A stretch of DNA of 64,000 nucleotides, from NCBI GenBank assembly GCA_902781945.1, contig CACZLE010000009.1:1-64000 (forward strand), read 5' to 3'. Position numbers and translations under genes: made by a program. The notes below the pieces were generated by a model. That model was not told where the DNA came from and did not search any database. It saw nothing but the letters and a program-made list of their open reading frames with translations. This stretch comes from an uncultured Eubacteriales bacterium. Lineage in GTDB: Bacteria > Bacillota > Clostridia > Christensenellales > Aristaeellaceae. Below are positions 1 through 64,000 of the stretch, piece by piece. Each line of letters begins with the position of its first letter. The stretch's first letter is position 1.

Positions 1-150
1 AATTTCTCCCGCAGGGGTTTCGCATGGGGGAAAGGGGGAGGTATATCCGTTCAAAAGTTTTTTATCTTTGGCATATGGGTTTGTTTCATAATAAAGCTGC
101 GCAAAGACTTTTGGCGGGCGATGTTGCTTGACTTGTCGATGTTAGTTGCT

Positions 151-665
151 TCCGCCAGTTGATTGGATAGGGCTTGGGTTGTACCGTGCTCCAGAAATAC
201 GCCAAAACCAGAGATATCCGGATTCGAGCAAGCACGATCCGGATTTTCTGGTTATTGGCTATAGTGCTAAAGCACCATTGACGGCTAAAGCCGTCATTTC
301 TGGAGCGGGGGTTGCAAGTAAGTTTGGTAAACAACGTACGCGAGTCTGGGGTCGGTCTGCGCAGCAGGCCGAGGATTGCGAAGCAATCCCGAAAAAGCCG
401 GGGGACGGCAGATGGAGCTTGCTCCAATCTGACGGCTTCCGGCTTTTTCATTGCACCAGACGGCTCTTTGTAGTCCTCATAAGCTAAACTGGCGGAAATT
501 GCAGGATGGTGTATTCAAGCTGATTCGCCAGAAAGGGTGTCCAGAGGGGCTTGGAGCGCCCGAAAAATGATCCTGTGGATCATTTTTAGCGGAAAGCGGG
601 CCGGTGGCCCCGGATCCAAGCGGGCCCTTTGGCGAGGTGTTTGAGGGCGAGTAGCCCTCAACGTT
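151..665. repeat. Nested inverted-repeat element, copy A
   Basis: Non-coding stretch sharing long near-identical blocks with 31982-32595. A central cassette is bounded by TCCGCCAGT (151-159) and its reverse complement ACTGGCGGA (488-496). Inside are several hairpins with GAGCTTGCTC-like loops. The right flank (511-665) matches the right flank of the other copy directly, whereas the central cassette matches it in the opposite orientation. The outer left arm seen in the other copy is not recognisable here, so this copy looks left-truncated. Open frames in it are short, overlap on both strands and have no credible start signals. I see no gene in 1-150 either. Confidence 0.75.
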
Positions 666-710
666 TCCTTTACCAATTTCTGTTTGCATGTCCGAATTTT
701 ATAAAGAAAC

Positions 711-815
711 TACGCACCGAGCGCTCCCGCGGCACATATCAACTGGCGCTTATTGCTGCTTCCTTCCGGACCTGACAAGGTTCACGCTGTGATATCGCAC
801 GGGACTCGATGCGTA
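711..815 (-). ncRNA. ffs: Signal recognition particle RNA, short bacterial type
   Basis: Read on the minus strand, this contains the invariant SRP RNA core GGTCCGGAAGGAAGCAGC at the apical loop, flanked by long complementary arms; the ends pair as UACGCA/UGCGUA. The RNA scaffolds Ffh for co-translational targeting of membrane and secreted proteins. Length is about 105 nt with no room for an Alu domain, since a -10 box sits about 8 nt upstream of the 5' end. That makes it the small (4.5S-like) form rather than the long form common in Bacillota. Ends are set by pairing and may be off by a few bases. Confidence 0.93.
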
Positions 816-823
816 GCTTAATT

Positions 824-852
824 ATTATAGCAAACTTTGCGGCAAATAGCAA
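824..852 (-). promoter_or_regulatory. Sigma-A promoter of the SRP RNA
   Basis: On the minus strand TTGCTA (847-852) and TATAAT (824-829) are separated by exactly 17 nt, placing the transcription start right at the predicted 5' end of the SRP RNA. Confidence 0.75.
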
Positions 853-859
853 GCAAAAT

Positions 860-1873
860 TTATTGGGCGGCTTTCAGCACCACGCGCATGGCGTGGATCA
901 CCTGATCCACATCCAGGCAGGAGGGGCGCTTTTCCGTCACGGCGGCCACAAATTCGTCGATGACGCCGGTACTGGAGCGGATGCCTGCCTGCTGCTCCTC
1001 GTTGGTGGTGATCTTGCCCACGGCGAATTTCTCCACCTGGCCGTCGGCGTGCTCCAGGATCACGGAATAATCCGGATCGGTGTACAGCTTGAGGATGCCC
1101 TGGGTGCCGTAAAGCACGGTGCTGTTGTCCTCCTGGCCGTAGAAGGTCCAGCTGGCGTGGGCAACGCCCAGGGCCCCGCCCTGGGTGCGCAGCAGGAAGA
1201 TGGCGTTGTCGTCCACCTGGATGGGGGAGCCGTCGGGCAGCTTCTTGTCCAGGGTCAGGAGCTTGGCTTCGCCTTCCACGATCAGGTCGTCCGTCAGGTA
1301 GTTGATCAGGTCGATCTTGTGGATGCCCAGGTCCGCCGCCGCGCCCAGCACCGCCGCTCCCCGATGGAAGAACCAGGGGTCCTTTACGCCCGTCCAGCTT
1401 TCCGGCCCGCCGTGGCCGAAGGTGGTGTGGAAGGTGAGCAGCTTGCCGATGGCCCCTTCCCGGATCAGCCGCCGGGCCTCCTGATGGGCGGGGGTCAGCC
1501 GCTGGTTATGGCCGATCAGCAGCCGCCTGCCCGTGCGATGGGCCGCTTCCAGCATGGCTTCGCAATCCGCCAGCGTCACCGCCATGGGCTTTTCGCACAG
1601 CACGTCGCAGCCGTGCTCCAGGGCCGCGATGGCCGAGCGGGCATGGTCAGTATTGGCGCTGCACACGCTCACCAGGTCCGGCCCCGCCGTCAGCAGCGCC
1701 TCCAGGCTGTCAAAGGCCTGGCAATGGTATTGCTTGGCCAATTCCTTTGCGCGGTCCGGATTCATATCATAGAAGCCCATGAGCTCCGTGTTGGGATTTT
1801 CGGCATATTCCGGCGCGTGGCGCACCTTGCAGATTTGCCCGCAGCCCACGATGCCGACTTTGTATTTTTTCAT
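860..1873 (-). CDS. Gfo/Idh/MocA-family oxidoreductase
   Basis: 337 aa NAD(P)-dependent dehydrogenase of the family that oxidises or epimerises cyclic polyols and sugars. The N-terminal Rossmann fold opens with GIVGCGQI at residues 8-15; the family EKP motif (LCEKPMAV) and a GIHKID motif holding the expected catalytic histidine are present. Length is typical. It is the last gene of an operon with a sugar ABC importer ending 24 nt upstream, so it probably acts on the imported sugar or inositol in the cytoplasm. The substrate cannot be read from sequence. The next feature downstream on this strand is the separately promoted SRP RNA. Confidence 0.9.
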   Translation of the reverse strand: MKKYKVGIVGCGQICKVRHAPEYAENPNTELMGFYDMNPDRAKELAKQYHCQAFDSLEALLTAGPDLVSVCSANTDHARSAIAALEHGCDVLCEKPMAVTLADCEAMLEAAHRTGRRLLIGHNQRLTPAHQEARRLIREGAIGKLLTFHTTFGHGGPESWTGVKDPWFFHRGAAVLGAAADLGIHKIDLINYLTDDLIVEGEAKLLTLDKKLPDGSPIQVDDNAIFLLRTQGGALGVAHASWTFYGQEDNSTVLYGTQGILKLYTDPDYSVILEHADGQVEKFAVGKITTNEEQQAGIRSSTGVIDEFVAAVTEKRPSCLDVDQVIHAMRVVLKAAQ

Positions 1874-1897
1874 TGCGCTGCCTCCCTCAAATATACT

Positions 1898-2938
1898 TTA
1901 AGAAGCCTTTTCCTTCTTTTGCAGCAGCACCGCCGCCACCACGATGAAGCCCTTGAAGGCCTCCCGCAGGAAGGGCGGCACGCCCACCAGGTTCAGCAGG
2001 TTGTTCATCACGGCGATGATCAGCATGCCCAGCACCGTGCCCAGGATGGAGCCCTTGCCGCCGGCCATGCTGGTGCCGCCCACCACGACGGCGGCGATGG
2101 CGTCCATTTCATAGCCGCTGCCGGCGTTGGCATAGTCCATGCTGCCGATACGGGCGATCTGGATGACGGCGGTGATGGACACCAGCGCGCCGGAGAGCAC
2201 ATACACCAGGGCCTTTACCTTTTCCACGTTGATGCCGGACAGCCGGGCCGCCCGCTCGTTGGAGCCGATGGCGTACACATGGCGGCCAAAGGTGGTCTTG
2301 CGGGCCACCAGATCCAATGCCACGGCGATTACCAGCCAGTAGATGATGGGCAATATGATCTCGCCGCCAATCTTGGCGTTGGCGATCTGCAAGAATTCCC
2401 GGGGCACCTTGGTGCCCACGGTCTGCATGAACTGCTGGGTGACGCTGCGGCAGATTTTCATCATGCCCAGGGTGGCGATGAAGGCGGGCACCTTGCTCTT
2501 TGCGATCAAAAAGCCGTTCACCGAGCCGATCAGGCAGCCCATGACCAGCGCGGCCAGGATGCCGATCAGGAAGGCCGGGAAGCCCGTGATGCCCGCGGCG
2601 GTCAGCAGGCCCGTGGGATAGCTGTTCACCAGCACCATCAGCACCGCGCCCACGGCCACCAGGGTGGAGCCCACGGCCAGGTCGATGCCGCCGGACACGA
2701 TCACGAAGGTCATGCCCAGGGCCACGATGCCCACGCCCGCGTTATTGCGCAGAATGTTGATCCAGTTTTTGCCCCAGCTGGTAAACCAGGCCCCGAAGCT
2801 GGGATAATTGAACCCCAGGGCGATGGTCTGCAAAATGATCATGAGGATCAGCACGAACCCTGTGGAATACAGGGGATTGGCCTGCCACTTTTCGGCGAAG
2901 CGCCTGAGAAAACCGTCCTGTTTGCTCTTGTTCACCAT
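1898..2938 (-). CDS. Sugar ABC transporter permease (RbsC/YtfT type)
   Basis: 346 aa polytopic membrane protein of the ribose/galactose/xylose permease family. The hydrophobic segments and motifs such as GGIDLAVGS and the cytoplasmic-loop GSNERAARLSGI, which contacts the ATPase, are typical. It should form the homodimeric channel for the binding protein and double-domain ATPase encoded just upstream. The start follows a clear AAGGAGATCAAT-type ribosome site. The gap to the ATPase gene is 18 nt. Family assignment is firm; the transported sugar is unknown. Confidence 0.92.
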   Translation of the reverse strand: MVNKSKQDGFLRRFAEKWQANPLYSTGFVLILMIILQTIALGFNYPSFGAWFTSWGKNWINILRNNAGVGIVALGMTFVIVSGGIDLAVGSTLVAVGAVLMVLVNSYPTGLLTAAGITGFPAFLIGILAALVMGCLIGSVNGFLIAKSKVPAFIATLGMMKICRSVTQQFMQTVGTKVPREFLQIANAKIGGEIILPIIYWLVIAVALDLVARKTTFGRHVYAIGSNERAARLSGINVEKVKALVYVLSGALVSITAVIQIARIGSMDYANAGSGYEMDAIAAVVVGGTSMAGGKGSILGTVLGMLIIAVMNNLLNLVGVPPFLREAFKGFIVVAAVLLQKKEKAS

Positions 2939-2956
2939 AATTGATCTCCTTCGCTG

Positions 2957-4435
2957 TCAGCCGCCCGTGGCCAGCCGCATCATATTGGTTTCGTTCATGG
3001 TTTCGCCGCTTACCTCGGCGCGCACGTCGCCGTGATACATCACCAGCGCCCGTCCGCACACGCGGATGATCTCCTGGGCCTCGTTGCTGAGCACCACCAC
3101 GGCCACGCCCTGCCGGGCCAGGCGCAGGATGATGTCGTAGATCTCCTCCTTGGCGCCCACGTCCACGCCCTGGGTGGGGTTGTCCAGGATCAGTAGCTTG
3201 GGCTCGGCGCTGAGCCACTTGGCCAGTACCACCTTCTGTTGGTTGCCGCCGGACAGGCTGCCGATCATGTCGTCGGCGTCCTGCATCTTGATCTGCAATT
3301 CCTGCCGCTGCTTGTTGAAGGCGGCAAGCTGCTTTTTGCGGCTGATGATGCCAAATTTCGTCAGCCGGTCCAGGGTCACGATGGAGCCGTTGTCCAGGAT
3401 GCTCATATCCTTGATGATGGCGTTTTCCTTGCGGTTGCGGGGCAGATAGCCGATGCCCAGCTTCAAAGCCTGGCGGGTGGATTTCATGTGCACGGGCTGG
3501 CCTGAAAGAAAGATTTGCCCTTCGTATTTGCCGCCGTCGCCAAACACCGTGCGGAACAGCTCGCTGCGCCCGTCGCCCAGCAGGCCCGTGACGCCCAGCA
3601 CCTCGCCTGTGTGCACGGACAGGCTGACGTTCCGGTAATGGGGCTCCTGGGTCAGCTTTTCCAGCCGCAGCACCTCGGGGCCGATCTGGCTGTTTTGTTC
3701 CAGGGTTTCGGTGCGCACGTCGTGGCCCACCATGTCGTGGGCGATGGAGGCGATGGAGGTCTCGGCCACCAGGCCGTGTGACACGGCCACGCCGTCCCGC
3801 AGCACAACGTAGCTGTCGCAGATTTCCATCACCTCGCGCAGCTTGTGGGAAATGAAGATCACGCCTACGTTCTGCTTTTTCAGCGTGCGCAGCATATCAA
3901 AAACGCGCTCGATCTCGGGATCGGTCAGGGACGTGGTGGGTTCGTCCATGATGATGATGGAGGCTTTCATCATCAGCGCGCGGGAGATTTCGACGATTTG
4001 CTTGTAGCTGGCGTCCAGGGTGCTTACCAGGGCCGCGGGGTCGATATCGATGTCCATGCGGGCAAAAAGCTCCCGGGTGAGGCGCAGCTCCTCTTTGTGA
4101 TCGATGACGTTGGCGTATTTTTTGATCTCCCGGCCAATGAACATGTTTTCATATACCGGCAGATCGTTGATCAGGTTCAGCTCCTGATGGATAAAGGCTA
4201 TGCCCGCGTCCAGGGACTGGGCGGGGGAATGGAAGGCGACGGGCTTGCCGTCCAGGATGATTTGTCCCTGGTCGGCCTGCAATACGCCGCCCAGGATGTT
4301 CATCAGCGTGGATTTGCCGGCGCCGTTTTCGCCCAGCAGCGCGCAGATTTCTCCTGCCTCCAGGCTGAAATCCACCTGCCGCAGCACGTCATTGGCGCCG
4401 AAGGATTTGACGATTCCCTTCATGGAAAGGTTCAT
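2957..4435 (-). CDS. Sugar ABC transporter ATP-binding protein (RbsA/MglA type)
   Basis: 492 aa with two fused nucleotide-binding domains, the hallmark of carbohydrate (CUT2) importers. The first half has Walker A GENGAGKST and Walker B IIIMDEPT; the second half has the signature LSGGNQQKV and Walker B LLILDNPTQG. As usual for CUT2 proteins, the second site is degenerate at Walker A (GLLGDGRSE). It energises the permease encoded downstream. A hairpin separates it from the binding-protein gene, which may reduce its expression relative to that gene. Confidence 0.94.
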   Translation of the reverse strand: MNLSMKGIVKSFGANDVLRQVDFSLEAGEICALLGENGAGKSTLMNILGGVLQADQGQIILDGKPVAFHSPAQSLDAGIAFIHQELNLINDLPVYENMFIGREIKKYANVIDHKEELRLTRELFARMDIDIDPAALVSTLDASYKQIVEISRALMMKASIIIMDEPTTSLTDPEIERVFDMLRTLKKQNVGVIFISHKLREVMEICDSYVVLRDGVAVSHGLVAETSIASIAHDMVGHDVRTETLEQNSQIGPEVLRLEKLTQEPHYRNVSLSVHTGEVLGVTGLLGDGRSELFRTVFGDGGKYEGQIFLSGQPVHMKSTRQALKLGIGYLPRNRKENAIIKDMSILDNGSIVTLDRLTKFGIISRKKQLAAFNKQRQELQIKMQDADDMIGSLSGGNQQKVVLAKWLSAEPKLLILDNPTQGVDVGAKEEIYDIILRLARQGVAVVVLSNEAQEIIRVCGRALVMYHGDVRAEVSGETMNETNMMRLATGG

Positions 4436-4466
4436 GGCTTCACATCCTCAATATGACCATATTGAA

Positions 4467-4499
4467 GCAAGAGCCGTGGGGATAAGCCACGGCCCTTGC
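4467..4499 (-). promoter_or_regulatory. Intercistronic hairpin after the binding-protein gene
   Basis: Thirteen-base arms (4467-4479 and 4487-4499) pair with a single mismatch around a 7-nt loop. There is no following U-run on the minus strand, so it is more likely an RNA 3'-end stabiliser or processing site than a full terminator. It lies between the stop of the binding-protein gene and the ATPase gene. Confidence 0.7.
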
Positions 4500-4514
4500 A
4501 AACGCGCGGGGTGA

Positions 4515-5453
4515 TCAATAGATGGTGTTGCTGGGATCCAGATAGTCCGCCACGTTGGAGGCGTCCACGATCTGGGAGGGGATGACGGTGACGGCTTCCA
4601 CTTCTTCGCCGGCCAGCTTGGCCAGGGCCACGTCGAAGCAGTCACGGATCATCAGGGGGCTGTACAGGGAGGAAGACACGGCGATGTCCTTGTTCTCCTC
4701 GATCAGCTGGAAGTACTCCTGGCAGCCGCCGCCGCCTGTGATGGCCTTGATGTCGGTGCGGCCCGCGTCGGAGATGGCCTGCAAAACGCCGATGGAGGTT
4801 TCGTCATCCAGGCTGTACACGGCGTCGATCTGGGGATTGGCGGCCAGGATGTCGGCGAAGTCCTTCAGGCCGTCCTCACGGGTGAACTTGGTGGCGTATT
4901 CGATCACGTTCAGCTTGGGAGCGATTTCGGCGATGGTCTCGTTGAAGCCGGCCATGCGCAGTTCGCTGACGGAGCCGCTGGTGGGCACGGGCAGGGCGAT
5001 GACGGTGGCTTCGGGACCGACCTTCTCCACGATGAACTTGGCGCCGGCCACGCCCATGGACTTGTTGTCGCCGGTGACTTTCAGCACGCCGTCGGCGTCG
5101 ATGTCCATATCGAAGGCAACCACGACCAGGCCCTGATCGATGGCGTTCTGCACGGGCACTTCCATGCCGGTCCACTGGGGAGCGATGACCAGGACCTGAG
5201 CGCCCCACAGGATGGCTTCGTCGATCTGGGCGGTCATTTCTTCGGCGTTGCTGGAGGTGGTGAGCTTGTACTCGATCTTGCCGGCGGCTTCCAGTTCCTT
5301 GGCATAGGCCTCGGCCTGATAGGTGATGCCGCTGACCCAGCCGTGGGTCATGACGGGCACCAGCACGCCAACCTTCACGGGGCCTTCCGCCACGGCGGAA
5401 ACAGCGCCCAGGCACAGCATCAGGGCCACGATGAGAGCGAGAAGCTTTTTCAT
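4515..5453 (-). CDS. Sugar-binding protein of ABC transporter (RbsB type)
   Basis: 312 aa extracytoplasmic binding protein with a signal peptide (MKKLLALIVALMLCLGAVSA, residues 1-20) followed by a periplasmic-binding-protein type 1 fold (VKVGVLVPVMTHGWVSGI). I took the ATG at 5453 because an AGGAGG site lies just upstream and the signal peptide begins there; the frame is open 56 codons further but that stretch is not protein-like. No lipobox cysteine is obvious, so how it is held at the surface is unclear. It is first in the importer operon and has its own promoter. Specificity is undetermined; ribose, galactose, xylose or inositol are all possible. Confidence 0.92.
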   Translation of the reverse strand: MKKLLALIVALMLCLGAVSAVAEGPVKVGVLVPVMTHGWVSGITYQAEAYAKELEAAGKIEYKLTTSSNAEEMTAQIDEAILWGAQVLVIAPQWTGMEVPVQNAIDQGLVVVAFDMDIDADGVLKVTGDNKSMGVAGAKFIVEKVGPEATVIALPVPTSGSVSELRMAGFNETIAEIAPKLNVIEYATKFTREDGLKDFADILAANPQIDAVYSLDDETSIGVLQAISDAGRTDIKAITGGGGCQEYFQLIEENKDIAVSSSLYSPLMIRDCFDVALAKLAGEEVEAVTVIPSQIVDASNVADYLDPSNTIY

Positions 5454-5507
5454 AAGACATTCCTCCTCAATATTTTGTTGCGGGTCATGATCAGACCCTT
5501 TGAAATT

Positions 5508-5536
5508 ATTATAGCAAAGCATGGTATAAAATTCAA
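5508..5536 (-). promoter_or_regulatory. Promoter of the sugar ABC operon
   Basis: TTGAAT (5531-5536) and TATAAT (5508-5513) on the minus strand with a 17-nt spacer, about 55 nt upstream of the binding-protein start. It is back to back with the promoter at 5574-5602. Confidence 0.7.
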
Positions 5537-5573
5537 CACAAAAATGAGATGCAATGGAGGTAAAGATACGTAC

Positions 5574-5602
5574 TTGCGGGAATAGGATCGCTCGTATATA
5601 AT
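5574..5602 (+). promoter_or_regulatory. Promoter of the jelly-roll-like gene
   Basis: TTGCGG (5574-5579), a 17-nt spacer and TATAAT (5597-5602), 34 nt before the start codon at 5636. The divergent arrangement with the sugar operon would allow shared control from the roughly 40 bp between the two promoters. Confidence 0.7.
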
Positions 5603-5635
5603 TGTGGAGAATGAAAAACACAAGGAGAAAGAAGC

Positions 5636-6238
5636 ATGAAGCTGCAATTGACGCAAGACAGCACCATTCCGATCCATACGGCAGCGGAGTATCTGCCGGA
5701 TGAGACCGTGCGCATCCATAAAATCGACAAGGCGCTGCCGGATGAAAACACCTATCTGAAGATCAGGGGCATCGCCTTCCATAACGGCGTGATCGAGGTG
5801 GATGTCTGCGGCAGGCTGCTGCCGGACGCACCGGATTATGCGCGGGGCTTCATCGGCATCGTGTTCCGGGCCAATGCAAGCGACAGCGAGTTTGAATCCT
5901 TTTATATCCGTCCCACCAACGGAAGGGATTGCGACGATCCCGTGCGCCGTGCCCACGGCTGCCAGTATTTCTCCTATCCGGGCTATACCTTTTCCTATTT
6001 CCGGGAGTTCGGGATCACGGAATATGAGGGACAGGTGGATTCCATTGCATTGAATCAGTGGAGTCATCTCCGGGCGGAGATCAAGGACGATACCGGCGTT
6101 TTTTATGTGGATGGCAAGAAGGTGCTGGCGGTGGAAGGTTTTAAGCATGGTCCGGACAGCCGCGGCAGCGTGGGGCTGTACGTTGATATTGGAACGAACG
6201 GGTTTTTCAAAAATTTGACCGTTGATTGCATGGATTGA
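5636..6238 (+). CDS. Jelly-roll (concanavalin-like) domain protein of unknown function
   Basis: 200 aa, no signal peptide. The pattern of short beta strands (GFIGIVFRA, FESFYIRP, NQWSHLRAEI, VFYVDGKKV, GSVGLYVDI) resembles the LamG/DUF1080 concanavalin-like sandwich found in carbohydrate-binding or 3-keto-glycoside-processing proteins. I cannot identify catalytic residues. An AAGGAG site precedes the start. It is monocistronic, with its own promoter and a strong terminator. Its divergent position next to a sugar importer and an oxidoreductase makes a carbohydrate role likely, but that is inference. Confidence 0.7.
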   Translation: MKLQLTQDSTIPIHTAAEYLPDETVRIHKIDKALPDENTYLKIRGIAFHNGVIEVDVCGRLLPDAPDYARGFIGIVFRANASDSEFESFYIRPTNGRDCDDPVRRAHGCQYFSYPGYTFSYFREFGITEYEGQVDSIALNQWSHLRAEIKDDTGVFYVDGKKVLAVEGFKHGPDSRGSVGLYVDIGTNGFFKNLTVDCMD

Positions 6239-6244
6239 AATGAC

Positions 6245-6280
6245 AAAGGAGGATGCCGCGAAATACGGCCTCCTTTTTTT
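6245..6280 (+). terminator. Rho-independent terminator
   Basis: GGAG...GCCG pairs with CGGC...CTCC across a 7-nt loop and runs into seven T residues, immediately after the jelly-roll-like gene. Confidence 0.85.
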
Positions 6281-6333
6281 ATTCATATCAGCCGTCGCTC
6301 GCGGATTTCTTTGCTTCTGTCAGTCCCTTTTTC

Positions 6334-6362
6334 TTGTGTTTCTTCCCTATTTATGCTATACT
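6334..6362 (+). promoter_or_regulatory. Promoter of pyrimidine-nucleoside phosphorylase
   Basis: TTGTGT (6334-6339), 17-nt spacer, TATACT (6357-6362), 35 nt before the start codon. Confidence 0.65.
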
Positions 6363-6396
6363 GAAAACTGGATTTTTGTATATCAAGGAGAAGCCT

Positions 6397-7716
6397 ATGA
6401 ATTTTCCTGCCATTATAGCGCAAAAGAAGCTGGGCGGCGCGCTCAGCGACGAGCAGATCGCCGCCTTTGTCAAGGGCGCAGCCGACGGCAGCGTGCCCGA
6501 TTATCAATTGGCCGCATTGCTGATGGCCATCCGGTTAAACGACATGGACGCCCGGGAGACCACCACCCTGACGCTGGAGATGGCCCGGTCCGGCGACATG
6601 CTGCATCCCGACGTGGGCGGCGTGCCCGTGGATAAGCACTCCACCGGCGGCGTGGGGGATACCACCACCCTGGTGCTGGTGCCCCTGTGCGCGGCCTGCG
6701 GGGCAAGGATCGCCAAGATGAGCGGCCGGGGCCTGGGCCATACCGGCGGCACCGTGGACAAGATGGAATCCATCGGCATGAAGACCGACCTTGCGGAAGA
6801 GGATTTCCTTCGCCAGATCCGGGAGATCGGCTGCGCCGTCACCGGCCAGAGCGCCGAGCTGGCCCCGGCGGACAAGACCCTGTACGCCCTGCGGGATACC
6901 ACCTCCACCGTGGACAGCCTGCCCCTCATCGCCTCCAGCATCATGAGCAAAAAGCTGGCCTCCGGCGCGGAGGGCATCGTGCTGGACGTCAAGGTGGGCA
7001 GCGGCGCCATCATGCCCACTTATGAGGGCAGCCTGGAGCTGGCGAAGGCCATGGTGGAGATCGGCACCCGGGCGGGCCGCCACGTCTCCGCCCTGCTGAC
7101 GGGCATGGATGAGCCCCTGGGCTCCCACGTGGGCAACCGGCTGGAGGTCAAGGAAGCCATCGATATCCTGCGGGGCGACAGCGCGGGTCCCCTGCTCACC
7201 GTGTCCCTGCGCCTGGGCGCGCAGCTGCTCATCGCCTCCGGCATCGCCCATACGCCCGCCGAGGGTGAAAAGCTGCTGCGGGCGGCCCTGGATGATGGCC
7301 GCGGCCTTGCCAAGCTCCGCCAGATGATCGCGGCCCAGGGCGGCGACGCCAGCGTGTGCGATCATCCCGAAGTCCTGGCGCAGGCCCCCATCGTCACGCC
7401 GATTTTCGCGGGCCGGGCGGGCTATGTGGCCCATATGGATACCGCCAGATTGGGCTATGCCTCCCAGGAGCTGGGCGCGGGCCGCAAGCAAAAGACCGAC
7501 GCCATCGATCCCCGGGTGGGCTTCATCATGCATTGCCGGGTGGGAGATCATCTGACGGAAAACCAGCCCCTGTGCACGGTGTACGCGGCCAATGAGGAAA
7601 CCCTCAGCCGCGCCGCCGCCATGATCCGGGAGGCCATCACCCTGGCCGATACCCCCGTGGAAAAGGAAAAGCTGCTGTACGCGCTGGTCACGTCCGAGGG
7701 CGTGGAAGCGCTGTGA
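6397..7716 (+). CDS. pdp: Pyrimidine-nucleoside phosphorylase
   Basis: 439 aa cytoplasmic enzyme that phosphorolyses uridine, thymidine or deoxyuridine to the base and (deoxy)ribose-1-phosphate. The family signature SGRGLGHTGGTVDKMES and the phosphate-binding KHSTGGVGDTT are intact, and the length fits the Bacillus-type Pyn/Pdp enzymes. I chose ATG 6397, preceded by AAGGAG; the frame opens further upstream but that part overlaps the terminator and promoter. It supplies pentose phosphate during nucleoside salvage. The following gene starts 15 nt after the stop and may be co-transcribed, without an obvious functional link. Confidence 0.95.
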   Translation: MNFPAIIAQKKLGGALSDEQIAAFVKGAADGSVPDYQLAALLMAIRLNDMDARETTTLTLEMARSGDMLHPDVGGVPVDKHSTGGVGDTTTLVLVPLCAACGARIAKMSGRGLGHTGGTVDKMESIGMKTDLAEEDFLRQIREIGCAVTGQSAELAPADKTLYALRDTTSTVDSLPLIASSIMSKKLASGAEGIVLDVKVGSGAIMPTYEGSLELAKAMVEIGTRAGRHVSALLTGMDEPLGSHVGNRLEVKEAIDILRGDSAGPLLTVSLRLGAQLLIASGIAHTPAEGEKLLRAALDDGRGLAKLRQMIAAQGGDASVCDHPEVLAQAPIVTPIFAGRAGYVAHMDTARLGYASQELGAGRKQKTDAIDPRVGFIMHCRVGDHLTENQPLCTVYAANEETLSRAAAMIREAITLADTPVEKEKLLYALVTSEGVEAL

Positions 7717-7730
7717 AAGGAGTGAGCTCC

Positions 7731-8858
7731 ATGAAAAAGATCGTTTCGCTTTTGATTGTCTGTGTTTTGGCCCTGGGCTGCCTGCCTGCCTTCGGGGAGG
7801 ACGCGTATCTGACCGCCGAGGAGATCCAGGATTATTGCGATTCCCTGCTGCAGACGGCCCTGACCCTGCCGCCGGTTTCCCCCGAGGAAACGGAGGACGG
7901 GGGCTGGTGTTTCGATTTCGGGTCCTTCGCCCTCTATTCCGAGGATCAGACCCTGACCGCCGACAGCGCCGTCATCCTGGCGGAGCTGCTGCCCGGGGAG
8001 GATAACCTGCGGGATATGCGCGGCATCGGCCCGGGCAGCACGGCCCGGGAGGCGCTGGCCGCCTATCCCTTGGACAATGAGGACCTGGCGGGCACTTATG
8101 AAGAAGCGGTGCTGTACATCAACGGCATTGCGCCCGACACCGTGCGGGTGGGCTCCATCGTGCGCAACGGTTCCCATATCCTGCTCATCGACCATACCGT
8201 TTATACGCCCTCCGACGCGCAGATGCAGGCCGCCAGCGCACTGTATACCCTGGAAAACAATCAGGTCGTCGCCGTGCAGCTGATCCCGTCCATGGAGACG
8301 GACAGCCTGGAGGACGTACAGGGAGAGATTTTCCGGATGAGCGAACTCCAGGAGCAGCGGGAATACAGCGTGTACCGGGCGGAGACGCCCACGCCCCTGG
8401 CCCGTGAGGACCTGACCTTCGGCCCCATCGATTTCCTCAGCGCCGTGGACGCCGATCTGATCGCCGTCCTGGGCGCGCCGGACAGCGATATCTGGGAAGA
8501 AGAGGAAAACGGCTATCTGCATACCCTGCAATGGGAGGGCGTGCAGGCCATCCTGCGCTGCGACGCCCAGAAGCAGAACGCCGCCCTGCAATATCTGCAA
8601 ATCTATTCCGAGCGCCTGGAGGGCCCCCGGGGCATCCATATGGAGGACAGCATGGAGACCGTGCTGGCTCTGTTCCCCCAGGAGGGCGAGGGCGACGTGC
8701 TCTACGGCGACGGCGACAACGCTCCCACGGGCGTCATCAGCTACGGTCCCGAGGCCGTCAGCGTCCTTTATGCCGCCGAGGCGGAGGACGATCAGGTGGC
8801 CCTGAAATTGGACTTTGTGGACGATGCCCTGTGGGTGATCACCTGCATGTACCTGTAA
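7731..8858 (+). CDS. Secreted protein of unknown function with internal duplication
   Basis: 375 aa. Residues 1-22 form a signal peptide (MKKIVSLLIVCVLALGCLPA); the ALGC stretch is only a weak lipobox, so secretion by signal peptidase I after AFG is also possible. The mature part seems to hold two copies of one module, each with an RGI-x-x-x-x-S motif before an L-x-x-(Y/F)-P (around residues 97 and 300). It is acidic, without enzyme motifs I recognise. ATG 7731 is chosen because AAGGAG sits 8 nt upstream. It begins an envelope-type cluster with the TPR and acyltransferase genes. Confidence 0.7.
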   Translation: MKKIVSLLIVCVLALGCLPAFGEDAYLTAEEIQDYCDSLLQTALTLPPVSPEETEDGGWCFDFGSFALYSEDQTLTADSAVILAELLPGEDNLRDMRGIGPGSTAREALAAYPLDNEDLAGTYEEAVLYINGIAPDTVRVGSIVRNGSHILLIDHTVYTPSDAQMQAASALYTLENNQVVAVQLIPSMETDSLEDVQGEIFRMSELQEQREYSVYRAETPTPLAREDLTFGPIDFLSAVDADLIAVLGAPDSDIWEEEENGYLHTLQWEGVQAILRCDAQKQNAALQYLQIYSERLEGPRGIHMEDSMETVLALFPQEGEGDVLYGDGDNAPTGVISYGPEAVSVLYAAEAEDDQVALKLDFVDDALWVITCMYL

Positions 8859-8896
8859 CTCTAAATAATTACATCCCTTATGGGAGGATTTGACCC

Positions 8897-11782
8897 ATGA
8901 AAATAGACCTGACTTGTCCTGTGGAGCTGTGGCACTACGCCCTGCCCACGGCGGATTATCCGGTGTGCCGCCTGCAGCTGTTCAACCTGACGGAGCAAAC
9001 GGTATCCAGCGTGCAGGCTGTGTTCTCCTGCTTTGACGGGGAAGGGCTGCTATTGTCCCGGCAGGTGGAGCGCGTCTCCCGGCTGGACGGCCAGCCCCGC
9101 AGCGCCTTTGAGATGCAGGTGGATATCGACAGCGGCGCCCAGGCGGCGGGCATGGATTTTTCCGTGGAGAAGGTGTGGTTTTCCGATGGCACCGTCTGGC
9201 GGCATTCCTCGGACAGCGTGGCGGAGTATACCCCCAACCGCCTGCCCGCGGGCCAAAGGCTGACGGTGCTGCGCAGCCTGGCCGGGGCGGACGCCCTGGG
9301 CTTCCCCAGCGATCAGGGCGCGGTGTGGATGTGCGTCTGCGGACGCCCCAATGCCGCGGGGGAGGACACCTGCCGCCGCTGCGGACGGCTCAAGCGGGAT
9401 GTGTTCACCAGCTTCAATCAGGCCACGGTGGAAACCGTGATCTTTGAGCAGGAAAACGCCCTGGAGGAGCGCGCCCGGCAGGAGCGGGCCCTGGCCAAGC
9501 GACTGGCGGAGGAAGCGGAGGCCGCGAAGCGCAAAAAGAAGCGCCGCCGCCGCCGGATCCTGGGCGCTGTGTTTGGCATTTTGGCCGCCCTGGTCATCGG
9601 CGTGGGCACCTATTTCTACGCCATTCCCTCCTATCGCTTCTACGCGGCCAACCGCCAATTGGACAACGGCGTCTATGCCGCCGCCCGCCAGGAGTTTGAG
9701 GCCCTGGCAGCCCAGCAGGGCAAATACAGCTATCCCATCCGGATCGAGGCCATCGGCCTGGATATCGATCCGCTGGATCTGCCCCTCTATTATGAAAGCG
9801 AGGATCTGGCCAAGGAGTGCACCTACCGCCAGGCCGCCGAAACCCTGGAAACCGGCACCATCCCCGCCCTGCGCACGGCCCAGGATATCTTTGACAGCCT
9901 GGCAGGGTACAGCGACAGCGCCGTCATGGCCCAGGAGGCCCGCTACCGCCGGGCGGAGCTGATGCTTTCCGCCCGCCAGTATGAGAACGCCATCGCCCTT
10001 TACGACCAGATCCCTTCCTATAAAGACGCCGCTTCCCTGCGCCGCCAGGCCCTCTATCAATGGGCGGCCCAGCTGATGGACGGCGGCGACTATGCCCAGG
10101 CCCGGGAAAAATTCCTGCAGCTGGGTTCCTATGAGGATGCCGCCCGCCGGGCGCAGCTGTGCCTGTATCAGCCCGCTCTGGCCGCTTTGACCGCCGGGGG
10201 CTACCGCACGGCCATCGATCTGTTCACCCAATTGGACAGCGGCTTTGAGAGCACCGCCGTTCGTCTCCAGGAGGCTTATTACGGCCTGGCCAACGCTTAT
10301 TTCGCGGAGAAGAATTACGACGCCGCGGCAGAAAACTATCTGCTGGCCGGGGATTATCGGGACGCGTACAGCCAGGCCACGGCCTGCCTCTATGCCCCCG
10401 CCTGCGATCTCTTTGACGCCGGGGAATACGCCCAGGCCAAGGAGATGTTCGACAAGATTCCCGCGTTCCGGGATTCCCTGCAAAAGTCCTGGCAGTGCAG
10501 CGAGGCCCTGGGCCGTCAGGCCCTGGAGGCGGGGGATTACGAGCTGGCCCGCGCCTATCTGGCGGAGGCGCAGGAGTATGAGCCTGCCCAGGAGCTGATG
10601 CGGCAAACCTATTATATCCCCGCCGTGGCCCTGCAGGAGGCGGGCAGCAACGATCGCGCTCTGGCTCTCTTTGAGAACATCGCAGGCTATGAGGATACCG
10701 ACGAGCGCGTGCGGGCCATCCGCTACGCCGCGGCGGTCAGGATGGCCGAAAGCGGTGATTTGGCGGGAGCCATCGCGGCCTTTGAAGCCCTGACGGATTA
10801 TGAGGACAGCGCCATGCGGCTGGCCTCGGCCCGCTATGATTACGCCCTGCAATTGATGAAGGGCGGCCAGTATGAGCAGGCCGTGGCCCTGCTGGAGGCC
10901 CTGGACGGCTATGAGACCAGCGCCGAGGATCTCCAGCGCGCCCAATATGAATGGGGCGTCCAGCTGATGGAGGCCGGCTCCATCCAGCAGGCGGCGGCGC
11001 TGTTCAAGGAGGCCGGGGAATATCTGGACGCCCACGACAAATATCAGGCGTGCATGTACGCCCTGGCGGCCATGGCCATCGAGGCCGATCAGTACGAGGA
11101 GGCCGCGGCCTACCTGACCGATATCCCCGATTACGCAGATTCCGCCGCCCTGCGCAGCCAGAGCATTTACCATTCCGCCGAGGTCTATCAGGAGGCGGGC
11201 CAGCTGTCCGAGGCCGCTGAGCTCTTCGCCTCCATCGCGGATTATCAGGATGCTGCGGAGCGGGCCAACGCCTGCTATGACGCCTATTACGCCGGGGCCT
11301 ACAACACCGCCCGGGACGCCATGGCCGCCGGGGATTACGCCACCGCCATCCAGGCGCTGGAGAGCGTTTCCCGCCAGAACGCCAGCGAGACCTATGCCGA
11401 TATGGAGCGCATGTATCAGGAGGCCAATTACCTCTACGCCAATCAGCTCTACGACGACAAAAAGCCCTACGAGGCCCTGCCATATTACCGCAATATCCCC
11501 GATTATAAGGACGTGCCCCGCAAGCTGGACCGGGTGTGCTACCGCATGCTGGGCAGCTGGATCAGCGTCACCGGCATCCATATGGAGTTCCGGGAGGACG
11601 GCACCTGTACTCTTGATGGCCGCAGCTATTATTTCTACGCCACCCAGTTCGCTTTCTTCACCGGGGACAAGCCCGACCAGCTGCGCACCGAGTGGACCAT
11701 CCACAGCTGCACAGAGGAGGTGCTTTCCATCCAGAACAACAGGACCAACGTGCAGTATAAACTGACCCGGGTGACGGAATGA
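8897..11782 (+). CDS. Zinc-ribbon, single-TM, TPR-repeat surface protein
   Basis: 961 aa with a modular layout. Residues 1-130 are a beta-rich domain; C146, C148, C159 and C162 (CVCGRP...CRRCGR) form a zinc-ribbon-like motif; 185-220 is a charged helix ending in a run of Lys/Arg; 221-243 is one membrane segment; 250-880 holds about 14 degenerate TPR-like repeats, each ending in Y-x-D-(A/S); 890-961 is a small beta domain starting LGSWISVTG. The positive stretch before the membrane segment predicts a cytoplasmic N terminus and external TPRs. It overlaps the next gene by 4 nt (ATGA), so the two are translationally coupled. Function unknown; an envelope scaffold is my guess. Confidence 0.75.
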   Translation: MKIDLTCPVELWHYALPTADYPVCRLQLFNLTEQTVSSVQAVFSCFDGEGLLLSRQVERVSRLDGQPRSAFEMQVDIDSGAQAAGMDFSVEKVWFSDGTVWRHSSDSVAEYTPNRLPAGQRLTVLRSLAGADALGFPSDQGAVWMCVCGRPNAAGEDTCRRCGRLKRDVFTSFNQATVETVIFEQENALEERARQERALAKRLAEEAEAAKRKKKRRRRRILGAVFGILAALVIGVGTYFYAIPSYRFYAANRQLDNGVYAAARQEFEALAAQQGKYSYPIRIEAIGLDIDPLDLPLYYESEDLAKECTYRQAAETLETGTIPALRTAQDIFDSLAGYSDSAVMAQEARYRRAELMLSARQYENAIALYDQIPSYKDAASLRRQALYQWAAQLMDGGDYAQAREKFLQLGSYEDAARRAQLCLYQPALAALTAGGYRTAIDLFTQLDSGFESTAVRLQEAYYGLANAYFAEKNYDAAAENYLLAGDYRDAYSQATACLYAPACDLFDAGEYAQAKEMFDKIPAFRDSLQKSWQCSEALGRQALEAGDYELARAYLAEAQEYEPAQELMRQTYYIPAVALQEAGSNDRALALFENIAGYEDTDERVRAIRYAAAVRMAESGDLAGAIAAFEALTDYEDSAMRLASARYDYALQLMKGGQYEQAVALLEALDGYETSAEDLQRAQYEWGVQLMEAGSIQQAAALFKEAGEYLDAHDKYQACMYALAAMAIEADQYEEAAAYLTDIPDYADSAALRSQSIYHSAEVYQEAGQLSEAAELFASIADYQDAAERANACYDAYYAGAYNTARDAMAAGDYATAIQALESVSRQNASETYADMERMYQEANYLYANQLYDDKKPYEALPYYRNIPDYKDVPRKLDRVCYRMLGSWISVTGIHMEFREDGTCTLDGRSYYFYATQFAFFTGDKPDQLRTEWTIHSCTEEVLSIQNNRTNVQYKLTRVTE

Positions 11783-13011
11783 GCAGCCTCAAAGAACGGT
11801 ATATCGCCTATACGGAACACGAGCGCGCCGGGCGCCTTCCAGCATTGGATGGCGCGCGGGCGCTTTTTGTGCTGGTGGTGGCGTCCTTCCATATCTGGCA
11901 GCAGAGCTGGCTGACGCCCTATCTGACCATTGGCTCCTGGTCCCAATCCCTGGACCCGCTGCTGCGCTCGGGCTATATGTGGGTGGACGCCATGCTCCTG
12001 CTCAGCGGCTTTCTGCTGTATCTGCCCTATGCCGAGGCCCAGGAAAACGGCAAGCCTTCGCCCGCCATCGGCAAATTCTACCTGCGGCGCGTCCTGCGCA
12101 TCGTGCCTTCCTATTATCTGTGCGTATTGATCATGCTCCTGTTTGTGGCCCTGCCCAAAGGCAGCTACAATAACCCGGATGGCACCTTCAACGCCTGGTA
12201 TATGGGCCGCGACCTGCTGGCCCACGCCACCTTCACCCATACCCTGTTCCCCTTCAGCTATACCGGCTCGCCCCTCAACGGCTCCCTGTGGACCCTGGGG
12301 GTGGAGATGCAGTTTTACCTGATCTTCCCTTTCCTGGGCCGCGCCTTCCGCCGCTGGCCGGTGCAGACCTATCTGGCCCTGCTGGCGGTGGCCTTCGGCT
12401 ACCGGGAGTGGGTCAAGACCATGCCGGATAGCACCCTGCTTTTCAATCAGCTGCCCGCGCAGCTGGACGCTTATGCCAACGGCCTGCTGGCCGCCGGGAT
12501 TTACAGCGCCCTCAAGCGCCGCATGAAGCAGGACCGCTGGACGGCGCTGCTGTTCACGGCCCTGTGGCTCATGGCCTGCTGGGGCATCTGGCAATTGGTG
12601 CGGGGCCAGGCCTCCTCCAACGGCTATGAAAACATCCGCCTGGGGCAGATGGAGCGGCGCTTCCTCATGTCCGCCTTCTGCGCTCTGTTCATGCTGGGGC
12701 TGCTGTTTGGCTGCCGCTTTTTGCGGCTGATCTTCGGCAACCGCGTCACGGCCTTCCTGTCCGCCGTTTCCTTCCACTTTTATATGTATCACCAGGTTTT
12801 TGCCGTGCAGCTCAAGGAATGGAAGATCCCGGCCTCCGTGACGGAAAACCCCTGGATGGTGGGGGAATATTCCTGGCAGGTGACGTACACCGCCCTGTGT
12901 TTTGGCGGCGCGCTGGCCATCGCCACCCTGCTGACCTATGCCTTCGAGCGGCCCATCGCCCGTCTGGGCAACCGGAAAAGCGCTGGAAAAGCTGCCAAAA
13001 AGCACAATTAG
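11779..13011 (+). CDS. Acyltransferase 3 family membrane protein (OafA-like)
   Basis: 410 aa, about ten hydrophobic segments. The family's N-terminal LDGARALFVLVV plus nearby histidine (SFHIWQQ) and the GSLWTLGVEMQFY motif are present; these enzymes move acetyl or similar groups onto extracytoplasmic glycans, peptidoglycan or lipids. No SGNH domain is attached. The start overlaps the stop of the TPR protein, suggesting the two act at the same envelope site. The acceptor glycan cannot be told from sequence. Confidence 0.85.
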   Translation: MSSLKERYIAYTEHERAGRLPALDGARALFVLVVASFHIWQQSWLTPYLTIGSWSQSLDPLLRSGYMWVDAMLLLSGFLLYLPYAEAQENGKPSPAIGKFYLRRVLRIVPSYYLCVLIMLLFVALPKGSYNNPDGTFNAWYMGRDLLAHATFTHTLFPFSYTGSPLNGSLWTLGVEMQFYLIFPFLGRAFRRWPVQTYLALLAVAFGYREWVKTMPDSTLLFNQLPAQLDAYANGLLAAGIYSALKRRMKQDRWTALLFTALWLMACWGIWQLVRGQASSNGYENIRLGQMERRFLMSAFCALFMLGLLFGCRFLRLIFGNRVTAFLSAVSFHFYMYHQVFAVQLKEWKIPASVTENPWMVGEYSWQVTYTALCFGGALAIATLLTYAFERPIARLGNRKSAGKAAKKHN

Positions 13012-13037
13012 ACAAGGCCCTTCCCGTATGGTATACT
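13009..13037 (+). promoter_or_regulatory. Promoter of the SpoIID/SH3 gene
   Basis: TAGACA (13009-13014), 17-nt spacer, TATACT (13032-13037). The -35 element overlaps the stop codon of the acyltransferase gene, so the SpoIID gene can be transcribed independently of the upstream genes. Confidence 0.6.
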
Positions 13038-13084
13038 CCGAATAGTTACAAAAGTGTTACAACTTTGCTGTTCGGAGGAGCGAA

Positions 13085-16000
13085 ATGCGGTTCGGTACTT
13101 CTTTTGTCCCCAAGCGGCAGGCCCGGCTGTTGGCGCTGTGCCTGCTGTTCAGTATTGTCATTTTTACGGCGTCCGCCGCGCAGGTGCAGCATAACGAGGG
13201 AGCCGTGAACGGCACCGTGCGGGTCTATCTGTCCTCTCTGGGCCAGCCCAGCCGGCTGGATCTGACCATCTGCGGCGATTATTCCCTGGATGGGACCGCC
13301 GCCACCGCCCTGCGGGACGGCAGCACCGCCACGGTGCAGTTCAGCGCCTCCTCCGGCGCGCTTTCTCTCACCCGGAACGGCGTTACCACGTCCATGGGCG
13401 GCAGCTTCCGCCTGCGCCGCCATGCCGGGGCGGGGGACAGCGGCGTCAAGATCAAGCAGGCCCGGGTGCCCTCCAACCGCTATCCCGGGGATATCGAATT
13501 CAAAACCGTGCGCAGCGGCAGCGGCTACCGCCTCTACGTCATCGCACACGTGTTCATCGAGGATTATCTTTACGGCGTCCTGCCCTACGAAATGGGCAAT
13601 TCCTCCGCCCTGGAGGCCCTCAAGGCCCAGTGCGTGTCCGCCCGCACCTATACCCTGCGGGCCATGCGCTCCTCCGGCAGCCGGGGCTACGACCTGGTGG
13701 ATACCACCAACGATCAGGTGTATAACGGCACGCCCAGCGGCAACGCCCGCTGCCGTCAGGCGGTGGACGAGACCCGGGGCATCGTGGCCATGAACGGCGG
13801 GGACTATACCGCCACCTATTACACGGCCTCCAACGGCGGCCAGATCGAATCCGTGCGCAACATCTGGGGCTCCGCGGCCTATGATTATATCCGGGTCAAG
13901 GATGATCCCTTCGATTATCAGAATCCCTACGCCCCGGTGCGCTCCTTCAAGGTGGCGGCTTCGGGCAAGCAGCCCAGCAATGCCCTTAACAATCTGCTGG
14001 TCAAAAAAGCCCGGGCGGTCTTTGGCGGCTCGGATGTCAGCATTGCCGCCGTTACCGCCGTCACGCCCCACACGCCCCGCTACGCCGCCCCCAGCCGCCT
14101 GTATACCAAGCTGAATTTCGACGTGACGGCCCTCTGCGACGGTGTCACCCGCCGGGGCACGCTGACCTTTGATATTTTCAGCGAGCTGGAAGGCCCGCTG
14201 TCCATGAGCATCAACAGTGACCGCAACGAGCTGTGGTCGGTGGTCAAAACCGATACGGGCTTTACGGTGCAGGCCCGGCGCTTCGGCCACGGCACCGGCA
14301 TGAGCCAGCGCGGAGCCATGCGCATGGGGGATCTGGGCTATACCTACGACCAGATCCTGGATTTCTATTTTGAGGGCTGTCAGCGGGTGCAGTACGCCTT
14401 TGTGCGTTCCATCTGGAGCGCCCTGGGCAGCGGCGTCAGCCGGGAGGAGCTCAGCGTGGACGCGCCCGCACCTGTGGACGGCGTTTCTGCCGCCGTGGGC
14501 ATCGTGAACCTCATCCGTCCCACCGGCGAAATGGCCCTGCGCAGCGCCGCGTCCCCCGCCGCGCCCATCCTGGCGGGCATTCCCCACGGAGCCGCCGTCA
14601 CCGTGCACGCCCAGGCCAACGATTGGTACCTGATCACATATGGTTCGCTCACCGGCTATGTCCAGAGCGCGGGGCTGAAGATCAGCGGCACGCCGGACGG
14701 CGCTTTGCCCGCCGTATCCCAGGTGGCGGCCTATGGAACCGTTTCAGGCACGGGATCTTTGAACCTGCGCCAGCAGCCCACCCAAACGGCGGCGTCCCTG
14801 GTGCAGATTCCGGGCGGCACAGTTTTGCCCCTGCTTCGGATCGAGGGCGATTGGGCCTTTACCCAATATGGCTGCCAGACCGGCTATGTGAGCCTGTCCT
14901 TTATCACCCGTTCCGATGTGTATGCTGGTCCGGCCCAGGACGCCAACGCCACCGGCGCCCGGGTGCTGGCGGAAAGTCCCCTGTACCTGTCCTCTGGTCT
15001 GAGCGGCTATCCATATGAAACCGTGCCCGCGGGCGCGGTGGTGCGGGTGCTCTATGACGACGGCGCCTGGAGCCAGGTGGAATACCAAAACATCATCGGC
15101 TATCTGCTGTCCGCCAATCTCCAGCCCAACGGCCTGGTGATGCAGGCGGTGGCGGACGCGCCCCGATCCGGCGAGCAATACGCCCTGGTATCCCTGTCGG
15201 CCTCCACCCTGAACATGCGCAAGGATGCCTCCATGGAAAGCCCCGTTCTGCTGGAGATTCCCCGGGGCGAGACGGTGATCGTCACGGAGACGGGCGACGA
15301 TTGGTGCCACGTGCGCTATCACGGCGTTACGGGCTATTGCGTCACCCATTATCTCAGCCTGGGGATCAACGGCGGCGACGCTGCCCGGCAGACCGCCGTG
15401 GTGGGCACGGAAAGCGGCCCCCTGAACCTGCGGGCCTCGGCCTCGGTGAACGCCGCTGTGCTGACCACCATCCCCAGAGGCCAGACCGTGTCCGTGTTCA
15501 AAGAGGAAAACGGCTGGTGCCTGGTGTCCTACAACGGCAAGACGGGCTACGTCATGGCCCAATTCCTGCGCCAGCAGCCTGTGCCTGCGGCGACGCCCGT
15601 TCCCACGGCCACGCCCATTCCCCAGCCAGTGCTCCCGGCCTTCGCCACGGTGACCACGCCGGAGGGGTCGCTCAATCTCCGCCGGAGCGCGGATCAGAAC
15701 GGCGATATCCTCACCCGCATTCCCCAAAGCGAAACCGTGCCTGTGCTGGCCCTGTCCGGCGCGTGGACGCAGGTAAGCTATAACGGCAAAACGGGCTACG
15801 TCATGTCGGTCTTTTTGACCTATGGCTTCACTGAGCAGCCCAGCGACGCGCCCGAGCCGGAGACGGCGCTCTACGCCAAAGTGACCACCGAGGAAGGCTC
15901 CCTGAACCTGCGCAAGCGCGCCTCCTCCGGGGCCTCTATCCTGGCCCGCATTCCCCAGGGGGAGATGATCGAGGTCACGGCTTCCGGTGAGCGCTGGAGT

Positions 16001-16471
16001 CAGGTGGTCTATAATGGCAAAACGGGCTATGTGCGCACGGCCTTCCTGAGCTTCGTGGAGGTGCCTCAAACCCGGCCCCAATGCGTTCAGACTGCCATCG
16101 TTACCACGGAAAAGGGCTCTCTGAACCTGCGCGCCGCCGCCAAATCCGGTTCCAAAGTGCTGCGCACCATCCCGCAGGGAGCTGCGATAACGGTGCTGGA
16201 GCAAAGCGGCAAATGGGCCCGCGTTTCCTTTGGGAGCGATACAGGCTATGTGAAGCTAGAATTCCTCACCCTGCAGGAGCAGCCTTTCGTGCCCGGCCCG
16301 CGCCGCCTTTCCTCCGACGCCCGGCTGTACGCCGCGCCCGATACCACTGCCACCGTGTCCGCATCCCTGCGGGCGGGGGAATACGTGCTGGCCCTCGCCC
16401 GCAGCGGCGATTGGTGCCAGGCGGAATATGACGGCATCCGGGGCTTTGTGCCCTGGGGATGCCTGGAGTGA
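13085..16471 (+). CDS. Secreted SpoIID/LytB-domain protein with nine SH3-like repeats
   Basis: 1128 aa. A signal peptide covers about residues 1-33. Residues 130-430 are a SpoIID/LytB domain (YGVLPYEMGNSS, ATYYTASNGGQIE, GTGMSQRGAMRMG), the family that in SpoIID cleaves peptidoglycan as a lytic transglycosylase and in LytB enhances an amidase. Residues 475-1128 hold about nine bacterial SH3 repeats with the pattern SLNLR...IP-G...W-x-x-V-x-YNG-x-TGYV; the third and last are degenerate. A Pro/Thr/Ala linker follows repeat five. Typical SpoIID is about 340 aa, so this is a much enlarged wall-binding form, probably for vegetative wall remodelling. GGAGG precedes the start. Confidence 0.9.
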   Translation: MRFGTSFVPKRQARLLALCLLFSIVIFTASAAQVQHNEGAVNGTVRVYLSSLGQPSRLDLTICGDYSLDGTAATALRDGSTATVQFSASSGALSLTRNGVTTSMGGSFRLRRHAGAGDSGVKIKQARVPSNRYPGDIEFKTVRSGSGYRLYVIAHVFIEDYLYGVLPYEMGNSSALEALKAQCVSARTYTLRAMRSSGSRGYDLVDTTNDQVYNGTPSGNARCRQAVDETRGIVAMNGGDYTATYYTASNGGQIESVRNIWGSAAYDYIRVKDDPFDYQNPYAPVRSFKVAASGKQPSNALNNLLVKKARAVFGGSDVSIAAVTAVTPHTPRYAAPSRLYTKLNFDVTALCDGVTRRGTLTFDIFSELEGPLSMSINSDRNELWSVVKTDTGFTVQARRFGHGTGMSQRGAMRMGDLGYTYDQILDFYFEGCQRVQYAFVRSIWSALGSGVSREELSVDAPAPVDGVSAAVGIVNLIRPTGEMALRSAASPAAPILAGIPHGAAVTVHAQANDWYLITYGSLTGYVQSAGLKISGTPDGALPAVSQVAAYGTVSGTGSLNLRQQPTQTAASLVQIPGGTVLPLLRIEGDWAFTQYGCQTGYVSLSFITRSDVYAGPAQDANATGARVLAESPLYLSSGLSGYPYETVPAGAVVRVLYDDGAWSQVEYQNIIGYLLSANLQPNGLVMQAVADAPRSGEQYALVSLSASTLNMRKDASMESPVLLEIPRGETVIVTETGDDWCHVRYHGVTGYCVTHYLSLGINGGDAARQTAVVGTESGPLNLRASASVNAAVLTTIPRGQTVSVFKEENGWCLVSYNGKTGYVMAQFLRQQPVPAATPVPTATPIPQPVLPAFATVTTPEGSLNLRRSADQNGDILTRIPQSETVPVLALSGAWTQVSYNGKTGYVMSVFLTYGFTEQPSDAPEPETALYAKVTTEEGSLNLRKRASSGASILARIPQGEMIEVTASGERWSQVVYNGKTGYVRTAFLSFVEVPQTRPQCVQTAIVTTEKGSLNLRAAAKSGSKVLRTIPQGAAITVLEQSGKWARVSFGSDTGYVKLEFLTLQEQPFVPGPRRLSSDARLYAAPDTTATVSASLRAGEYVLALARSGDWCQAEYDGIRGFVPWGCLE

Positions 16472-16474
16472 AAT

Positions 16475-17224
16475 ATGGAAATCAAAGAGAACGAACGCAT
16501 TGACGATCTGCAGCGGGGCGGCTTGCGCATCATCCAGCGCGCGGACGCTTTCCGTTTCGGCACGGACGCCGTGCTGCTGAGCCATTTTGCCAGCGCCCGC
16601 AGGCATGACCGGGTGTGCGACCTGGGCACGGGCACCGGTATCATTCCGCTGCTGCTCTATGGCCGGGAGAATACCGTCACGGCGGATGCCGTGGAGCTCC
16701 AGCCGGACATGGCGGAAATGGCCGCCCGTTCCATGGCGCTCAACGGCCTGGAAAACGTGATCCGCGTCCATGGGGGAGACCTGCGGCAGATCCGCGAGCT
16801 TTTGCCCCATGACGCCTATGATCTGGTCACCTGCAATCCGCCCTACGGCAAGGCAGGCGGAACGCTGCTGAATCCGGACGCCGCCAAGCGCCTGGCCCGG
16901 CATGAGGAGACCTGCGACATTGCCGACGTGGCCCAGGCGGCCAAATGGCTGCTGCGCAGCGGCGGACGGCTGTGCGTGGTGTTTCCGGCGGCCCGCCTGC
17001 TGGAGCTGACGGACGCCCTGCGTGCCTGCCGCCTGGAGCCCAAGCGCCTGCGTCTGGTGCATTCCCGCCAGGATAAGCAGGCCCACCTGGTGCTCCTGGA
17101 GGCCATGCTGGACGCCCGCCCGGCCCTCATCGTGGAGCCGCCGCTGGTCATCTACCAGGCGGACGGCGGCTATACGGAGGAAATGAACCGCATTTATGGC
17201 ATTGAAAAAGGCCCTTCCCTGTGA
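16475..17224 (+). CDS. tRNA1(Val) adenine-N6-methyltransferase family protein
   Basis: 249 aa class I SAM-dependent methyltransferase of the YabB/YfiC (TrmN6) family. The N-terminal RIIQRADAFRFGTDAVLL block is characteristic, followed by the SAM-binding DLGTGTGIIPLLL and the N6-adenine-type catalytic motif NPPY (TCNPPYGKAGG). Family members methylate A37 of tRNA-Val. It starts 3 nt after the SpoIID gene, probably in the same transcript, and ends in a bidirectional terminator. I rely on family membership for the substrate. Confidence 0.85.
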   Translation: MEIKENERIDDLQRGGLRIIQRADAFRFGTDAVLLSHFASARRHDRVCDLGTGTGIIPLLLYGRENTVTADAVELQPDMAEMAARSMALNGLENVIRVHGGDLRQIRELLPHDAYDLVTCNPPYGKAGGTLLNPDAAKRLARHEETCDIADVAQAAKWLLRSGGRLCVVFPAARLLELTDALRACRLEPKRLRLVHSRQDKQAHLVLLEAMLDARPALIVEPPLVIYQADGGYTEEMNRIYGIEKGPSL

Positions 17225-17236
17225 AGAGCCTTTTTT
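17205..17236. terminator. Bidirectional terminator between convergent genes
   Basis: A-rich arm plus GGC pairs with GCC plus T-rich arm, with an inner CTTC/GAAG stem. It lies at the end of the methyltransferase gene and just beyond the stop of the convergent CHAP-like gene. Confidence 0.75.
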
Positions 17237-17237
17237 C

Positions 17238-18242
17238 TTATTTTACAAACAGATCCTCTCTTATCCGATACAGCGTGCAGCCCCGGTTCTTCATGCAGAT
17301 GGCGTCCACAAACCATTCCGCCGTGCGCACAGCGTCATACTGCATGTAGCCCCAATGATAGCCGTCCACCTTGTCGTTTTTCATGTTGCTGTCCGTCCAG
17401 CGCACCTCGTCGGTGGCGGCGTTGTAATCGGCGATGAACAGCAGGCTGTGGGGGCCGTTGCCGTAATAGTAATTGCCCGCCATCTGGAAAAAGTCCCCGC
17501 TTTTCACGCTCTCCAGCACCTGGCGGCAGGCGGCGCGGTTTTCCTCCTTGGAAAGCGCGCTGTCATAGCGGAAGCTGGCTGCGATCTCAAAGGGGCTGCC
17601 GTCCTCTGCCGTTTCGTGCCGCCATTCCACGCCGTAATCATAGGGCGCGCAGTTGACCTTGCTGTTGTTCTTGGGCATGTGCAGGGGCAGGTCGGGATAT
17701 TCCGCCATGGCGTAGGCGTCCTTGAAGGTATCAAACATGCGCATCACGAAGTTTTTGCACACGCCCCGGTCCCAGTCCTCCTGAGCGGGCGCGTGGTAAT
17801 AATATGGATCGCGGTAATTCTTGTAGGCCAGGGCGAACATGTCGTTGAACAGCTTTTGCCGGGGGGAGAGCACCGTCAAGGTCTGGGTGGCCTGGGTCTC
17901 ATAGCCGTTGGCGTCCCTGTCGCCGTAGCCTATTACGGTGATCAGGGCAGACCCGGTGTATTGGGGCGTGTCGAAGGTATAATCGATGCTGCCGCCTTCC
18001 TGGGCCGCCGCCACGGTCTGCCCCTGGTATTCCAGGGTGATCGCCAGGCGGCGCACGTTTTTTCCGCTGGCCTGCACCCGCAGCTTGCCCCCGGCGTCAT
18101 AGGTGCTGCCCGGGGCGGGGGACAGGATCACCACGTTGGGGATCGCCGTCAGGCTGAGGAAGGAGGTCTCTTCTTCCGCGCCCGCCATGCAGACCGTCAT
18201 GATCAAAAACAGCATCGCCGCCAGGAATCGCTTCAACGTCAT
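17238..18242 (-). CDS. Secreted Ig-like plus CHAP/NlpC-like protein
   Basis: 334 aa with a signal peptide (residues 1-21). Residues 38-125 look like a bacterial Ig-like strand domain (SPAPGSTYDAGG). The C-terminal half has a cysteine-peptidase-type layout: C162 in GVCKNFVMRMF, H265 in GPHSLLFI and D284/N286 in WTDSN, resembling CHAP or NlpC/P60 wall hydrolases and amidases. The match is by motif spacing only. Its ATG (18242) overlaps the stop of the HEPN gene as ATGA, so it is translationally coupled to it, an unusual partner for a toxin-antitoxin-like pair. Confidence 0.6.
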   Translation of the reverse strand: MTLKRFLAAMLFLIMTVCMAGAEEETSFLSLTAIPNVVILSPAPGSTYDAGGKLRVQASGKNVRRLAITLEYQGQTVAAAQEGGSIDYTFDTPQYTGSALITVIGYGDRDANGYETQATQTLTVLSPRQKLFNDMFALAYKNYRDPYYYHAPAQEDWDRGVCKNFVMRMFDTFKDAYAMAEYPDLPLHMPKNNSKVNCAPYDYGVEWRHETAEDGSPFEIAASFRYDSALSKEENRAACRQVLESVKSGDFFQMAGNYYYGNGPHSLLFIADYNAATDEVRWTDSNMKNDKVDGYHWGYMQYDAVRTAEWFVDAICMKNRGCTLYRIREDLFVK

Positions 18243-18640
18243 GCCCTCTCTTTCGTGATCAAATACGCTTCTACGCTGCAAATGATTTGTCTTGCTTTAT
18301 CAAGCTGAAGGACCGCATCCTCCTTGGCGACCAGATAAAAGTCGTCATAATCGGCTTTTTCCCTCATGCGATAGCAGGAATCGACCATCTTGGAAATGTC
18401 TTTATCAAATATGCCTGTTTTGACATAGTGCTGATTGAAGAACGCGATGATCCCGCTGTGCTTTCCAGAATCAAAGTGATCCAACGCCGTCACGGCGCGC
18501 AGCGCATGAAAAACTGCGTAATAAGAGCGATTGACGGAAGCCCTGTATTTGCCGTTTTCCAGGTTTTCTCGGGCAGTATCCAGGTCTTCCTTCGCCTTTG
18601 CCATGCGGTATCTGGAAAGATCGGTTACGCTGCCTTCCAT
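18239..18640 (-). CDS. HEPN-domain protein, probable RNase toxin of an MNT-HEPN pair
   Basis: 133 aa from ATG 18640, which has a GGGAAGGGATC ribosome site and overlaps the upstream MNT gene by 16 nt; 18 more codons are open upstream. The all-helical protein carries the HEPN catalytic motif R-x6-H in NRSYYAVFHALRA. HEPN proteins of such pairs are RNases neutralised by the partner nucleotidyltransferase, which in MntA-HepT works by AMPylation of the toxin. Base composition is visibly lower in GC than the flanking genes, consistent with transfer. Could also be a non-toxic HEPN adaptor. Confidence 0.82.
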   Translation of the reverse strand: MEGSVTDLSRYRMAKAKEDLDTARENLENGKYRASVNRSYYAVFHALRAVTALDHFDSGKHSGIIAFFNQHYVKTGIFDKDISKMVDSCYRMREKADYDDFYLVAKEDAVLQLDKARQIICSVEAYLITKERA

Positions 18641-18951
18641 AATATGATCCCTTCCCTGTCCACGTTCTGATAGAAGGGCGTCACACTGCGCCACTTCAAA
18701 TAGGTATTCTGGTCGATATCCACCACGGAAAAAACCTTGTCGTATTTCAAATTGAGGTCGACCACCAGATCGGAAAGCCGATCCTCCTGTTCGGATGTCA
18801 GCTTTTCGCTGAGAAACAGGGCGATATCAATATCCGATTCCGGTGTGGCGGTGCCGCGGGCGGTAGATCCGTACAATACGATCTGCACGGTCTGTACGGG
18901 CAGGATGGACAAAAGCCCCTGCACCAGTTCGTCAAACATCTTATCCTGCAT
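18625..18951 (-). CDS. MNT-type nucleotidyltransferase, probable antitoxin
   Basis: 108 aa minimal nucleotidyltransferase with the full catalytic pattern GS-x10-DxD (GSTARGTATPESDID) near residue 28. I chose ATG 18951, 8 nt after AAGGAGG; an in-frame GTG at 18960 overlaps that site. It precedes and overlaps the HEPN gene. In characterised MntA-HepT systems such proteins transfer AMP to the HEPN toxin and so block it. Has its own promoter. Confidence 0.85.
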   Translation of the reverse strand: MQDKMFDELVQGLLSILPVQTVQIVLYGSTARGTATPESDIDIALFLSEKLTSEQEDRLSDLVVDLNLKYDKVFSVVDIDQNTYLKWRSVTPFYQNVDREGIILWKAA

Positions 18952-18974
18952 CCGCAGCACCTCCTTTTTTGATT

Positions 18975-19003
18975 ATTATAAGCCAGACAACCTTAAAAAA
19001 CAA
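18975..19003 (-). promoter_or_regulatory. Promoter of the MNT-HEPN operon
   Basis: TTGTTT (18998-19003) and TATAAT (18975-18980) on the minus strand, 17-nt spacer, 23 nt upstream of the chosen MNT start. Confidence 0.65.
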
Positions 19004-19023
19004 GCGCTTATCCGGAGACAATC

Positions 19024-19054
19024 AAAAAAGCCCCGGAAGTACCGGGACTTTTTT
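19024..19054 (-). terminator. Terminator of rplJ-rplL
   Basis: On the minus strand AGTCCCGG pairs with CCGGGGCT and is followed by six or more T residues; A-tracts on the other side make it potentially bidirectional. Confidence 0.88.
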
Positions 19055-19071
19055 GGAAGGTAATCCTAAGA

Positions 19072-19443
19072 TTACTTGATCTCGCACTTGGCGCCAACGG
19101 CGGCGAACTGCTCGGCGATCTTGGTGGCTTCTTCCTTGGAAACGGCTTCCTTGATGGTCTTGGGAGCGGATTCCACGAATTCCTTGGCTTCCTTCAGGCC
19201 CAGGCCGGACACGACTTCGCGGACGACCTTGATGACCTTGATCTTCTCGGCGCCAGCATCCACCAGCACGACGTTGAACTCAGTCTGCTCTTCAGCGGGA
19301 GCGGCGGCAGCGGCGGGAGCGCCAGCGGCGGCCACGGGGGCAGCGGCGGAAACACCAAATTCTTCTTCCAGAGCCTTGACCAGGTCCATCAGCTCGATCA
19401 CGGACAGGCCTTTGACGGCATCAATAAATTCTTGGTTAGTCAT
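19072..19443 (-). CDS. rplL: 50S ribosomal protein L7/L12
   Basis: 123 aa, full length. An N-terminal dimerisation helix is followed by the Ala/Pro hinge and the conserved C-terminal factor-binding domain ([19 protein letters not shown], ending [13 protein letters not shown]). It forms the ribosomal stalk with L10 and recruits translation GTPases. It lies 60 nt downstream of rplJ. A terminator follows directly; rpoB, its usual downstream neighbour in Bacillota, is absent. Confidence 0.98.
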
Positions 19444-19503
19444 TTGATTTGACCTCCATTCAGTCTTTCTTTCTTATTTTTGATAGGAATGTTTAAGCTG
19501 CGA

Positions 19504-20010
19504 TCATTCCTCGCCAGCCTGCTTCTTGCGCAGGGCTTCCAGGAAATAGACCAGCTTGGCCACGGGGGCCTGCAGGGAACCGACCACACGGGCCAGCAGC
19601 ACCTCGCGGGGAGGCAGCTCGCTCAGGGCCTTGACCTGCTCCACAGACAGCACTTCGCCATCCATGAGGCCGGCCTTGACGGTCAGGCGACCATCGTTCT
19701 TGGTCTTGTTGATGAAATCGTAGACGATCTTGGCGGGGGCCACGGCGTCGGTCATACCGAACGCATAGGCGCTGGGGCCTTCCAGGGTATGATCCAGACC
19801 GGTGATACCCATATCGTCCAGGGCGCGGCGCACCAGGGTGTTCTTCAGCACGCAGTATTCCACGCCGTTGGCACGGAACTGATTGCGCAGCTCGGTCACT
19901 TCCTCCACGGTGATGCCGGTGTAGCTCACCACCACCATGCTCTTGCACGCCTTCAGCTTTTCGCTGATCTCGCTCACTACGACTTTCTTCGCTTCCAGGT
20001 TCTTGCTCAT
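19504..20010 (-). CDS. rplJ: 50S ribosomal protein L10
   Basis: 168 aa, the normal length. The opening residues (SKNLEAKKVVVSEISEKL) and the VVVSYTGITVEEVTELR block are typical. It binds 23S rRNA and carries the L7/L12 dimers. It is preceded by an autoregulatory leader and a strong promoter, and followed by rplL. The usual rplK-rplA genes are not upstream; a dehydrogenase gene is there instead. Confidence 0.98.
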   Translation of the reverse strand: MSKNLEAKKVVVSEISEKLKACKSMVVVSYTGITVEEVTELRNQFRANGVEYCVLKNTLVRRALDDMGITGLDHTLEGPSAYAFGMTDAVAPAKIVYDFINKTKNDGRLTVKAGLMDGEVLSVEQVKALSELPPREVLLARVVGSLQAPVAKLVYFLEALRKKQAGEE

Positions 20011-20037
20011 TTGTCAATCGCACCTACTCTCCGGCTA

Positions 20038-20169
20038 TATATAAAAGAAACCCTTGTGCATAGGCACAAGGGCATGATTACAAATGATGCACTTGCGCCT
20101 CGGCTGGCGGCTTTTGGCCTTTGATCGCTTGCGCGAACCTGCTGTCTGTGGCACAGGCTCTTTTGAGCC
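20038..20169 (-). promoter_or_regulatory. L10 leader with hairpin
   Basis: The 5' untranslated RNA (about 160 nt) has the features of the ribosomal protein L10 leader: a paired stem, a CAGGUUCG...GCCGAGGCGC region like the L10(L12)4-binding kink-turn, and a strong hairpin CCCUUGUGC/GCACAAGGG (20051-20072) followed by UUUCUUUUAU, which can act as a terminator. Excess L10 complex binding its own leader to reduce rplJL expression is established for this class. Exact ends are estimated. Confidence 0.8.
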
Positions 20170-20175
20170 TCAAAA

Positions 20176-20204
20176 ATATTAGCACATCACGCCTGTTTTG
20201 TCAA
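20176..20204 (-). promoter_or_regulatory. Promoter of rplJ-rplL
   Basis: Consensus TTGACA (20199-20204), 17-nt spacer, TAATAT (20176-20181) on the minus strand. Confidence 0.8.
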
Positions 20205-20218
20205 CTGTTTTTTGCAAA

Positions 20219-21007
20219 TTAATCCATGGACGCGCCGCCGTCGATGTTCAGGGCCTGGCCGGTGATGTGATCCGCGTATTCGGAGCACAGGAACAGCACG
20301 GCGTAGGCGATGTCCTCGGGCTTCTGATCGCCGCGCTCCAGGGGGATAAAGTGCTTGAGGTTATCATGCCAGGAGGTCTCGCGGTCCGCGCCCGCGGCCA
20401 CGTTGGCGTCCAGGATCTTTTCCCACATGGGGGTGCGGATGATGCCGGGGCAGATGGAGTTGACATTGATGTTGTAATCCGCACCCGCGTAGGCCGCGGC
20501 CTGGGTCAGATAGATGATGGCGGCCTTGGTCATGCCGTAGTAGGCGAAGCCTTCCTTCATGGCATGGCGTCCGGCAAAGGAAGCGGTGGACACGATCTTG
20601 CCGTGGTTGTACTTCTGCATGCGCTTCACGCCCGCCTGCAGGCCGTTGCTGGCGCCCATCAGGTTCACGTTGATCAGCTTGCTGATCTCGTCCTGGGTGG
20701 TCTCCAGGAAGGAGCCCAAGGTGACGATACCGGCGTTGTTCACCACGATATCCAGGCGTCCGGTTTCCTTTTCGGCCTGCTCCATCACGGCGTCCACCTG
20801 GTCAAATTTGCTCACGTCGCAGCTGACGGCCACGCCCTCCAGGCCCTTCTTTTTCAGCTCGTCCACCACATGCTCGCAGTTTTCCTTGATCAGGTCGGCC
20901 ACATAGACCTTTGCGCCCGCCTTGGCCAGCTCGTTCACAATCGCTTCGCCGATGCCGCGTCCCGCGCCGTATACCACCGCAGTCTGTTCCGCCAGATTGA
21001 CCTTCAT
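20219..21007 (-). CDS. Short-chain dehydrogenase/reductase
   Basis: 262 aa classical SDR. The cofactor motif is slightly unusual (VYGAGRGIGEAI instead of TGxxxGIG); NNAGIV, the catalytic Tyr-x3-Lys in YYGMTKAA and the C-terminal ALNIDGGASMD are standard. ATG 21007 has AGGAGGATCATT upstream. The Asp after the second strand (VADL) suggests NAD preference. Substrate unknown; polyol or 2-keto-sugar-acid dehydrogenases have this general size. It is divergent from the AraC-type regulator, which may control it. Confidence 0.9.
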   Translation of the reverse strand: MKVNLAEQTAVVYGAGRGIGEAIVNELAKAGAKVYVADLIKENCEHVVDELKKKGLEGVAVSCDVSKFDQVDAVMEQAEKETGRLDIVVNNAGIVTLGSFLETTQDEISKLINVNLMGASNGLQAGVKRMQKYNHGKIVSTASFAGRHAMKEGFAYYGMTKAAIIYLTQAAAYAGADYNINVNSICPGIIRTPMWEKILDANVAAGADRETSWHDNLKHFIPLERGDQKPEDIAYAVLFLCSEYADHITGQALNIDGGASMD

Positions 21008-21215
21008 AATGATCCTCCTTACAATCATGTTCCGAAGAACAGCTTTTATTTGTGTTGATTATCATGCAAAATAATGATAAAATCTATTCTGAAAAAGGAA
21101 AAATCCATTGTGATATCCTGCTCTGTTTTGGGGCGTTTTTTGCCTGATATCTTCTTCTTTTATAAAATCCTGTCTTTTTGTTTTCAAAATCCTGTGAAAA
21201 AGGGTGGGAGGAACC

Positions 21216-22034
21216 ATGCTGCGTCATCCGGAATCCATCGCCATAAGCAATATCGTGGTGGTCAACGCCGAGCGGAAAAGCGACTGGGCATTTCCGCTCC
21301 ATGCCCACGATCAGGATCTGGAAATTTCCCTGGTGCAGTCCGGCGGGGGCACCTTTTACTGTCAGGGCGTTTCCTATCCCATGAACGCGGGGGACCTGAT
21401 CATCAAAAACGCCGGGGTGATCCATGGCGAGCACACCAGCCTGGAGCACCCGATGCACCAGGTCTGCATTTCTTTTACCGGCGTAGCGGAGATCCCCGGA
21501 CAGCCGGGTCATCTGCTGCCCCGGTTCCTGTCCCCGGTAATCCCCGGCGGCGAGGATTTTCCCCTGCTTTCCGCCATCTTTGACTATTTGGCCTCCCATT
21601 GGCAGCAAAGTGACGCGCTTTGCCGTCAGCTGCTGTTGCTTGCCCTGGAAATCGTCAAGAAAAAGGTGGACGACCTGGAGAAGAGCCAGACAAAAGCCAT
21701 TCCCGATGCCAAAACCGCTCAGGCGGTTTCGGAGGCGGCGGAATGGATCGACGGCAACTATATGCAGAAAATCACCCTGGACGGATTGGCGGAGCGGTTC
21801 TTTATCAGCCCCTATTATCTGGAAAAGCGTTTCAAGGAATACACCGGATACAGCATCAACCAGTACGTCATTGACCGCCGCATGGGCGAGGCCCAGCGCA
21901 TGCTGATCTTTGAGGAGAAGCCCATCAAGGAGATCGCCTTGTCCGTGGGCTACGACAACCTGCAATATTTCTACGCCACCTTCAAAAAATACGCCGGGAA
22001 AACGCCCGCGGATTTCCGGGCGGAATACCGGTAA
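21216..22034 (+). CDS. AraC-family regulator with cupin sensor domain
   Basis: 272 aa. Residues 1-100 form a cupin (FPLHAHDQDLEISLV, MNAGDLIIKNAGVIHGE), the ligand-binding part of many sugar-responsive AraC proteins. The C-terminal 100 residues hold the two helix-turn-helix motifs (ITLDGLAERFFISPYYLEKRFK and IKEIALSVGYDNLQYF regions). The start has a GGGAGG site. It is divergently transcribed from the SDR gene, about 210 bp apart, so control of the SDR and of itself is likely. Effector unknown. Confidence 0.9.
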   Translation: MLRHPESIAISNIVVVNAERKSDWAFPLHAHDQDLEISLVQSGGGTFYCQGVSYPMNAGDLIIKNAGVIHGEHTSLEHPMHQVCISFTGVAEIPGQPGHLLPRFLSPVIPGGEDFPLLSAIFDYLASHWQQSDALCRQLLLLALEIVKKKVDDLEKSQTKAIPDAKTAQAVSEAAEWIDGNYMQKITLDGLAERFFISPYYLEKRFKEYTGYSINQYVIDRRMGEAQRMLIFEEKPIKEIALSVGYDNLQYFYATFKKYAGKTPADFRAEYR

Positions 22035-22060
22035 GTATATGGTTTTCTGTTCTGTATCGG

Positions 22061-22285
22061 GCAGATAAACAGAAATTTGACGAGGTGCCCTCATCCGACC
22101 TCGCTACGCTTGGCCACCTTCCCCCGTTGCGACGGGGGAAGGCTTTTGGCCGGGCTTTTTATAACAACTGGGCTGAAATCAAGCAGAATAGCGCATTAAA
22201 AAAGCCTTCCCCTGCCGCAGCGGGGGAAGGTGGCCGACCAACGGGAGGTCGGATGAGGGCGTTTTGCCAATTTCTGTTTGTCTGC
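22061..22285. repeat. Palindromic intergenic repeat element C
   Basis: Outer inverted repeats of 17 bp (22061-22077 and 22269-22285, one mismatch, containing AAACAGAAATT) enclose a 174-bp core (22087-22260) with GCCCTCATCCGAC and GTCGGATGAGGGC ends. Each arm carries its own CCTTCCCC/GGGGAAGG hairpin beside a T- or A-rich run, so it can terminate transcription in both directions. The core closely matches 45461-45633. No coding content. Confidence 0.85.
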
Positions 22286-22303
22286 TCCTTATAATCCACG
22301 CAA

Positions 22304-22336
22304 TAAAAACAGCCGACGGAATCGCTTCCGTCGGCT
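22304..22336 (-). terminator. Terminator of groES-groEL
   Basis: A perfect 10-bp stem (GCCGACGGAA/TTCCGTCGGC, 4-nt loop) followed on the minus strand by a GTTTTTATT run. Confidence 0.9.
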
Positions 22337-22363
22337 GAGTTTGTGATAACCAAGGGTAATGAA

Positions 22364-24013
<1,650 letters not shown>

Positions 24014-24029
24014 TCAATATTCGGGAAAA

Positions 24030-24314
24030 TTACTCCACGATGGCCAGGATATCCTTCTGGCTGACGATCTTCACTTCCTGACCGTCCAGCTTCACTTCGG
24101 TACCGGCATACTTGGAGTAGATGACCTTCTGACCGACCTTCACCTGCATGGTGACCTGCTTGCCGTCCACTTCCCCGCCGGGGCCCACGGCCAGCACTTC
24201 GGCCATCTGGGGCTTTTCCTTGGCGGCGGACGTCAGGATGATGCCGCTCTTGGTGGTTTCTTCGCTCTCCACATCCTTGATGACCACGCGGTCAAACAGA
24301 GGCTTGATGTTCAT
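24030..24314 (-). CDS. groES: 10 kDa co-chaperonin GroES
   Basis: 94 aa, normal length. [20 protein letters not shown] and the mobile-loop region ([12 protein letters not shown]) are standard, as is the [15 protein letters not shown] motif. It is the heptameric lid of GroEL, first gene of the operon, with AAGGAGGA before its start and the CIRCE operator in its leader. Confidence 0.98.
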
Positions 24315-24360
24315 GATATATCCTCCTTGATTAATGAATGTACTTTGTTCATTCAGTTTG

Positions 24361-24387
24361 TTAGCACTCTTTTTCGTTGAGTGCTAA
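24361..24387 (-). promoter_or_regulatory. CIRCE operator (HrcA site)
   Basis: A perfect TTAGCACTC-N9-GAGTGCTAA inverted repeat in the groES leader, just downstream of the predicted transcription start. CIRCE is bound by the HrcA repressor, which releases on heat shock. hrcA itself is not in this window. Confidence 0.97.
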
Positions 24388-24402
24388 CGCCCTGCAATTG
24401 GT

Positions 24403-24431
24403 ATTTTACCGCAAATCAGCCTGGTATGCAA
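24403..24431 (-). promoter_or_regulatory. Promoter of groES-groEL
   Basis: TTGCAT (24426-24431), 17-nt spacer, TAAAAT (24403-24408) on the minus strand, placing the start about 10 nt before CIRCE. Confidence 0.7.
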
Positions 24432-24585
24432 TACCTTTTTTGAAAAAATTTTTAAAAATATTGGGAACTTTTTTCGCTTGCCGCAAAAAAATCCGTATTT
24501 CGGCATTTTATGCGCACCTCTGCGGAAACGGCGGCACGATCCGGTCAATATTCGTCAAAATACATCTGAAAAACCGCAAAATCTA

Positions 24586-24614
24586 TTGACCCGCTATGCT
24601 ATTTGCTGTATAAT
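24586..24614 (+). promoter_or_regulatory. Promoter of the leader-peptide operon
   Basis: TTGACC (24586-24591), 17-nt spacer, TATAAT (24609-24614). Transcription would start near 24621, giving a leader of about 185 nt before the M20 gene. The 24432-24585 stretch before it is AT-rich and I see nothing else there. Confidence 0.8.
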
Positions 24615-24645
24615 GCACTCATTCTCAGAATAGGAGGCAGGCGGC

Positions 24646-24753
24646 ATGGTGCAGATCGTCTTTTCCCGGCTTCTGCGTATCTGTATGTGCGGCTGCTGTA
24701 TGCAGTCTCGCTTTGCGTGCGCCTGCCGGGGAGTGCCAGATTTGGCCATATGA
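24646..24753 (+). CDS. Cysteine-rich leader peptide (35 aa)
   Basis: A short frame with its own TAGGAGG ribosome site, encoding 35 residues with six cysteines at positions 13, 15, 17, 18, 25 and 27 (core RICMCGCCMQSRFACACR). It lies wholly inside the leader of the M20/ABC operon and stops 9 nt before an intrinsic terminator hairpin. The pattern is that of a transcription-attenuation leader reading cysteinyl-tRNA supply. Segment 24714-24723, over codons 23-26, can pair with the 5' arm of the terminator (9 of 10 positions, one of them G-U), giving a possible antiterminator that a ribosome stalled at Cys17-18 would leave free. No experimental proof; the Cys response is inferred. Confidence 0.72.
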   Translation: MVQIVFSRLLRICMCGCCMQSRFACACRGVPDLAI

Positions 24754-24762
24754 CTGTTCAGG

Positions 24763-24787
24763 GGGCGTCCGCAGGGACGCCCTTTTT
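24763..24787 (+). terminator. Attenuator terminator in the leader
   Basis: GGGCGTCC (24763-24770), a GCAG loop, GGACGCCC (24775-24782) and five T residues. It sits between the leader peptide and the M20 gene, so it would block the whole operon when formed. Confidence 0.9.
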
Positions 24788-24806
24788 GATTGAATGGAGG
24801 GACGGG

Positions 24807-25934
24807 ATGGAAACCCAGGCATTGATCGCCTTTTTCGAGGACCTGCATCGCCATCCGGAATTGGGCTTTGAGGAGGTGCGCACCACCGCCCGGGTTCGGG
24901 AGGCGCTGACCGCCGCCGGGGTCGAGCTGCTGGATACGGGCCTGAAAACCGGCCTCATCGCCGTCGTCCGCGGCAGCCGTCCGGGCCGGGTCATCGGCCT
25001 GCGCTGCGATATGGACGCCCTGCCCATCCAGGAGGAAAGCGGCCTGGCCTACGCCTCACAGGAGCCGGGCAGGATGCATGCCTGCGGCCACGATTTCCAT
25101 ACCGCCTGCATGCTGGGCGCGGCCCTGCTGCTGAAGGAGCGGGAAAAAGACCTGGCGGGTACGGTCAAGATCGTTTTCCAGCCCGCGGAGGAGCTGGGCA
25201 CCGGCGGCGCGAAGTCCGTGGTGGATACCGGGCTGCTGAGCGACGTGCAGGAGTTCTACGCCATCCATTCTTATCCTTATTTCGATCCCGGCGCCCTGGG
25301 CATCAAGGAAGGCCCGGTGATGGCCGCGCCGGACCGGTTCAGCGTCACTTTATATGGAAAAGGCGCCCACGCCGCCCAGCCCCATGACGCCATCGATCCC
25401 GTTCCGGCTCTGGCGGCCCTGATTCAGGGCTTCCAAACCGCCGTCAGCCGCAATGCCGATCCCTTCGATCCCGCCGTGGTCACCATTGCCCACGTGCAGG
25501 CGGGCACCGCCTGGAACGTGATCCCGGAATCCGCCCTGCTGGAGGGCACGGTGCGCACGCTGGATAACGGCGTGCGCCGCATGATCCGGGATCGGCTGGA
25601 AAAGCTGACCTCCTCCATCGCCGCGGCCTATGGCTGCACCGCAGAATTCCGGTATGTGGAAGGCCCCGATCCTGTGGTCAACGACGCGGCGCTCTGCGCT
25701 GTCTGCAAGGACCTGGCCCTGCGGATGGGCTTCCAAGTGGATCGCCAGGAGGATACCATGGGCGGCGAGGATTTCAGCGAATACCTCAAAATCTGTCCTG
25801 GCGTCTTTGTGCGGGTGGGCACCGGCGGCCACGTGGCCAGCCATCATCCCGCCTTCACGGTGGACAGCGCCGCGCTGCCCGCCGCCGCCGAATTCTTTGC
25901 TTCCCTGGCCCGCGAACGGGCTGAATATATGTAA
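24807..25934 (+). CDS. M20-family amidohydrolase (IAA-amino-acid hydrolase/hippuricase type)
   Basis: 375 aa zinc or manganese amidohydrolase that releases an amino acid from an N-acyl or conjugated form. Metal-binding residues of the subfamily are visible: C93 and H95 in MHACGHDFH, E128/E129 in FQPAEE, and the late SHHPAF histidine; CDMDALP and GGEDFSEY are also typical. ATG 24807 follows GGAGGGACGGG. It is the first structural gene behind a cysteine-codon attenuator and precedes a peptide-type importer, so removal of an acyl group from an imported cysteine derivative is a reasonable hypothesis, not shown by the sequence. Confidence 0.9.
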   Translation: METQALIAFFEDLHRHPELGFEEVRTTARVREALTAAGVELLDTGLKTGLIAVVRGSRPGRVIGLRCDMDALPIQEESGLAYASQEPGRMHACGHDFHTACMLGAALLLKEREKDLAGTVKIVFQPAEELGTGGAKSVVDTGLLSDVQEFYAIHSYPYFDPGALGIKEGPVMAAPDRFSVTLYGKGAHAAQPHDAIDPVPALAALIQGFQTAVSRNADPFDPAVVTIAHVQAGTAWNVIPESALLEGTVRTLDNGVRRMIRDRLEKLTSSIAAAYGCTAEFRYVEGPDPVVNDAALCAVCKDLALRMGFQVDRQEDTMGGEDFSEYLKICPGVFVRVGTGGHVASHHPAFTVDSAALPAAAEFFASLARERAEYM

Positions 25935-25950
25935 AAAAGGAGAATGTACC

Positions 25951-27528
25951 ATGAAAAAGCTGCTTGCCCTCGTTTTGACCGCCGTTATGCTCTTTTCCAT
26001 GCTGTCCTTTGCCTCCGCGGAGGATAAGGCGGTGAACATCGGCGTCACCAGCACCCTCACCACCCTCAATCCCCTGGCCGTGGACAATACCGAGATCGTC
26101 AAATACGCCGTGTCCCTGGTGTTCCTGCCCCTGGTGGAGCTGAATGAAAACCTGGAGTTCGTGCCCCAGCTGGCCGAAAGCATCACCACCGAGGACAACC
26201 TGACCTTCACCATCAAATTGCAGGACAGCGCCGTGTGGAGCGACGGCGAGCCCGTCACCGCCGAGGACGTGGCTTTCACCCTGGCCATCGGCGCGGACCC
26301 CGTTTCCGCCAACGTGGCCCTGCCCCTGTATTCCGTGGAGGGCACCGATGACGACGGCTTCATCGAATCCGGCGCTGCCGATATCAGCGGCGTGCAGGTG
26401 GTGGACGACAAGACCCTGACCGTCACCACCAAGTGGCCCACCGCCCTGTATACCTTTGAAAACAACTTTGGCCGCTATCTTTTCACCGTGCCCAAGCACG
26501 TTCTCAAGGACGTGGCCCGGGAAGACTTGCTGACCTATGCTTGGTTTAACTCCCCCGACGTCATCTCCGGCCCCTATTTCATCAGCGATTTTGATCTGCA
26601 GCACTATGTGCGCTGCACCGCCAACGAAAATTATTTCCTGGGCGCGCCCAAGATCAAATATCTGAACTTCAACGTGGTGGCCGCCTCCCAGATGCTGGCG
26701 GGCCTGCGCAGCGGCGAAATCGACCTGGTGCAGCAGACCACCGGCTCCATCCCTGTGGAGGATTATGACGCCGTCAAGGCCCTGGACAACGTCACTGCCG
26801 TCGCCGGCACCCCCGTCACCAACGAGTCCATCTTCATCAACACTGCCAACGTCAGCGACGTGCGCGTCCGTCAGGCCCTGCTCTGCGGCATGGATCGCCA
26901 GAGCATGTTCGATGCGCTGCTGGGCGGCAACGGCGAACTGGTGGACGGCTTCATTGTGTCCGCCTCTCCCTATTTCAGCGAGGAGCTGGGCGTCACCGCC
27001 TATGATCCCGAGAAGGCCGCGGCCCTGATCGCCGAAGCCAAGGCCGACGGCGCCAAGACCGACCTGGTGTGGTATGTCAATTCCTCCGAGGCCACCTTCG
27101 GTCAGGCGGTGGAATACTATGCCGCCATGTTTGAGGAAATCGGCCTGCATATCGAGATCCGCACCGTCAGCCTGGCCAACCTGATGGAGGTTGCGGGTAA
27201 CCTGGAGCACGACATCATGAGCGTGGAATACACCTACGCCCCCGTGGACCCCTACACCGACGTGGCCTGGCTGCTGGGCGGCGAGGGCAGCTGGACGGGC
27301 TATGCCTCTGACGCCACCGACGAAGCCCTGCTGCTCAGCCAGGAGCTGACCGACGTGGGCGAAATCACCCAGCAGTACCTGATCGTGGACAAAGCCATGC
27401 AGGAAGACGTGGCCATGATCTCCGGCTGGGTGCTGGCCACCCTGGGCGCGGTGAGCAACCGCCTCTCCGGCGTGACCCCCAATGTGTTCGGCACCTTCGT
27501 GAACGTGCAGAACTGGGACATTCAGTAA
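25951..27528 (+). CDS. Peptide/opine-type ABC transporter substrate-binding protein (family 5)
   Basis: 525 aa with signal peptide (MKKLLALVLTAVMLFSMLSF). The family 5 (DppA/OppA) hallmark is clear: WSDGEPVTAEDVAFTL, SGPYFISDF and the RQALLCGMDRQSMFD segment. ATG 25951 is preceded by AAGGAG. Such proteins deliver di- or oligopeptides, nickel chelates or modified amino acids to a DppBCDF permease, which is encoded downstream in full. A strong hairpin follows the stop codon. No obvious lipobox. Confidence 0.93.
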   Translation: MKKLLALVLTAVMLFSMLSFASAEDKAVNIGVTSTLTTLNPLAVDNTEIVKYAVSLVFLPLVELNENLEFVPQLAESITTEDNLTFTIKLQDSAVWSDGEPVTAEDVAFTLAIGADPVSANVALPLYSVEGTDDDGFIESGAADISGVQVVDDKTLTVTTKWPTALYTFENNFGRYLFTVPKHVLKDVAREDLLTYAWFNSPDVISGPYFISDFDLQHYVRCTANENYFLGAPKIKYLNFNVVAASQMLAGLRSGEIDLVQQTTGSIPVEDYDAVKALDNVTAVAGTPVTNESIFINTANVSDVRVRQALLCGMDRQSMFDALLGGNGELVDGFIVSASPYFSEELGVTAYDPEKAAALIAEAKADGAKTDLVWYVNSSEATFGQAVEYYAAMFEEIGLHIEIRTVSLANLMEVAGNLEHDIMSVEYTYAPVDPYTDVAWLLGGEGSWTGYASDATDEALLLSQELTDVGEITQQYLIVDKAMQEDVAMISGWVLATLGAVSNRLSGVTPNVFGTFVNVQNWDIQ

Positions 27529-27540
27529 TCAAATCATGCA

Positions 27541-27573
27541 GCCCCACACCGGCTTTCATCCCCGGTGTGGGGC
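27541..27573 (+). promoter_or_regulatory. Intercistronic hairpin after the binding-protein gene
   Basis: A perfect 12-bp stem (27541-27552 with 27562-27573) and 9-nt loop with no T-run, 12 nt after the stop codon. Probable mRNA 3'-end stabiliser or partial terminator that favours binding-protein expression over the downstream genes. Confidence 0.75.
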
Positions 27574-27594
27574 CTGCCTGTGAAAGGAATCGCC

Positions 27595-28575
27595 ATGGAA
27601 CCGCTTTTGCGCTTGCAGGATCTGGAGATCACCTTTGGCCGCGGAGCCCGGGCAGCCCGGGCCGCCTCCGGGGTGTCTTTTTCCGTGTACCCCGGCGAGA
27701 TCCTGTGCGTGGTGGGGGAAAGCGGCAGCGGCAAGAGCATCACCGCCCTGTCCGTCCTGGGCCTCCTGTCCCGGCAGGGGCGAGTCACGGGCGGCCATAT
27801 TTGGTGGCAGGGCAAGGACCTGTTGACCCTGCCGCAAAAGCAATTGGACCAATTGCGGGGCACGGAGATCAGCATGATCTTTCAGGACATCATGTACAGC
27901 CTCAACCCCGTGCTCACCATCGGCCTGCAGATGACCGAGGGTATGCGGCGGCATCTGAAAATGAGCGCCGAGGAAGCGAAACAGCGGGCCGTTGAACTGC
28001 TGACCCACACCGGCATCCGGGACGCGGCCCAGGTGATGAAAAAGTATCCCCACATGCTGTCCGGCGGCATGCGCCAGCGGGTCATGATCGCCATGGCCCT
28101 GGCCTGCAGGCCCAAGCTGCTCATCGCCGACGAGCCCACCACCGCCCTGGATGTCACCATCCAGTTGCAGATCATGCAATTGCTGCGGCAGCTGCGGGAC
28201 GAGACCGGCATGGCCGTGCTGCTCATCACCCACGATCTGGGGGTGGCGGCGGAGATGGCGGACCGGGGTGTGGTGATGTATGCGGGCCAGTGCGTGGAGC
28301 AGGCCCCCATTCACCAGCTGCTTTCCCATCCGGCCCATGCCTACACCCAGGCGCTTTTGCAGGCCGTGCCCGGTCTTCACGACAGCCGGGACAAGCGGCT
28401 CTATTCCATTCCCGGCCACGTACCGGAGACATACGGCGATTTGACGGGCTGCCGCTACGCGGCGCGCTGTCCCCATGGGCAGGATTGCCCCCGCCGCATG
28501 CAGGATGAGCTGCGGGAGATCGCCCCCGGCCACCTGAGCCGGTGCCTGAACGAAGGAGGGATGCCGGATGCCTGA
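27595..28575 (+). CDS. Peptide ABC transporter ATP-binding protein (DppD type)
   Basis: 326 aa. Walker A GESGSGKS, signature LSGGMRQRVMIAMAL and Walker B LLIADEPTTALD are intact. The C-terminal cysteine cluster typical of DppD/OppD (CRYAARCPHGQDCPRRM) is present and in this family can hold an Fe-S cluster. The start at 27595 follows an AAAGGA site. It overlaps the next gene by 8 nt and pairs with it as the second ATPase. Confidence 0.94.
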   Translation: MEPLLRLQDLEITFGRGARAARAASGVSFSVYPGEILCVVGESGSGKSITALSVLGLLSRQGRVTGGHIWWQGKDLLTLPQKQLDQLRGTEISMIFQDIMYSLNPVLTIGLQMTEGMRRHLKMSAEEAKQRAVELLTHTGIRDAAQVMKKYPHMLSGGMRQRVMIAMALACRPKLLIADEPTTALDVTIQLQIMQLLRQLRDETGMAVLLITHDLGVAAEMADRGVVMYAGQCVEQAPIHQLLSHPAHAYTQALLQAVPGLHDSRDKRLYSIPGHVPETYGDLTGCRYAARCPHGQDCPRRMQDELREIAPGHLSRCLNEGGMPDA

Positions 28576-29539
28576 AAACATCGTGCTGGAAACCCGGCAT
28601 CTGTCCAAATCCTATCGGATCTCCGGCGAAAACAGCCTGTTTGCCAAGACCTTCCGGGCCGTTTCCGACGTATCCGTCGCGGTGCGGCAGGGAGAGACCT
28701 TTGGCATCGTGGGGGAGAGCGGCTGCGGCAAATCCACCATGGCCCGGCTGATGATGTGCCTGGAAAAGCCGGACGCGGGGGAAGTGTATCTGCAGGGCAA
28801 GCGCATAGACAACCTGCCTGAAAGCGAACGCCGCAGGCTGCGGCCCCGATTCCAGATGGTGTTTCAGGACAGCGGCTCCTCCTTAAATCCCCGCAAGCGG
28901 GTGCAGGACATCCTGCGGGAGCCCATGCTGTATCATCGCGTCGGGGATGAAAAGCAGGTGGACGCCCGGGTGGAGGAGCTGCTCGATATGGTGGGCTTGC
29001 CCGTGGAGATGAAGCGGCGCTATCCCCATGAATTCAGCGGCGGTCAGCGCCAGCGCATCTGCATCGCCCGGGCCCTGTCCCTGAACCCTGACGTCATCGT
29101 GCTGGACGAGCCCGTTTCCGCCCTGGATGTCTCCGTCCAGGCGCAGATTTTGAACCTTCTGCGGGATTTGCAGCAAAGCCTGCATCTCACCTATGTGTTC
29201 ATCGGCCACGGTCTGGGCGCTGTGCATTATATCAGCCATCAGATCGCCGTCATGTATATGGGCCGGGTGGTGGAAATGGGCCCCTCGGACACCCTGTTCG
29301 ATCATCCCGCGCACCCCTACACCAAGGCCCTGCTGGACGCCGCTCCCGTGGCGGACGACACCCTGCGGAGCCGGGAGCGCACGGTGATGGCGGAGGAGAT
29401 CGGCGATTACGCGCCCGCGGAGGGCTGCCCGCTGCTGCCCCGCTGCCCCTATGTGGACGAGGGCTGCCGCAATCGCGGCCAGGCGCTCTTTGAAACGGCG
29501 GGACGGCTGACAGCCTGCGACAGGATGCTGGAGGGATAA
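28568..29539 (+). CDS. Peptide ABC transporter ATP-binding protein (DppF type)
   Basis: 323 aa. Walker A GESGCGKST, signature FSGGQRQRICIARAL, Walker B VIVLDEPVSALD. The usual DppF RPRFQMVFQD segment and the C-terminal CPLLPRCPYVDEGC cysteine motif are seen. The switch histidine after Walker B lies in FIGHGLGAV, where most relatives have THD; Gly replaces Asp but the His is kept. Confidence 0.94.
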   Translation: MPENIVLETRHLSKSYRISGENSLFAKTFRAVSDVSVAVRQGETFGIVGESGCGKSTMARLMMCLEKPDAGEVYLQGKRIDNLPESERRRLRPRFQMVFQDSGSSLNPRKRVQDILREPMLYHRVGDEKQVDARVEELLDMVGLPVEMKRRYPHEFSGGQRQRICIARALSLNPDVIVLDEPVSALDVSVQAQILNLLRDLQQSLHLTYVFIGHGLGAVHYISHQIAVMYMGRVVEMGPSDTLFDHPAHPYTKALLDAAPVADDTLRSRERTVMAEEIGDYAPAEGCPLLPRCPYVDEGCRNRGQALFETAGRLTACDRMLEG

Positions 29540-29542
29540 GCC

Positions 29543-30487
29543 ATGTGGAAATACATCCTTAAAAAATTACTGCTGGCCATCCCGGTGCTGCTGGGCATCA
29601 CCATCATCGATTACGCCATCATGTCCCTGGCGGGCAGCCCGCTGGATATGCTGGTGGGCCCCCGCATCAGCCAGGGCACCATCGCCGCCCGCGCCGCCCA
29701 ATGGGGGCTGGATCAGCCCATCTATGTGCAGTATTGGCATTGGCTGGTGGAGGTGCTCCACGGCAATCTGGGCTATTCCTACAAAAGCTATCAGCCGGTG
29801 TCCGAGCTGATCGCCAGCCACATTGGGCCCACGCTGCTGCTCATGGGCGTCTCCATGATATTGGGCCTTCTCCTGGCCGTGCCCGCGGGCATTTACAGCG
29901 CCGTGCACCGGTATCAAAAGCGGGATTACGCCGTGGTGTCGGCCTCCTTCCTGGCCTCCAGCATCCCCGGCTTTTTCCTGGCCCTGATCCTCATTTATAT
30001 CTTTACCGTGGTGCTGGGCTGGCTGCCCTCCAGCGGCATGATCACCGCGGGCACCGGCGGCGACGCGGCGGATATCGCCCGGCATATGGTCATGCCCTCC
30101 ATCGTGCTGGCGGTGGGGGTGGCGGGCGGCAACATCCGCTATATCCGCTCCGCGGTGCTGGAGATATTGGAAATGGATTACCTGCGCACCGCCACGGCCA
30201 AGGGCCTGGGGCGCGGGCTGGTGATCCGCCGCCACGCCCTGCGCAACGCCCTTTTGCCCATCGTCACGGTGATCGGCATGCAGATCCCCACGCTCTTTGG
30301 CGGCGCGGTGATCGTGGAGCAGCTTTTCTCCTGGCCCGGGCTGGGGCTCATCACCATGAACGCCGTCACCGGGCGCGATTATCCCGTCATCATGGGCGTG
30401 TGCCTGCTGTCCGCCGTGGTGGTGCTGGCCTCAAACCTTTTGACGGATATCCTCTACGCCGTGGTGGACCCCACCATCAAATACTGA
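29543..30487 (+). CDS. Peptide ABC transporter permease (DppB type)
   Basis: 314 aa with six hydrophobic segments. The N-terminal KKLLLAIPVLLGITIIDY and the EMDYLRTATAKGLGRGLVIRR cytoplasmic loop (EAA motif) are typical of DppB/OppB. It starts 3 nt after the DppF-type gene and forms a heterodimeric channel with the next product. Confidence 0.94.
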   Translation: MWKYILKKLLLAIPVLLGITIIDYAIMSLAGSPLDMLVGPRISQGTIAARAAQWGLDQPIYVQYWHWLVEVLHGNLGYSYKSYQPVSELIASHIGPTLLLMGVSMILGLLLAVPAGIYSAVHRYQKRDYAVVSASFLASSIPGFFLALILIYIFTVVLGWLPSSGMITAGTGGDAADIARHMVMPSIVLAVGVAGGNIRYIRSAVLEILEMDYLRTATAKGLGRGLVIRRHALRNALLPIVTVIGMQIPTLFGGAVIVEQLFSWPGLGLITMNAVTGRDYPVIMGVCLLSAVVVLASNLLTDILYAVVDPTIKY

Positions 30488-30497
30488 GGAGATCGCC

Positions 30498-31343
30498 ATG
30501 AAACAGAGCAAGTACCGCGTGATCTGGCAGCGCTTCCGGCGGCACAAAATGGCCGTCGGCTGCCTGGTGATCCTGAGCGTTTTGATCCTCATGGCCATCC
30601 TGGCCCCCCTCATCGCCCCCTATTCGCCCACCAAGCCCGCGGGCAAGTTTTCCCAGCCGCCCTCCGGCGAGCATATCCTGGGAACGGACAAGATAGGCCG
30701 AGACATGTTCAGCCGCATCCTGTACGCCATGCGGGTGAGCCTGCTGGTGGGCTTCCTGGCCACGGCGGTCTCCACCGCCATCGGCGTGGCCCTGGGGCTG
30801 GTCAGCGGCTATTTCGGCGGGGCGGTGGACAAGGCCATCATGAGCTTTACCGATATGGTCATGTCCTTCCCCTATATCCTGCTGGTGCTGGTGGCGGCGG
30901 CCATCTTTAAGCCCGGCATGTGGTCCATCATCCTGATATTGGGCTTTGTGGATTGGCCCGGCGTGGCCCGGCTGGTGCGGGGCAACGTGCTGAGCCTCAG
31001 GGAAACCAACTTCATCAAGAGCGATATCACCGCGGGCATGCCCCGGCGCTATATCCTCTTTTCCGAGATCCTGCCCAACACCGTGGCCCCCGTGCTGGTG
31101 TACGCCACCAGCGTTTTCGCTCTGTCCATCCTGGATGAAGCTGCCCTGTCCTTCCTGGGCATGGGCGTGCAGCCCCCTACCCCGTCCCTGGGCAATCTGC
31201 TCAACGGCGCGGAATCCCTGTCCGTGCTCACGGGCAAGCCCTGGCTGTGGATCCCGGCGGGGGCCGTCATCATCCTGCTGGTGGTATGCATCAACTTTGT
31301 GGGCGACGCCCTGCGCGACGCCTTTGATCCCAAGAATTCTTAA
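30498..31343 (+). CDS. Peptide ABC transporter permease (DppC type)
   Basis: 281 aa. It opens with the RFRRHKMAVGCLVIL block common to DppC/OppC, followed by LGTDKIGRDMFSRILY and the EAA-loop region. The C-terminal GDALRDAFDPK ending is the family standard. RBS GAGGAG precedes the start. Confidence 0.94.
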   Translation: MKQSKYRVIWQRFRRHKMAVGCLVILSVLILMAILAPLIAPYSPTKPAGKFSQPPSGEHILGTDKIGRDMFSRILYAMRVSLLVGFLATAVSTAIGVALGLVSGYFGGAVDKAIMSFTDMVMSFPYILLVLVAAAIFKPGMWSIILILGFVDWPGVARLVRGNVLSLRETNFIKSDITAGMPRRYILFSEILPNTVAPVLVYATSVFALSILDEAALSFLGMGVQPPTPSLGNLLNGAESLSVLTGKPWLWIPAGAVIILLVVCINFVGDALRDAFDPKNS

Positions 31344-31367
31344 CCCGACCGAGAGAGGCACAAGAAC

Positions 31368-31970
31368 ATGAAGAACCTGCTCAACTACCAATCCTCCGAA
31401 TTCGACTGCGGCCCCACCTCCATGACCAACGCCATCCGCTATCTGTTTGACCGGGAGGAGATCGCCCCCGGCGTGCTCAAGCATATCTGGGTGATGGGCA
31501 ACGACACCTTCTGCGACGAGGGCCAGATCGGCAAGCACGGCACCTCCAAAGCCTCCATGCGCTATATGGCCGCCTGGCTCAACGCCTTTGGCAAGGGCTG
31601 CAAATTCCCCATCCATGCCGAATTTCTGGAGCTGGAGGACGCCGTGGTCCTCCCCGGCACCCGCACCTGGCAATGTCTGGAAGAAGGCGGCTGCGCCGTC
31701 ATGCGCTGCTTCTCCGGGGGCTATGGCCACTATGTGCTGCTCACCCGCATTCTTTCCGACCACGAGATCGGCCTTTTCGATCCATATGAGGAGGACCCGG
31801 AATTTGAGGGCGAGGGACGCCGGGTCATCGAGAGCGAGCCCCGGGTGATGAACCGGGCCGCGTATACCGAGATCATCAACGGCGCCGACGAAAGCGATTA
31901 CGCCATGGGCAAGCCGGAGATCCGGGAATTATTGCTGCTGTGGAAAAAACGGGCTGATACTATTTCTTGA
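31368..31970 (+). CDS. C39-like cysteine peptidase, cytoplasmic
   Basis: 200 aa, no signal peptide. The papain-like arrangement is clear: C14 in DCGPTSMTNAIRYL, H121 in GGYGHYVLL and D138 in GLFDPYEE. This matches the peptidase C39-like family, which includes peptidases and related amidases. It is the last gene of the peptide-importer operon, 24 nt after DppC. Working on the imported substrate inside the cell, together with the M20 enzyme, is the simplest reading. The true bond cleaved is unknown. Confidence 0.75.
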   Translation: MKNLLNYQSSEFDCGPTSMTNAIRYLFDREEIAPGVLKHIWVMGNDTFCDEGQIGKHGTSKASMRYMAAWLNAFGKGCKFPIHAEFLELEDAVVLPGTRTWQCLEEGGCAVMRCFSGGYGHYVLLTRILSDHEIGLFDPYEEDPEFEGEGRRVIESEPRVMNRAAYTEIINGADESDYAMGKPEIRELLLLWKKRADTIS

Positions 31971-31981
31971 TTAACATGACG

Positions 31982-32595
31982 CTGGAAAACAGAAATAGGC
32001 GAGAGGGAACGATAAGGGCCTCCGCGGCCCTTATGATCCTGCGCCAGGGTATTTCATACCCTGGACCCATCCTGGCGAACCGGCTTGAATACGCTATCAA
32101 GCAAAATCCGCCAGTTTAGCCTATGGCTGGCTGCAATGAGCCGTCTGGGGCCAATGAAAAAGCCGATAGCTGTCTGATTCGAGCAAGCTCGATCAGCCAT
32201 CTATCGGACTTTTTCGGAATCGCTGCGCGATTCTCGGCCTGCTGCGCAGACCGACCCCAGACTCGCGTGCGTTTTTTGCCAAACTTTCTTGCAGCTCCCG
32301 CGACAGAAATGACGTCGGCTTGCCGACGTCAATGCTGCTTTAGCAGCATAGCCGCATAAGCAAAAGTGACCGGATCGAGCTTGCTCGTTTCCGGTCATCT
32401 TTTGTGTTGCGGCGTATTTCTGGAGCACGGCACAAGTCATGCCTTATCCAATTTACTGGCGGAAATTGTTTGAAAGTGTATTCAAGTTGATTCGCCAGGA
32501 AAGGGTGTCCAGAGGGCCCAAGCGGGCCCTTTGGCGAGGTGTTTGAGGGCGAGTAGCCCTCAACGTTTCCTCTCCATCAAATTCTTGTTTTTCCA
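31982..32595. repeat. Nested inverted-repeat element, copy B
   Basis: A 614-bp non-coding palindrome-like element filling the gap between convergent genes. Outer arms (around 31984-32014 and 32564-32595) are imperfect; a middle pair TCCTGGCGAA-N4-CTTGAATAC (32070-32092) is perfectly mirrored at 32478-32500; an inner pair TCCGCCAGT (32107-32115) is mirrored by ACTGGCGGA (32455-32463). Small hairpins occur at 32012-32034 and 32044-32064, and several with GAGCTTGCTC-type loops within the cassette. It shares long blocks with 151-665, with the inner cassette in reverse orientation. No transposase. Confidence 0.85.
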
Positions 32596-32611
32596 ATTAT
32601 GGAAAACTGCA

Positions 32612-33799
32612 TCATCCCAGCAGCTTAAAGAACGCCTCCATCTCCGCCTTGTGCTTCCCTCGGCACACGATGTGGTGATTGTTGATGGGATTGGTGAGAA
32701 AGTACGAAAAATCATCCAGCCCGATGCGCACCTGGGTGCGGCACAGCATATCGCTGAAGGGCGTATCCAGGATCTGGCCCTCCTGGGCATAGAACCGGGA
32801 CAGATCGCCCGCGCACTTGAAGATGGTGCAGTCGCCTTCGTCAAATTTGCCCTGCACCGCCGCGCCGATGCCGGATTCAAAGTGGGTGTTGAGGCAGTAC
32901 TCTTTGAGCATGGTGGTGGGCACCGTGCAATGGGCGAAGGTGGCGCATTTGGCCTTGGTGTCAAACCGGCTGGGATTGCACATGAACAAGGGCTCGCCTG
33001 TAACGGCCCCCAGGATGGCCATGGACAGCAGGGCGGGCATATCGCCCTCGCAGCCGCCGTAAACGCCCAGGCTGTTGAGGATGGAGAGGCCCAGACAGCC
33101 CGTGGTGTGCACGCTGTCCAATAGGTCGAAGCACCGCACGGACACGCCGCACAGGCCGTATTTGCCCACCAAACGCTGGAAAGCGCCGTATACATACAGC
33201 GCCTTTTCAATCTCCTCCGCAGGGAAAGCCTGCTTTTTGAAGTCCGCCGTATACTCGTTTTCCTCGTAGCGGTTCTTGGCGATTTCGGTCAGCAGTTCTT
33301 CCATGGGGATGGATACGAACCCCAGCCCCAGCTTTTGCAGTACGGCGTCCGCGTCGTAATCGCTGGCAATCAGCCAGTCGGAGGGCGCGCCGACGCAGCC
33401 CAGCTTCTTCCCCCGCAGGGCATGCAGGGCCCGGTGGGCGTTGCGCAGGGCGCGGATCTCCTTGGCGATCTCCTGCAGGTCTCCGTGCAATATCTGCCCG
33501 TGGCCGCCGTGCTTGTTCAGGTAGCTGAGGATCTCCATGGAGGCCGCCAGGGAGTTGGATTCCCCGCTGGTCAGAATATAGCAGGGGCGATCCTTCAACT
33601 GCTCGAACACCTCCAGAAAATACCCTTCGCTGCCGCCGGAGGCCACGTAAAGCAGGGCGAAATCATCCGCCAGATACTGCGCCAGCTCCACCCGGCGCAG
33701 GTCTTCGCCCAGGGCCTGGCCCACGGCCTGGATATATTGGTCCATCCGTTCGTCACTCACCTGGGACAGGGGGCTGCGGATCTGATAAAAATCGATCAT
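32612..33799 (-). CDS. L-fucose/L-arabinose isomerase-like protein
   Basis: 395 aa. The overall pattern (alternating Rossmann-like N-terminal part, then GVYGGCEGDMPALLSM and a C-terminal NNHHIVCRG block) resembles the FucI/AraA isomerase fold used by aldose-ketose isomerases and related proteins. I cannot place all metal ligands, so isomerase activity is unproven. ATG 33799 is used, with GGAGAAAACAC upstream. It is the last gene behind an FbpABC-type importer, which hints that this transporter carries a sugar or sugar phosphate instead of iron. Confidence 0.7.
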   Translation of the reverse strand: MIDFYQIRSPLSQVSDERMDQYIQAVGQALGEDLRRVELAQYLADDFALLYVASGGSEGYFLEVFEQLKDRPCYILTSGESNSLAASMEILSYLNKHGGHGQILHGDLQEIAKEIRALRNAHRALHALRGKKLGCVGAPSDWLIASDYDADAVLQKLGLGFVSIPMEELLTEIAKNRYEENEYTADFKKQAFPAEEIEKALYVYGAFQRLVGKYGLCGVSVRCFDLLDSVHTTGCLGLSILNSLGVYGGCEGDMPALLSMAILGAVTGEPLFMCNPSRFDTKAKCATFAHCTVPTTMLKEYCLNTHFESGIGAAVQGKFDEGDCTIFKCAGDLSRFYAQEGQILDTPFSDMLCRTQVRIGLDDFSYFLTNPINNHHIVCRGKHKAEMEAFFKLLG

Positions 33800-33828
33800 G
33801 TGTTTTCTCCTGTTGTTTTTGTCAAAGG

Positions 33829-33854
33829 GGGCGCTGCGGAAAACCGCAGCGCCC
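33829..33854 (-). promoter_or_regulatory. Intercistronic hairpin after the binding-protein gene
   Basis: A perfect 11-bp GC stem with a 4-nt loop between the binding-protein stop and the isomerase-like gene. No strong T-run follows on the minus strand, so read-through into the last gene is expected. Confidence 0.75.
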
Positions 33855-33879
33855 GATTTTGTGTTGCCGTCTGAATGGA

Positions 33880-34899
33880 TCAGCGGGTCTCGGCGTACAG
33901 CGCGTTCCACTTCTCCAGCATATCGGCCTTGTGCTCGATCAGCCAGCTGGTGTCGCGGGATACCCAGTTGATGGTGTCGTCGGCGGGCAGATACTTGATT
34001 TCATAGTGAGCCTTGGGGTTGGTGAAGCGCAGGGTCTCCAGGCGGGTGGCCAGGGCTTCCTGGCCCTCGGGGCTCATCAGGAAGTTGATCATGGCCTTGG
34101 CGGCTTCGGGATGGGGGCAGTTTTCGATCATGGCGCAGCCCATGGTGGTGCCGCTGGCGCCGTTCTCGGGATACTGGATGCGGATGCGGTCGGAACCGGC
34201 CTTGAGCAGGGTGTCGGCGCCGTCCTCATAGGTCAGGCCCACCACGTACTCGCCGCTGTCCACAGCCTTGAAGCACACGGAGGAGGAGGTGGAGATCACC
34301 AGGCCGTTCTCCAGCAGGCCGCGCATGATGGCCCAGGCTTCGTCGCTGTCATAGCCGTACACGGCGAAGATATTGCACACGTTGTTCCAGGCGGCGGAGG
34401 AGCTGTTGGGGTCGCTCAGCACGATGCGGCCCTTGAGGGCGGGATTCAGCAGATCTTCATAGGTGCGGATCTCCAGGCCCAGCTCCTTTTCCAGCTCCAC
34501 GTTCACGCAGAAGCAGATGGTGCTCAGGTGGTCCTGGTTGTAGCGGCCATTGTGGCTCCTGTAATCGGCGGGCAGATCATCCTCGTAGGGAGAGGTGTAC
34601 AGCGCGTAGATGTCGTCGTTGGCGCTGCCGTCGGAGGGGGACAGGCCGCCCCACTGCACGTCGCCCTGGGGATTGCCGGCTTCGGCGCGGGTACGGGCCT
34701 GCAGTTCGCCGGCGGAGCCGTTCACCACTTCCACTTCCACGTCGGGATACACTTCGTTGAAGGCTTCGATCAGGTTGTCGATGTCGTTGTCGGTCATGGA
34801 GCTGTACAGCACCAGGGGACCCTTGACAGTCTCCGCCACGGCGGAGAAGGCGGCCAGCGCCAGAACGGCGGCCAGCAGGAGACATACCAGTTTCTTCAT
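33880..34899 (-). CDS. FbpA/AfuA-type ABC substrate-binding protein
   Basis: 339 aa with signal peptide (MKKLVCLLLAAVLALAAFSA). The mature start GPLVLYSSMTDNDIDNLIEAF and the GDVQWGG segment are typical of family 1 binding proteins for ferric iron, 2-aminoethylphosphonate or hexose phosphates. The paired tyrosines of true ferric-binding proteins are not evident near the C terminus. The gene is third in an ATPase-permease-binding-protein-isomerase operon, an unusual order with the binding protein late. Confidence 0.88.
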   Translation of the reverse strand: MKKLVCLLLAAVLALAAFSAVAETVKGPLVLYSSMTDNDIDNLIEAFNEVYPDVEVEVVNGSAGELQARTRAEAGNPQGDVQWGGLSPSDGSANDDIYALYTSPYEDDLPADYRSHNGRYNQDHLSTICFCVNVELEKELGLEIRTYEDLLNPALKGRIVLSDPNSSSAAWNNVCNIFAVYGYDSDEAWAIMRGLLENGLVISTSSSVCFKAVDSGEYVVGLTYEDGADTLLKAGSDRIRIQYPENGASGTTMGCAMIENCPHPEAAKAMINFLMSPEGQEALATRLETLRFTNPKAHYEIKYLPADDTINWVSRDTSWLIEHKADMLEKWNALYAETR

Positions 34900-34949
34900 A
34901 ACGAGAAACCTCCTTGGATAAATATTTTCAGGCGTTCCACGCCTGGGGA

Positions 34950-36596
34950 TCAGAGCTTGATGTCCTCGCTCTTGGTCACGGCCAGATAGAGGATCAGGGA
35001 CAGGGCCGTCAGCACCGTCAATATGGCGGCGAAGGCGCAGGCCAGGCCGTCGTTGCCGCGGCTGATGGCGGCGTAGGTGCTCATGGTCAGGGTGATGGTC
35101 TTGTTGTTGTAGAGGATGATGGCGCTGGAGAGCTCCGTCACGATGGCCACCCAGCTCAGCACCGCGCCGCTCATGATGCCGTTGCTCATCATGGGGGTGG
35201 TGACGGTCAGGAAGGTCTTGAGCTTGCTGGCGCCCAGGGACAGGCTGGCCTCCTCCGTGCTGATGGGGATGCCCTGCAGCGTGGCCGTGGCCGAGCGGAT
35301 GGTGTAGGGCATACGGCGGATCACCAAAGAGATGATCATAATGGCCATGGTGCCGGTGAGGGCGAAGGGCTTTTTGCCAAAGGCAATGACCAGGGCGATA
35401 CCGATGATGGAGCCGGGCATGATGTAGGGCAGCATGGACAGGGTATCGATGGTGTGGTTCAGCGGCTTCGGACGGCGCACCACCAGATAGGCGATCAGGA
35501 TGGCGAAGAGGATGATCAGCAGCAGGCTCACCACGCCGAAGATCATGGTGTTGTTGATGGAGCGCACCAGCAGCTTTTTCATGGCCTTTTCATAGTTGAC
35601 CAGGCTGAAACCGGGCTTGAACACCGCGCCGTCACAGTTGCGGAAGGACAGATACACGATGTACAGCTGGGGCAGGAAGGCCAGGGCGATCAGGCCGTAG
35701 CAGTAGAAGTACATCAGGAAGCCGCCAATGCCGCGGGGCTTGCGCTTCTGGATGGGGTTCATGCAGTTGATGGAGAAATTGTATTTCTTGGTGGCCCATT
35801 TCTGGATGAAGAACACCACCGCCGTCACCACGATGGCGATGACGGAAATGGCCGCGGCAAAGTTGTGGTCCGTGCCGTTTTCACCCAAATACTGGTTGTA
35901 GATCTCCACCGGGAAGGTGCGGTAGCCCTCGCCGATCAAGAGCGGTGTGCCAAAGTCCGCGAAGGCCCGCATGAACACCAGCAGGCTGGCCGCCAGGATG
36001 GTGGGCATGGAAAGCTGCATGATCACGTTGAAGAACCGCTTCACGCCCGTGCAGCCCATGTTGGCGCTGGCCTCGATCAGGCTGTTGTCAATGGATTTGA
36101 AGGCGCCGTTCATGTATACGAACACCAGGGGGAAGAACTTGAGCGCCTGCACCATCAGGATGCCGCCGAAGCCGTATATGCTGCCCAGTTTGATGCCGAA
36201 GGCGTCCTTGAAGAACACCGTGATAATGCCGTTGCGGCCCAGCAGCATGATCCAGCTGTACGCGCCGATGAAGGGGGCGCTCATGCAGCACAGGATGGAG
36301 GTGACGAACAGAAATTTGCTGCCTTTGAGCTGATAGAAGGAATAGAAGTAAGCAAAGGGGATGCCCAGCAGCAGCGTCACCGCCGTCACGGCGATGGTGA
36401 CCACAAAGCTGTTCTTGATGGTGCTGGAATAGTAGGGCGTGGAAAAGAATTTGCTGAATTGCTCCAGGGTGAAGCCGCCCTCTTTGCTGATGACGGACTG
36501 CTTCAGAATGCCGTACATGGGGTAGACCAGGAACAGGGCGAACAGGGCCAGGAAGACCCATGTGATCACCGACCACACTTCAAATTTTCTTTTCAC
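34950..36596 (-). CDS. Fused ABC permease (FbpB/AfuB type)
   Basis: 548 aa with about 12 membrane segments and two permease modules, each with its ATPase-contact loop (IEASANMGCTGVKRFF and EEASLSLGASKLKTFL). Such single-chain double permeases serve FbpABC/AfuABC importers. Start: GTG 36596 lies 8 nt after AAAGAGG; an alternative GTG at 36602 overlaps the ATPase stop by 4 nt but is too close to that site. The open frame continues upstream over the ATPase gene and is not used. Confidence 0.9.
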   Translation of the reverse strand: MKRKFEVWSVITWVFLALFALFLVYPMYGILKQSVISKEGGFTLEQFSKFFSTPYYSSTIKNSFVVTIAVTAVTLLLGIPFAYFYSFYQLKGSKFLFVTSILCCMSAPFIGAYSWIMLLGRNGIITVFFKDAFGIKLGSIYGFGGILMVQALKFFPLVFVYMNGAFKSIDNSLIEASANMGCTGVKRFFNVIMQLSMPTILAASLLVFMRAFADFGTPLLIGEGYRTFPVEIYNQYLGENGTDHNFAAAISVIAIVVTAVVFFIQKWATKKYNFSINCMNPIQKRKPRGIGGFLMYFYCYGLIALAFLPQLYIVYLSFRNCDGAVFKPGFSLVNYEKAMKKLLVRSINNTMIFGVVSLLLIILFAILIAYLVVRRPKPLNHTIDTLSMLPYIMPGSIIGIALVIAFGKKPFALTGTMAIMIISLVIRRMPYTIRSATATLQGIPISTEEASLSLGASKLKTFLTVTTPMMSNGIMSGAVLSWVAIVTELSSAIILYNNKTITLTMSTYAAISRGNDGLACAFAAILTVLTALSLILYLAVTKSEDIKL

Positions 36597-36598
36597 GG

Positions 36599-37732
36599 TC
36601 ACACCGCCTCTTTCACAAGGTCGTTTTCCACCCCGGTCAGCAGGTTGCGGCTGCCGTCCTGGGTGAACAGGTTGGCCTTTTCGGTGTTCAGGCGCAGGCG
36701 AACCTGAGTGCCGGGCTGGATGATGGAGTCGATGCTGGATTCCTGGATGATCTCGGCCTTTTCGCCGGAGAGCAGGTGCACGAAGTAGTGGGTGTTGAGG
36801 CCCAGGAACACGCAGCTGTCGATGACGGCTTTGAGGCCTTCGCCCTCGCCGGTTTCCACGATCAGCTCCTCGGGGCGGGCGCACAGGGTGACGGGCTGCT
36901 TTTTCAGGTTTTCCGGCGCCACGGTGTCAAAGGCGGCCTTGTAGCCCGTGGGCAGGCTGACGACGGCCTTTCCGCCCTCCACCTCCATTTCGCCCTTTAA
37001 GATGTTGCTGCGCCCGATGAAGGTGGCCACAAAGGTGTTGGCCGGGCGCTGGTAGATGTTTTTGGGGGTGCCCACGTGCTGGATCACGCCGCCGTTCATC
37101 ACGGCGATGCGGTCAGACACGGCCATGGCCTCCTCCTGGTCGTGGGTCACGTATACGGTGGTGATGCCCACGCTGTTCTGGATCTCCTTGATGGCCGTGC
37201 GCATCTCCACGCGCAGCTTGGCGTCCAGGTTGCTGAGGGGTTCGTCCATCAGCAGCACGTCGGGCTCGATGCACAGGGCGCGGGCCAGGGCCACGCGCTG
37301 CTGCTGTCCGCCGGACAGCTGGGCGGGCATGCGGTCCGCCAATTGGTCGATCTGCATCAGCTTCAAAAATTTGTCCGCCTGGCCGTGGATCAGCTTTTTA
37401 TCGATGCGCTTGTCCGCGGGCCGGTTTTTGAGGCCGAATTCCACGTTTTTGCGCACGTTCATGTGGGGGAAAATGGCGTAGTTCTGGAACACCATGCCGA
37501 TATTGCGTTTGGCGGGGTTCAGATCGTTGATGCGGGTGTCGTTAAAGTAGAAATCGCCGCCCTCGATGGAGTTAAAGCCCGCGATCATGCGCAACAGCGT
37601 GGTCTTGCCGCAGCCGCTGGGGCCCAGCAGGGTAAAAAATTCGCCGCCGCGGATGCTCAGCGTCAGATTTTCGATCACGGTGGTGTTTCCGTAGCGCTTT
37701 ACGGCGTTGCGGATGCTGATATTGACACTCAT
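36599..37732 (-). CDS. ABC transporter ATP-binding protein (FbpC/PotA type)
   Basis: 377 aa. Walker [12 protein letters not shown], signature [15 protein letters not shown], Walker [13 protein letters not shown] and the switch region THDQEEAM are all intact. The C-terminal 130 residues form the TOBE-type regulatory domain of this class. It is first in its operon, behind its own promoter, with AGGAGA before the start. Confidence 0.93.
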   Translation of the reverse strand: MSVNISIRNAVKRYGNTTVIENLTLSIRGGEFFTLLGPSGCGKTTLLRMIAGFNSIEGGDFYFNDTRINDLNPAKRNIGMVFQNYAIFPHMNVRKNVEFGLKNRPADKRIDKKLIHGQADKFLKLMQIDQLADRMPAQLSGGQQQRVALARALCIEPDVLLMDEPLSNLDAKLRVEMRTAIKEIQNSVGITTVYVTHDQEEAMAVSDRIAVMNGGVIQHVGTPKNIYQRPANTFVATFIGRSNILKGEMEVEGGKAVVSLPTGYKAAFDTVAPENLKKQPVTLCARPEELIVETGEGEGLKAVIDSCVFLGLNTHYFVHLLSGEKAEIIQESSIDSIIQPGTQVRLRLNTEKANLFTQDGSRNLLTGVENDLVKEAV

Positions 37733-37788
37733 GGCAATCTCTCCTTTGGTTGCTCTATTCTACATATACCGGATCAGGCTCTGGTCGC

Positions 37789-37818
37789 ATTATAGCACAG
37801 GCATGGATGATCTGTCCA
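37789..37818 (-). promoter_or_regulatory. Promoter of the minus-strand FbpABC-type operon
   Basis: TGGACA (37813-37818), 18-nt spacer, TATAAT (37789-37794) on the minus strand. The -10 is perfect; the -35 is weaker. Confidence 0.6.
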
Positions 37819-37925
37819 TATTAAGCGCGAATTTTTCATCAAAATGTTCGTTCTGTTCATGATCGCTGGCACTTCTTTCCCGCGCCCGCATAGGATGGCT
37901 GTAAACGGAAGGGAGGGAACCTGTT

Positions 37926-38684
37926 TTGATCGTTGAAATCGAGGGCGTGCGCAAGGTCTACCAGTCGCCGGACGGGGAGATCGGCGCGCTGCAAGATATC
38001 AGCTTTTCCATAGAAGAAGGGGAATTCATCAGCATCGTGGGACCCAGCGGCTGCGGCAAATCCACGCTGCTTTCCATCATCGCGGGGCTGGAGAAGCCCA
38101 GCGCCGGAGTGATCCGGGTGGACGGGGAAAAAAGCCGCGGGGTCAATCCCAAGATCGGCTACATGCCCCAAAAGGATGAGCTTTTTCCCTGGCGCACCAT
38201 CTGGCAAAACGTGACCTTGGGGCTGGAGGTGCACCGCCAAATGGATCAGGAGCACCAGGCCTTTGTGCGAAGGCTCCTGGCCCGCTACGGCCTGGCGCAG
38301 TTCATGGATTGCGTGCCGTCCCAATTGTCCGGCGGCATGCGCCAGCGCTGCGCCCTGATCCGCACCCTGGCCACCGGCCCGCGCATATTGCTGCTGGATG
38401 AGCCCTTTTCCGCCCTGGATTACCAGACGCGGCTCAGCGTGGCGGGGGATATCCACCGCATCATCCGCCAGGAGGGCAAGACCGCCATCCTGGTCACGCA
38501 TGATATCTCGGAGGCCGTCAGCATGTCGGATCGGGTGGCGGTGCTCTCCGCCCGCCCGGGAAAGCTCAAATGCATCCAGGATCTGTCGGAACTGCATGCG
38601 CTTTCGCCCATGCGCCGCCGGGAGCACGCCCATTTTCACCGCTATTTCAATGACATATGGAAGGAGCTGGAGCTTTGTGGCTGA
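37926..38684 (+). CDS. ABC transporter ATP-binding protein (SsuB/TauB type)
   Basis: 252 aa. Walker A GPSGCGKSTLL, signature LSGGMRQRCALIRTL, Walker B ILLLDEPFSALD and switch VTHDISEA place it in the nitrate/sulfonate/taurine/pyrimidine-precursor family. The start appears to be TTG at 37926, 8 nt after GGAGG; no ATG gives a full domain. It is first of a three-gene operon (ATPase, permease, binding protein). No promoter of its own stands out in the 108 nt before it after the divergent promoter. Confidence 0.9.
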   Translation: MIVEIEGVRKVYQSPDGEIGALQDISFSIEEGEFISIVGPSGCGKSTLLSIIAGLEKPSAGVIRVDGEKSRGVNPKIGYMPQKDELFPWRTIWQNVTLGLEVHRQMDQEHQAFVRRLLARYGLAQFMDCVPSQLSGGMRQRCALIRTLATGPRILLLDEPFSALDYQTRLSVAGDIHRIIRQEGKTAILVTHDISEAVSMSDRVAVLSARPGKLKCIQDLSELHALSPMRRREHAHFHRYFNDIWKELELCG

Positions 38685-39489
38685 GTCGCTTTCCGCCGAG
38701 CGGGCGGCGTATCTGAAAAGCCGCGCCCGCAGGAAAACCTGGGTGCTGCTGATGCAGATTGTTCTGTTGGCGTCGGTCATCCTCCTGTGGGAGCTGGCGG
38801 CCCGCCGCCGCTGGATCGATCCCTTCATCACCAGCTCCCCGTCCCGCATTTTCCGGACCCTCACAAATTTGCACGCCTCCGGTGATCTTTTCCGCCATCT
38901 GGGCGTATCCTGTGTTGAGACGGTGGCGGGCTTCGCGCTTGGCACCCTGGCGGGCACGGCCATCGCGGTGCTGCTGTGGTGGTTCCCCACCCTGAGCCGG
39001 GTGCTCCAGCCCTATCTGGTGGTGCTCAATTCCTTGCCTAAAACGGCCTTGGGCCCCATCTTCATCGTGTGGATCGGGGCGGGCCCCGCCGCCATCATCG
39101 CCATGACCCTGGCCATTTCCCTGATCGTCACCATCCTGGAGGTCTACAACGGCTTCCTGGCCGTGGACCCGGGCAAGATCAACCTGATGAAAACCCTGGG
39201 CGCGGGCCGGGGGCAGACGCTTTTCAAGCTGGTGATGCCCGCCAACGCCGCCACCTTCCTCAGCGCCGTCAAGGTCAACGTGGGCCTGAGCTGGGTGGGC
39301 GTCATCATGGGCGAATTTCTGGTGTCCCGGGCGGGCCTGGGCTACCTGATCGTCTACGGCTCCCAGGTGTTCAAAATGGATCTGGTCATGGCCACCGTCG
39401 TGCTCTTGCTGATCGCCGCCACCGCCATGTATCAGGGCGTGGCGATGCTGGAAAAGGCGATCAAAAAACATGTGGGAGGGATTGCATGA
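38677..39489 (+). CDS. ABC transporter permease (SsuC/TauC type)
   Basis: 270 aa, six predicted membrane segments. The family loop MKTLGAGRGQTLFKLVMPA and the ending VSRAGLGYLIVYGSQVF are typical. GTG 38677 is taken as start: AAGGAG lies 10 nt upstream, it overlaps the ATPase stop by 8 nt, and no ATG occurs before the first membrane segment. Confidence 0.9.
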   Translation: MAESLSAERAAYLKSRARRKTWVLLMQIVLLASVILLWELAARRRWIDPFITSSPSRIFRTLTNLHASGDLFRHLGVSCVETVAGFALGTLAGTAIAVLLWWFPTLSRVLQPYLVVLNSLPKTALGPIFIVWIGAGPAAIIAMTLAISLIVTILEVYNGFLAVDPGKINLMKTLGAGRGQTLFKLVMPANAATFLSAVKVNVGLSWVGVIMGEFLVSRAGLGYLIVYGSQVFKMDLVMATVVLLLIAATAMYQGVAMLEKAIKKHVGGIA

Positions 39490-40457
39490 AGAAAATCGCT
39501 GTATTGCTGCTGGCGCTGCTGCTGATCCCCTGCGCCGCCCTGGGGGAAACCGTGAAGGTCAGCGAAGTCACCCATTCGGTGTTCTACGCGCCCCAGTACG
39601 TGGCCCTGGGCCTGGGCTTCTTTGAGGAGGAGGGCCTGCAAATCGACCTGATGAACGGCGGGGGCGCGGACAAGGTGATGACCAGCGTGCTCACGGGCGA
39701 GGCCGATATCGGCCTGGCGGGGCCGGAGGCCTGCATCTATGTGCTCCTGGCGGAGCACGACGACGCGCCCCGGGTCTTCGCCCAGCTCACCTGCCGGGAC
39801 GGCTCCTTCCTGGTGGGCCGGGAGCAGGAGGACTTTTCCTGGGAAAACCTCAAAGGCAAGCAGATCATCGGCGGACGCAAGGGCGGCATGCCGGAAATGA
39901 CCCTGGAATACGTGATGAAGCAGCACGGGGTCGTCCCGGGGGTGGACGCCCAGGTGGATACCTCGGTGCAGTTCAACATGATGGCCGGGGCCTTCATCGG
40001 CGGCGACGCGGACTATGTGGCCCTCTTTGAGCCCACAGCCACCGAGGCCGAGCTGGCGGGCCAATGCGTGGTGCTGACCTCCATCGGCAAGGAAAGCGGC
40101 GAGATCCCCTATACCGCCTATTTCGCCGCCCAAAGCTTTCTGAATGAAAAGGCCGACGCCGTCCAGCGCTTCACCAACGCCATTTACCGCGGCCAGCAAT
40201 GGGTCTACGATCATACCGACGCCGAGGTGGCCGAAGTCCTTTTGCCCTTCTTCCCGGATACGTCCCTGGAGGTCATGACGCAGGTGGTGGCCCGCTATCG
40301 GGAAATCCAGGCCTGGAACCCCACCCCCGTCATGAAGCGCAGCGCCCTGGAGCGGCTGGAAACCGTCATGGAGTCCGCGGGGGAATTGGAACAGCGTGTG
40401 GAATTTGAAAAGCTGGTGGATAACGGCTTCGCATTCCAAGCCCTGGAGAATAACTGA
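39486..40457 (+). CDS. ABC transporter substrate-binding protein (NMT1/SsuA-like)
   Basis: 323 aa with signal peptide (MKKIAVLLLALLLIPCAALG). The segment FYAPQYVALGLGFFEEEGLQ and the GEADIGLAGPEA loop are diagnostic of the NMT1/THI5-like and sulfonate-binding group. Members carry alkanesulfonates, taurine, nitrate, or thiamin-pyrimidine and riboflavin precursors; nothing here decides. Start overlaps the permease stop (ATGA). It is the last gene, followed by a terminator. Confidence 0.88.
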   Translation: MKKIAVLLLALLLIPCAALGETVKVSEVTHSVFYAPQYVALGLGFFEEEGLQIDLMNGGGADKVMTSVLTGEADIGLAGPEACIYVLLAEHDDAPRVFAQLTCRDGSFLVGREQEDFSWENLKGKQIIGGRKGGMPEMTLEYVMKQHGVVPGVDAQVDTSVQFNMMAGAFIGGDADYVALFEPTATEAELAGQCVVLTSIGKESGEIPYTAYFAAQSFLNEKADAVQRFTNAIYRGQQWVYDHTDAEVAEVLLPFFPDTSLEVMTQVVARYREIQAWNPTPVMKRSALERLETVMESAGELEQRVEFEKLVDNGFAFQALENN

Positions 40458-40463
40458 ATACGG

Positions 40464-40506
40464 CAGATCGCTTGGCGCGCAGCTTGTGCCAAGCGACCTG
40501 TTTTTT
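40464..40506 (+). terminator. Terminator of the SsuABC-type operon
   Basis: CGCTTGGC (40469-40476) pairs with GCCAAGCG (40488-40495), extended by CAG/CTG, and then a run of six T. Confidence 0.85.
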
Positions 40507-40559
40507 GCTTTTTTCATGCCATCGGAACAATGTTAAAGAAAATAAATTGATGAAAAGCC

Positions 40560-40588
40560 TTGCGCTCATGGCATAAATGTGATATTCT
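40560..40588 (+). promoter_or_regulatory. Promoter of the plus-strand FbpABC-type operon
   Basis: TTGCGC (40560-40565), 17-nt spacer, TATTCT (40583-40588), about 60 nt before the binding-protein start. Confidence 0.55.
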
Positions 40589-40647
40589 TTTACCAGATAC
40601 CCGATGTGTGTATTCGGGACAGAAAAATAAAAACGGAGGTACGATCC

Positions 40648-41727
40648 ATGAAAAAAATCATCGCGCTCCTGCTGGCCATGATTATGGCGCTGGCCATGGG
40701 CTCCACCGCCCTGGCCGTCAACGAGGACGTGGAAGGCGAGCTCGTCATCTACTCCTCCATGTATCAGTTTGTCATCGACATGATGGACGAGGCCCTCAAG
40801 GCCGAATTCCCCAACCTGGTCCCCGGCAATGACGGCAGCTTCTTCTTCTACGGCGGCACCAGCTCCCTGATCACCAAGATCTACGGCGAGATGGAAACCG
40901 GCGCCCTGGGCTGCGACATGATGCTGGTGGCCGAGCCCGCCTTCTCCCTGGAGCTGAAGGACGCCGGGTATCTGGAGCCCATCGAGATCGAGAATCCCGA
41001 CACCCTGCTGCGCTTCCCCTATGACGAGGAAGGCTACTGGTATCCTGTGCGCGTGTGCAACATGGTGCTGGCCTACAACCCCGAAATGGAAGCCGACTGG
41101 GCTGCCAAGGGCGTCAATATCCCCAAGACCTTCAAGGATTTCGCCTCTGATCCCGCCCTCAAGGGCCTGATCTCCATGGGCAATCCCCTGACCAGCGGCA
41201 CCACCTACGCTGCCGTGGCCTCCCTGACCCAGGATGACCACTACGGCAAGGAATTCCTGGAAGGCCTGGCCGCCAACGAGGTCATGATCGAGTCCGGCTC
41301 CACCGCCCTGACCAAGCTGCAGACCGGCGAGTGCGCCGCCATCATGATCCTGGAGGAATCCGTGCTCAAGGTCCTCAAGGAAGCCGCCGACGCGGGCAAT
41401 CCCATCACCAACCTCAAGTGCATCTATCCCGAGGACGGCGTGGTGCTGATCCCCTCCACCGTGATGACCGTGGCCGAGGAGCACAGCAAGAACGTCAACA
41501 TCGAGGCCTGCGAGGCCGTTGAAAAGTGGCTGCTGAGCGAGGAAGCCCAGAAGCTGATCCTGAACGGCTACATGCACTCCGTTTTCGCCGGCATGAAGGA
41601 TATCCCCTATGATTCCGTGGACACCGACGGCCTGATCGAAAAGGATCTGGGCGTGGATTGGGAGAACGCCTTCCGCAACCGCGAAGCCATCAACACCGCC
41701 TGGACCGAGATCGTCACCACCAAGTAA
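40648..41727 (+). CDS. FbpA/AfuA-type ABC substrate-binding protein
   Basis: 359 aa, signal peptide MKKIIALLLAMIMALAMGST. Mature part begins GELVIYSSMYQFVIDMM, the usual first strand of family 1 iron/phosphonate/hexose-phosphate binding proteins; GCDMMLVAEPAF follows. ATG 40648 is preceded by CGGAGGT. First gene of an operon with a fused permease and ATPase, with a hairpin right after it. It is clearly paralogous in type to the protein at 33880-34899 but not a recent duplicate. Confidence 0.88.
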   Translation: MKKIIALLLAMIMALAMGSTALAVNEDVEGELVIYSSMYQFVIDMMDEALKAEFPNLVPGNDGSFFFYGGTSSLITKIYGEMETGALGCDMMLVAEPAFSLELKDAGYLEPIEIENPDTLLRFPYDEEGYWYPVRVCNMVLAYNPEMEADWAAKGVNIPKTFKDFASDPALKGLISMGNPLTSGTTYAAVASLTQDDHYGKEFLEGLAANEVMIESGSTALTKLQTGECAAIMILEESVLKVLKEAADAGNPITNLKCIYPEDGVVLIPSTVMTVAEEHSKNVNIEACEAVEKWLLSEEAQKLILNGYMHSVFAGMKDIPYDSVDTDGLIEKDLGVDWENAFRNREAINTAWTEIVTTK

Positions 41728-41747
41728 TTTCGTTCCTTGGCGCTTCC

Positions 41748-41775
41748 GGGGGAAGCCGTTCGTGCGGCTTCCCCC
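41748..41775 (+). promoter_or_regulatory. Intercistronic hairpin after the binding-protein gene
   Basis: A perfect 11-bp stem (GGGGGAAGCCG/CGGCTTCCCCC) with a 6-nt loop, 20 nt after the stop codon; no immediate T-run, though T-rich sequence follows by 41785. Confidence 0.75.
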
Positions 41776-41819
41776 CTTTCCCATATTTTTGATCTTTTTT
41801 TTCAAAGAGGTGCATGCGG

Positions 41820-44330
41820 ATGAAAAACGCGACCGTGCTGCAAAGCGGCCTCCAGAAGCGGGATCGCACGCCCGCGATCACCAAGATCGCGCTGGCGCTG
41901 GTGTTCCTGCTGGGGATCGCCGTGATCGCAATGGGATACCGGGGCATGCAGGAATACGGCGCTTCCGGGTTCAGCTCCGAAGGGGGCTACCGGGCCATTT
42001 ACGCCCTGTCGGGGGACGTGGCCGACGCCTGGAGCAAAAAACTGGAGCCGCAGATGGCGGCGCTCAACGACGTTCAGCGCGCAGCTCTGGACCAGACGGC
42101 CCATGATTTGCTGATCGACGCCTGGGAAGGGCAGAAGAGCGGCGCGGGGGCGGAGGCCGAGGCGCTGCTGAATGCCGCCCAGGAGGGCGCGGAGCGCCGG
42201 GGCCTGCTGTGGCGGCTGCTGTATACCACCTATCTGGTCAACGGCCCCAAGGTGAGCACGGCCAACAAGCGCGAGATCACCGGCGTTTCCGCTGCCGATG
42301 AGGCCGCCTTCCGCCAGGGCCTGCTGGCCGCGCTGGTGGATGAGACCGCTGCTGTTCCCGGGGCAGCCCAGAGCGCCGTGGGGGATGCCCAGGGCGCGGA
42401 GCGTCAGGCCATGCTGGCGCAGACCCTTTTCGTCAGCAACGGCTCCACGGACAGCCGCATCACCGAGCAGGTGAACGTGCTCAAGAAGGGCGTGCGCGAC
42501 AAGGGCGCTCAATTGGCCGCCTTCCGCATGACGGCCCGGGGCGAGGTCAGCTGGCTTTGGCAGCTGGTGGTGGCCAACAGCCGCACCGCCATTCTGGTGG
42601 GCATCATCCTGGCCCTGGACGCCCTGCTGCTCACCTTCCTGATGATGGGCGACAGGACGTGGATCGTGGATTTCAAGTGGATCATCATTTTGCTGATCGT
42701 GGATTTCCTGCTCCTGTTCCAGCTCATGCCTCTGGTGTACATGATCATCAAGGCCTTTTTCCCGGAGGGGAGCTTCTCCCTGGAGACCTTCAAGCGTCTT
42801 TATACCTATTCCCTCAACCTGGACGCCCTCAAGAACACCCTCATCGCGGCCTTCTCCACCATGATCCTGGGCACGCTGCTGGCCTTCCCGCTGGCCTGGC
42901 TGGTGGGCCGCACCAACCTGTACGGCAAAAAGTTCTTCCGCGCCCTGTTCGTGCTCACCTATATGGTGCCGCCCTATGTGGGGGCCATGGCCTGGCTGCG
43001 GCTGCTGAACCCCAACGTGGGCTCCATCAACCAATGGCTGCGGGTGCTCTTTGGCCTCAGCGACGCCCCCGGCCCGCTGAACGTCTACACCCTGCCCGGC
43101 ATGATCTGGGTGCTGACCAGCTTCTATTATCCCTACGCCTTCATCACCATCAGCCGCGCCATGGAAAAGATGGACCCCTCCCTGGAGGAGGCCAGCCGCA
43201 TTTCGGGCGCGTCGCCGCTGAAAACCGTGTTCACCGTCACCCTGCCCATGATGATGCCCTCCCTGATCTCCGGCGCGCTGCTGGTGTTCGTCAGCGCCGC
43301 CAGCTGCTATGGCATCCCGTCCATCATCGGCAGCCCGGGCCGTGTGCACACCGTCACCACCCGCATCGTGGAATATGTATCCCTGGGACAGCAGGGCCTG
43401 AACGACGCCACCGGCATGGCCGTGTTCCTGATGGTCATGGCCGTCATCATCCTGTTCATCTCCGACGTGGTGCTGGCCAAGCGCCAGTATATCACGGTGT
43501 CCGGCAAGTCCGTGCGGCCCGCCATCGTGGATCTGCGTAAATGGCGGGTGCCCCTGACGGTCATCGTGGGCATCTTCGCCGTCATCGTCATCTTTATCCC
43601 CTTTGCCACCATCTTTTCCACGTCCTTCAAGATCGACGTGGGCAAGAGCATGTTCCAGGCGGAGAACTTTACCCTCTCCAACTGGAAAACGGTCTTTGGC
43701 CGCACTGAGACCGTCAACAGTCTCAAAAACTCCCTGATCTTCGCCGCCGTGGCGGCCACGGTGGGCATCGTGGTGGCCTGCACCATGAGCTATCTTTTGC
43801 AGCGCACCCGCATCCGGGGCCGCAAGATCCCGGACTTCCTGATCACTTTGGGCTCCGGCACCCCGTCCGTGGTCATCGCCCTGGGCCTCATCATGACCAT
43901 GAAGGGGAACTTTGGCATCAACATCTACAACACCGCCTACATCATGATCATCGCTTACATGATCAAATATCTGATGATGGGCATGCGCACCGTGGTCTCC
44001 GCCATGAGCCAGATCCACGTGTCCCTGGAGGAATGCAGCCAGGTGTCCGGCGCCAGCTGGACGCGCACCATGTTCAAGATCACCGGCCCCCTGATCTTCC
44101 CCAGCATCGCCGCGGGCTGGTTCCTGATCTTCATTCCCAGCTTCTATGAGCTGTCCATGACCACCCTGCTCTATTCCAGCACCACCAAGACCATCGGCTT
44201 CCAGCTGTACGAATACTGGACCTTCACCAGCCAGCCCATGAGCTGCGCCATGGCCTTTGGCATCCTGCTGATCGTCGTGTTCCTGAACTTCGTGCTCAAC
44301 CGCCTCACCAAGGGCGAATTCTCCATCTGA
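41820..44330 (+). CDS. Fused ABC permease with N-terminal extracytoplasmic insert
   Basis: 836 aa. A first membrane segment (about residues 20-40) is followed by some 210 residues that look helical and soluble, rich in Ala, Glu and Gln, before the second segment near residue 253. The rest is two permease modules with loops EEASRISGASPLKTVF and EECSQVSGASWTRTMF. The minus-strand homologue is 548 aa and lacks the insert, so the extra domain is a real difference, probably lying outside the cell. Start: ATG 41820 is 9 nt after AAAGAGG; ATG 41814 is in frame but too close. Confidence 0.9.
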   Translation: MKNATVLQSGLQKRDRTPAITKIALALVFLLGIAVIAMGYRGMQEYGASGFSSEGGYRAIYALSGDVADAWSKKLEPQMAALNDVQRAALDQTAHDLLIDAWEGQKSGAGAEAEALLNAAQEGAERRGLLWRLLYTTYLVNGPKVSTANKREITGVSAADEAAFRQGLLAALVDETAAVPGAAQSAVGDAQGAERQAMLAQTLFVSNGSTDSRITEQVNVLKKGVRDKGAQLAAFRMTARGEVSWLWQLVVANSRTAILVGIILALDALLLTFLMMGDRTWIVDFKWIIILLIVDFLLLFQLMPLVYMIIKAFFPEGSFSLETFKRLYTYSLNLDALKNTLIAAFSTMILGTLLAFPLAWLVGRTNLYGKKFFRALFVLTYMVPPYVGAMAWLRLLNPNVGSINQWLRVLFGLSDAPGPLNVYTLPGMIWVLTSFYYPYAFITISRAMEKMDPSLEEASRISGASPLKTVFTVTLPMMMPSLISGALLVFVSAASCYGIPSIIGSPGRVHTVTTRIVEYVSLGQQGLNDATGMAVFLMVMAVIILFISDVVLAKRQYITVSGKSVRPAIVDLRKWRVPLTVIVGIFAVIVIFIPFATIFSTSFKIDVGKSMFQAENFTLSNWKTVFGRTETVNSLKNSLIFAAVAATVGIVVACTMSYLLQRTRIRGRKIPDFLITLGSGTPSVVIALGLIMTMKGNFGINIYNTAYIMIIAYMIKYLMMGMRTVVSAMSQIHVSLEECSQVSGASWTRTMFKITGPLIFPSIAAGWFLIFIPSFYELSMTTLLYSSTTKTIGFQLYEYWTFTSQPMSCAMAFGILLIVVFLNFVLNRLTKGEFSI

Positions 44331-44346
44331 GAAAGGATCGATACCG

Positions 44347-45420
44347 ATGGCAACCGTAACGATTAAACATGTCACCAAAGCCTTTGGCGATAACGTGGTG
44401 CTGAAAGAATTTAACGAAACCTTTCAGGAGGGAGAATTCATCACGCTCCTGGGCCCCTCCGGCTGCGGCAAAACCACCATGCTGCGCATCATCGCGGGCT
44501 TTGAAAAGCCCACCTCCGGCGAACTGTACATCGACGATCAGCTGGTGTCCGGCGGCAAGACCTTCGTTCCCCCGGAAAAGCGCAGCATCGGCATGGTGTT
44601 CCAGAGCTACGCCGTGTGGCCACACATGAACGTCTTTGACAACGTGGCCTATCCGCTCACCATCAAAAAGGTGCCCAAGGCCGAGATCAGGCAGAGCGTG
44701 GACCGGGTGCTGGCCATCGTGCATCTGAGCCAGTACGCCCAGCGCTTCCCCAACCAGCTCTCCGGCGGCCAGCAGCAGCGCGTGGCTCTGGCCCGGGCCC
44801 TGGTGGCGGCCCCCAAGCTCCTGCTGCTGGACGAGCCCCTCAGCAACCTGGACGCCAAGCTGCGCGAGTCCATGCGCTTTGAGATCAAGGAGATCCAGCG
44901 GGAGCTGGGCATCACCGTGGTCTACGTCACCCACGATCAGACCGAGGCCATGGCCATGAGCGACCGCATTTTCCTTATCAACCGCGGCGTGGTGCAGCAG
45001 AGCGGCACCCCTCAGCAGATCTACAACGAGCCCGCCAACCAGTTCGTCATGGACTTCCTGGGCAAGGTGGATTTCTTCAAGGGCGTGGCGGAAAATGGCC
45101 GCATCACCTTCCCGGAGATGGGCAATCAGTCCATCGCCTACGACGGCCCCCGCAAAGGCCCGGTGGAGGTGGCCGTGCGCCCCGAAAACCTGTATTTCTG
45201 CGAGAACGGCGTCCTCCAGGGCAAGCTGGAGGCCCAGTATTACCTGGGCGACGTGGACGACTGCCGTGTGCGGGTGGGGGACACCCTGGTGCGCGTCATC
45301 GCCAACGGTCACGAATTCCAGGATCTGACCAACGGCCAGCCCGTCAGCCTGGGCATCCGGGATTTCAGGGTCTTTGAGGATAACGGCCTGCTGGAGCAGA
45401 TGCTGCAGATCCAGACCTGA
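44347..45420 (+). CDS. ABC transporter ATP-binding protein (FbpC/PotA type)
   Basis: 357 aa. Walker [12 protein letters not shown], signature [15 protein letters not shown], Walker [13 protein letters not shown], switch [10 protein letters not shown]; the C-terminal regulatory TOBE-like domain follows residue 240. It ends the operon, 16 nt after the permease. Downstream lies a palindromic repeat that can terminate transcription. Confidence 0.93.
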
Positions 45421-45460
45421 TACTATTCTCAGAACATAATAAAATGAAATATGATGGAGC

Positions 45461-45633
45461 GCCCTCATCCGACCTCGCTGCGCTCGGCCACCTTCCCCCG
45501 CTGCGGCAGGGGAAGGCTCTTTTTGTTGCATTTTCAAACAATGCGGCAATAATCAAGCAAAAGGCGCACTATAAAAGCCTTCCCCTGCCGCAGCGGGGGA
45601 AGGTGGCCGACCATCGGGAGGTCGGATGAGGGC
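45461..45633. repeat. Palindromic intergenic repeat element D
   Basis: 173 bp with GCCCTCATCCGAC/GTCGGATGAGGGC ends and internal CCTTCCCC/GGGGAAGG hairpins, closely matching the core of 22087-22260. The outer AAACAGAAATT arms seen in that copy are missing. The hairpin followed by CTCTTTTTG (after 45516) is a good terminator for the ATPase gene; its mirror can serve the opposite gene. It lies between two convergent genes. Confidence 0.85.
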
Positions 45634-45658
45634 ATCCTTTTCAATTTTAAGAGCAGTA

Positions 45659-47287
45659 TCAGTCTGCCATCGCAATCCCCTCATAGGGCCGCAGCGTCAG
45701 TCTGCCGTCCTTCATCATGGGCACGTCTTCGTAGCTGTCCATCAGGCAGCGCTGTCCATTGGCCGGAACGGCGATGCTTTCACCCGTGAAATTGCAGTAT
45801 ACCGCTATCTTTTCATTCCCCAGCGTCCGTTCATAGGCGATGATCCCCGGCACATCGCAGATAAACCGGATATCGCCCTCGGCGATCACGTCCCTCTCTT
45901 TCCGCAGCCGGATGAGGCGCTTGTAGAAGGACAAAATGGAGGCTTCATCCTGTTTTTCCGCCTCCGCGTTGGCTTCGGACTTGCGGGTTGGCACATCGAT
46001 CCAGGGGGTGCCCGAAGTGAATCCGGCGTTCTTTTCCGCGTTCCATTGCATGGGCGTGCGGCTGTTGTCCCGGGAACGGGCCATCAGCCGGGCCATGATG
46101 TCCGCCTCCGTCAGGCCCTGCTCCTGCAAAATGCGGTAGTAATTGAGGCTTTCCACGTCCCTGTATTGGCCGATGTCCTCAAAATAGGCGTTGGTCATGC
46201 CCAGCTCTTCTCCCTGATACACATAGGGCGTGCCCCGCATCAGATGGATGCACAGGGCCAGCATTTTGGCGGATTCCTTCCAATATTTTTCATCGTCGCC
46301 CAGCCGGGAGACCACCCGGGGCTGATCGTGATTGCACCAGAACAGGGCGTTCCAGCCGCCGCCGGCCTCCATGCCCTCCTGCCAGGTGGCAAAAAGATCG
46401 CGCAATTGCGCCAGATCCGGGGCCTGCAAGGCCCATTTGTCGCCGTTTTTGTAGTCGATTTTCAGGTGGTGGAAGCTGAACGTCATGCTCAGCTCTTTGT
46501 TTTCGGGCTTGGTATAGCGGATGCAGTGCGCCAGACTGGTGGAGCTCATTTCGCCCACGGTCACGTTTTCGCAGAGGCCGGTATCCCGGGCCAATTCCTG
46601 CAAATATTCGTGCACGTGGGGCCCGTCGGTATAGCAGCGACGCCCGTCGCCGGTGGGATCGTCCGCAAATACAGCGGGTTTGGAGATCAGGTTCACCACG
46701 TCGAAGCGGAAGGCCCGCACGCCCTTATGCTGCCAGAATCGGATCACGTTTTTCAGTTCTTCCCGCACCGCCGGGTTGTCCCAGTTCAGGTCGGCCTGGC
46801 TTACGTCGAACAGGTGCAGATACCATTTTTTGAGCTTCGGCACATATTCCCAGGCGCTGCCGCCGAATTTGGACTGCCAGTTGGTGGGCGGCGCGTCCGG
46901 CGCGCCCTCCCGGAAAATATAGTAATCCTGGTACTTTTTCTCCCCGGCCATGGCCCTTTGAAACCATTCGTGGGCGGTGGAGGTATGGTTGAACACCATA
47001 TCCAGCATCAGGCCGATGCCGCGCTTTTCCGCCTCCCGCAGCAGTTCCTCCGCGTCCGCCATGGTGCCGAACATGGGCTCCACGCTGCAATAGTCCGCCA
47101 CGTCGTAGCCGTTGTCCCGCTGAGGGGACTTGAAAAACGGCGTCAGCCAGATGTAATCCGCCCCCAAATCGCGGATGTAATCCAGCCTGGACGTCACGCC
47201 CCGCAGATCGCCGACGCCGTCGCCGTTGCTGTCGCAGAAGGACTTGGGATAGATCTGATAGACCACGCTGCGCTTGAAATCCGCCAT
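45659..47287 (-). CDS. treC: Trehalose-6-phosphate hydrolase-like GH13 glucosidase
   Basis: 542 aa cytoplasmic GH13 enzyme. Catalytic residues are intact: Asp nucleophile in FRFDVVNLISK, Glu in VTVGEMSST, transition-state Asp in WCNHDQPRVVSRLGD. The DVVNLISK, TDGPHVHEYL and LSMTFSFHHLKIDY blocks are those of TreC/TreA, more than of oligo-1,6-glucosidase, so trehalose-6-phosphate is the best guess. ATG 47287 is used; its ribosome site is weak. No PTS trehalose gene is nearby, leaving the source of the phosphorylated sugar open. An oligo-1,6-glucosidase role cannot be excluded. Confidence 0.85.
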   Translation of the reverse strand: MADFKRSVVYQIYPKSFCDSNGDGVGDLRGVTSRLDYIRDLGADYIWLTPFFKSPQRDNGYDVADYCSVEPMFGTMADAEELLREAEKRGIGLMLDMVFNHTSTAHEWFQRAMAGEKKYQDYYIFREGAPDAPPTNWQSKFGGSAWEYVPKLKKWYLHLFDVSQADLNWDNPAVREELKNVIRFWQHKGVRAFRFDVVNLISKPAVFADDPTGDGRRCYTDGPHVHEYLQELARDTGLCENVTVGEMSSTSLAHCIRYTKPENKELSMTFSFHHLKIDYKNGDKWALQAPDLAQLRDLFATWQEGMEAGGGWNALFWCNHDQPRVVSRLGDDEKYWKESAKMLALCIHLMRGTPYVYQGEELGMTNAYFEDIGQYRDVESLNYYRILQEQGLTEADIMARLMARSRDNSRTPMQWNAEKNAGFTSGTPWIDVPTRKSEANAEAEKQDEASILSFYKRLIRLRKERDVIAEGDIRFICDVPGIIAYERTLGNEKIAVYCNFTGESIAVPANGQRCLMDSYEDVPMMKDGRLTLRPYEGIAMAD

Positions 47288-47321
47288 TCGTATCGCCCGC
47301 TTTTCTTTATTGTTTGTCCTT

Positions 47322-47350
47322 AAGATAGCAAAGGAAGCGGGCGCTGTCAA
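47322..47350 (-). promoter_or_regulatory. Promoter of the TreC-like gene
   Basis: Consensus TTGACA (47345-47350), 17-nt spacer, TATCTT (47322-47327) on the minus strand, back to back with the promoter at 47358-47386. Confidence 0.7.
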
Positions 47351-47357
47351 TCCCTTC

Positions 47358-47386
47358 TTGCGCAGGAAAAGGATCTGTATTAAAAT
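47358..47386 (+). promoter_or_regulatory. Promoter of the GH13 alpha-amylase-family gene
   Basis: TTGCGC (47358-47363), 17-nt spacer, TAAAAT (47381-47386), 34 nt before the start codon. Only 7 bp separate it from the divergent -35 box, so one regulator could control both. Confidence 0.65.
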
Positions 47387-47419
47387 AAAAAGCAGTTCAA
47401 TTCAAAGGAGGCGCGATCC

Positions 47420-48973
47420 ATGACCGAGCGCAATATCGGCCCCAAATGGCTGAGCAACGCGATTTTCTATGAAATTTATCCCCAGTCCTTCCGGGATACC
47501 AACGGCGACGGCATCGGCGATCTGAACGGCGTCATCGAAAAGCTGGATTATATCAAGGACCTGGGCTGCAATGCCCTGTGGCTCAATCCCTGCTTCCAGT
47601 CGCCCTTCCTGGACGCGGGCTACGATATCTCCGACTATTATCAGGTGGCCCCCCGCTACGGCACCAACGAGGATATGAAGCGGCTGTTTGACGAGGCCCA
47701 CCGGCGGGATATGCACGTGCTGCTGGATCTGGTGCCCGGCCATACCTCCATCGAGCACAAGTGGTTCAAGGAATCCTGCAAGGCGGACCCCAATCCCTAT
47801 ACGGACCGCTATATCTGGACCCAGGGCTGGTTTGAGGTGCCCGAGGGCTACAACGCCCTGTGCGGCGTCTCCGAGCGCGAGGGCTGCTGCGTGGTCAATT
47901 TCTTCTCCCATCAGCCCGCCCTGAACTACGGTTATTACCAGCCGGACAAGCCCTGGCAGCAGGGCATGGAGGATCCCGGCCCCACCGCAACCCTGGAGGC
48001 CATGAAGGACGTGATGCGCTTCTGGCTGTCCATGGGCTGCGACGGCTTCCGGGTGGATATGGCGGGCTCCCTGGTCAAAAAGGACGTGGAGGGGAAGGGC
48101 ACCATCGCCCTGTGGCGCAAGGTGCGCGCCTTCCTGCAAGCGGAATTCCCGGACGCCGCCATGGTGTCCGAGTGGGGCGAGCCGGACAAGAGCCTGCAGG
48201 GCGGCTTCCATATGGATTTCCTGCTGCATTTCGGCCCTTCCCACTATAACGACCTGTTCCGCTGCGAGCATCCCTTCTTCGGCGGCGACGGCGACGCCTC
48301 CGCCTTCGTGGCCAAATACGTGGACAGCTACGAAAAATCCGAGCGCAAGGGCCTGATCTGCATCCCCTCCGGCAACCACGATATGGATCGTCTGGCCCGC
48401 ACCATGCAGGGCGTCCGGCAGAAGATCGCCTTCGCCTTCCTGCTGTCCATGCCGGGCGCGCCCTTCATCTATTATGGCGACGAGATCGGCATGCGTTATG
48501 TGGAGGGCCTGCATTCCGTGGAAGGCGGTTATCGCCGCACGGGTTCCCGCACGCCCATGCAATGGGATCACAGCGCCAACGCGGGCTTCTCCGCCGCCTC
48601 TCCCGAAAAGCTCTATCTGCCCCTGGACGCGGCGGCGGACCGTCCCACCGCCCAGGACCAGATGGGGGACGAGGATTCCCTCCGCAGCGAGATCCGGCGG
48701 CTCATCGCCCTGCGGCAGGCCCATCCCGCTCTGGGCAACCTGGCGGAGATCGACTTCCTGCCCATTGCCGAGAACGCCTATCCGCTGGCCTATGTGCGCA
48801 GCGCGCCGCAGGAAAAGCTGCTGGTGATCCTCAATCCTTCGGACCGGGCCGTGACCCTGCCCTGGGACCGTCCCTTGGGCCCGGCGGTGTACGCGCTGGG
48901 CGGGAAAATCCAAAAAACGGAAAACGGGTTGAGCGTTGCACCTCTTTCCGCCGGTTTTTACGCAATTGATTGA
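47420..48973 (+). CDS. GH13 alpha-amylase-family glycosidase
   Basis: 517 aa, no signal peptide. Regions of the (beta/alpha)8 barrel are recognisable: IYPQSFRDTNGDGIGDL, the Asp nucleophile in CDGFRVDMAGS, Glu in MVSEWGEP and Asp in SGNHDMDR. The combination is nearer to the trehalose synthase/glucosidase side of GH13 than to endo-amylases, but differs enough that I give no substrate. AAGGAGG precedes the start. It is transcribed away from the TreC-like gene and followed by a terminator. Confidence 0.88.
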   Translation: MTERNIGPKWLSNAIFYEIYPQSFRDTNGDGIGDLNGVIEKLDYIKDLGCNALWLNPCFQSPFLDAGYDISDYYQVAPRYGTNEDMKRLFDEAHRRDMHVLLDLVPGHTSIEHKWFKESCKADPNPYTDRYIWTQGWFEVPEGYNALCGVSEREGCCVVNFFSHQPALNYGYYQPDKPWQQGMEDPGPTATLEAMKDVMRFWLSMGCDGFRVDMAGSLVKKDVEGKGTIALWRKVRAFLQAEFPDAAMVSEWGEPDKSLQGGFHMDFLLHFGPSHYNDLFRCEHPFFGGDGDASAFVAKYVDSYEKSERKGLICIPSGNHDMDRLARTMQGVRQKIAFAFLLSMPGAPFIYYGDEIGMRYVEGLHSVEGGYRRTGSRTPMQWDHSANAGFSAASPEKLYLPLDAAADRPTAQDQMGDEDSLRSEIRRLIALRQAHPALGNLAEIDFLPIAENAYPLAYVRSAPQEKLLVILNPSDRAVTLPWDRPLGPAVYALGGKIQKTENGLSVAPLSAGFYAID

Positions 48974-49042
48974 CAAACGGCCCCTTTGACCGCATGGGCT
49001 TTGGCTTCCTTCTCTGAGAAAAATAATCAATCGAATCTTTTG

Positions 49043-49070
49043 CGGCACACGATCCTGTGTGCCGTTTTTT
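49043..49070 (+). terminator. Rho-independent terminator
   Basis: CGGCACAC, a 6-nt loop, GTGTGCCG and six T residues, about 70 nt after the GH13 gene. Confidence 0.92.
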
Positions 49071-49093
49071 GGTTTGAAATTTACTTTTAGCGA

Positions 49094-49122
49094 TTGACAA
49101 ACGACGCAGATCGGCATATAAT
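49094..49122 (+). promoter_or_regulatory. Promoter of the hydrogenase operon
   Basis: Perfect consensus TTGACA (49094-49099), 17-nt spacer, TATAAT (49117-49122). It is followed by about 130 nt of leader before the first gene; I found no clear Rex-type operator or riboswitch in it. Confidence 0.85.
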
Positions 49123-49257
49123 TAGATCACATAATATCGATAGCGCAAGTGTATATATCGAACCGCCCCATATCCCCGGGAGGTGGAAGTATCCCACATA
49201 TCACCTGTACCCAAAAAGAGACGCATGCAGGACCGACCAGAAATAAGGAGATACGGC

Positions 49258-49782
49258 ATGAATGAAAAAGTAAATACCGATCTGAGCGCCCAGGAGCGGG
49301 AGCAATATGAGGCGGTGGCCCGGGTCATTGAGCAATACCGGCAAAAACCCGGCTCGCTGATCATGGTGCTGCACGCCGCCCAGGAGATCTTCGGCTATCT
49401 GCCCATGGAACTGCAGCAGTTCATCGCGGACGGCATGGATATCCCCGTGTCCGAGGTCTGCGGCGTGGTCAGCTTCTATTCGTTCTTCTCCACCCAGAAG
49501 CGCGGCAAGCACACCATCCGCATGTGCCAGGGCACGGCCTGCTATGTGCGCGGCGGCAAAAAGGTGGTGGAGGCCATCAAGAAGGAGCTGGGCGTGGAGG
49601 TGGGCGGCACCACCGCCGACGGCCAGTTCACCTTCGAGATCGTGCGGTGCATCGGCTCCTGCGGCCTGGCCCCGGCCATGATGGTGGACGACGACGTATA
49701 CAAGCAGGTGACGCCCACCAAGCTGCGGTGCATCCTGGCCCAGTATACCGAACAGGACGAACAGGGAGGTGAAACCGCATGA
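49258..49782 (+). CDS. hydC: NuoE/HydC-like [2Fe-2S] subunit of a hydrogenase complex
   Basis: 174 aa thioredoxin-fold ferredoxin of the NuoE type, binding one [2Fe-2S] cluster through C-x4-C (MCQGTACYVRG) and C-x3-C (CIGSCGLAP). It passes electrons between the NADH-oxidising flavin subunit and the hydrogenase. ATG 49258 is preceded by AAGGAGATACGGC. Its stop overlaps the next start (ATGA). The order NuoE, NuoF, HydA is that of NAD(P)-linked, often electron-bifurcating, [FeFe] hydrogenases. Confidence 0.93.
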   Translation: MNEKVNTDLSAQEREQYEAVARVIEQYRQKPGSLIMVLHAAQEIFGYLPMELQQFIADGMDIPVSEVCGVVSFYSFFSTQKRGKHTIRMCQGTACYVRGGKKVVEAIKKELGVEVGGTTADGQFTFEIVRCIGSCGLAPAMMVDDDVYKQVTPTKLRCILAQYTEQDEQGGETA

Positions 49783-52700
49783 TCAGGTGCGCAGACGATT
49801 TGCAGCGCATGAAGGAAGCCTATCTGGCCCGGATGGGCCAATACAAATACCTGGCCCTGGTGTGCTATTCCACCGGCTGCATCTCCTCCGGCTGCAAGGC
49901 CGTGCGGGACGCCATGGTGGCAGAAGTGGAAAAGGCCGGCCTCACCGACCAGGTGGCGGTCATCGAGGCGGGCTGCATGGGCACCTGCGCCGTGGGCCCG
50001 GTGGTGTTCATCCTGCCGGACGAGACCTACTATACCGAAATGAATCCCGAGCGCGTGCGCGACGTGGTGCGCCGCCATTTCATCGGCGGCCAGCCCATTG
50101 AAAAATACGCCTTCTATGACAGCGTGCAGAAAAAGCGCGTGCTCAACATCCACGAGGTGCCCTTCTTCCGGGATCAGGTGCGCATCGCCCTGCGCAACTG
50201 CGGCCTGATCGACGTGAACTGCATCAACAGCTACGTGGCCAAGGACGGCTATCTGGCCCTGGCCCGCATCCTGGAAAAGGGGGACCGCAGGGCTGTCATC
50301 GACGAAATGAAGCAGAGCGGCCTGCGGGGCCGCGGCGGCGCGGGCTTCCCCACCGGCGTCAAATGGGAGGCGGCCTACAATCAGCCCGGCGACGAAAAAT
50401 ATATCATCTGCAACGCCGACGAGGGCGACCCCGGCGCTTTCATGGACCGCTCGGTGTTCGAGGGCGATCCCCACAGCGTCATCGAGGGCATGCTGATCGG
50501 CGGCTACGCCATCGGGGCCAGCCACGGCGTGGTGTATCTGCGGGCGGAATATCCCGTGGCCATGCAGCGGCTCCAGCCCGCCCTGGAGGCGGCCCGGGAG
50601 CAGGGCCTGCTGGGGGAAAACATCCTGGGCTCCGGCTTTAGCTTCGATATCGAGATCCGCATCGGCGCAGGCGCTTTCGTCTGCGGCGAGGAAACGGCCC
50701 TGATGGCTTCGGTGGAGGGCCAGCGCGGCGAGCCCCGGCAGAAGCCGCCCTTCCCGTTCCAGAGCGGCCTGTTTGGCAAGCCCACCATCATCAACAACGT
50801 GGAGACCCTGGCCACCGTGCCCGCCGTCATGCTGCACGGAGCGGATTGGTTCCGCCAGTTTGGCACCGACAAGAGCCCGGGCACCAAGGTGTTCGCCCTG
50901 TCCGGCAACATCGTCAACACCGGCTTGGTGGAGGTGCCCATGGGCACGCCGCTTTCCGAAATGGTCTATTCCATCGGCGGCGGCATTCCCGGCGGCAAGG
51001 CCTTCAAGGCCGCCCAGACCGGCGGACCCAGCGGCGGCTGCATCACCAAGGAATATATCAACACGCCCCTGGACTATGAATCCCTCACGGCCCTGGGCTC
51101 CATCATCGGCTCCGGCGGCCTGATCGTCATGGACGAGGACACCTGCATGGTGGATACCGCCCGGTTCTATCTGGATTTCATCCAGGAGGAGAGCTGCGGC
51201 AAGTGCACCGCCTGCCGGGTGGGCACCAAGCGCATGCTGGAGATATTGGAGCGCATCTGCGCGGGCCAGGGATGTCTGTGCGATATCGACGCCCTGGAGC
51301 GGCTGGGCCGCATCATCCAGGATACCGCCATGTGCGGCCTGGGCCAAAGCGCGCCCAACCCCGTGCTGTCCACCATCCGCTTCTTCCGTCAGGAATACGA
51401 GGAGCACATCCTCTATCACAAGTGCGCGGCGGGCGTATGCGGCGAACTGGTTTCCAGCTCCTGCGAAAACACCTGCCCCGCGGGCATCAACATCCCCGGC
51501 TACATGAGCCTCATCGCCACCGGCGATTACCTGGGCGCGGCACGCATCATGCTGCGGGATAACCCCCTGTCCGGCATCTGCGGCCGCGTGTGCACCCATC
51601 CCTGCGAAAAGCGCTGCCGCCGCGGCACCGTGGACGAGGCCATGAACATCTGCGAGCTCAAGCGCTTCGCCACCGACTGGGCCTACCGCCAGGGCTTCCC
51701 CACGGACGCCGATCTTGCCCCCGTCGCCCACCTGGACAAAAAGGTGGCCATCATCGGCGCGGGTCCCTCGGGCCTCACCTGCGGCTATTATCTGGCGCGC
51801 CTGGGTTACAAGGTGGATATCTACGAGGCGGAATGCCGGGCCGGCGGCGTGATGACCTACGGCATCCCGGATTACCGCCTGCCCCAGGATATCCTGGAGC
51901 GGGAGATCCACAACATCGAGCGGGCCGGAGTCAACATCATCCTGAACACCAAGGTGGGCAAGGATATCACCTTCAATAGCCTGCGGAAAAAATATGACGC
52001 CATCTTTATCGGCATCGGCGCGCAAAAAGCCCTGCAGCTGGAGATCACCGGCGAAGATCTGGAGGGCGTGTACCACGGTCTGGACTTCTTAAAGCGCCAT
52101 TTCCTTCACCGGGATCTGGACTTCACCGGCAAAAAGGTGGCGGTCATCGGCGGCGGCAATACGGCCATCGATTCCGCCCGCACGGCCATCCGCCTGGGCG
52201 CCCGGGAAGTGGTCATCCTCTATCGCCGCAACCTGGAGGATATGCCCGCGGACAAGAACGAGATCAAGGACGCCATGGAAGAGGGCGTCAAGATCCATAC
52301 CCTGGCCAATCCCTCGGAATTCCTGGGCATGGATGGCAAACTGCGCTATATCATCATCAAAAAGCAGCAGATGGGCAAGTTTGACAGCTCCGGACGCCGC
52401 AGGGCCGTGGCCACCGGCGAAACCTACATCGAGGACTTCGACGTGGCCATCGCCGCCATCTCCCAGACCCCGGATACGGATTTCCTGAAGGACAAGCTGG
52501 AATTGAACGGCGCCCGCATCGCCGCGGATCACTTCACCCTGGCCACGTCTCTGCCCGGCGTGTTCGTGGGCGGCGACGCCCACCGCGGGCCGGAGGACAT
52601 CGTCAACGCCGTGTACGAGGCCAAGGTGGCCGCCGCGGGCATCGACAAATACCTGGGCGGCCAGGGCGTGCTGTACAAGGGCTTTGACCAGGAGATCACC

Positions 52701-52862
52701 GATTACCACATCGAGGGCGACATCGTTCCCCACAACCGGTTCCTGACCCGACAGGTGGAGGCGGAGGAGGCCGTGGGCAGCTTCCGCGAGCGCAATCTGG
52801 GCATGCACGAATTGGACGCCCGCGCCGAAGCCAGCCGCTGTCTGCGCTGCGACAGGAGGTAA
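49779..52862 (+). CDS. hydB: NuoF/HydB flavoprotein fused to a GltD/NfnB-like domain
   Basis: 1027 aa. Residues 1-110 are a thioredoxin-like ferredoxin part (CYSTGCISSGC, AGCMGTCAVG); 150-460 the FMN/NADH domain (GLRGRGGAGFPTGVKWE, CNADEGDPGAFMDR); near 472 the [4Fe-4S] motif CGKCTACRVGTKR. In place of the usual C-terminal ferredoxin domain, residues 555-1027 resemble GltD/NfnB: Cys-rich CENTCPAGINIPGYM and CGRVCTHPCEKRC, FAD motif VAIIGAGPSGLTCGYYLA (about 655) and a second dinucleotide site VAVIGGGNTAIDSA (about 787). One reading frame, no sign of frameshift. It probably exchanges electrons with both NADH and a second nucleotide, likely NADPH. Confidence 0.92.
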   Translation: MIRCADDLQRMKEAYLARMGQYKYLALVCYSTGCISSGCKAVRDAMVAEVEKAGLTDQVAVIEAGCMGTCAVGPVVFILPDETYYTEMNPERVRDVVRRHFIGGQPIEKYAFYDSVQKKRVLNIHEVPFFRDQVRIALRNCGLIDVNCINSYVAKDGYLALARILEKGDRRAVIDEMKQSGLRGRGGAGFPTGVKWEAAYNQPGDEKYIICNADEGDPGAFMDRSVFEGDPHSVIEGMLIGGYAIGASHGVVYLRAEYPVAMQRLQPALEAAREQGLLGENILGSGFSFDIEIRIGAGAFVCGEETALMASVEGQRGEPRQKPPFPFQSGLFGKPTIINNVETLATVPAVMLHGADWFRQFGTDKSPGTKVFALSGNIVNTGLVEVPMGTPLSEMVYSIGGGIPGGKAFKAAQTGGPSGGCITKEYINTPLDYESLTALGSIIGSGGLIVMDEDTCMVDTARFYLDFIQEESCGKCTACRVGTKRMLEILERICAGQGCLCDIDALERLGRIIQDTAMCGLGQSAPNPVLSTIRFFRQEYEEHILYHKCAAGVCGELVSSSCENTCPAGINIPGYMSLIATGDYLGAARIMLRDNPLSGICGRVCTHPCEKRCRRGTVDEAMNICELKRFATDWAYRQGFPTDADLAPVAHLDKKVAIIGAGPSGLTCGYYLARLGYKVDIYEAECRAGGVMTYGIPDYRLPQDILEREIHNIERAGVNIILNTKVGKDITFNSLRKKYDAIFIGIGAQKALQLEITGEDLEGVYHGLDFLKRHFLHRDLDFTGKKVAVIGGGNTAIDSARTAIRLGAREVVILYRRNLEDMPADKNEIKDAMEEGVKIHTLANPSEFLGMDGKLRYIIIKKQQMGKFDSSGRRRAVATGETYIEDFDVAIAAISQTPDTDFLKDKLELNGARIAADHFTLATSLPGVFVGGDAHRGPEDIVNAVYEAKVAAAGIDKYLGGQGVLYKGFDQEITDYHIEGDIVPHNRFLTRQVEAEEAVGSFRERNLGMHELDARAEASRCLRCDRR

Positions 52863-52868
52863 GCGAAT

Positions 52869-54692
52869 ATGGCAGATATCAAACTCACCATCAACGGCAA
52901 AGAATGCACCGCCCCTGCCGGCAGCACGATCCTGGAAGCGGCGGATCTCAACAATATCCACATCCCGCGGCTGTGCTATCTGCCGGGCATCCACAAATAC
53001 GGGGCCTGCCGCATCTGCGTGGTGGAGCAGGTGAGCCCGCCCGCCCGCAATTTGCAGGCCGCCTGCGTGGTGGCCGCCCGGGACGGCATGGTCATCGAAA
53101 CCAACAGCCCCCGGGTGCGCATCGCCCGCAAGGCCATGTACGAGCTGCTTTTGTCCAACCATGATCAAAACTGCCTCACCTGCTCCCGCAACCAGGACTG
53201 CGAATTCCAGGCCCTGGGCCGGGAGCTGGGGGTGGAGCGCTCTCCCTACGAGGGCGCAAGGAACGTGCTGCCCCTGGATGTCAGCCAGTCCATCACCCGG
53301 GATCCCAACAAGTGCATCCTGTGCCGCCGCTGCGTCAGCGTGTGCCGCAATATCCAGACCACCGCCGTGCTGACGGCGGAGAACCGCGGCTTCCAGACGG
53401 TCATCACCCCGGGCTTCGGCCTGCCCATCGGCAATACGGCCTGCACCTTCTGCGGCCAATGCGTTGTGGTGTGCCCCGTGGGAGCTTTGAAAGAAACCAG
53501 CCACAAGGACCGGGTGCTGGACGCCCTGGCGGACCCGAAAAAATACGTGGTGGTGCAGCCCGCGCCCGCCGTGCGCGTGGGCATCGGCGAGTGCTTCGGC
53601 CTCCCCGCGGGCAGCTGCGAGACGGGCCGTTTGGCCGCCGTGCTGCGGCGCATGGGCTTTGACGCGGTGTTTGACACCAACTGGAGCGCCGATCTGACCA
53701 TCATGGAGGAGGGCACGGAATTCCTGGAGCGCTTTAAGAGCGTCCTTTCCGGCGGCGACGCCACCCTGCCCATGATGACCAGCTGCTCTCCCGGCTGGAT
53801 CCAGTTCATTGAGCACAATTTCTCGGATCAGCTGGACCACCTGTCCACCTGCAAGTCTCCCCATGAGATGTTCGGCGCGGTGATCAAGAGCTATTACGCC
53901 AAGAAGATCGGCAAAAAGCCCGAGGATATGTACGTGGTCTCCGTCATGCCCTGCACGGCCAAAAAGACCGAGTGCGCCCGGCCGGAGCTGCAAAACGACG
54001 GCGTGCCCAACGTGGACGCCGTGATCACCACCCGGGAGCTGGGGGATATGATCAAGGCCATGGGCATCGATTTCCTGTCCCTGCCCGAGGAGGAGTTTGA
54101 CGCGCCCCTGGGCCTGTCCTCCGGCGCGGCGGATATCTTCGGCGTCACCGGCGGCGTCATGGAGGCTGCCCTGCGCACGGTGTATGAGATCATCACGGGC
54201 CGCGAACTGCCCTTCCCCAATCTGCACGTGTCGCCCATCGTGGGCCTGGAGGAGATCCGGGAGGCCACCATTAAGCTCGAGAACGTCAAGCCCGAGTGGC
54301 AGGCGGCGGAGGGCTTCGAGGTGCGCATCGCCGTCACCAGCGGCTATGCCGGGGCGCGCAAGCTCATGAACCAGATCAAGGAAGGAAAATCGCCCTATCA
54401 CTTCATCGAGGTCATGGGCTGTCCCGGCGGCTGCATCACCGGCGGCGGCCAGCCCCGGCCCCGGCAGGATATCAATATCGTGCGGCAAAAGCGGCTGGAG
54501 GCCATCTATGGCGAGGACGAGCGCAAGCCCCTGCGCAAATCCCATGAAAATCCGGCCCTGCTGGCCTTCTATCAGGAGTGGGGCCAGCCCGGCTGCCATG
54601 CCTCCCATGAATATCTGCACACCCATTATGTCCCGCGCGGCAAATATAACGGCCTGACGGAGGAAGACTTTGTGGTCAAGGCCCAGGGCTGA
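52869..54692 (+). CDS. hydA: [FeFe] hydrogenase catalytic subunit HydA
   Basis: 607 aa. Clusters in order: [2Fe-2S] (C36, C47, C50, C66), His-ligated [4Fe-4S] (H98, C102, C105, C111), two ferredoxin-type [4Fe-4S] (C149-C159 and C192-C202), then the H-cluster domain: L1 TSCSPGW (C306, S307), L2 MPCTAKK (C362), L3 EVMGCPGGC (C518, C522), and a C-terminal small-subunit-like domain (540-600). The L1 motif is usually TSCCP; Ser occupies the second position. It reduces protons with electrons from HydB/HydC and ferredoxin. AGGAGG precedes the start. No maturases (HydEFG) lie in this window. Confidence 0.95.
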   Translation: MADIKLTINGKECTAPAGSTILEAADLNNIHIPRLCYLPGIHKYGACRICVVEQVSPPARNLQAACVVAARDGMVIETNSPRVRIARKAMYELLLSNHDQNCLTCSRNQDCEFQALGRELGVERSPYEGARNVLPLDVSQSITRDPNKCILCRRCVSVCRNIQTTAVLTAENRGFQTVITPGFGLPIGNTACTFCGQCVVVCPVGALKETSHKDRVLDALADPKKYVVVQPAPAVRVGIGECFGLPAGSCETGRLAAVLRRMGFDAVFDTNWSADLTIMEEGTEFLERFKSVLSGGDATLPMMTSCSPGWIQFIEHNFSDQLDHLSTCKSPHEMFGAVIKSYYAKKIGKKPEDMYVVSVMPCTAKKTECARPELQNDGVPNVDAVITTRELGDMIKAMGIDFLSLPEEEFDAPLGLSSGAADIFGVTGGVMEAALRTVYEIITGRELPFPNLHVSPIVGLEEIREATIKLENVKPEWQAAEGFEVRIAVTSGYAGARKLMNQIKEGKSPYHFIEVMGCPGGCITGGGQPRPRQDINIVRQKRLEAIYGEDERKPLRKSHENPALLAFYQEWGQPGCHASHEYLHTHYVPRGKYNGLTEEDFVVKAQG

Positions 54693-54704
54693 TATCCATT
54701 TGCG

Positions 54705-54742
54705 CAGGCCGCTGCATTCCCCGTGGGCAGCGGCCTGTTTTT
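54705..54742 (+). terminator. Terminator of the hydrogenase operon
   Basis: Eleven-base stem CAGGCCGCTGC/GCAGCGGCCTG, followed by five T. Confidence 0.9.
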
Positions 54743-54768
54743 CCTTTGCGCTGTTGCTCCTTCTCTGA

Positions 54769-54797
54769 TTGACGAAACCTCTCTTTTTTACTATAAT
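54769..54797 (+). promoter_or_regulatory. Promoter of nadK-nfnAB
   Basis: TTGACG (54769-54774), 17-nt spacer, TATAAT (54792-54797), 29 nt before the NAD kinase start. Confidence 0.78.
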
Positions 54798-54826
54798 GAT
54801 GAAAACCACGTAAAACGGGGAGAATT

Positions 54827-55630
54827 ATGCAGTTTTTGATGTATCCCAACCCCGCGTCCGAGGAGGCGCGCGCCCTTTCCGCCATGCTGGCCCAGCGACT
54901 TTTGCGGGAGGGGCAGCAGGTGTGCGCGGCGGATCAGCCGGAATTGGCGGATATCGCCGTGGTGCTGGGCGGAGACGGCACGGTGCTGCGGGCCATTCGC
55001 GCCCTGCAGGTGGATAAGCCCATCTGGGCCATCAATTGCGGCCATCTGGGATATCTGACGGATTGCCAGAAGGAAAACGCCATGCAGGGATTGGATAAGA
55101 TCCTGCAAAGTGAATTCCACCTGGAATACCGCACGCGCCTGGGCGGCACGCTGATGAACGGGGTGCGGGTATCGGCCCTCAACGAGATATTGTTCCATCG
55201 CGGTGCCTGCGTGCACACGCTGGAGATGGAGGTGTCCGTCAACGGCAGCCTGGCCCTGCGCTACCGGGGCGACGGCCTGATCCTGTGCACGCCGTCCGGC
55301 TCCACGGCCTATAATCTGTCGGCGGGCGGCCCGGTGCTGATGCCGGAGATGGAGCTCATGGCCATGACGCCCATCTGCGCCCAATCTCTGTCCGCCGTGC
55401 CCATTGTGGTGTCCTCCCACGATCACGTGGTGGTGCGCTGGTATATGTCCAACCGGGACGGTCAGGAGGAGAGGCCCGACCTGACGGCGGACGGCCAGGA
55501 AAAATATTTGCTGCCCCTGGAGGGCACCCTGGATATGAACGGGGAATTGCCTCCCGTGGCCCTGGTGCGCACGGAGGAAAACGATTTTTACAGACGCTTG
55601 CAGCATCGCATGCATTGGAATGCGGAATAG
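54827..55630 (+). CDS. nadK: NAD kinase
   Basis: 267 aa. The catalytic GGDGT (VVLGGDGTVLRAI) and the NE(I/L) and TPSGSTAY motifs, with the DG dinucleotide following YRGDG, are complete. It phosphorylates NAD to NADP with ATP or polyphosphate. It is followed after 8 nt by nfnA, so the NADP pool and the enzyme that reduces it are made together, a sensible coupling. GGGGAG precedes the start. Confidence 0.95.
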   Translation: MQFLMYPNPASEEARALSAMLAQRLLREGQQVCAADQPELADIAVVLGGDGTVLRAIRALQVDKPIWAINCGHLGYLTDCQKENAMQGLDKILQSEFHLEYRTRLGGTLMNGVRVSALNEILFHRGACVHTLEMEVSVNGSLALRYRGDGLILCTPSGSTAYNLSAGGPVLMPEMELMAMTPICAQSLSAVPIVVSSHDHVVVRWYMSNRDGQEERPDLTADGQEKYLLPLEGTLDMNGELPPVALVRTEENDFYRRLQHRMHWNAE

Positions 55631-55638
55631 GAGAGCCT

Positions 55639-56478
55639 ATGAATCGGATCATTGAAAAAACGCCGCTCAACCCCACCGTCACCCGCATGGTGGTGGAAGC
55701 CCCGCTGGTGGCCCGGAAGGCCGAGCCCGGCCAGTTCATCATCCTGCGCACCCATGAGGACGGCGAGCGCATCCCCCTCACAGTGGCGGATTTTGACCGG
55801 GAAAAGGGCACCGTCACCATCATTTTCCAGATCGTGGGCGCCACCACGGAGAAGCTCAACCACCTGAACGCCGGAGACATGATCCACGATTTCGTGGGTC
55901 CCCTGGGCCGCGCCACCGAAACCGAGGGCCTTAAAAAAGTGGCCGTGGTGGGCGGCGGCGTGGGCTGCGCCATCGCCTGGCCGGTGGCCAAAAAGCTCCA
56001 CGACCAGGGCTGCGAGGTGCACAGCATCATCGGCTTCCGCACCCGGGATCTGGTGATCCTGGAGGATGAATTCGCCCGGGTGTCCGATCAGCTGCGCCGC
56101 GTCAGCGACGACGGCAGCTGGGGCGACAAGGGCCTGGTGACGGACGCCCTGCGGGAATTGCTGGAAGCAGGCGAGCGCTATGACGAGGTGATCACCATCG
56201 GCCCCCTGCCCATGATGAAGTTCGTGTGCAAGTTGACCCGGGAATACGATGTCAAAACCGTGGCCAGCATGAATTCCATCATGATCGACGGCACCGGCAT
56301 GTGCGGCTGCTGCCGCCTGACCGTGGGGGGCAAGGTGCGCTTCGCCTGCGTGGACGGCCCGGATTTTGACGGCCATCAGATCGATTTTGACGAGGCCATG
56401 GCGCGCGCCACCAGCTATCGGGAGTTTGAGCGCCATGCCCATGAGGAAGCCTGCAATCTGTTCCGGGAGGTGCGCTGA
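55639..56478 (+). CDS. nfnA: NfnA: FAD/[2Fe-2S] subunit of NADH-dependent ferredoxin:NADP oxidoreductase
   Basis: 279 aa of the ferredoxin-NADP reductase/dihydroorotate dehydrogenase electron-transfer (PyrK/SudB) family. Flavin part up to residue 95, nucleotide part with VAVVGGGVGCAIAW, and a C-terminal [2Fe-2S] motif GTGMCGCCRLTV...CVDGP. With NfnB it couples NADH and reduced ferredoxin oxidation to NADP reduction, or the reverse. ATG 55639 has AGGAG upstream. The gene order nfnA-nfnB, 2 nt apart, supports the name over sulfide dehydrogenase or a GltD partner. Confidence 0.88.
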   Translation: MNRIIEKTPLNPTVTRMVVEAPLVARKAEPGQFIILRTHEDGERIPLTVADFDREKGTVTIIFQIVGATTEKLNHLNAGDMIHDFVGPLGRATETEGLKKVAVVGGGVGCAIAWPVAKKLHDQGCEVHSIIGFRTRDLVILEDEFARVSDQLRRVSDDGSWGDKGLVTDALRELLEAGERYDEVITIGPLPMMKFVCKLTREYDVKTVASMNSIMIDGTGMCGCCRLTVGGKVRFACVDGPDFDGHQIDFDEAMARATSYREFERHAHEEACNLFREVR

Positions 56479-56480
56479 AC

Positions 56481-57869
56481 ATGCCCAATATGATCAAGAC
56501 CAAATATCCCATGCCCACCCAGAGCCCGGAGGCGCGCATTTGCAATTTTGAGGAAGTGGCCCTGGGCTACGGCCTGGAAACGGCGCAGCTGGAGGCCCAG
56601 CGGTGCCTGAACTGCAAAAACCAGCCCTGCGTCAGCGGCTGTCCCGTGCAGGTGCACATTCCCGATTTCATTCGCCTGATCGTCAAGGGGGACATGGAGG
56701 GCGCCTATCAGACCATCGCCCAGACCAACGCTTTGCCCGCCGTCTGCGGGCGCGTGTGCCCCCAGGAAAGCCAATGTGAAAAGCATTGCGTCCGGGGCCT
56801 GCGGGATGAGCCCGTGGCCATTGGCCGCCTGGAGCGTTTCGCGGCGGATACCCATAACGCCCGGGAGGCGGAGAAGCCCCCAAAGCCCGCCTCCAACGGC
56901 CATAAGGTGGCGGTGGTGGGCAGCGGACCCTCCGGCCTGGCCTGCGCGGGGGACCTGGCGCGGCTGGGCTACCAGGTCACGGTGTTCGAGGCTCTGCATC
57001 GGGCGGGAGGCGTGCTGGTGTACGGCATTCCGGAGTTCCGTCTGCCCAAGGCCATCGTGCGCCGGGAGATCGACACCCTGCAGGCGCTGGGGGTGGAGAT
57101 CAGCACCAATACCGTCATCGGCAAGACCATCACCGTGGACGAACTGATGACCGAATATGGCTATGAGGCCGTCTTTGTGGGCTCCGGCGCGGGATTGCCC
57201 AAATTTATGAGCATCCCCGGCGAAACCCTCAAGGGCGTCTATTCCGCCAATGAATTCCTCACCCGCGTGAACCTGATGCGCGCCTCCGTGCCCGGCAGCG
57301 ATACGCCGGTTCAGCTGGCGAAGCACGTGGCCGTGGTGGGCGGCGGCAACGTGGCCATGGACGCGGCCCGGTGCGCACGCCGTCTGGGGGCCGAGGTCAC
57401 GGTGGTCTATCGCCGCACCCGGGATGAATTGCCCGCCCGGCTGGAGGAGGTGGAGCACGCCATGGAGGAGGGCATCGTGTTCAACTTCCTCACCAATCCC
57501 GTGGAAGTGCTGGGGGATGAGAACGGCTGGGTGAAGGCCATCCGCTGTCTTAAAATGGAACTGGGCGAGCCCGACGCCAGCGGACGCCGCCGCCCGGTGG
57601 CCATTCCCGGCAGTGAGCACGATCTGCCCATGGACGCCGTCATCATGGCCCTGGGCACCTCGCCCAACCCCCTGATCCGCGATACCACCAAGGGCCTGGA
57701 AACCCAGCGCTGGGGCGGCATCATTGCCGAGGAAGGCACAGGCAAAACCAGCCGCGAGGGCGTATATGCCGGCGGCGACGCAGTGACCGGCGCGGCCACG
57801 GTGATATTGGCCATGGGCGCGGGCAAGCAGGCCGCCGCGGCCATCCATCAGTATATTCAAAGCAAATAA
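56481..57869 (+). CDS. nfnB: NfnB: FAD/[4Fe-4S] subunit of NADH-dependent ferredoxin:NADP oxidoreductase
   Basis: 462 aa, GltD-like. N-terminal cysteines CLNCKNQPCVSGCPV and CGRVCPQESQCEKHC bind two [4Fe-4S] clusters; VAVVGSGPSGLACAGDLA binds FAD and VAVVGGGNVAMDAARCA binds NADP(H). It is the bifurcating subunit of Nfn. It resembles the C-terminal half of the HydB-like fusion (555-1027 of that protein), which is the only other GltD-type domain in the window. A terminator follows. Could be annotated glutamate synthase small subunit, but no GltB gene is present. Confidence 0.9.
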   Translation: MPNMIKTKYPMPTQSPEARICNFEEVALGYGLETAQLEAQRCLNCKNQPCVSGCPVQVHIPDFIRLIVKGDMEGAYQTIAQTNALPAVCGRVCPQESQCEKHCVRGLRDEPVAIGRLERFAADTHNAREAEKPPKPASNGHKVAVVGSGPSGLACAGDLARLGYQVTVFEALHRAGGVLVYGIPEFRLPKAIVRREIDTLQALGVEISTNTVIGKTITVDELMTEYGYEAVFVGSGAGLPKFMSIPGETLKGVYSANEFLTRVNLMRASVPGSDTPVQLAKHVAVVGGGNVAMDAARCARRLGAEVTVVYRRTRDELPARLEEVEHAMEEGIVFNFLTNPVEVLGDENGWVKAIRCLKMELGEPDASGRRRPVAIPGSEHDLPMDAVIMALGTSPNPLIRDTTKGLETQRWGGIIAEEGTGKTSREGVYAGGDAVTGAATVILAMGAGKQAAAAIHQYIQSK

Positions 57870-57876
57870 TATGAAA

Positions 57877-57902
57877 GCCCCGCTTCCCGGCGGGGCATTT
57901 TT
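57877..57902 (+). terminator. Terminator of nadK-nfnAB
   Basis: GCCCCGC, short loop, GCGGGGC, then ATTTTT. Confidence 0.88.
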
Positions 57903-57949
57903 ATGCCTTTTATGGGATCATCGAACATAAAAATGAATTATTTGCGGAC

Positions 57950-57978
57950 TTGTTTATGCATTCTTCTTTTGCTATAAT
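57950..57978 (+). promoter_or_regulatory. Promoter of the glutamate fermentation operon
   Basis: TTGTTT (57950-57955), 17-nt spacer, TATAAT (57973-57978), 30 nt before the first gene. No B12 riboswitch fits in the leader, which is too short. Confidence 0.7.
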
Positions 57979-58007
57979 ATGGATGGAAAAATGCCAGGGA
58001 GGGCAAT

Positions 58008-58532
58008 ATGAACGGCATGGGACGGATCCATCTGTATACCGGCTGTGGAAAAGGCAAAACCACGGCGGCGGTGGGCTTGACCGTGCGCCTGATCGGAAGG
58101 GGCGGCGCCGTTGTTTTCGCGCAGTTTTTGAAGGGTGAAAACAGCGGCGAGCGGGCCGTGCTGGCAAAGCTTCCGGGGGTGGACCTGCTGCCCGTGCCCG
58201 ACGAAATCAAATTCGTGTTCCAGATGACCTCCCGGGAAAAGGAAGCCTGTGCGCAAGGGGCGCATGGGCAATTTTTGCGTGCCTGCGAGGCTGCGGCGCA
58301 TGCCGACCTGCTGGTGCTGGACGAGATATTGGACGCCATCGAAACCGGCATGCTGGCGGAGGATGCGGTGCTGGACTATCTGCGCCATAAACCCGCCTCC
58401 CTGGAGGTGGTGCTGACGGGCCGCCGGGCTTCGGACACGCTCAAGGAGCTGGCGGATTACGTCATGCGGGTGGACAGCGAAAAGCATCCCTACGAGCGGG
58501 GCTTGCCCGCCCGGGAAGGGATCGAGTTTTAA
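58008..58532 (+). CDS. cobO: Cob(I)alamin / cob(I)yrinate adenosyltransferase (CobA/BtuR family)
   Basis: 174 aa. The P-loop YTGCGKGKTTAAVGL, VVFAQFLKG and LLVLDEILDAI motifs identify the CobA/CobO/BtuR adenosyltransferase, which transfers the adenosyl group of ATP to cob(I)alamin or its precursors. GGGAGGG precedes the ATG; a second ATG three codons on is possible. It heads the operon containing adenosylcobalamin-dependent glutamate mutase, so it likely supplies that coenzyme. Confidence 0.93.
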   Translation: MNGMGRIHLYTGCGKGKTTAAVGLTVRLIGRGGAVVFAQFLKGENSGERAVLAKLPGVDLLPVPDEIKFVFQMTSREKEACAQGAHGQFLRACEAAAHADLLVLDEILDAIETGMLAEDAVLDYLRHKPASLEVVLTGRRASDTLKELADYVMRVDSEKHPYERGLPAREGIEF

Positions 58533-58541
58533 GGAGAATTT

Positions 58542-59387
58542 ATGCGGCAAATATCTGCGGAGACCATCCGGAAAAAGGTCTATGATCTGATTTTGCAGGC
58601 CAGCTATCACATCGGCGACGATGTATGCCGCGCGGTGTCGGAGGCCCGGGAAAAGGAGCCTTCGCCCGCGGGACGCGCCGTGCTGGGCCAATTGCTGGAT
58701 AATTACGCCATCGCCCGGGAGGAAAACGTGGCCATCTGCCAGGATACCGGCATGTGCGTCATCTTTCTGGAGATCGGCCAGGACGCGCACGTCACGGGCG
58801 GCGATCTGAACGAAGCCCTGAATCAGGCGGTGCATGACGCCTACACCGAGGGCTACCTGCGCAAAAGCGTGGTGCGCGATCCCCTGTATCAGCGGGAGAA
58901 CACCCGGGACAACACCCCCGCGGTGGTTCACACCCGCATTGTGCCGGGCGAAAACATCGACATCCTGGTGACGCCCAAGGGCTTTGGCAGCGAAAACATG
59001 TCCCGCATCAAAATGCTGGTGCCCGCCGACGGCGAGCAGGGCGTTATCGATTTTGTGGTGGACGCCGTGCGCCAGGCCGGGCCCAATCCCTGCCCGCCGG
59101 TCATCGTGGGCGTGGGCATCGGCAGCACCATGGAGGGCGCGGCTCTCATGGCCAAGCGCATGACAGCCCGTTCCCTGGATGCGCCCAACCCCGATCCCCG
59201 CTATGCCGAACTGGAGCAAAAAATATTGAAGCGCATCAACGCCCTGGGCATCGGCCCGGCGGGCATCGGCGGGCGCTGCACCGCCCTGGCGGTGAACATC
59301 ATGACCGCGCCCACCCATATCGCGGGCATGCCCGTGGCGGTCAACCTGTGCTGCCACGCGGCCCGTCACGCCCACGCGGTGCTGTAA
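58542..59387 (+). CDS. Class I hydro-lyase alpha subunit, probable mesaconase
   Basis: 281 aa of the Fe-S hydro-lyase (fumarase/tartrate dehydratase class I) alpha family. Conserved cluster and active-site blocks CQDTGMCVIFLEIG, VVRDPL and GPAGIGGRCTALAV are present, including the cysteines expected to hold the [4Fe-4S] cluster. By sequence alone it would be called fumarase alpha. Its place between the B12 gene and glutamate mutase, with methylaspartate ammonia-lyase downstream, argues for mesaconate hydratase ((S)-citramalate forming). The two-subunit form is known in glutamate-fermenting clostridia. Confidence 0.9.
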   Translation: MRQISAETIRKKVYDLILQASYHIGDDVCRAVSEAREKEPSPAGRAVLGQLLDNYAIAREENVAICQDTGMCVIFLEIGQDAHVTGGDLNEALNQAVHDAYTEGYLRKSVVRDPLYQRENTRDNTPAVVHTRIVPGENIDILVTPKGFGSENMSRIKMLVPADGEQGVIDFVVDAVRQAGPNPCPPVIVGVGIGSTMEGAALMAKRMTARSLDAPNPDPRYAELEQKILKRINALGIGPAGIGGRCTALAVNIMTAPTHIAGMPVAVNLCCHAARHAHAVL

Positions 59388-59400
59388 AGGAGGGAAGAAA

Positions 59401-59967
59401 ATGGCCGCGATCCATATCGATTTGCCCTTGACCCCGGAAAAGGTGGCTTCCCTCCGCGCGGGAGACGAAGTGATATTCAATGGCGTGCTCTATACCGCCC
59501 GGGACGCCGCCCATAAGCGCCTGGTGGCCTGTCTGGACGAGGGCCGCCCCCTGCCCTTCGACGTGCGGGGACAGCTGATCTATTATGTGGGCCCCGCGCC
59601 CGCCTCTCCCGGCCATGCCGTGGGCTCCGCCGGCCCCACCACCAGCTATCGCATGGACGCCTACGCCCCCCGCTTGCTGGATGAGGGCCTGCTGGGCATG
59701 ATGGGCAAGGGCAAGCGCAGCCCCGCCGTCATTGACAGCATGAAAAAGAACGGCGCGGTGTATTTCGGCGCGGTGGGCGGCGCGGCGGCGCTGATCGCCC
59801 GCTGCATCGTGAAGAGCGAAGTGATTGCTTATGAGGACCTGGGCGCGGAGGCCATTCATCGCTTCACCGTCCGGGATTTCCCCGCCCTGGTGCTCATCGA
59901 CAGCCAGGGAAACAATTTGTACGAAATCGGTCCCAAACAATATCAAACGGAGGAACAAAATGGCTGA
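59401..59967 (+). CDS. Class I hydro-lyase beta subunit, probable mesaconase
   Basis: 188 aa, matching the fumarase/TtdB class I beta subunit. [43 protein letters not shown] and the [16 protein letters not shown] segment are standard. It must pair with the alpha subunit just upstream (13-nt gap) and overlaps glmS by 8 nt. AGGAGGGAAGAAA precedes the ATG. The mesaconase versus fumarase assignment rests on context. Confidence 0.9.
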
Positions 59968-60385
59968 GAGAAGAATGGTGCTGGGCGTGATCGGCGCGGA
60001 CGTGCATGCCGTGGGCAATCAGATTTTGAATTATGCTTTTACCGAGGCGGGCTTTTCCGTGGTGAACCTGGGCGTCATGGTATCCCAGGAGGAATTCATC
60101 GAGGCTGCCATCGAATCGGATGCCAAGGCCATCGTGGTGTCCTCCCTTTACGGCCATGGCGAACTGGATTGCCGGGGCCTGCGGGAAAAGTGCGACGAGG
60201 CCGGTCTCAAGGGCATTTTGCTTTATGTGGGCGGCAACATCGTGGTGGGCAAGCAGCCCTTTGAAGAGGTGGAAAAGCGCTTCAAGGCCATGGGCTTTGA
60301 CAAGGTGTTCGGCCCCGGCACTCCGCCGGAGGTCACCATTGAGGCCCTGAAAAAGGACTTCGAGCTCCTGGAGGCCCAGGCATGA
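59960..60385 (+). CDS. glmS: Glutamate mutase small (S) subunit
   Basis: 141 aa cobalamin-binding domain with the DxHxxG motif ([11 protein letters not shown]), whose histidine replaces the lower ligand of cobalt. Length matches GlmS/MutS of clostridial glutamate mutase (about 137 aa). Forms the active enzyme with GlmE, converting L-glutamate to (2S,3S)-3-methylaspartate. ATG 59960 follows GGAGGAACAAA; the frame is open upstream inside the beta subunit gene but that part is not used. It overlaps glmL by 4 nt. Confidence 0.95.
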
Positions 60386-61740
60386 AGCCCGTGCTGCTGG
60401 TGGACTTCGGCTCCACCTATACCAAGGCCACGGCGGTGGAGGCCGAAAGCGGAAAGCTTATGGGCACCGCCCAAAGCTATACCACCGTGGAGCAGGATAT
60501 CTCCCTGGGCCTGGAAAAGGCGCTGGCAGAACTCAAGGGCCAGACGGGCGCGTTGGAATATGAGAAGCGCTATGCCTGCTCCTCCGCCGCGGGCGGCCTG
60601 CGCATGATCGCCAGCGGCCTGGTGCCCAGCCTCACCAGCGAGGCGGCCAAGCGGGCGGCTCTCGGCGCGGGAGCCAAGGTGATCCGGACCTACGCCTACG
60701 AGCTCACCGAGGACGACACGGCGGAGATCGCCGCCCTGGCTCCGGATATCCTGCTGCTGTGCGGCGGCACCGACGGCGGCAATTCCGCCTGCGCCCTGCA
60801 TAACGCCGAGGCCATCGCGTCCATCGATCGGGATTTCCCTGTGGTGGTGGCCTGCAACCGGGCCTGCGCCCGAAAGTGCGCGGAGATATTGACGGCGGCG
60901 GGCCGGGAGGCCATCGTCACCGAAAATGTCATGCCCCAGTTCAATTCCCTCAACATCGAGCCCTGCCAGAAGGTGATCCGCGAGGTGTTCCTGCGCCGCA
61001 TCATCCAGGCCAAGGGCCTCAGCCGCATGCATGAATTGATCTCCGGCATCCTGATGCCCACCCCCGCGGCGGTCTTGCAGGCCCTTACCGTGCTCAGCGA
61101 AGACCTGGGGGAGCTGTGCGCCGTGGATCTGGGCGGGGCCACCACGGATATCTATTCCATCACCGAGGGCCTGCCCACCAAGGCGGGTACGGTGCTGCGG
61201 GGCCTCCCCGAGCCCTACGCCAAGCGCACGGTGGAGGGGGATATCGGCATGCGGTATTCCGCGAACGGCGTGCTGGAGGCCGTGGGCCTCAAGCGACTGT
61301 GCAGCAATGCCGATATCACCGAGGAGCAAATGACCGCCTGGCTTGCCCGCATCCAGGAGGATAAGGGCATCCTGCCTCGGGAGCCCTGGGAACAGCAGGC
61401 GGATTTCGCCCTGGCCGCCACCGCCATCGAGGTGGGCCTGGCCCGGCACGCAGGGGAAATCGAGCCGGTATATACACCCATGGGCCTGGCCTACCAGCAG
61501 ACCGGCAAGGATCTGACCCGCGTGAAGCAAATATTGCTCACCGGCGGCGCACTGATCCATACCGGCAAGGCGGCGGAACTGGCCCAGAAGGCCATGGCCA
61601 CCACCTTCTATCCCAGTTCCCTCATGCCCCGTCAGGCTCAGGCCGTGGTGGACCGCCATTACATCCTGTCGGCCATGGGGCTGCTCAGTCAATATGATCG
61701 TACTTTGGCAAAAACCATGATGATAAAGGAGCTTTTGTGA
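60382..61740 (+). CDS. glmL: Glutamate mutase MutL/GlmL, reactivase-like ATPase
   Basis: 452 aa of the actin/hexokinase-like MutL family. The phosphate-1 motif [15 protein letters not shown] and the late [13 protein letters not shown] (phosphate 2) are clear. MutL sits between the mutase S and E genes in known operons and is thought to reactivate the inactivated B12 enzyme with ATP, although direct proof is limited. Start overlaps the glmS stop (ATGA). Position and family leave little doubt about the name. Confidence 0.93.
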
Positions 61741-61742
61741 TT

Positions 61743-63194
61743 ATGGAAGTCCAAAATCGCAAGATCACGGAGGAGGCGTTCGAGGCGGAACGCCAAACCG
61801 TTCTGACCCAATGGCCCACCGGCGCGGAGGTGGATCCCCAGGAGGCCCTGCGCTATCAGGAGGCCATCGCGCCCGCCAAGCGCTTCGCCCCGGCTATGGC
61901 CAAGGCAAAAAAGGAGCGCCGCACCCTGATCCAGCCCCGGGCGGGCGTGCCGGTCATCGCCGAGCACATCAAGCTGATGCAGTACCTGCAGGACAACGGC
62001 GAAGCGGACCTCTTGCCCACCACCATCGACAGCTACACCCGTTTGAACCGCTATGAGGAGGCCGAGGTGGGCATCCGGGAGAGCCTCACCCAGGGCAAGG
62101 CCATGCTCAACGGCTTCCCGGCGGTGAACCACGGCGTGCAGGGCTGCCGCATGGTGACGGAGAGCGTGCGCGTGCCCATCCAGGTGCGCCACGGCACGCC
62201 GGACGCCCGCCTGCTGGCGGAAATCACTCTGGCGGGCGGTTTCACCAGCTATGAGGGCGGCGGCATCAGCTACAATATTCCCTATGCCAAAAACGTCTCG
62301 CTGGAAAAGACCATCCGCGACTGGATGTACGTGGACCGCCTGGTGGGCTGGTATCAGGAGCGCGGCATCACCATCAACCGCGAGCCCTTCGGCCCCCTGA
62401 CAGGCACCCTGGTGCCGCCCTGCGTGTCCCATGCGGTGGCCATCATCGAGGCGCTGCTGGCGGCGGAACAGGGCGTCAAGAGCCTGTCCGTGGGCTATGG
62501 CCAGCTGGGCAATCTGGTGCAGGACGTGGCCGCCATCCGCACGCTGGAAGAATTGACCGACGAATACATGAAGAAATACGGCCATGAGGACGTGGAGGTC
62601 ACCACGGTGTTCCATCAATGGATGGGCGGCTTCCCCCAGGACGAGGCCAAGGCCTTTGGCGTCATCAGCTGGGGCAGCGCCGCGGCGGCCATCGCCCATG
62701 CCACCAAGGTCATCGTCAAGACGCCCCACGAGGCCGTGGGCGTGCCCACCATGGAGGCCAACGCCCAGGGTCTGCGCTGCACCAAGCAGGTGATCACCAT
62801 GCTGTGCGACCAGTACCTGCCCGAAAGCCTGCTCTCTGCCGAAATGGAGATCATCAAGGCCGAGACCCGCTGCATCCTGGATAAATGCTTCGAGCTGGGC
62901 GAGGGCGATATCGCCGTGGGCGCGGTGCGCGCCTTCCAGGCGGGGGTCATCGACGTGCCCTTCGCCCCCAGCCGCTTCAACGCCGGCAAGATCATGCCCG
63001 CCCGGGATAACGACGGCGCGGTGCGCATGCTGAACATCGCCGGCCTGCCCTTCACCGAGGACCTCAAAGCCTTCCATCTGGAGAAGATCGCGGAGCGCGC
63101 CAAGGCGGAAAAGCGGGCCGTGTCCTTCCAGATGGTCATCGACGATATCTACGCCATTTCCAAGGGCCGCCTGGTGGGCCGCCCGAGAGGATAA
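61743..63194 (+). CDS. glmE: Glutamate mutase large (E) subunit
   Basis: 483 aa from ATG 61743, exactly the usual GlmE length; an in-frame GTG at 61737 overlaps the glmL stop. TIM-barrel catalytic subunit: [43 protein letters not shown] and [16 protein letters not shown] are typical. It binds glutamate and, with GlmS and adenosylcobalamin, makes 3-methylaspartate. AAAGGAG is shared with either start. Confidence 0.95.
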
Positions 63195-63206
63195 AAGGAG
63201 GAAAAC

Positions 63207-64000
63207 ATGAAAATCGTAGATCTGGTGTGCGCTCCCGCGCGGACGGGCTTCTACTTTGACGATCAGCGGGCCATCAAGGCCGGGGCCAAGCCGGACGGCA
63301 CGGCCTATGTGGGCAATACCGTCACGCCGGGCTTCACCTCCGTGCGCCAGGCGGGCGAAGCCATCTCCGTCATGCTGGTGCTGGAAAATGGCGATATCGG
63401 CTGGGGCGACTGCGCCGCCGTGCAGTATTCCGGCGCGGGCGGGCGGGACCCCCTGTTCCTGGCTCGGGATTTCATCCCCATCATCGAAAAATACATTAAG
63501 CCCGTGCTGGTGGGCCGGGAGGCGGACAGCTTCCGCGACCTGTGCCGGGATATGGAGGCCATCCAGGTGGAGGGCAAGCGTCTGCATACCGCCGTGCGCT
63601 ACGGCGTGTCCCAGGCCATCCTGGACGCCGTGGCCAAGGCCAGCCATCGGCTCATGTGCGAGGTGGTGGCGGACGAATACGGCTGCGCCGTGTCCGATCA
63701 TCCCATCGCCATCTTCACCCAGTCCGGCGACGCCCGCTATGACAATGCCGATAAAATGATCATCAAGCGCGCCGACGTCATGCCCCACGCCCTCATCAAC
63801 CACATCGACAAGATCGGCCATCAGGGCGAGGTGCTGGCGGACTACGTGCGCTGGCTGGCAAACCGCATCCGCAGCCTGTCCGGCGATCCCGATTATCTCC
63901 CCGTGCTGCATATCGACACCTACGGCATGGTGGGCGCGGTGTTCGGCAATGGCAACATCACCGCCATGGCGGACTACCTGCAGCAGCTGGAGGAGATCGC
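63207..64000 (+). CDS. mal: Methylaspartate ammonia-lyase (3' end outside window)
   Basis: 264 codons visible, no stop before the window end; the full enzyme is about 410 aa. The N terminus (MKIVDLVCAPARTGFYFDDQ) and GDCAAVQYSGAGGRDPLF, with IEGK-like QVEGKRLHTAVRYGVSQA, match the enolase-superfamily MAL, which removes ammonia from 3-methylaspartate to give mesaconate. AAAGGAGG is upstream, 12 nt after glmE. It completes the first three steps of the methylaspartate pathway with glmSLE and the mesaconase-like pair. Confidence 0.95.
   Translation, partial: MKIVDLVCAPARTGFYFDDQRAIKAGAKPDGTAYVGNTVTPGFTSVRQAGEAISVMLVLENGDIGWGDCAAVQYSGAGGRDPLFLARDFIPIIEKYIKPVLVGREADSFRDLCRDMEAIQVEGKRLHTAVRYGVSQAILDAVAKASHRLMCEVVADEYGCAVSDHPIAIFTQSGDARYDNADKMIIKRADVMPHALINHIDKIGHQGEVLADYVRWLANRIRSLSGDPDYLPVLHIDTYGMVGAVFGNGNITAMADYLQQLEEI

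Follow-up and report, generated by a model that had tools for sequence, protein, structure and literature searches.

Control of the cysteine and methionine genes of the Bacillota is known mainly in the form of T-boxes, S-boxes and repressors such as CymR. As late as 2010, leader peptides counted as new in Firmicutes, the predicted histidine leaders of bacilli being an example (PMC2965389), and the cysteine codons of short upstream reading frames are described from mycobacteria, where the predicted polycysteine leaders carry their Cys runs near the stop codon and come without a conserved terminator (PMC1262725). Experimental work reports these mycobacterial leaders to be leaderless and to act by translational attenuation (Canestrari 2020, as cited in PMC13236596). 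On the enzymatic side, ScmP of Bacillus subtilis serves cysteine recovery as an N-acetylcysteine deacetylase (PMC12757645), and staphylococci break down Cys-Gly conjugates with a dipeptidase and the C-S lyase PatB (PMC11742315).

The locus considered here lies within the window, the whole 64-kb stretch of DNA analysed, and combines both themes, as a short reading frame rich in cysteine codons precedes an operon for an M20 amidohydrolase, an oligopeptide-type importer and a C39-like peptidase. With good confidence, we read the leader as a classical ribosome-mediated transcription attenuator that senses charged Cys-tRNA and controls an operon importing and hydrolysing a cysteine compound. Because the same switch precedes cysteine and methionine genes across the family, it very probably turns on these genes at cysteine shortage in this group of uncultured rumen-type Clostridia. 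An earlier note on this DNA had interpreted the Cys-codon leader and terminator as an attenuator of this one operon; the interpretation is supported and is refined here to a family-wide regulon. In the open literature, which leaves most subscription journals outside, neither a cysteine attenuator with an intrinsic terminator nor this regulon was found for Clostridia; if the reading is true, cysteine attenuation of an entire regulon through intrinsic terminators would be a solution new to this class.

Anatomy of the leader

All elements are on the forward strand, and the promoter, Shine-Dalgarno sequence, 35-codon frame with six Cys codons, terminator and M20 gene claimed by the earlier note are all present where it had placed them. 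The sigma-70-type promoter TTGACC-N17-TATAAT (24586..24614) has 11 of 12 matches and shows the same spacing to the leader in three relatives (L019, L024, L025). It is followed by the Shine-Dalgarno sequence AGGAGG (24632..24637) and by the leader frame itself, which extends over 35 codons from ATG 24646 to TGA 24753, with Cys at codons 13, 15, 17, 18, 25 and 27 (translation MVQIVFSRLLRICMCGCCMQSRFACACRGVPDLAI). Directly 3' of the first Cys codons a hairpin, GGCTGC-TGTAT-GCAGTC (24691..24707), keeps its stem in L024 and L025 with a varying loop. The 5' strand of the antiterminator (24714..24727) overlaps Cys codons 25 and 27, and can be read as TGCG.TGCGCC in the register of the earlier note or as TGCG(CC)TGCC in the family register. 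The intrinsic terminator (24762..24787), a stem at 24762-24783 followed by TTTTT with a computed -18.7 kcal/mol, begins 8 nt past the leader stop, and its 5' arm and loop (24761-24773) provide the 3' strand of the antiterminator. As the M20 ATG at 24807 is located only 23 nt beyond the terminator stem, there is no space for a second promoter before the M20 gene.

A cluster of at least four Cys in six codons is found in 1 of the 136 short frames with a Shine-Dalgarno sequence in the 64-kb window, namely the leader frame alone, in none of the 3,288 such frames in 1.23 Mb of background from related loci, and in none of 3,000 dinucleotide shuffles of the leader region. Further upstream, at 24361-24387, the window carries a perfect CIRCE-type (HrcA) inverted repeat, TTAGCACTC-N9-GAGTGCTAA, which is located upstream of a minus-strand groESL.

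The antiterminator

The alternative pairing that had been claimed, 24714-24723 with 24761-24773, is reproduced at 9 of 10 positions with -13.7 kcal/mol. It engages the same terminator arm as the register conserved in the family, which joins TGCG(YC)TGCC with GGCA(YC)CGCA and in the window places 24718-24727 opposite 24764-24773, with 4+4 pairs around a 2x2 loop and -9.2 kcal/mol. The originally claimed register is the more stable one in the window because TGCG is duplicated here.

When run unprompted on an alignment of 28 leaders, RNAalifold reports the antiterminator helix as the only one, at columns 115-119 with 177-181. With the second half of the helix included, 93.3% of the cells pair, as opposed to 14-64% upon sliding by one to three columns, and 10 cells are compensatory, compared with 4.0 +/- 1.6 after shuffling (0 of 500 shuffles reach 10). 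The base ahead of TGCG and the one that follows CGCA are Watson-Crick partners in 16 of 23 leaders, where 8.6 +/- 1.8 would be expected (p = 1e-4); the combinations are G-C, A-U and U-A in leaders with a single motif and C-G in L211. Cognate antiterminator duplexes also exceed permuted ones in strength (p = 0.001). The controls leave some shared ancestry in these numbers, yet neither the A-U nor the G-C state is confined to a single gene class. At the position of the pair with the best covariation across the family, the window and its sister have a G-G mismatch.

The region from the Shine-Dalgarno sequence to the start codon (24636-24650) is in turn complementary to the antiterminator strand at 24718-24727 (GGCAGGCG.CA with TGCGCCTGCC), and L025 possesses a counterpart, GACGCAC with GTGCGTC. 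This complementarity is a possible extra anti-antiterminator.

Folding and the proposed switch

The untranslated leader of the window is more stable than its shuffles (z = -3.4) and holds the antiterminator strand in the leader hairpin. If a ribosome is placed at Cys17 and the transcript ends ahead of the terminator's 3' arm, the 5' arm pairs upstream with a probability of mostly 0.7-0.9, compared with 0.2-0.4 without translation. At equilibrium, on the other hand, the full-length RNA of the window leader prefers the terminator wherever the ribosome is placed, the stop codon being the one exception, while across 45 leaders the stalled and unstalled states differ little (0.56 versus 0.53, 28 of 43 leaders, p = 0.02) and family-wide folding by ribosome position does not separate early from late Cys codons. 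Folding the leader in both states, a check put forward in the earlier note, has given the expected shift to the antiterminator for the cut transcript, but neither for the full-length equilibrium nor as more than a small effect in the family.

As the full-length equilibrium favours the terminator and the difference between stalled and unstalled leaders is small, a kinetic argument is needed. The folding permits, but does not prove, a kinetic switch, and the claim is carried by the comparative evidence. The computation establishes the anatomy and its conservation, compensatory changes within the antiterminator, a gene context made up mainly of sulfur genes and the linkage of the transporter to cysK, patB and metB elsewhere.

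In the mechanism that we propose, a leader without a ribosome would keep the region past the first Cys codons in the leader hairpin, the terminator would form and transcription would stop. With ample cysteine, the ribosome would pass the second pair of Cys codons to reach the stop codon and cover the antiterminator strand, whereupon the terminator would equally form. When Cys-tRNA is scarce, the ribosome would stall at codons 13-18 and thereby break the leader hairpin, the freed segment 24714-24727 would pair with the 5' arm and loop of the terminator before the 3' arm is made, and, with the antiterminator formed, RNA polymerase would read through into M20-SBP-oppDFBC-C39 (SBP, solute-binding protein). 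The operon would then take in a peptide-like or N-acylated cysteine compound, from which intracellular hydrolysis would release cysteine. We infer here both the stalling upon cysteine shortage and the exact register that would be used.

Distribution of the leader and its downstream genes

Promoter, Shine-Dalgarno sequence, a frame with a Cys run and terminator also precede the M20 gene in L019, L024 (leader peptide MTMHGNYNMVCMCMCGCVKQPCLRCVCRA) and L025. A leader is equally found ahead of the orthologous operon in L095-L106 and L118 and, in divergent versions, in L240 and L241, while one close relative (L023/L242) possesses the operon without the leader. The Cys cluster, the terminator and the alternative pairing, on the conservation of which the proposal had been staked, recur in the orthologous operons, and they are found before other cysteine and methionine genes as well.

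As a profile of the leader peptide alone singled out only the window (E 4e-16) and one other genome (G100, 3e-6), models at the DNA level were chosen, which use sequence only and are blind to the downstream genes. A model built from four leaders has matches in 47 of 308 family genomes (E<=0.01) and a second one, built from 28 leaders, in 60 of the 308 (E<=1e-3); since the search partly selects Cys-like sequence, the Cys content of these matches is not independent of it. Curation of the matched loci by eye, with a frame containing Cys as the criterion, yielded 48 leaders, and for 47 of them (one was left unassigned) the gene behind the leader is metQ (19), metN (3), cysK (2), metY (1), an SDF symporter (4), an amino-acid ABC permease (1), an M20/Opp or Opp operon (15) or GNAT+SBP (2), whereby the assignment was verified with NCBIfam and Pfam for ten representatives and made for the others on reading, by similarity to these. 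An intrinsic terminator is located 8-49 nt past the leader stop in 45 of the 47 leaders tested. Matches that lack the architecture were discarded as false, in the R1 set L119, L120, L122-L124, L158, L160, L166, L168 and L170-L174, and in the R2 set L221, L223 and L225.

Beyond the family, no further model match at E<=1e-4 was obtained in about 370 sampled genomes of the same order, and a class-wide sample yielded one match, in G968 from another family of the class. At this locus (L244) a Met-rich leader, MKKIKNMTMMYMCMFRMLFSQAFKADGCMALCLAPAYDD, and a terminator precede metN; among 120 relatives of G968 no other convincing leader came to light, and the matches in a second family apart from G968 were false. 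Judged from these searches, the leader would belong to a family-wide, largely sulfur-amino-acid regulon and not to a single operon, a conclusion that the distribution supports.

Several loci deserve a remark of their own. The genome of the window carries a second, divergent and Met-rich leader, MKNLRMCSMRMRDFLCDAVFRM, before metQ (L233, about 3103-3227, minus strand), which scores only 9.3 bits with R2. In L161 and L164 the gene behind the Cys leader encodes a GNAT acetyltransferase and is itself followed by one for another family-5 solute-binding protein, together perhaps a route for the N-acetylation of cysteine conjugates. In the metQ class a further mini-ORF or motif (xIGGVCDRM, DNA CGAATG) is conserved between terminator and metQ, about 99-114 nt past the leader stop (L108, L110, L112, L155, L156, L165, L201, L206, L209, L211, L212 and others), and CGAATG-stop also ends several leader frames. 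The MetQ/NlpA proteins of the family look circularly permuted, with profile positions 88-236 ahead of 1-98 in one open frame (G000:C24:15153-15992, L228/L229 and L232; G000:C31:2231-3001, L230/L231 and L233; also L108 and L121).

The CxCxCC-like cluster, in a frame that with its Shine-Dalgarno sequence and promoter is well expressed on paper, could suggest a functional small peptide binding metal or thiols, with a terminator that merely ends its transcript. We consider this very improbable, as the peptide is only 34% identical between operon orthologues and poorly conserved outside its Cys and Met residues and some short motifs at the C-terminus, whereas the DNA core of the leader is conserved; moreover, the short distance to the terminator stem means that the M20 gene can be transcribed only by read-through or from a further promoter upstream, compensatory change is seen in the antiterminator and the gene context is mainly that of sulfur metabolism. 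The highly conserved core DNA and the strong, conserved folding would also suit a metabolite-binding, riboswitch-like RNA or a T-box, in which the Cys codons are incidental. Against this, the alignments retain the Shine-Dalgarno sequence, the start codon and the Cys codons in frame although spacing and surrounding sequence vary, and the Rfam covariance models give no match at E<=1 within 24000-34000 of the window, be it T-box, S-box or any known RNA. Seven Lachnospiraceae loci likewise hold no RNA known to Rfam, and a T-box motif regular expression run over the loci gave two isolated matches only. Such an RNA is scarcely credible here, and the ribosome-mediated attenuator is the reading retained.

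It can next be asked whether the attenuator is specific for cysteine. Leaders of the M20-Opp, Opp and SDF-symporter classes contain 18-21% Cys and 6-11% Met, those of the metNIQ class 15% Cys and 23% Met, and the Met content differs between the classes with p = 1e-11, a nominal value because residues are pooled over related leaders. Because these shares differ by class, the codon make-up tracks the downstream function, and some leaders may sense both amino acids since in many sister leaders, for the most part those ahead of metNIQ, Met is as frequent as Cys. In its broadest form, this is the view of a real attenuator that is not cysteine-specific, in which stalling at Met or Cys codons, or a general slowing of translation, reads the sulfur amino acids jointly or translation stress. 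Apart from the Met-rich metNIQ class and the class difference in Met, the alternation of Met and Cys codons in the core, including CMCGCCM in the window, speaks for it; the maintenance of Cys with so little Met in the Opp, M20-Opp and SDF-symporter leaders speaks against it, as does the window leader, which with six Cys and two internal Met is, by its codons, of the cysteine kind. This alternative is deemed unlikely, though it keeps some weight next to a cysteine-sensing attenuator.

A broader proposal, to which we give slightly better than even chances, is that the whole family runs the uptake and synthesis of sulfur amino acids by spreading homologous Cys/Met attenuators, the codons of which are tuned per operon (Cys-weighted before cysteine importers, Met plus Cys before metNIQ), and that M20-Opp-C39 is a new pathway scavenging N-acylated or peptide-bound cysteine. 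The leader would also serve as a gene-finding tool, as genes behind it are likely to concern cysteine or methionine.

The operon and its cargo

The M20/peptide-importer/C39 operon claimed for the window is found in full on the plus strand, in the order M20 amidohydrolase (PF01546; 24807..25934), family-5 solute-binding protein of the OppA/DppA type by family profile match (25951..27528), OppD-type ATPase (27595..28575, with an uncertain start codon at 27565 or 27595), OppF-type ATPase (28568..29539), OppB-type permease (29543..30487), OppC-type permease (30498..31343) and a predicted stand-alone C39-like papain-fold peptidase (31368..31970). In the neighbourhood, on the minus strand, a gene at 32612-33802 weakly matches the sulfoquinovose isomerase SftI (E 1e-9) and adjoins a gene for an extracellular solute-binding protein (33880-34899, minus), conserved beside the operon in L019.

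The last gene product, of 200 residues, has no match in Pfam or NCBIfam. Its AlphaFold model (pLDDT 86) finds the C39 domains of PCAT1 and ComA among the best Foldseek matches (E 2e-4 to 1e-2, TM 0.34-0.56), and Q8, C14, H121 and D138 are invariant in 30 homologues. The model thus predicts a peptidase C39/papain-like fold with conserved Gln, Cys, His and Asp. The M20 enzyme is 46% identical to B. subtilis YxeP over 364 aligned columns (367 bits), the best of all solved structures, and YxeP is equated with ScmP through the yxe/scm renaming (PMC12757645). The enzyme is accordingly closest to ScmP/YxeP, with a putative N-acetylcysteine deacetylase activity.

Through homologues of the C39-like protein, 76 operon neighbourhoods were gathered. 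Close relatives share the order M20-SBP-oppDFBC-C39, and dozens of Lachnospiraceae have SBP-oppDFBC-M20 with a divergent C39 gene, a recurrence that marks these genes as a genuine unit. About 20 Lachnospiraceae loci that have no leader carry cysK beside the SBP gene, on the same strand of the SBP-Opp-M20 cluster; patB is also present in ten of them and metB in some. Clusters of the form metB-patB-cysK-SBP-oppDFBC-M20 with a divergent C39 gene are seen in L055, L066, L067, L069, L074, L081, L090 and others.

The linkage to cysK, patB and metB in Lachnospiraceae and the likeness of the M20 enzyme to YxeP are two independent lines that point to cysteine. The operon would take up an N-acyl- or peptide-linked cysteine compound, as putative substrate, that is hydrolysed intracellularly; the scavenging role that had been proposed, with import and release of cysteine, gains independent support in this way, and the substrate is the part that we infer. 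It is conceivable, if on balance rather unlikely, that the attenuator senses cysteine while what the operon takes up is ordinary peptides or some other compound, cysteine being one product among several. The solute-binding protein and permeases match only general oligopeptide families and the C39-like enzyme has a peptidase-type fold, as this alternative would have it; cysK, patB and metB within the Lachnospiraceae operons and the ScmP-like M20 enzyme, however, indicate a cysteine compound, which we prefer. The leader thereby assigns a role to an uncharacterised SBP-Opp-M20-C39 set conserved in Lachnospiraceae, with which the operonic cysK, patB and metB agree.

Comparison with known systems

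The importer of the B. subtilis scm operon is of the scm type and not of the Opp type. This operon (formerly yxe) resembles that of the window in an M20 enzyme, of 46% identity, beside an importer and in a role in cysteine recovery, putative for the window (PMC12757645). It differs in that the window carries a C39-like peptidase in place of the acetyltransferase and monooxygenase and has its operon under proposed attenuation control. Staphylococcal Cys-Gly breakdown likewise hydrolyses a cysteine-containing dipeptide conjugate and employs PatB as does the Lachnospiraceae version of the operon; it is described in the portion of the source used here without an Opp-M20-C39 set and without an attenuator, and the window operon, conversely, is without patB.

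Mycobacterial polycysteine leaders share Cys codons in a short upstream frame before cysteine genes. The leader of the window is not a member of this group, as it has a Shine-Dalgarno sequence with about 30 nt between the predicted -10 box and the ATG, an intrinsic terminator and a co-varying antiterminator, and its main Cys cluster is located at codons 13-18 of 35.

The closest architecture is that of the trp, his and ilv type attenuators of Proteobacteria and Actinobacteria, with which the window leader shares a frame led by a Shine-Dalgarno sequence, clustered codons for the regulated amino acid and a strand common to antiterminator and terminator. Among the classical features found are a leader frame with its own ribosome-binding site, a codon cluster beyond chance, a terminator before the first gene, an exclusive antiterminator and codons that match the pathway, as judged by cysK, metY and metNIQ behind sister leaders and cysK in the orthologous Lachnospiraceae operon. 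Different from the trp type are the amino acid, cysteine and in sister leaders apparently also methionine, the host, a family of uncultured Clostridia, and the position of the antiterminator strand, which lies inside the 3' half of the reading frame, over the second pair of Cys codons.
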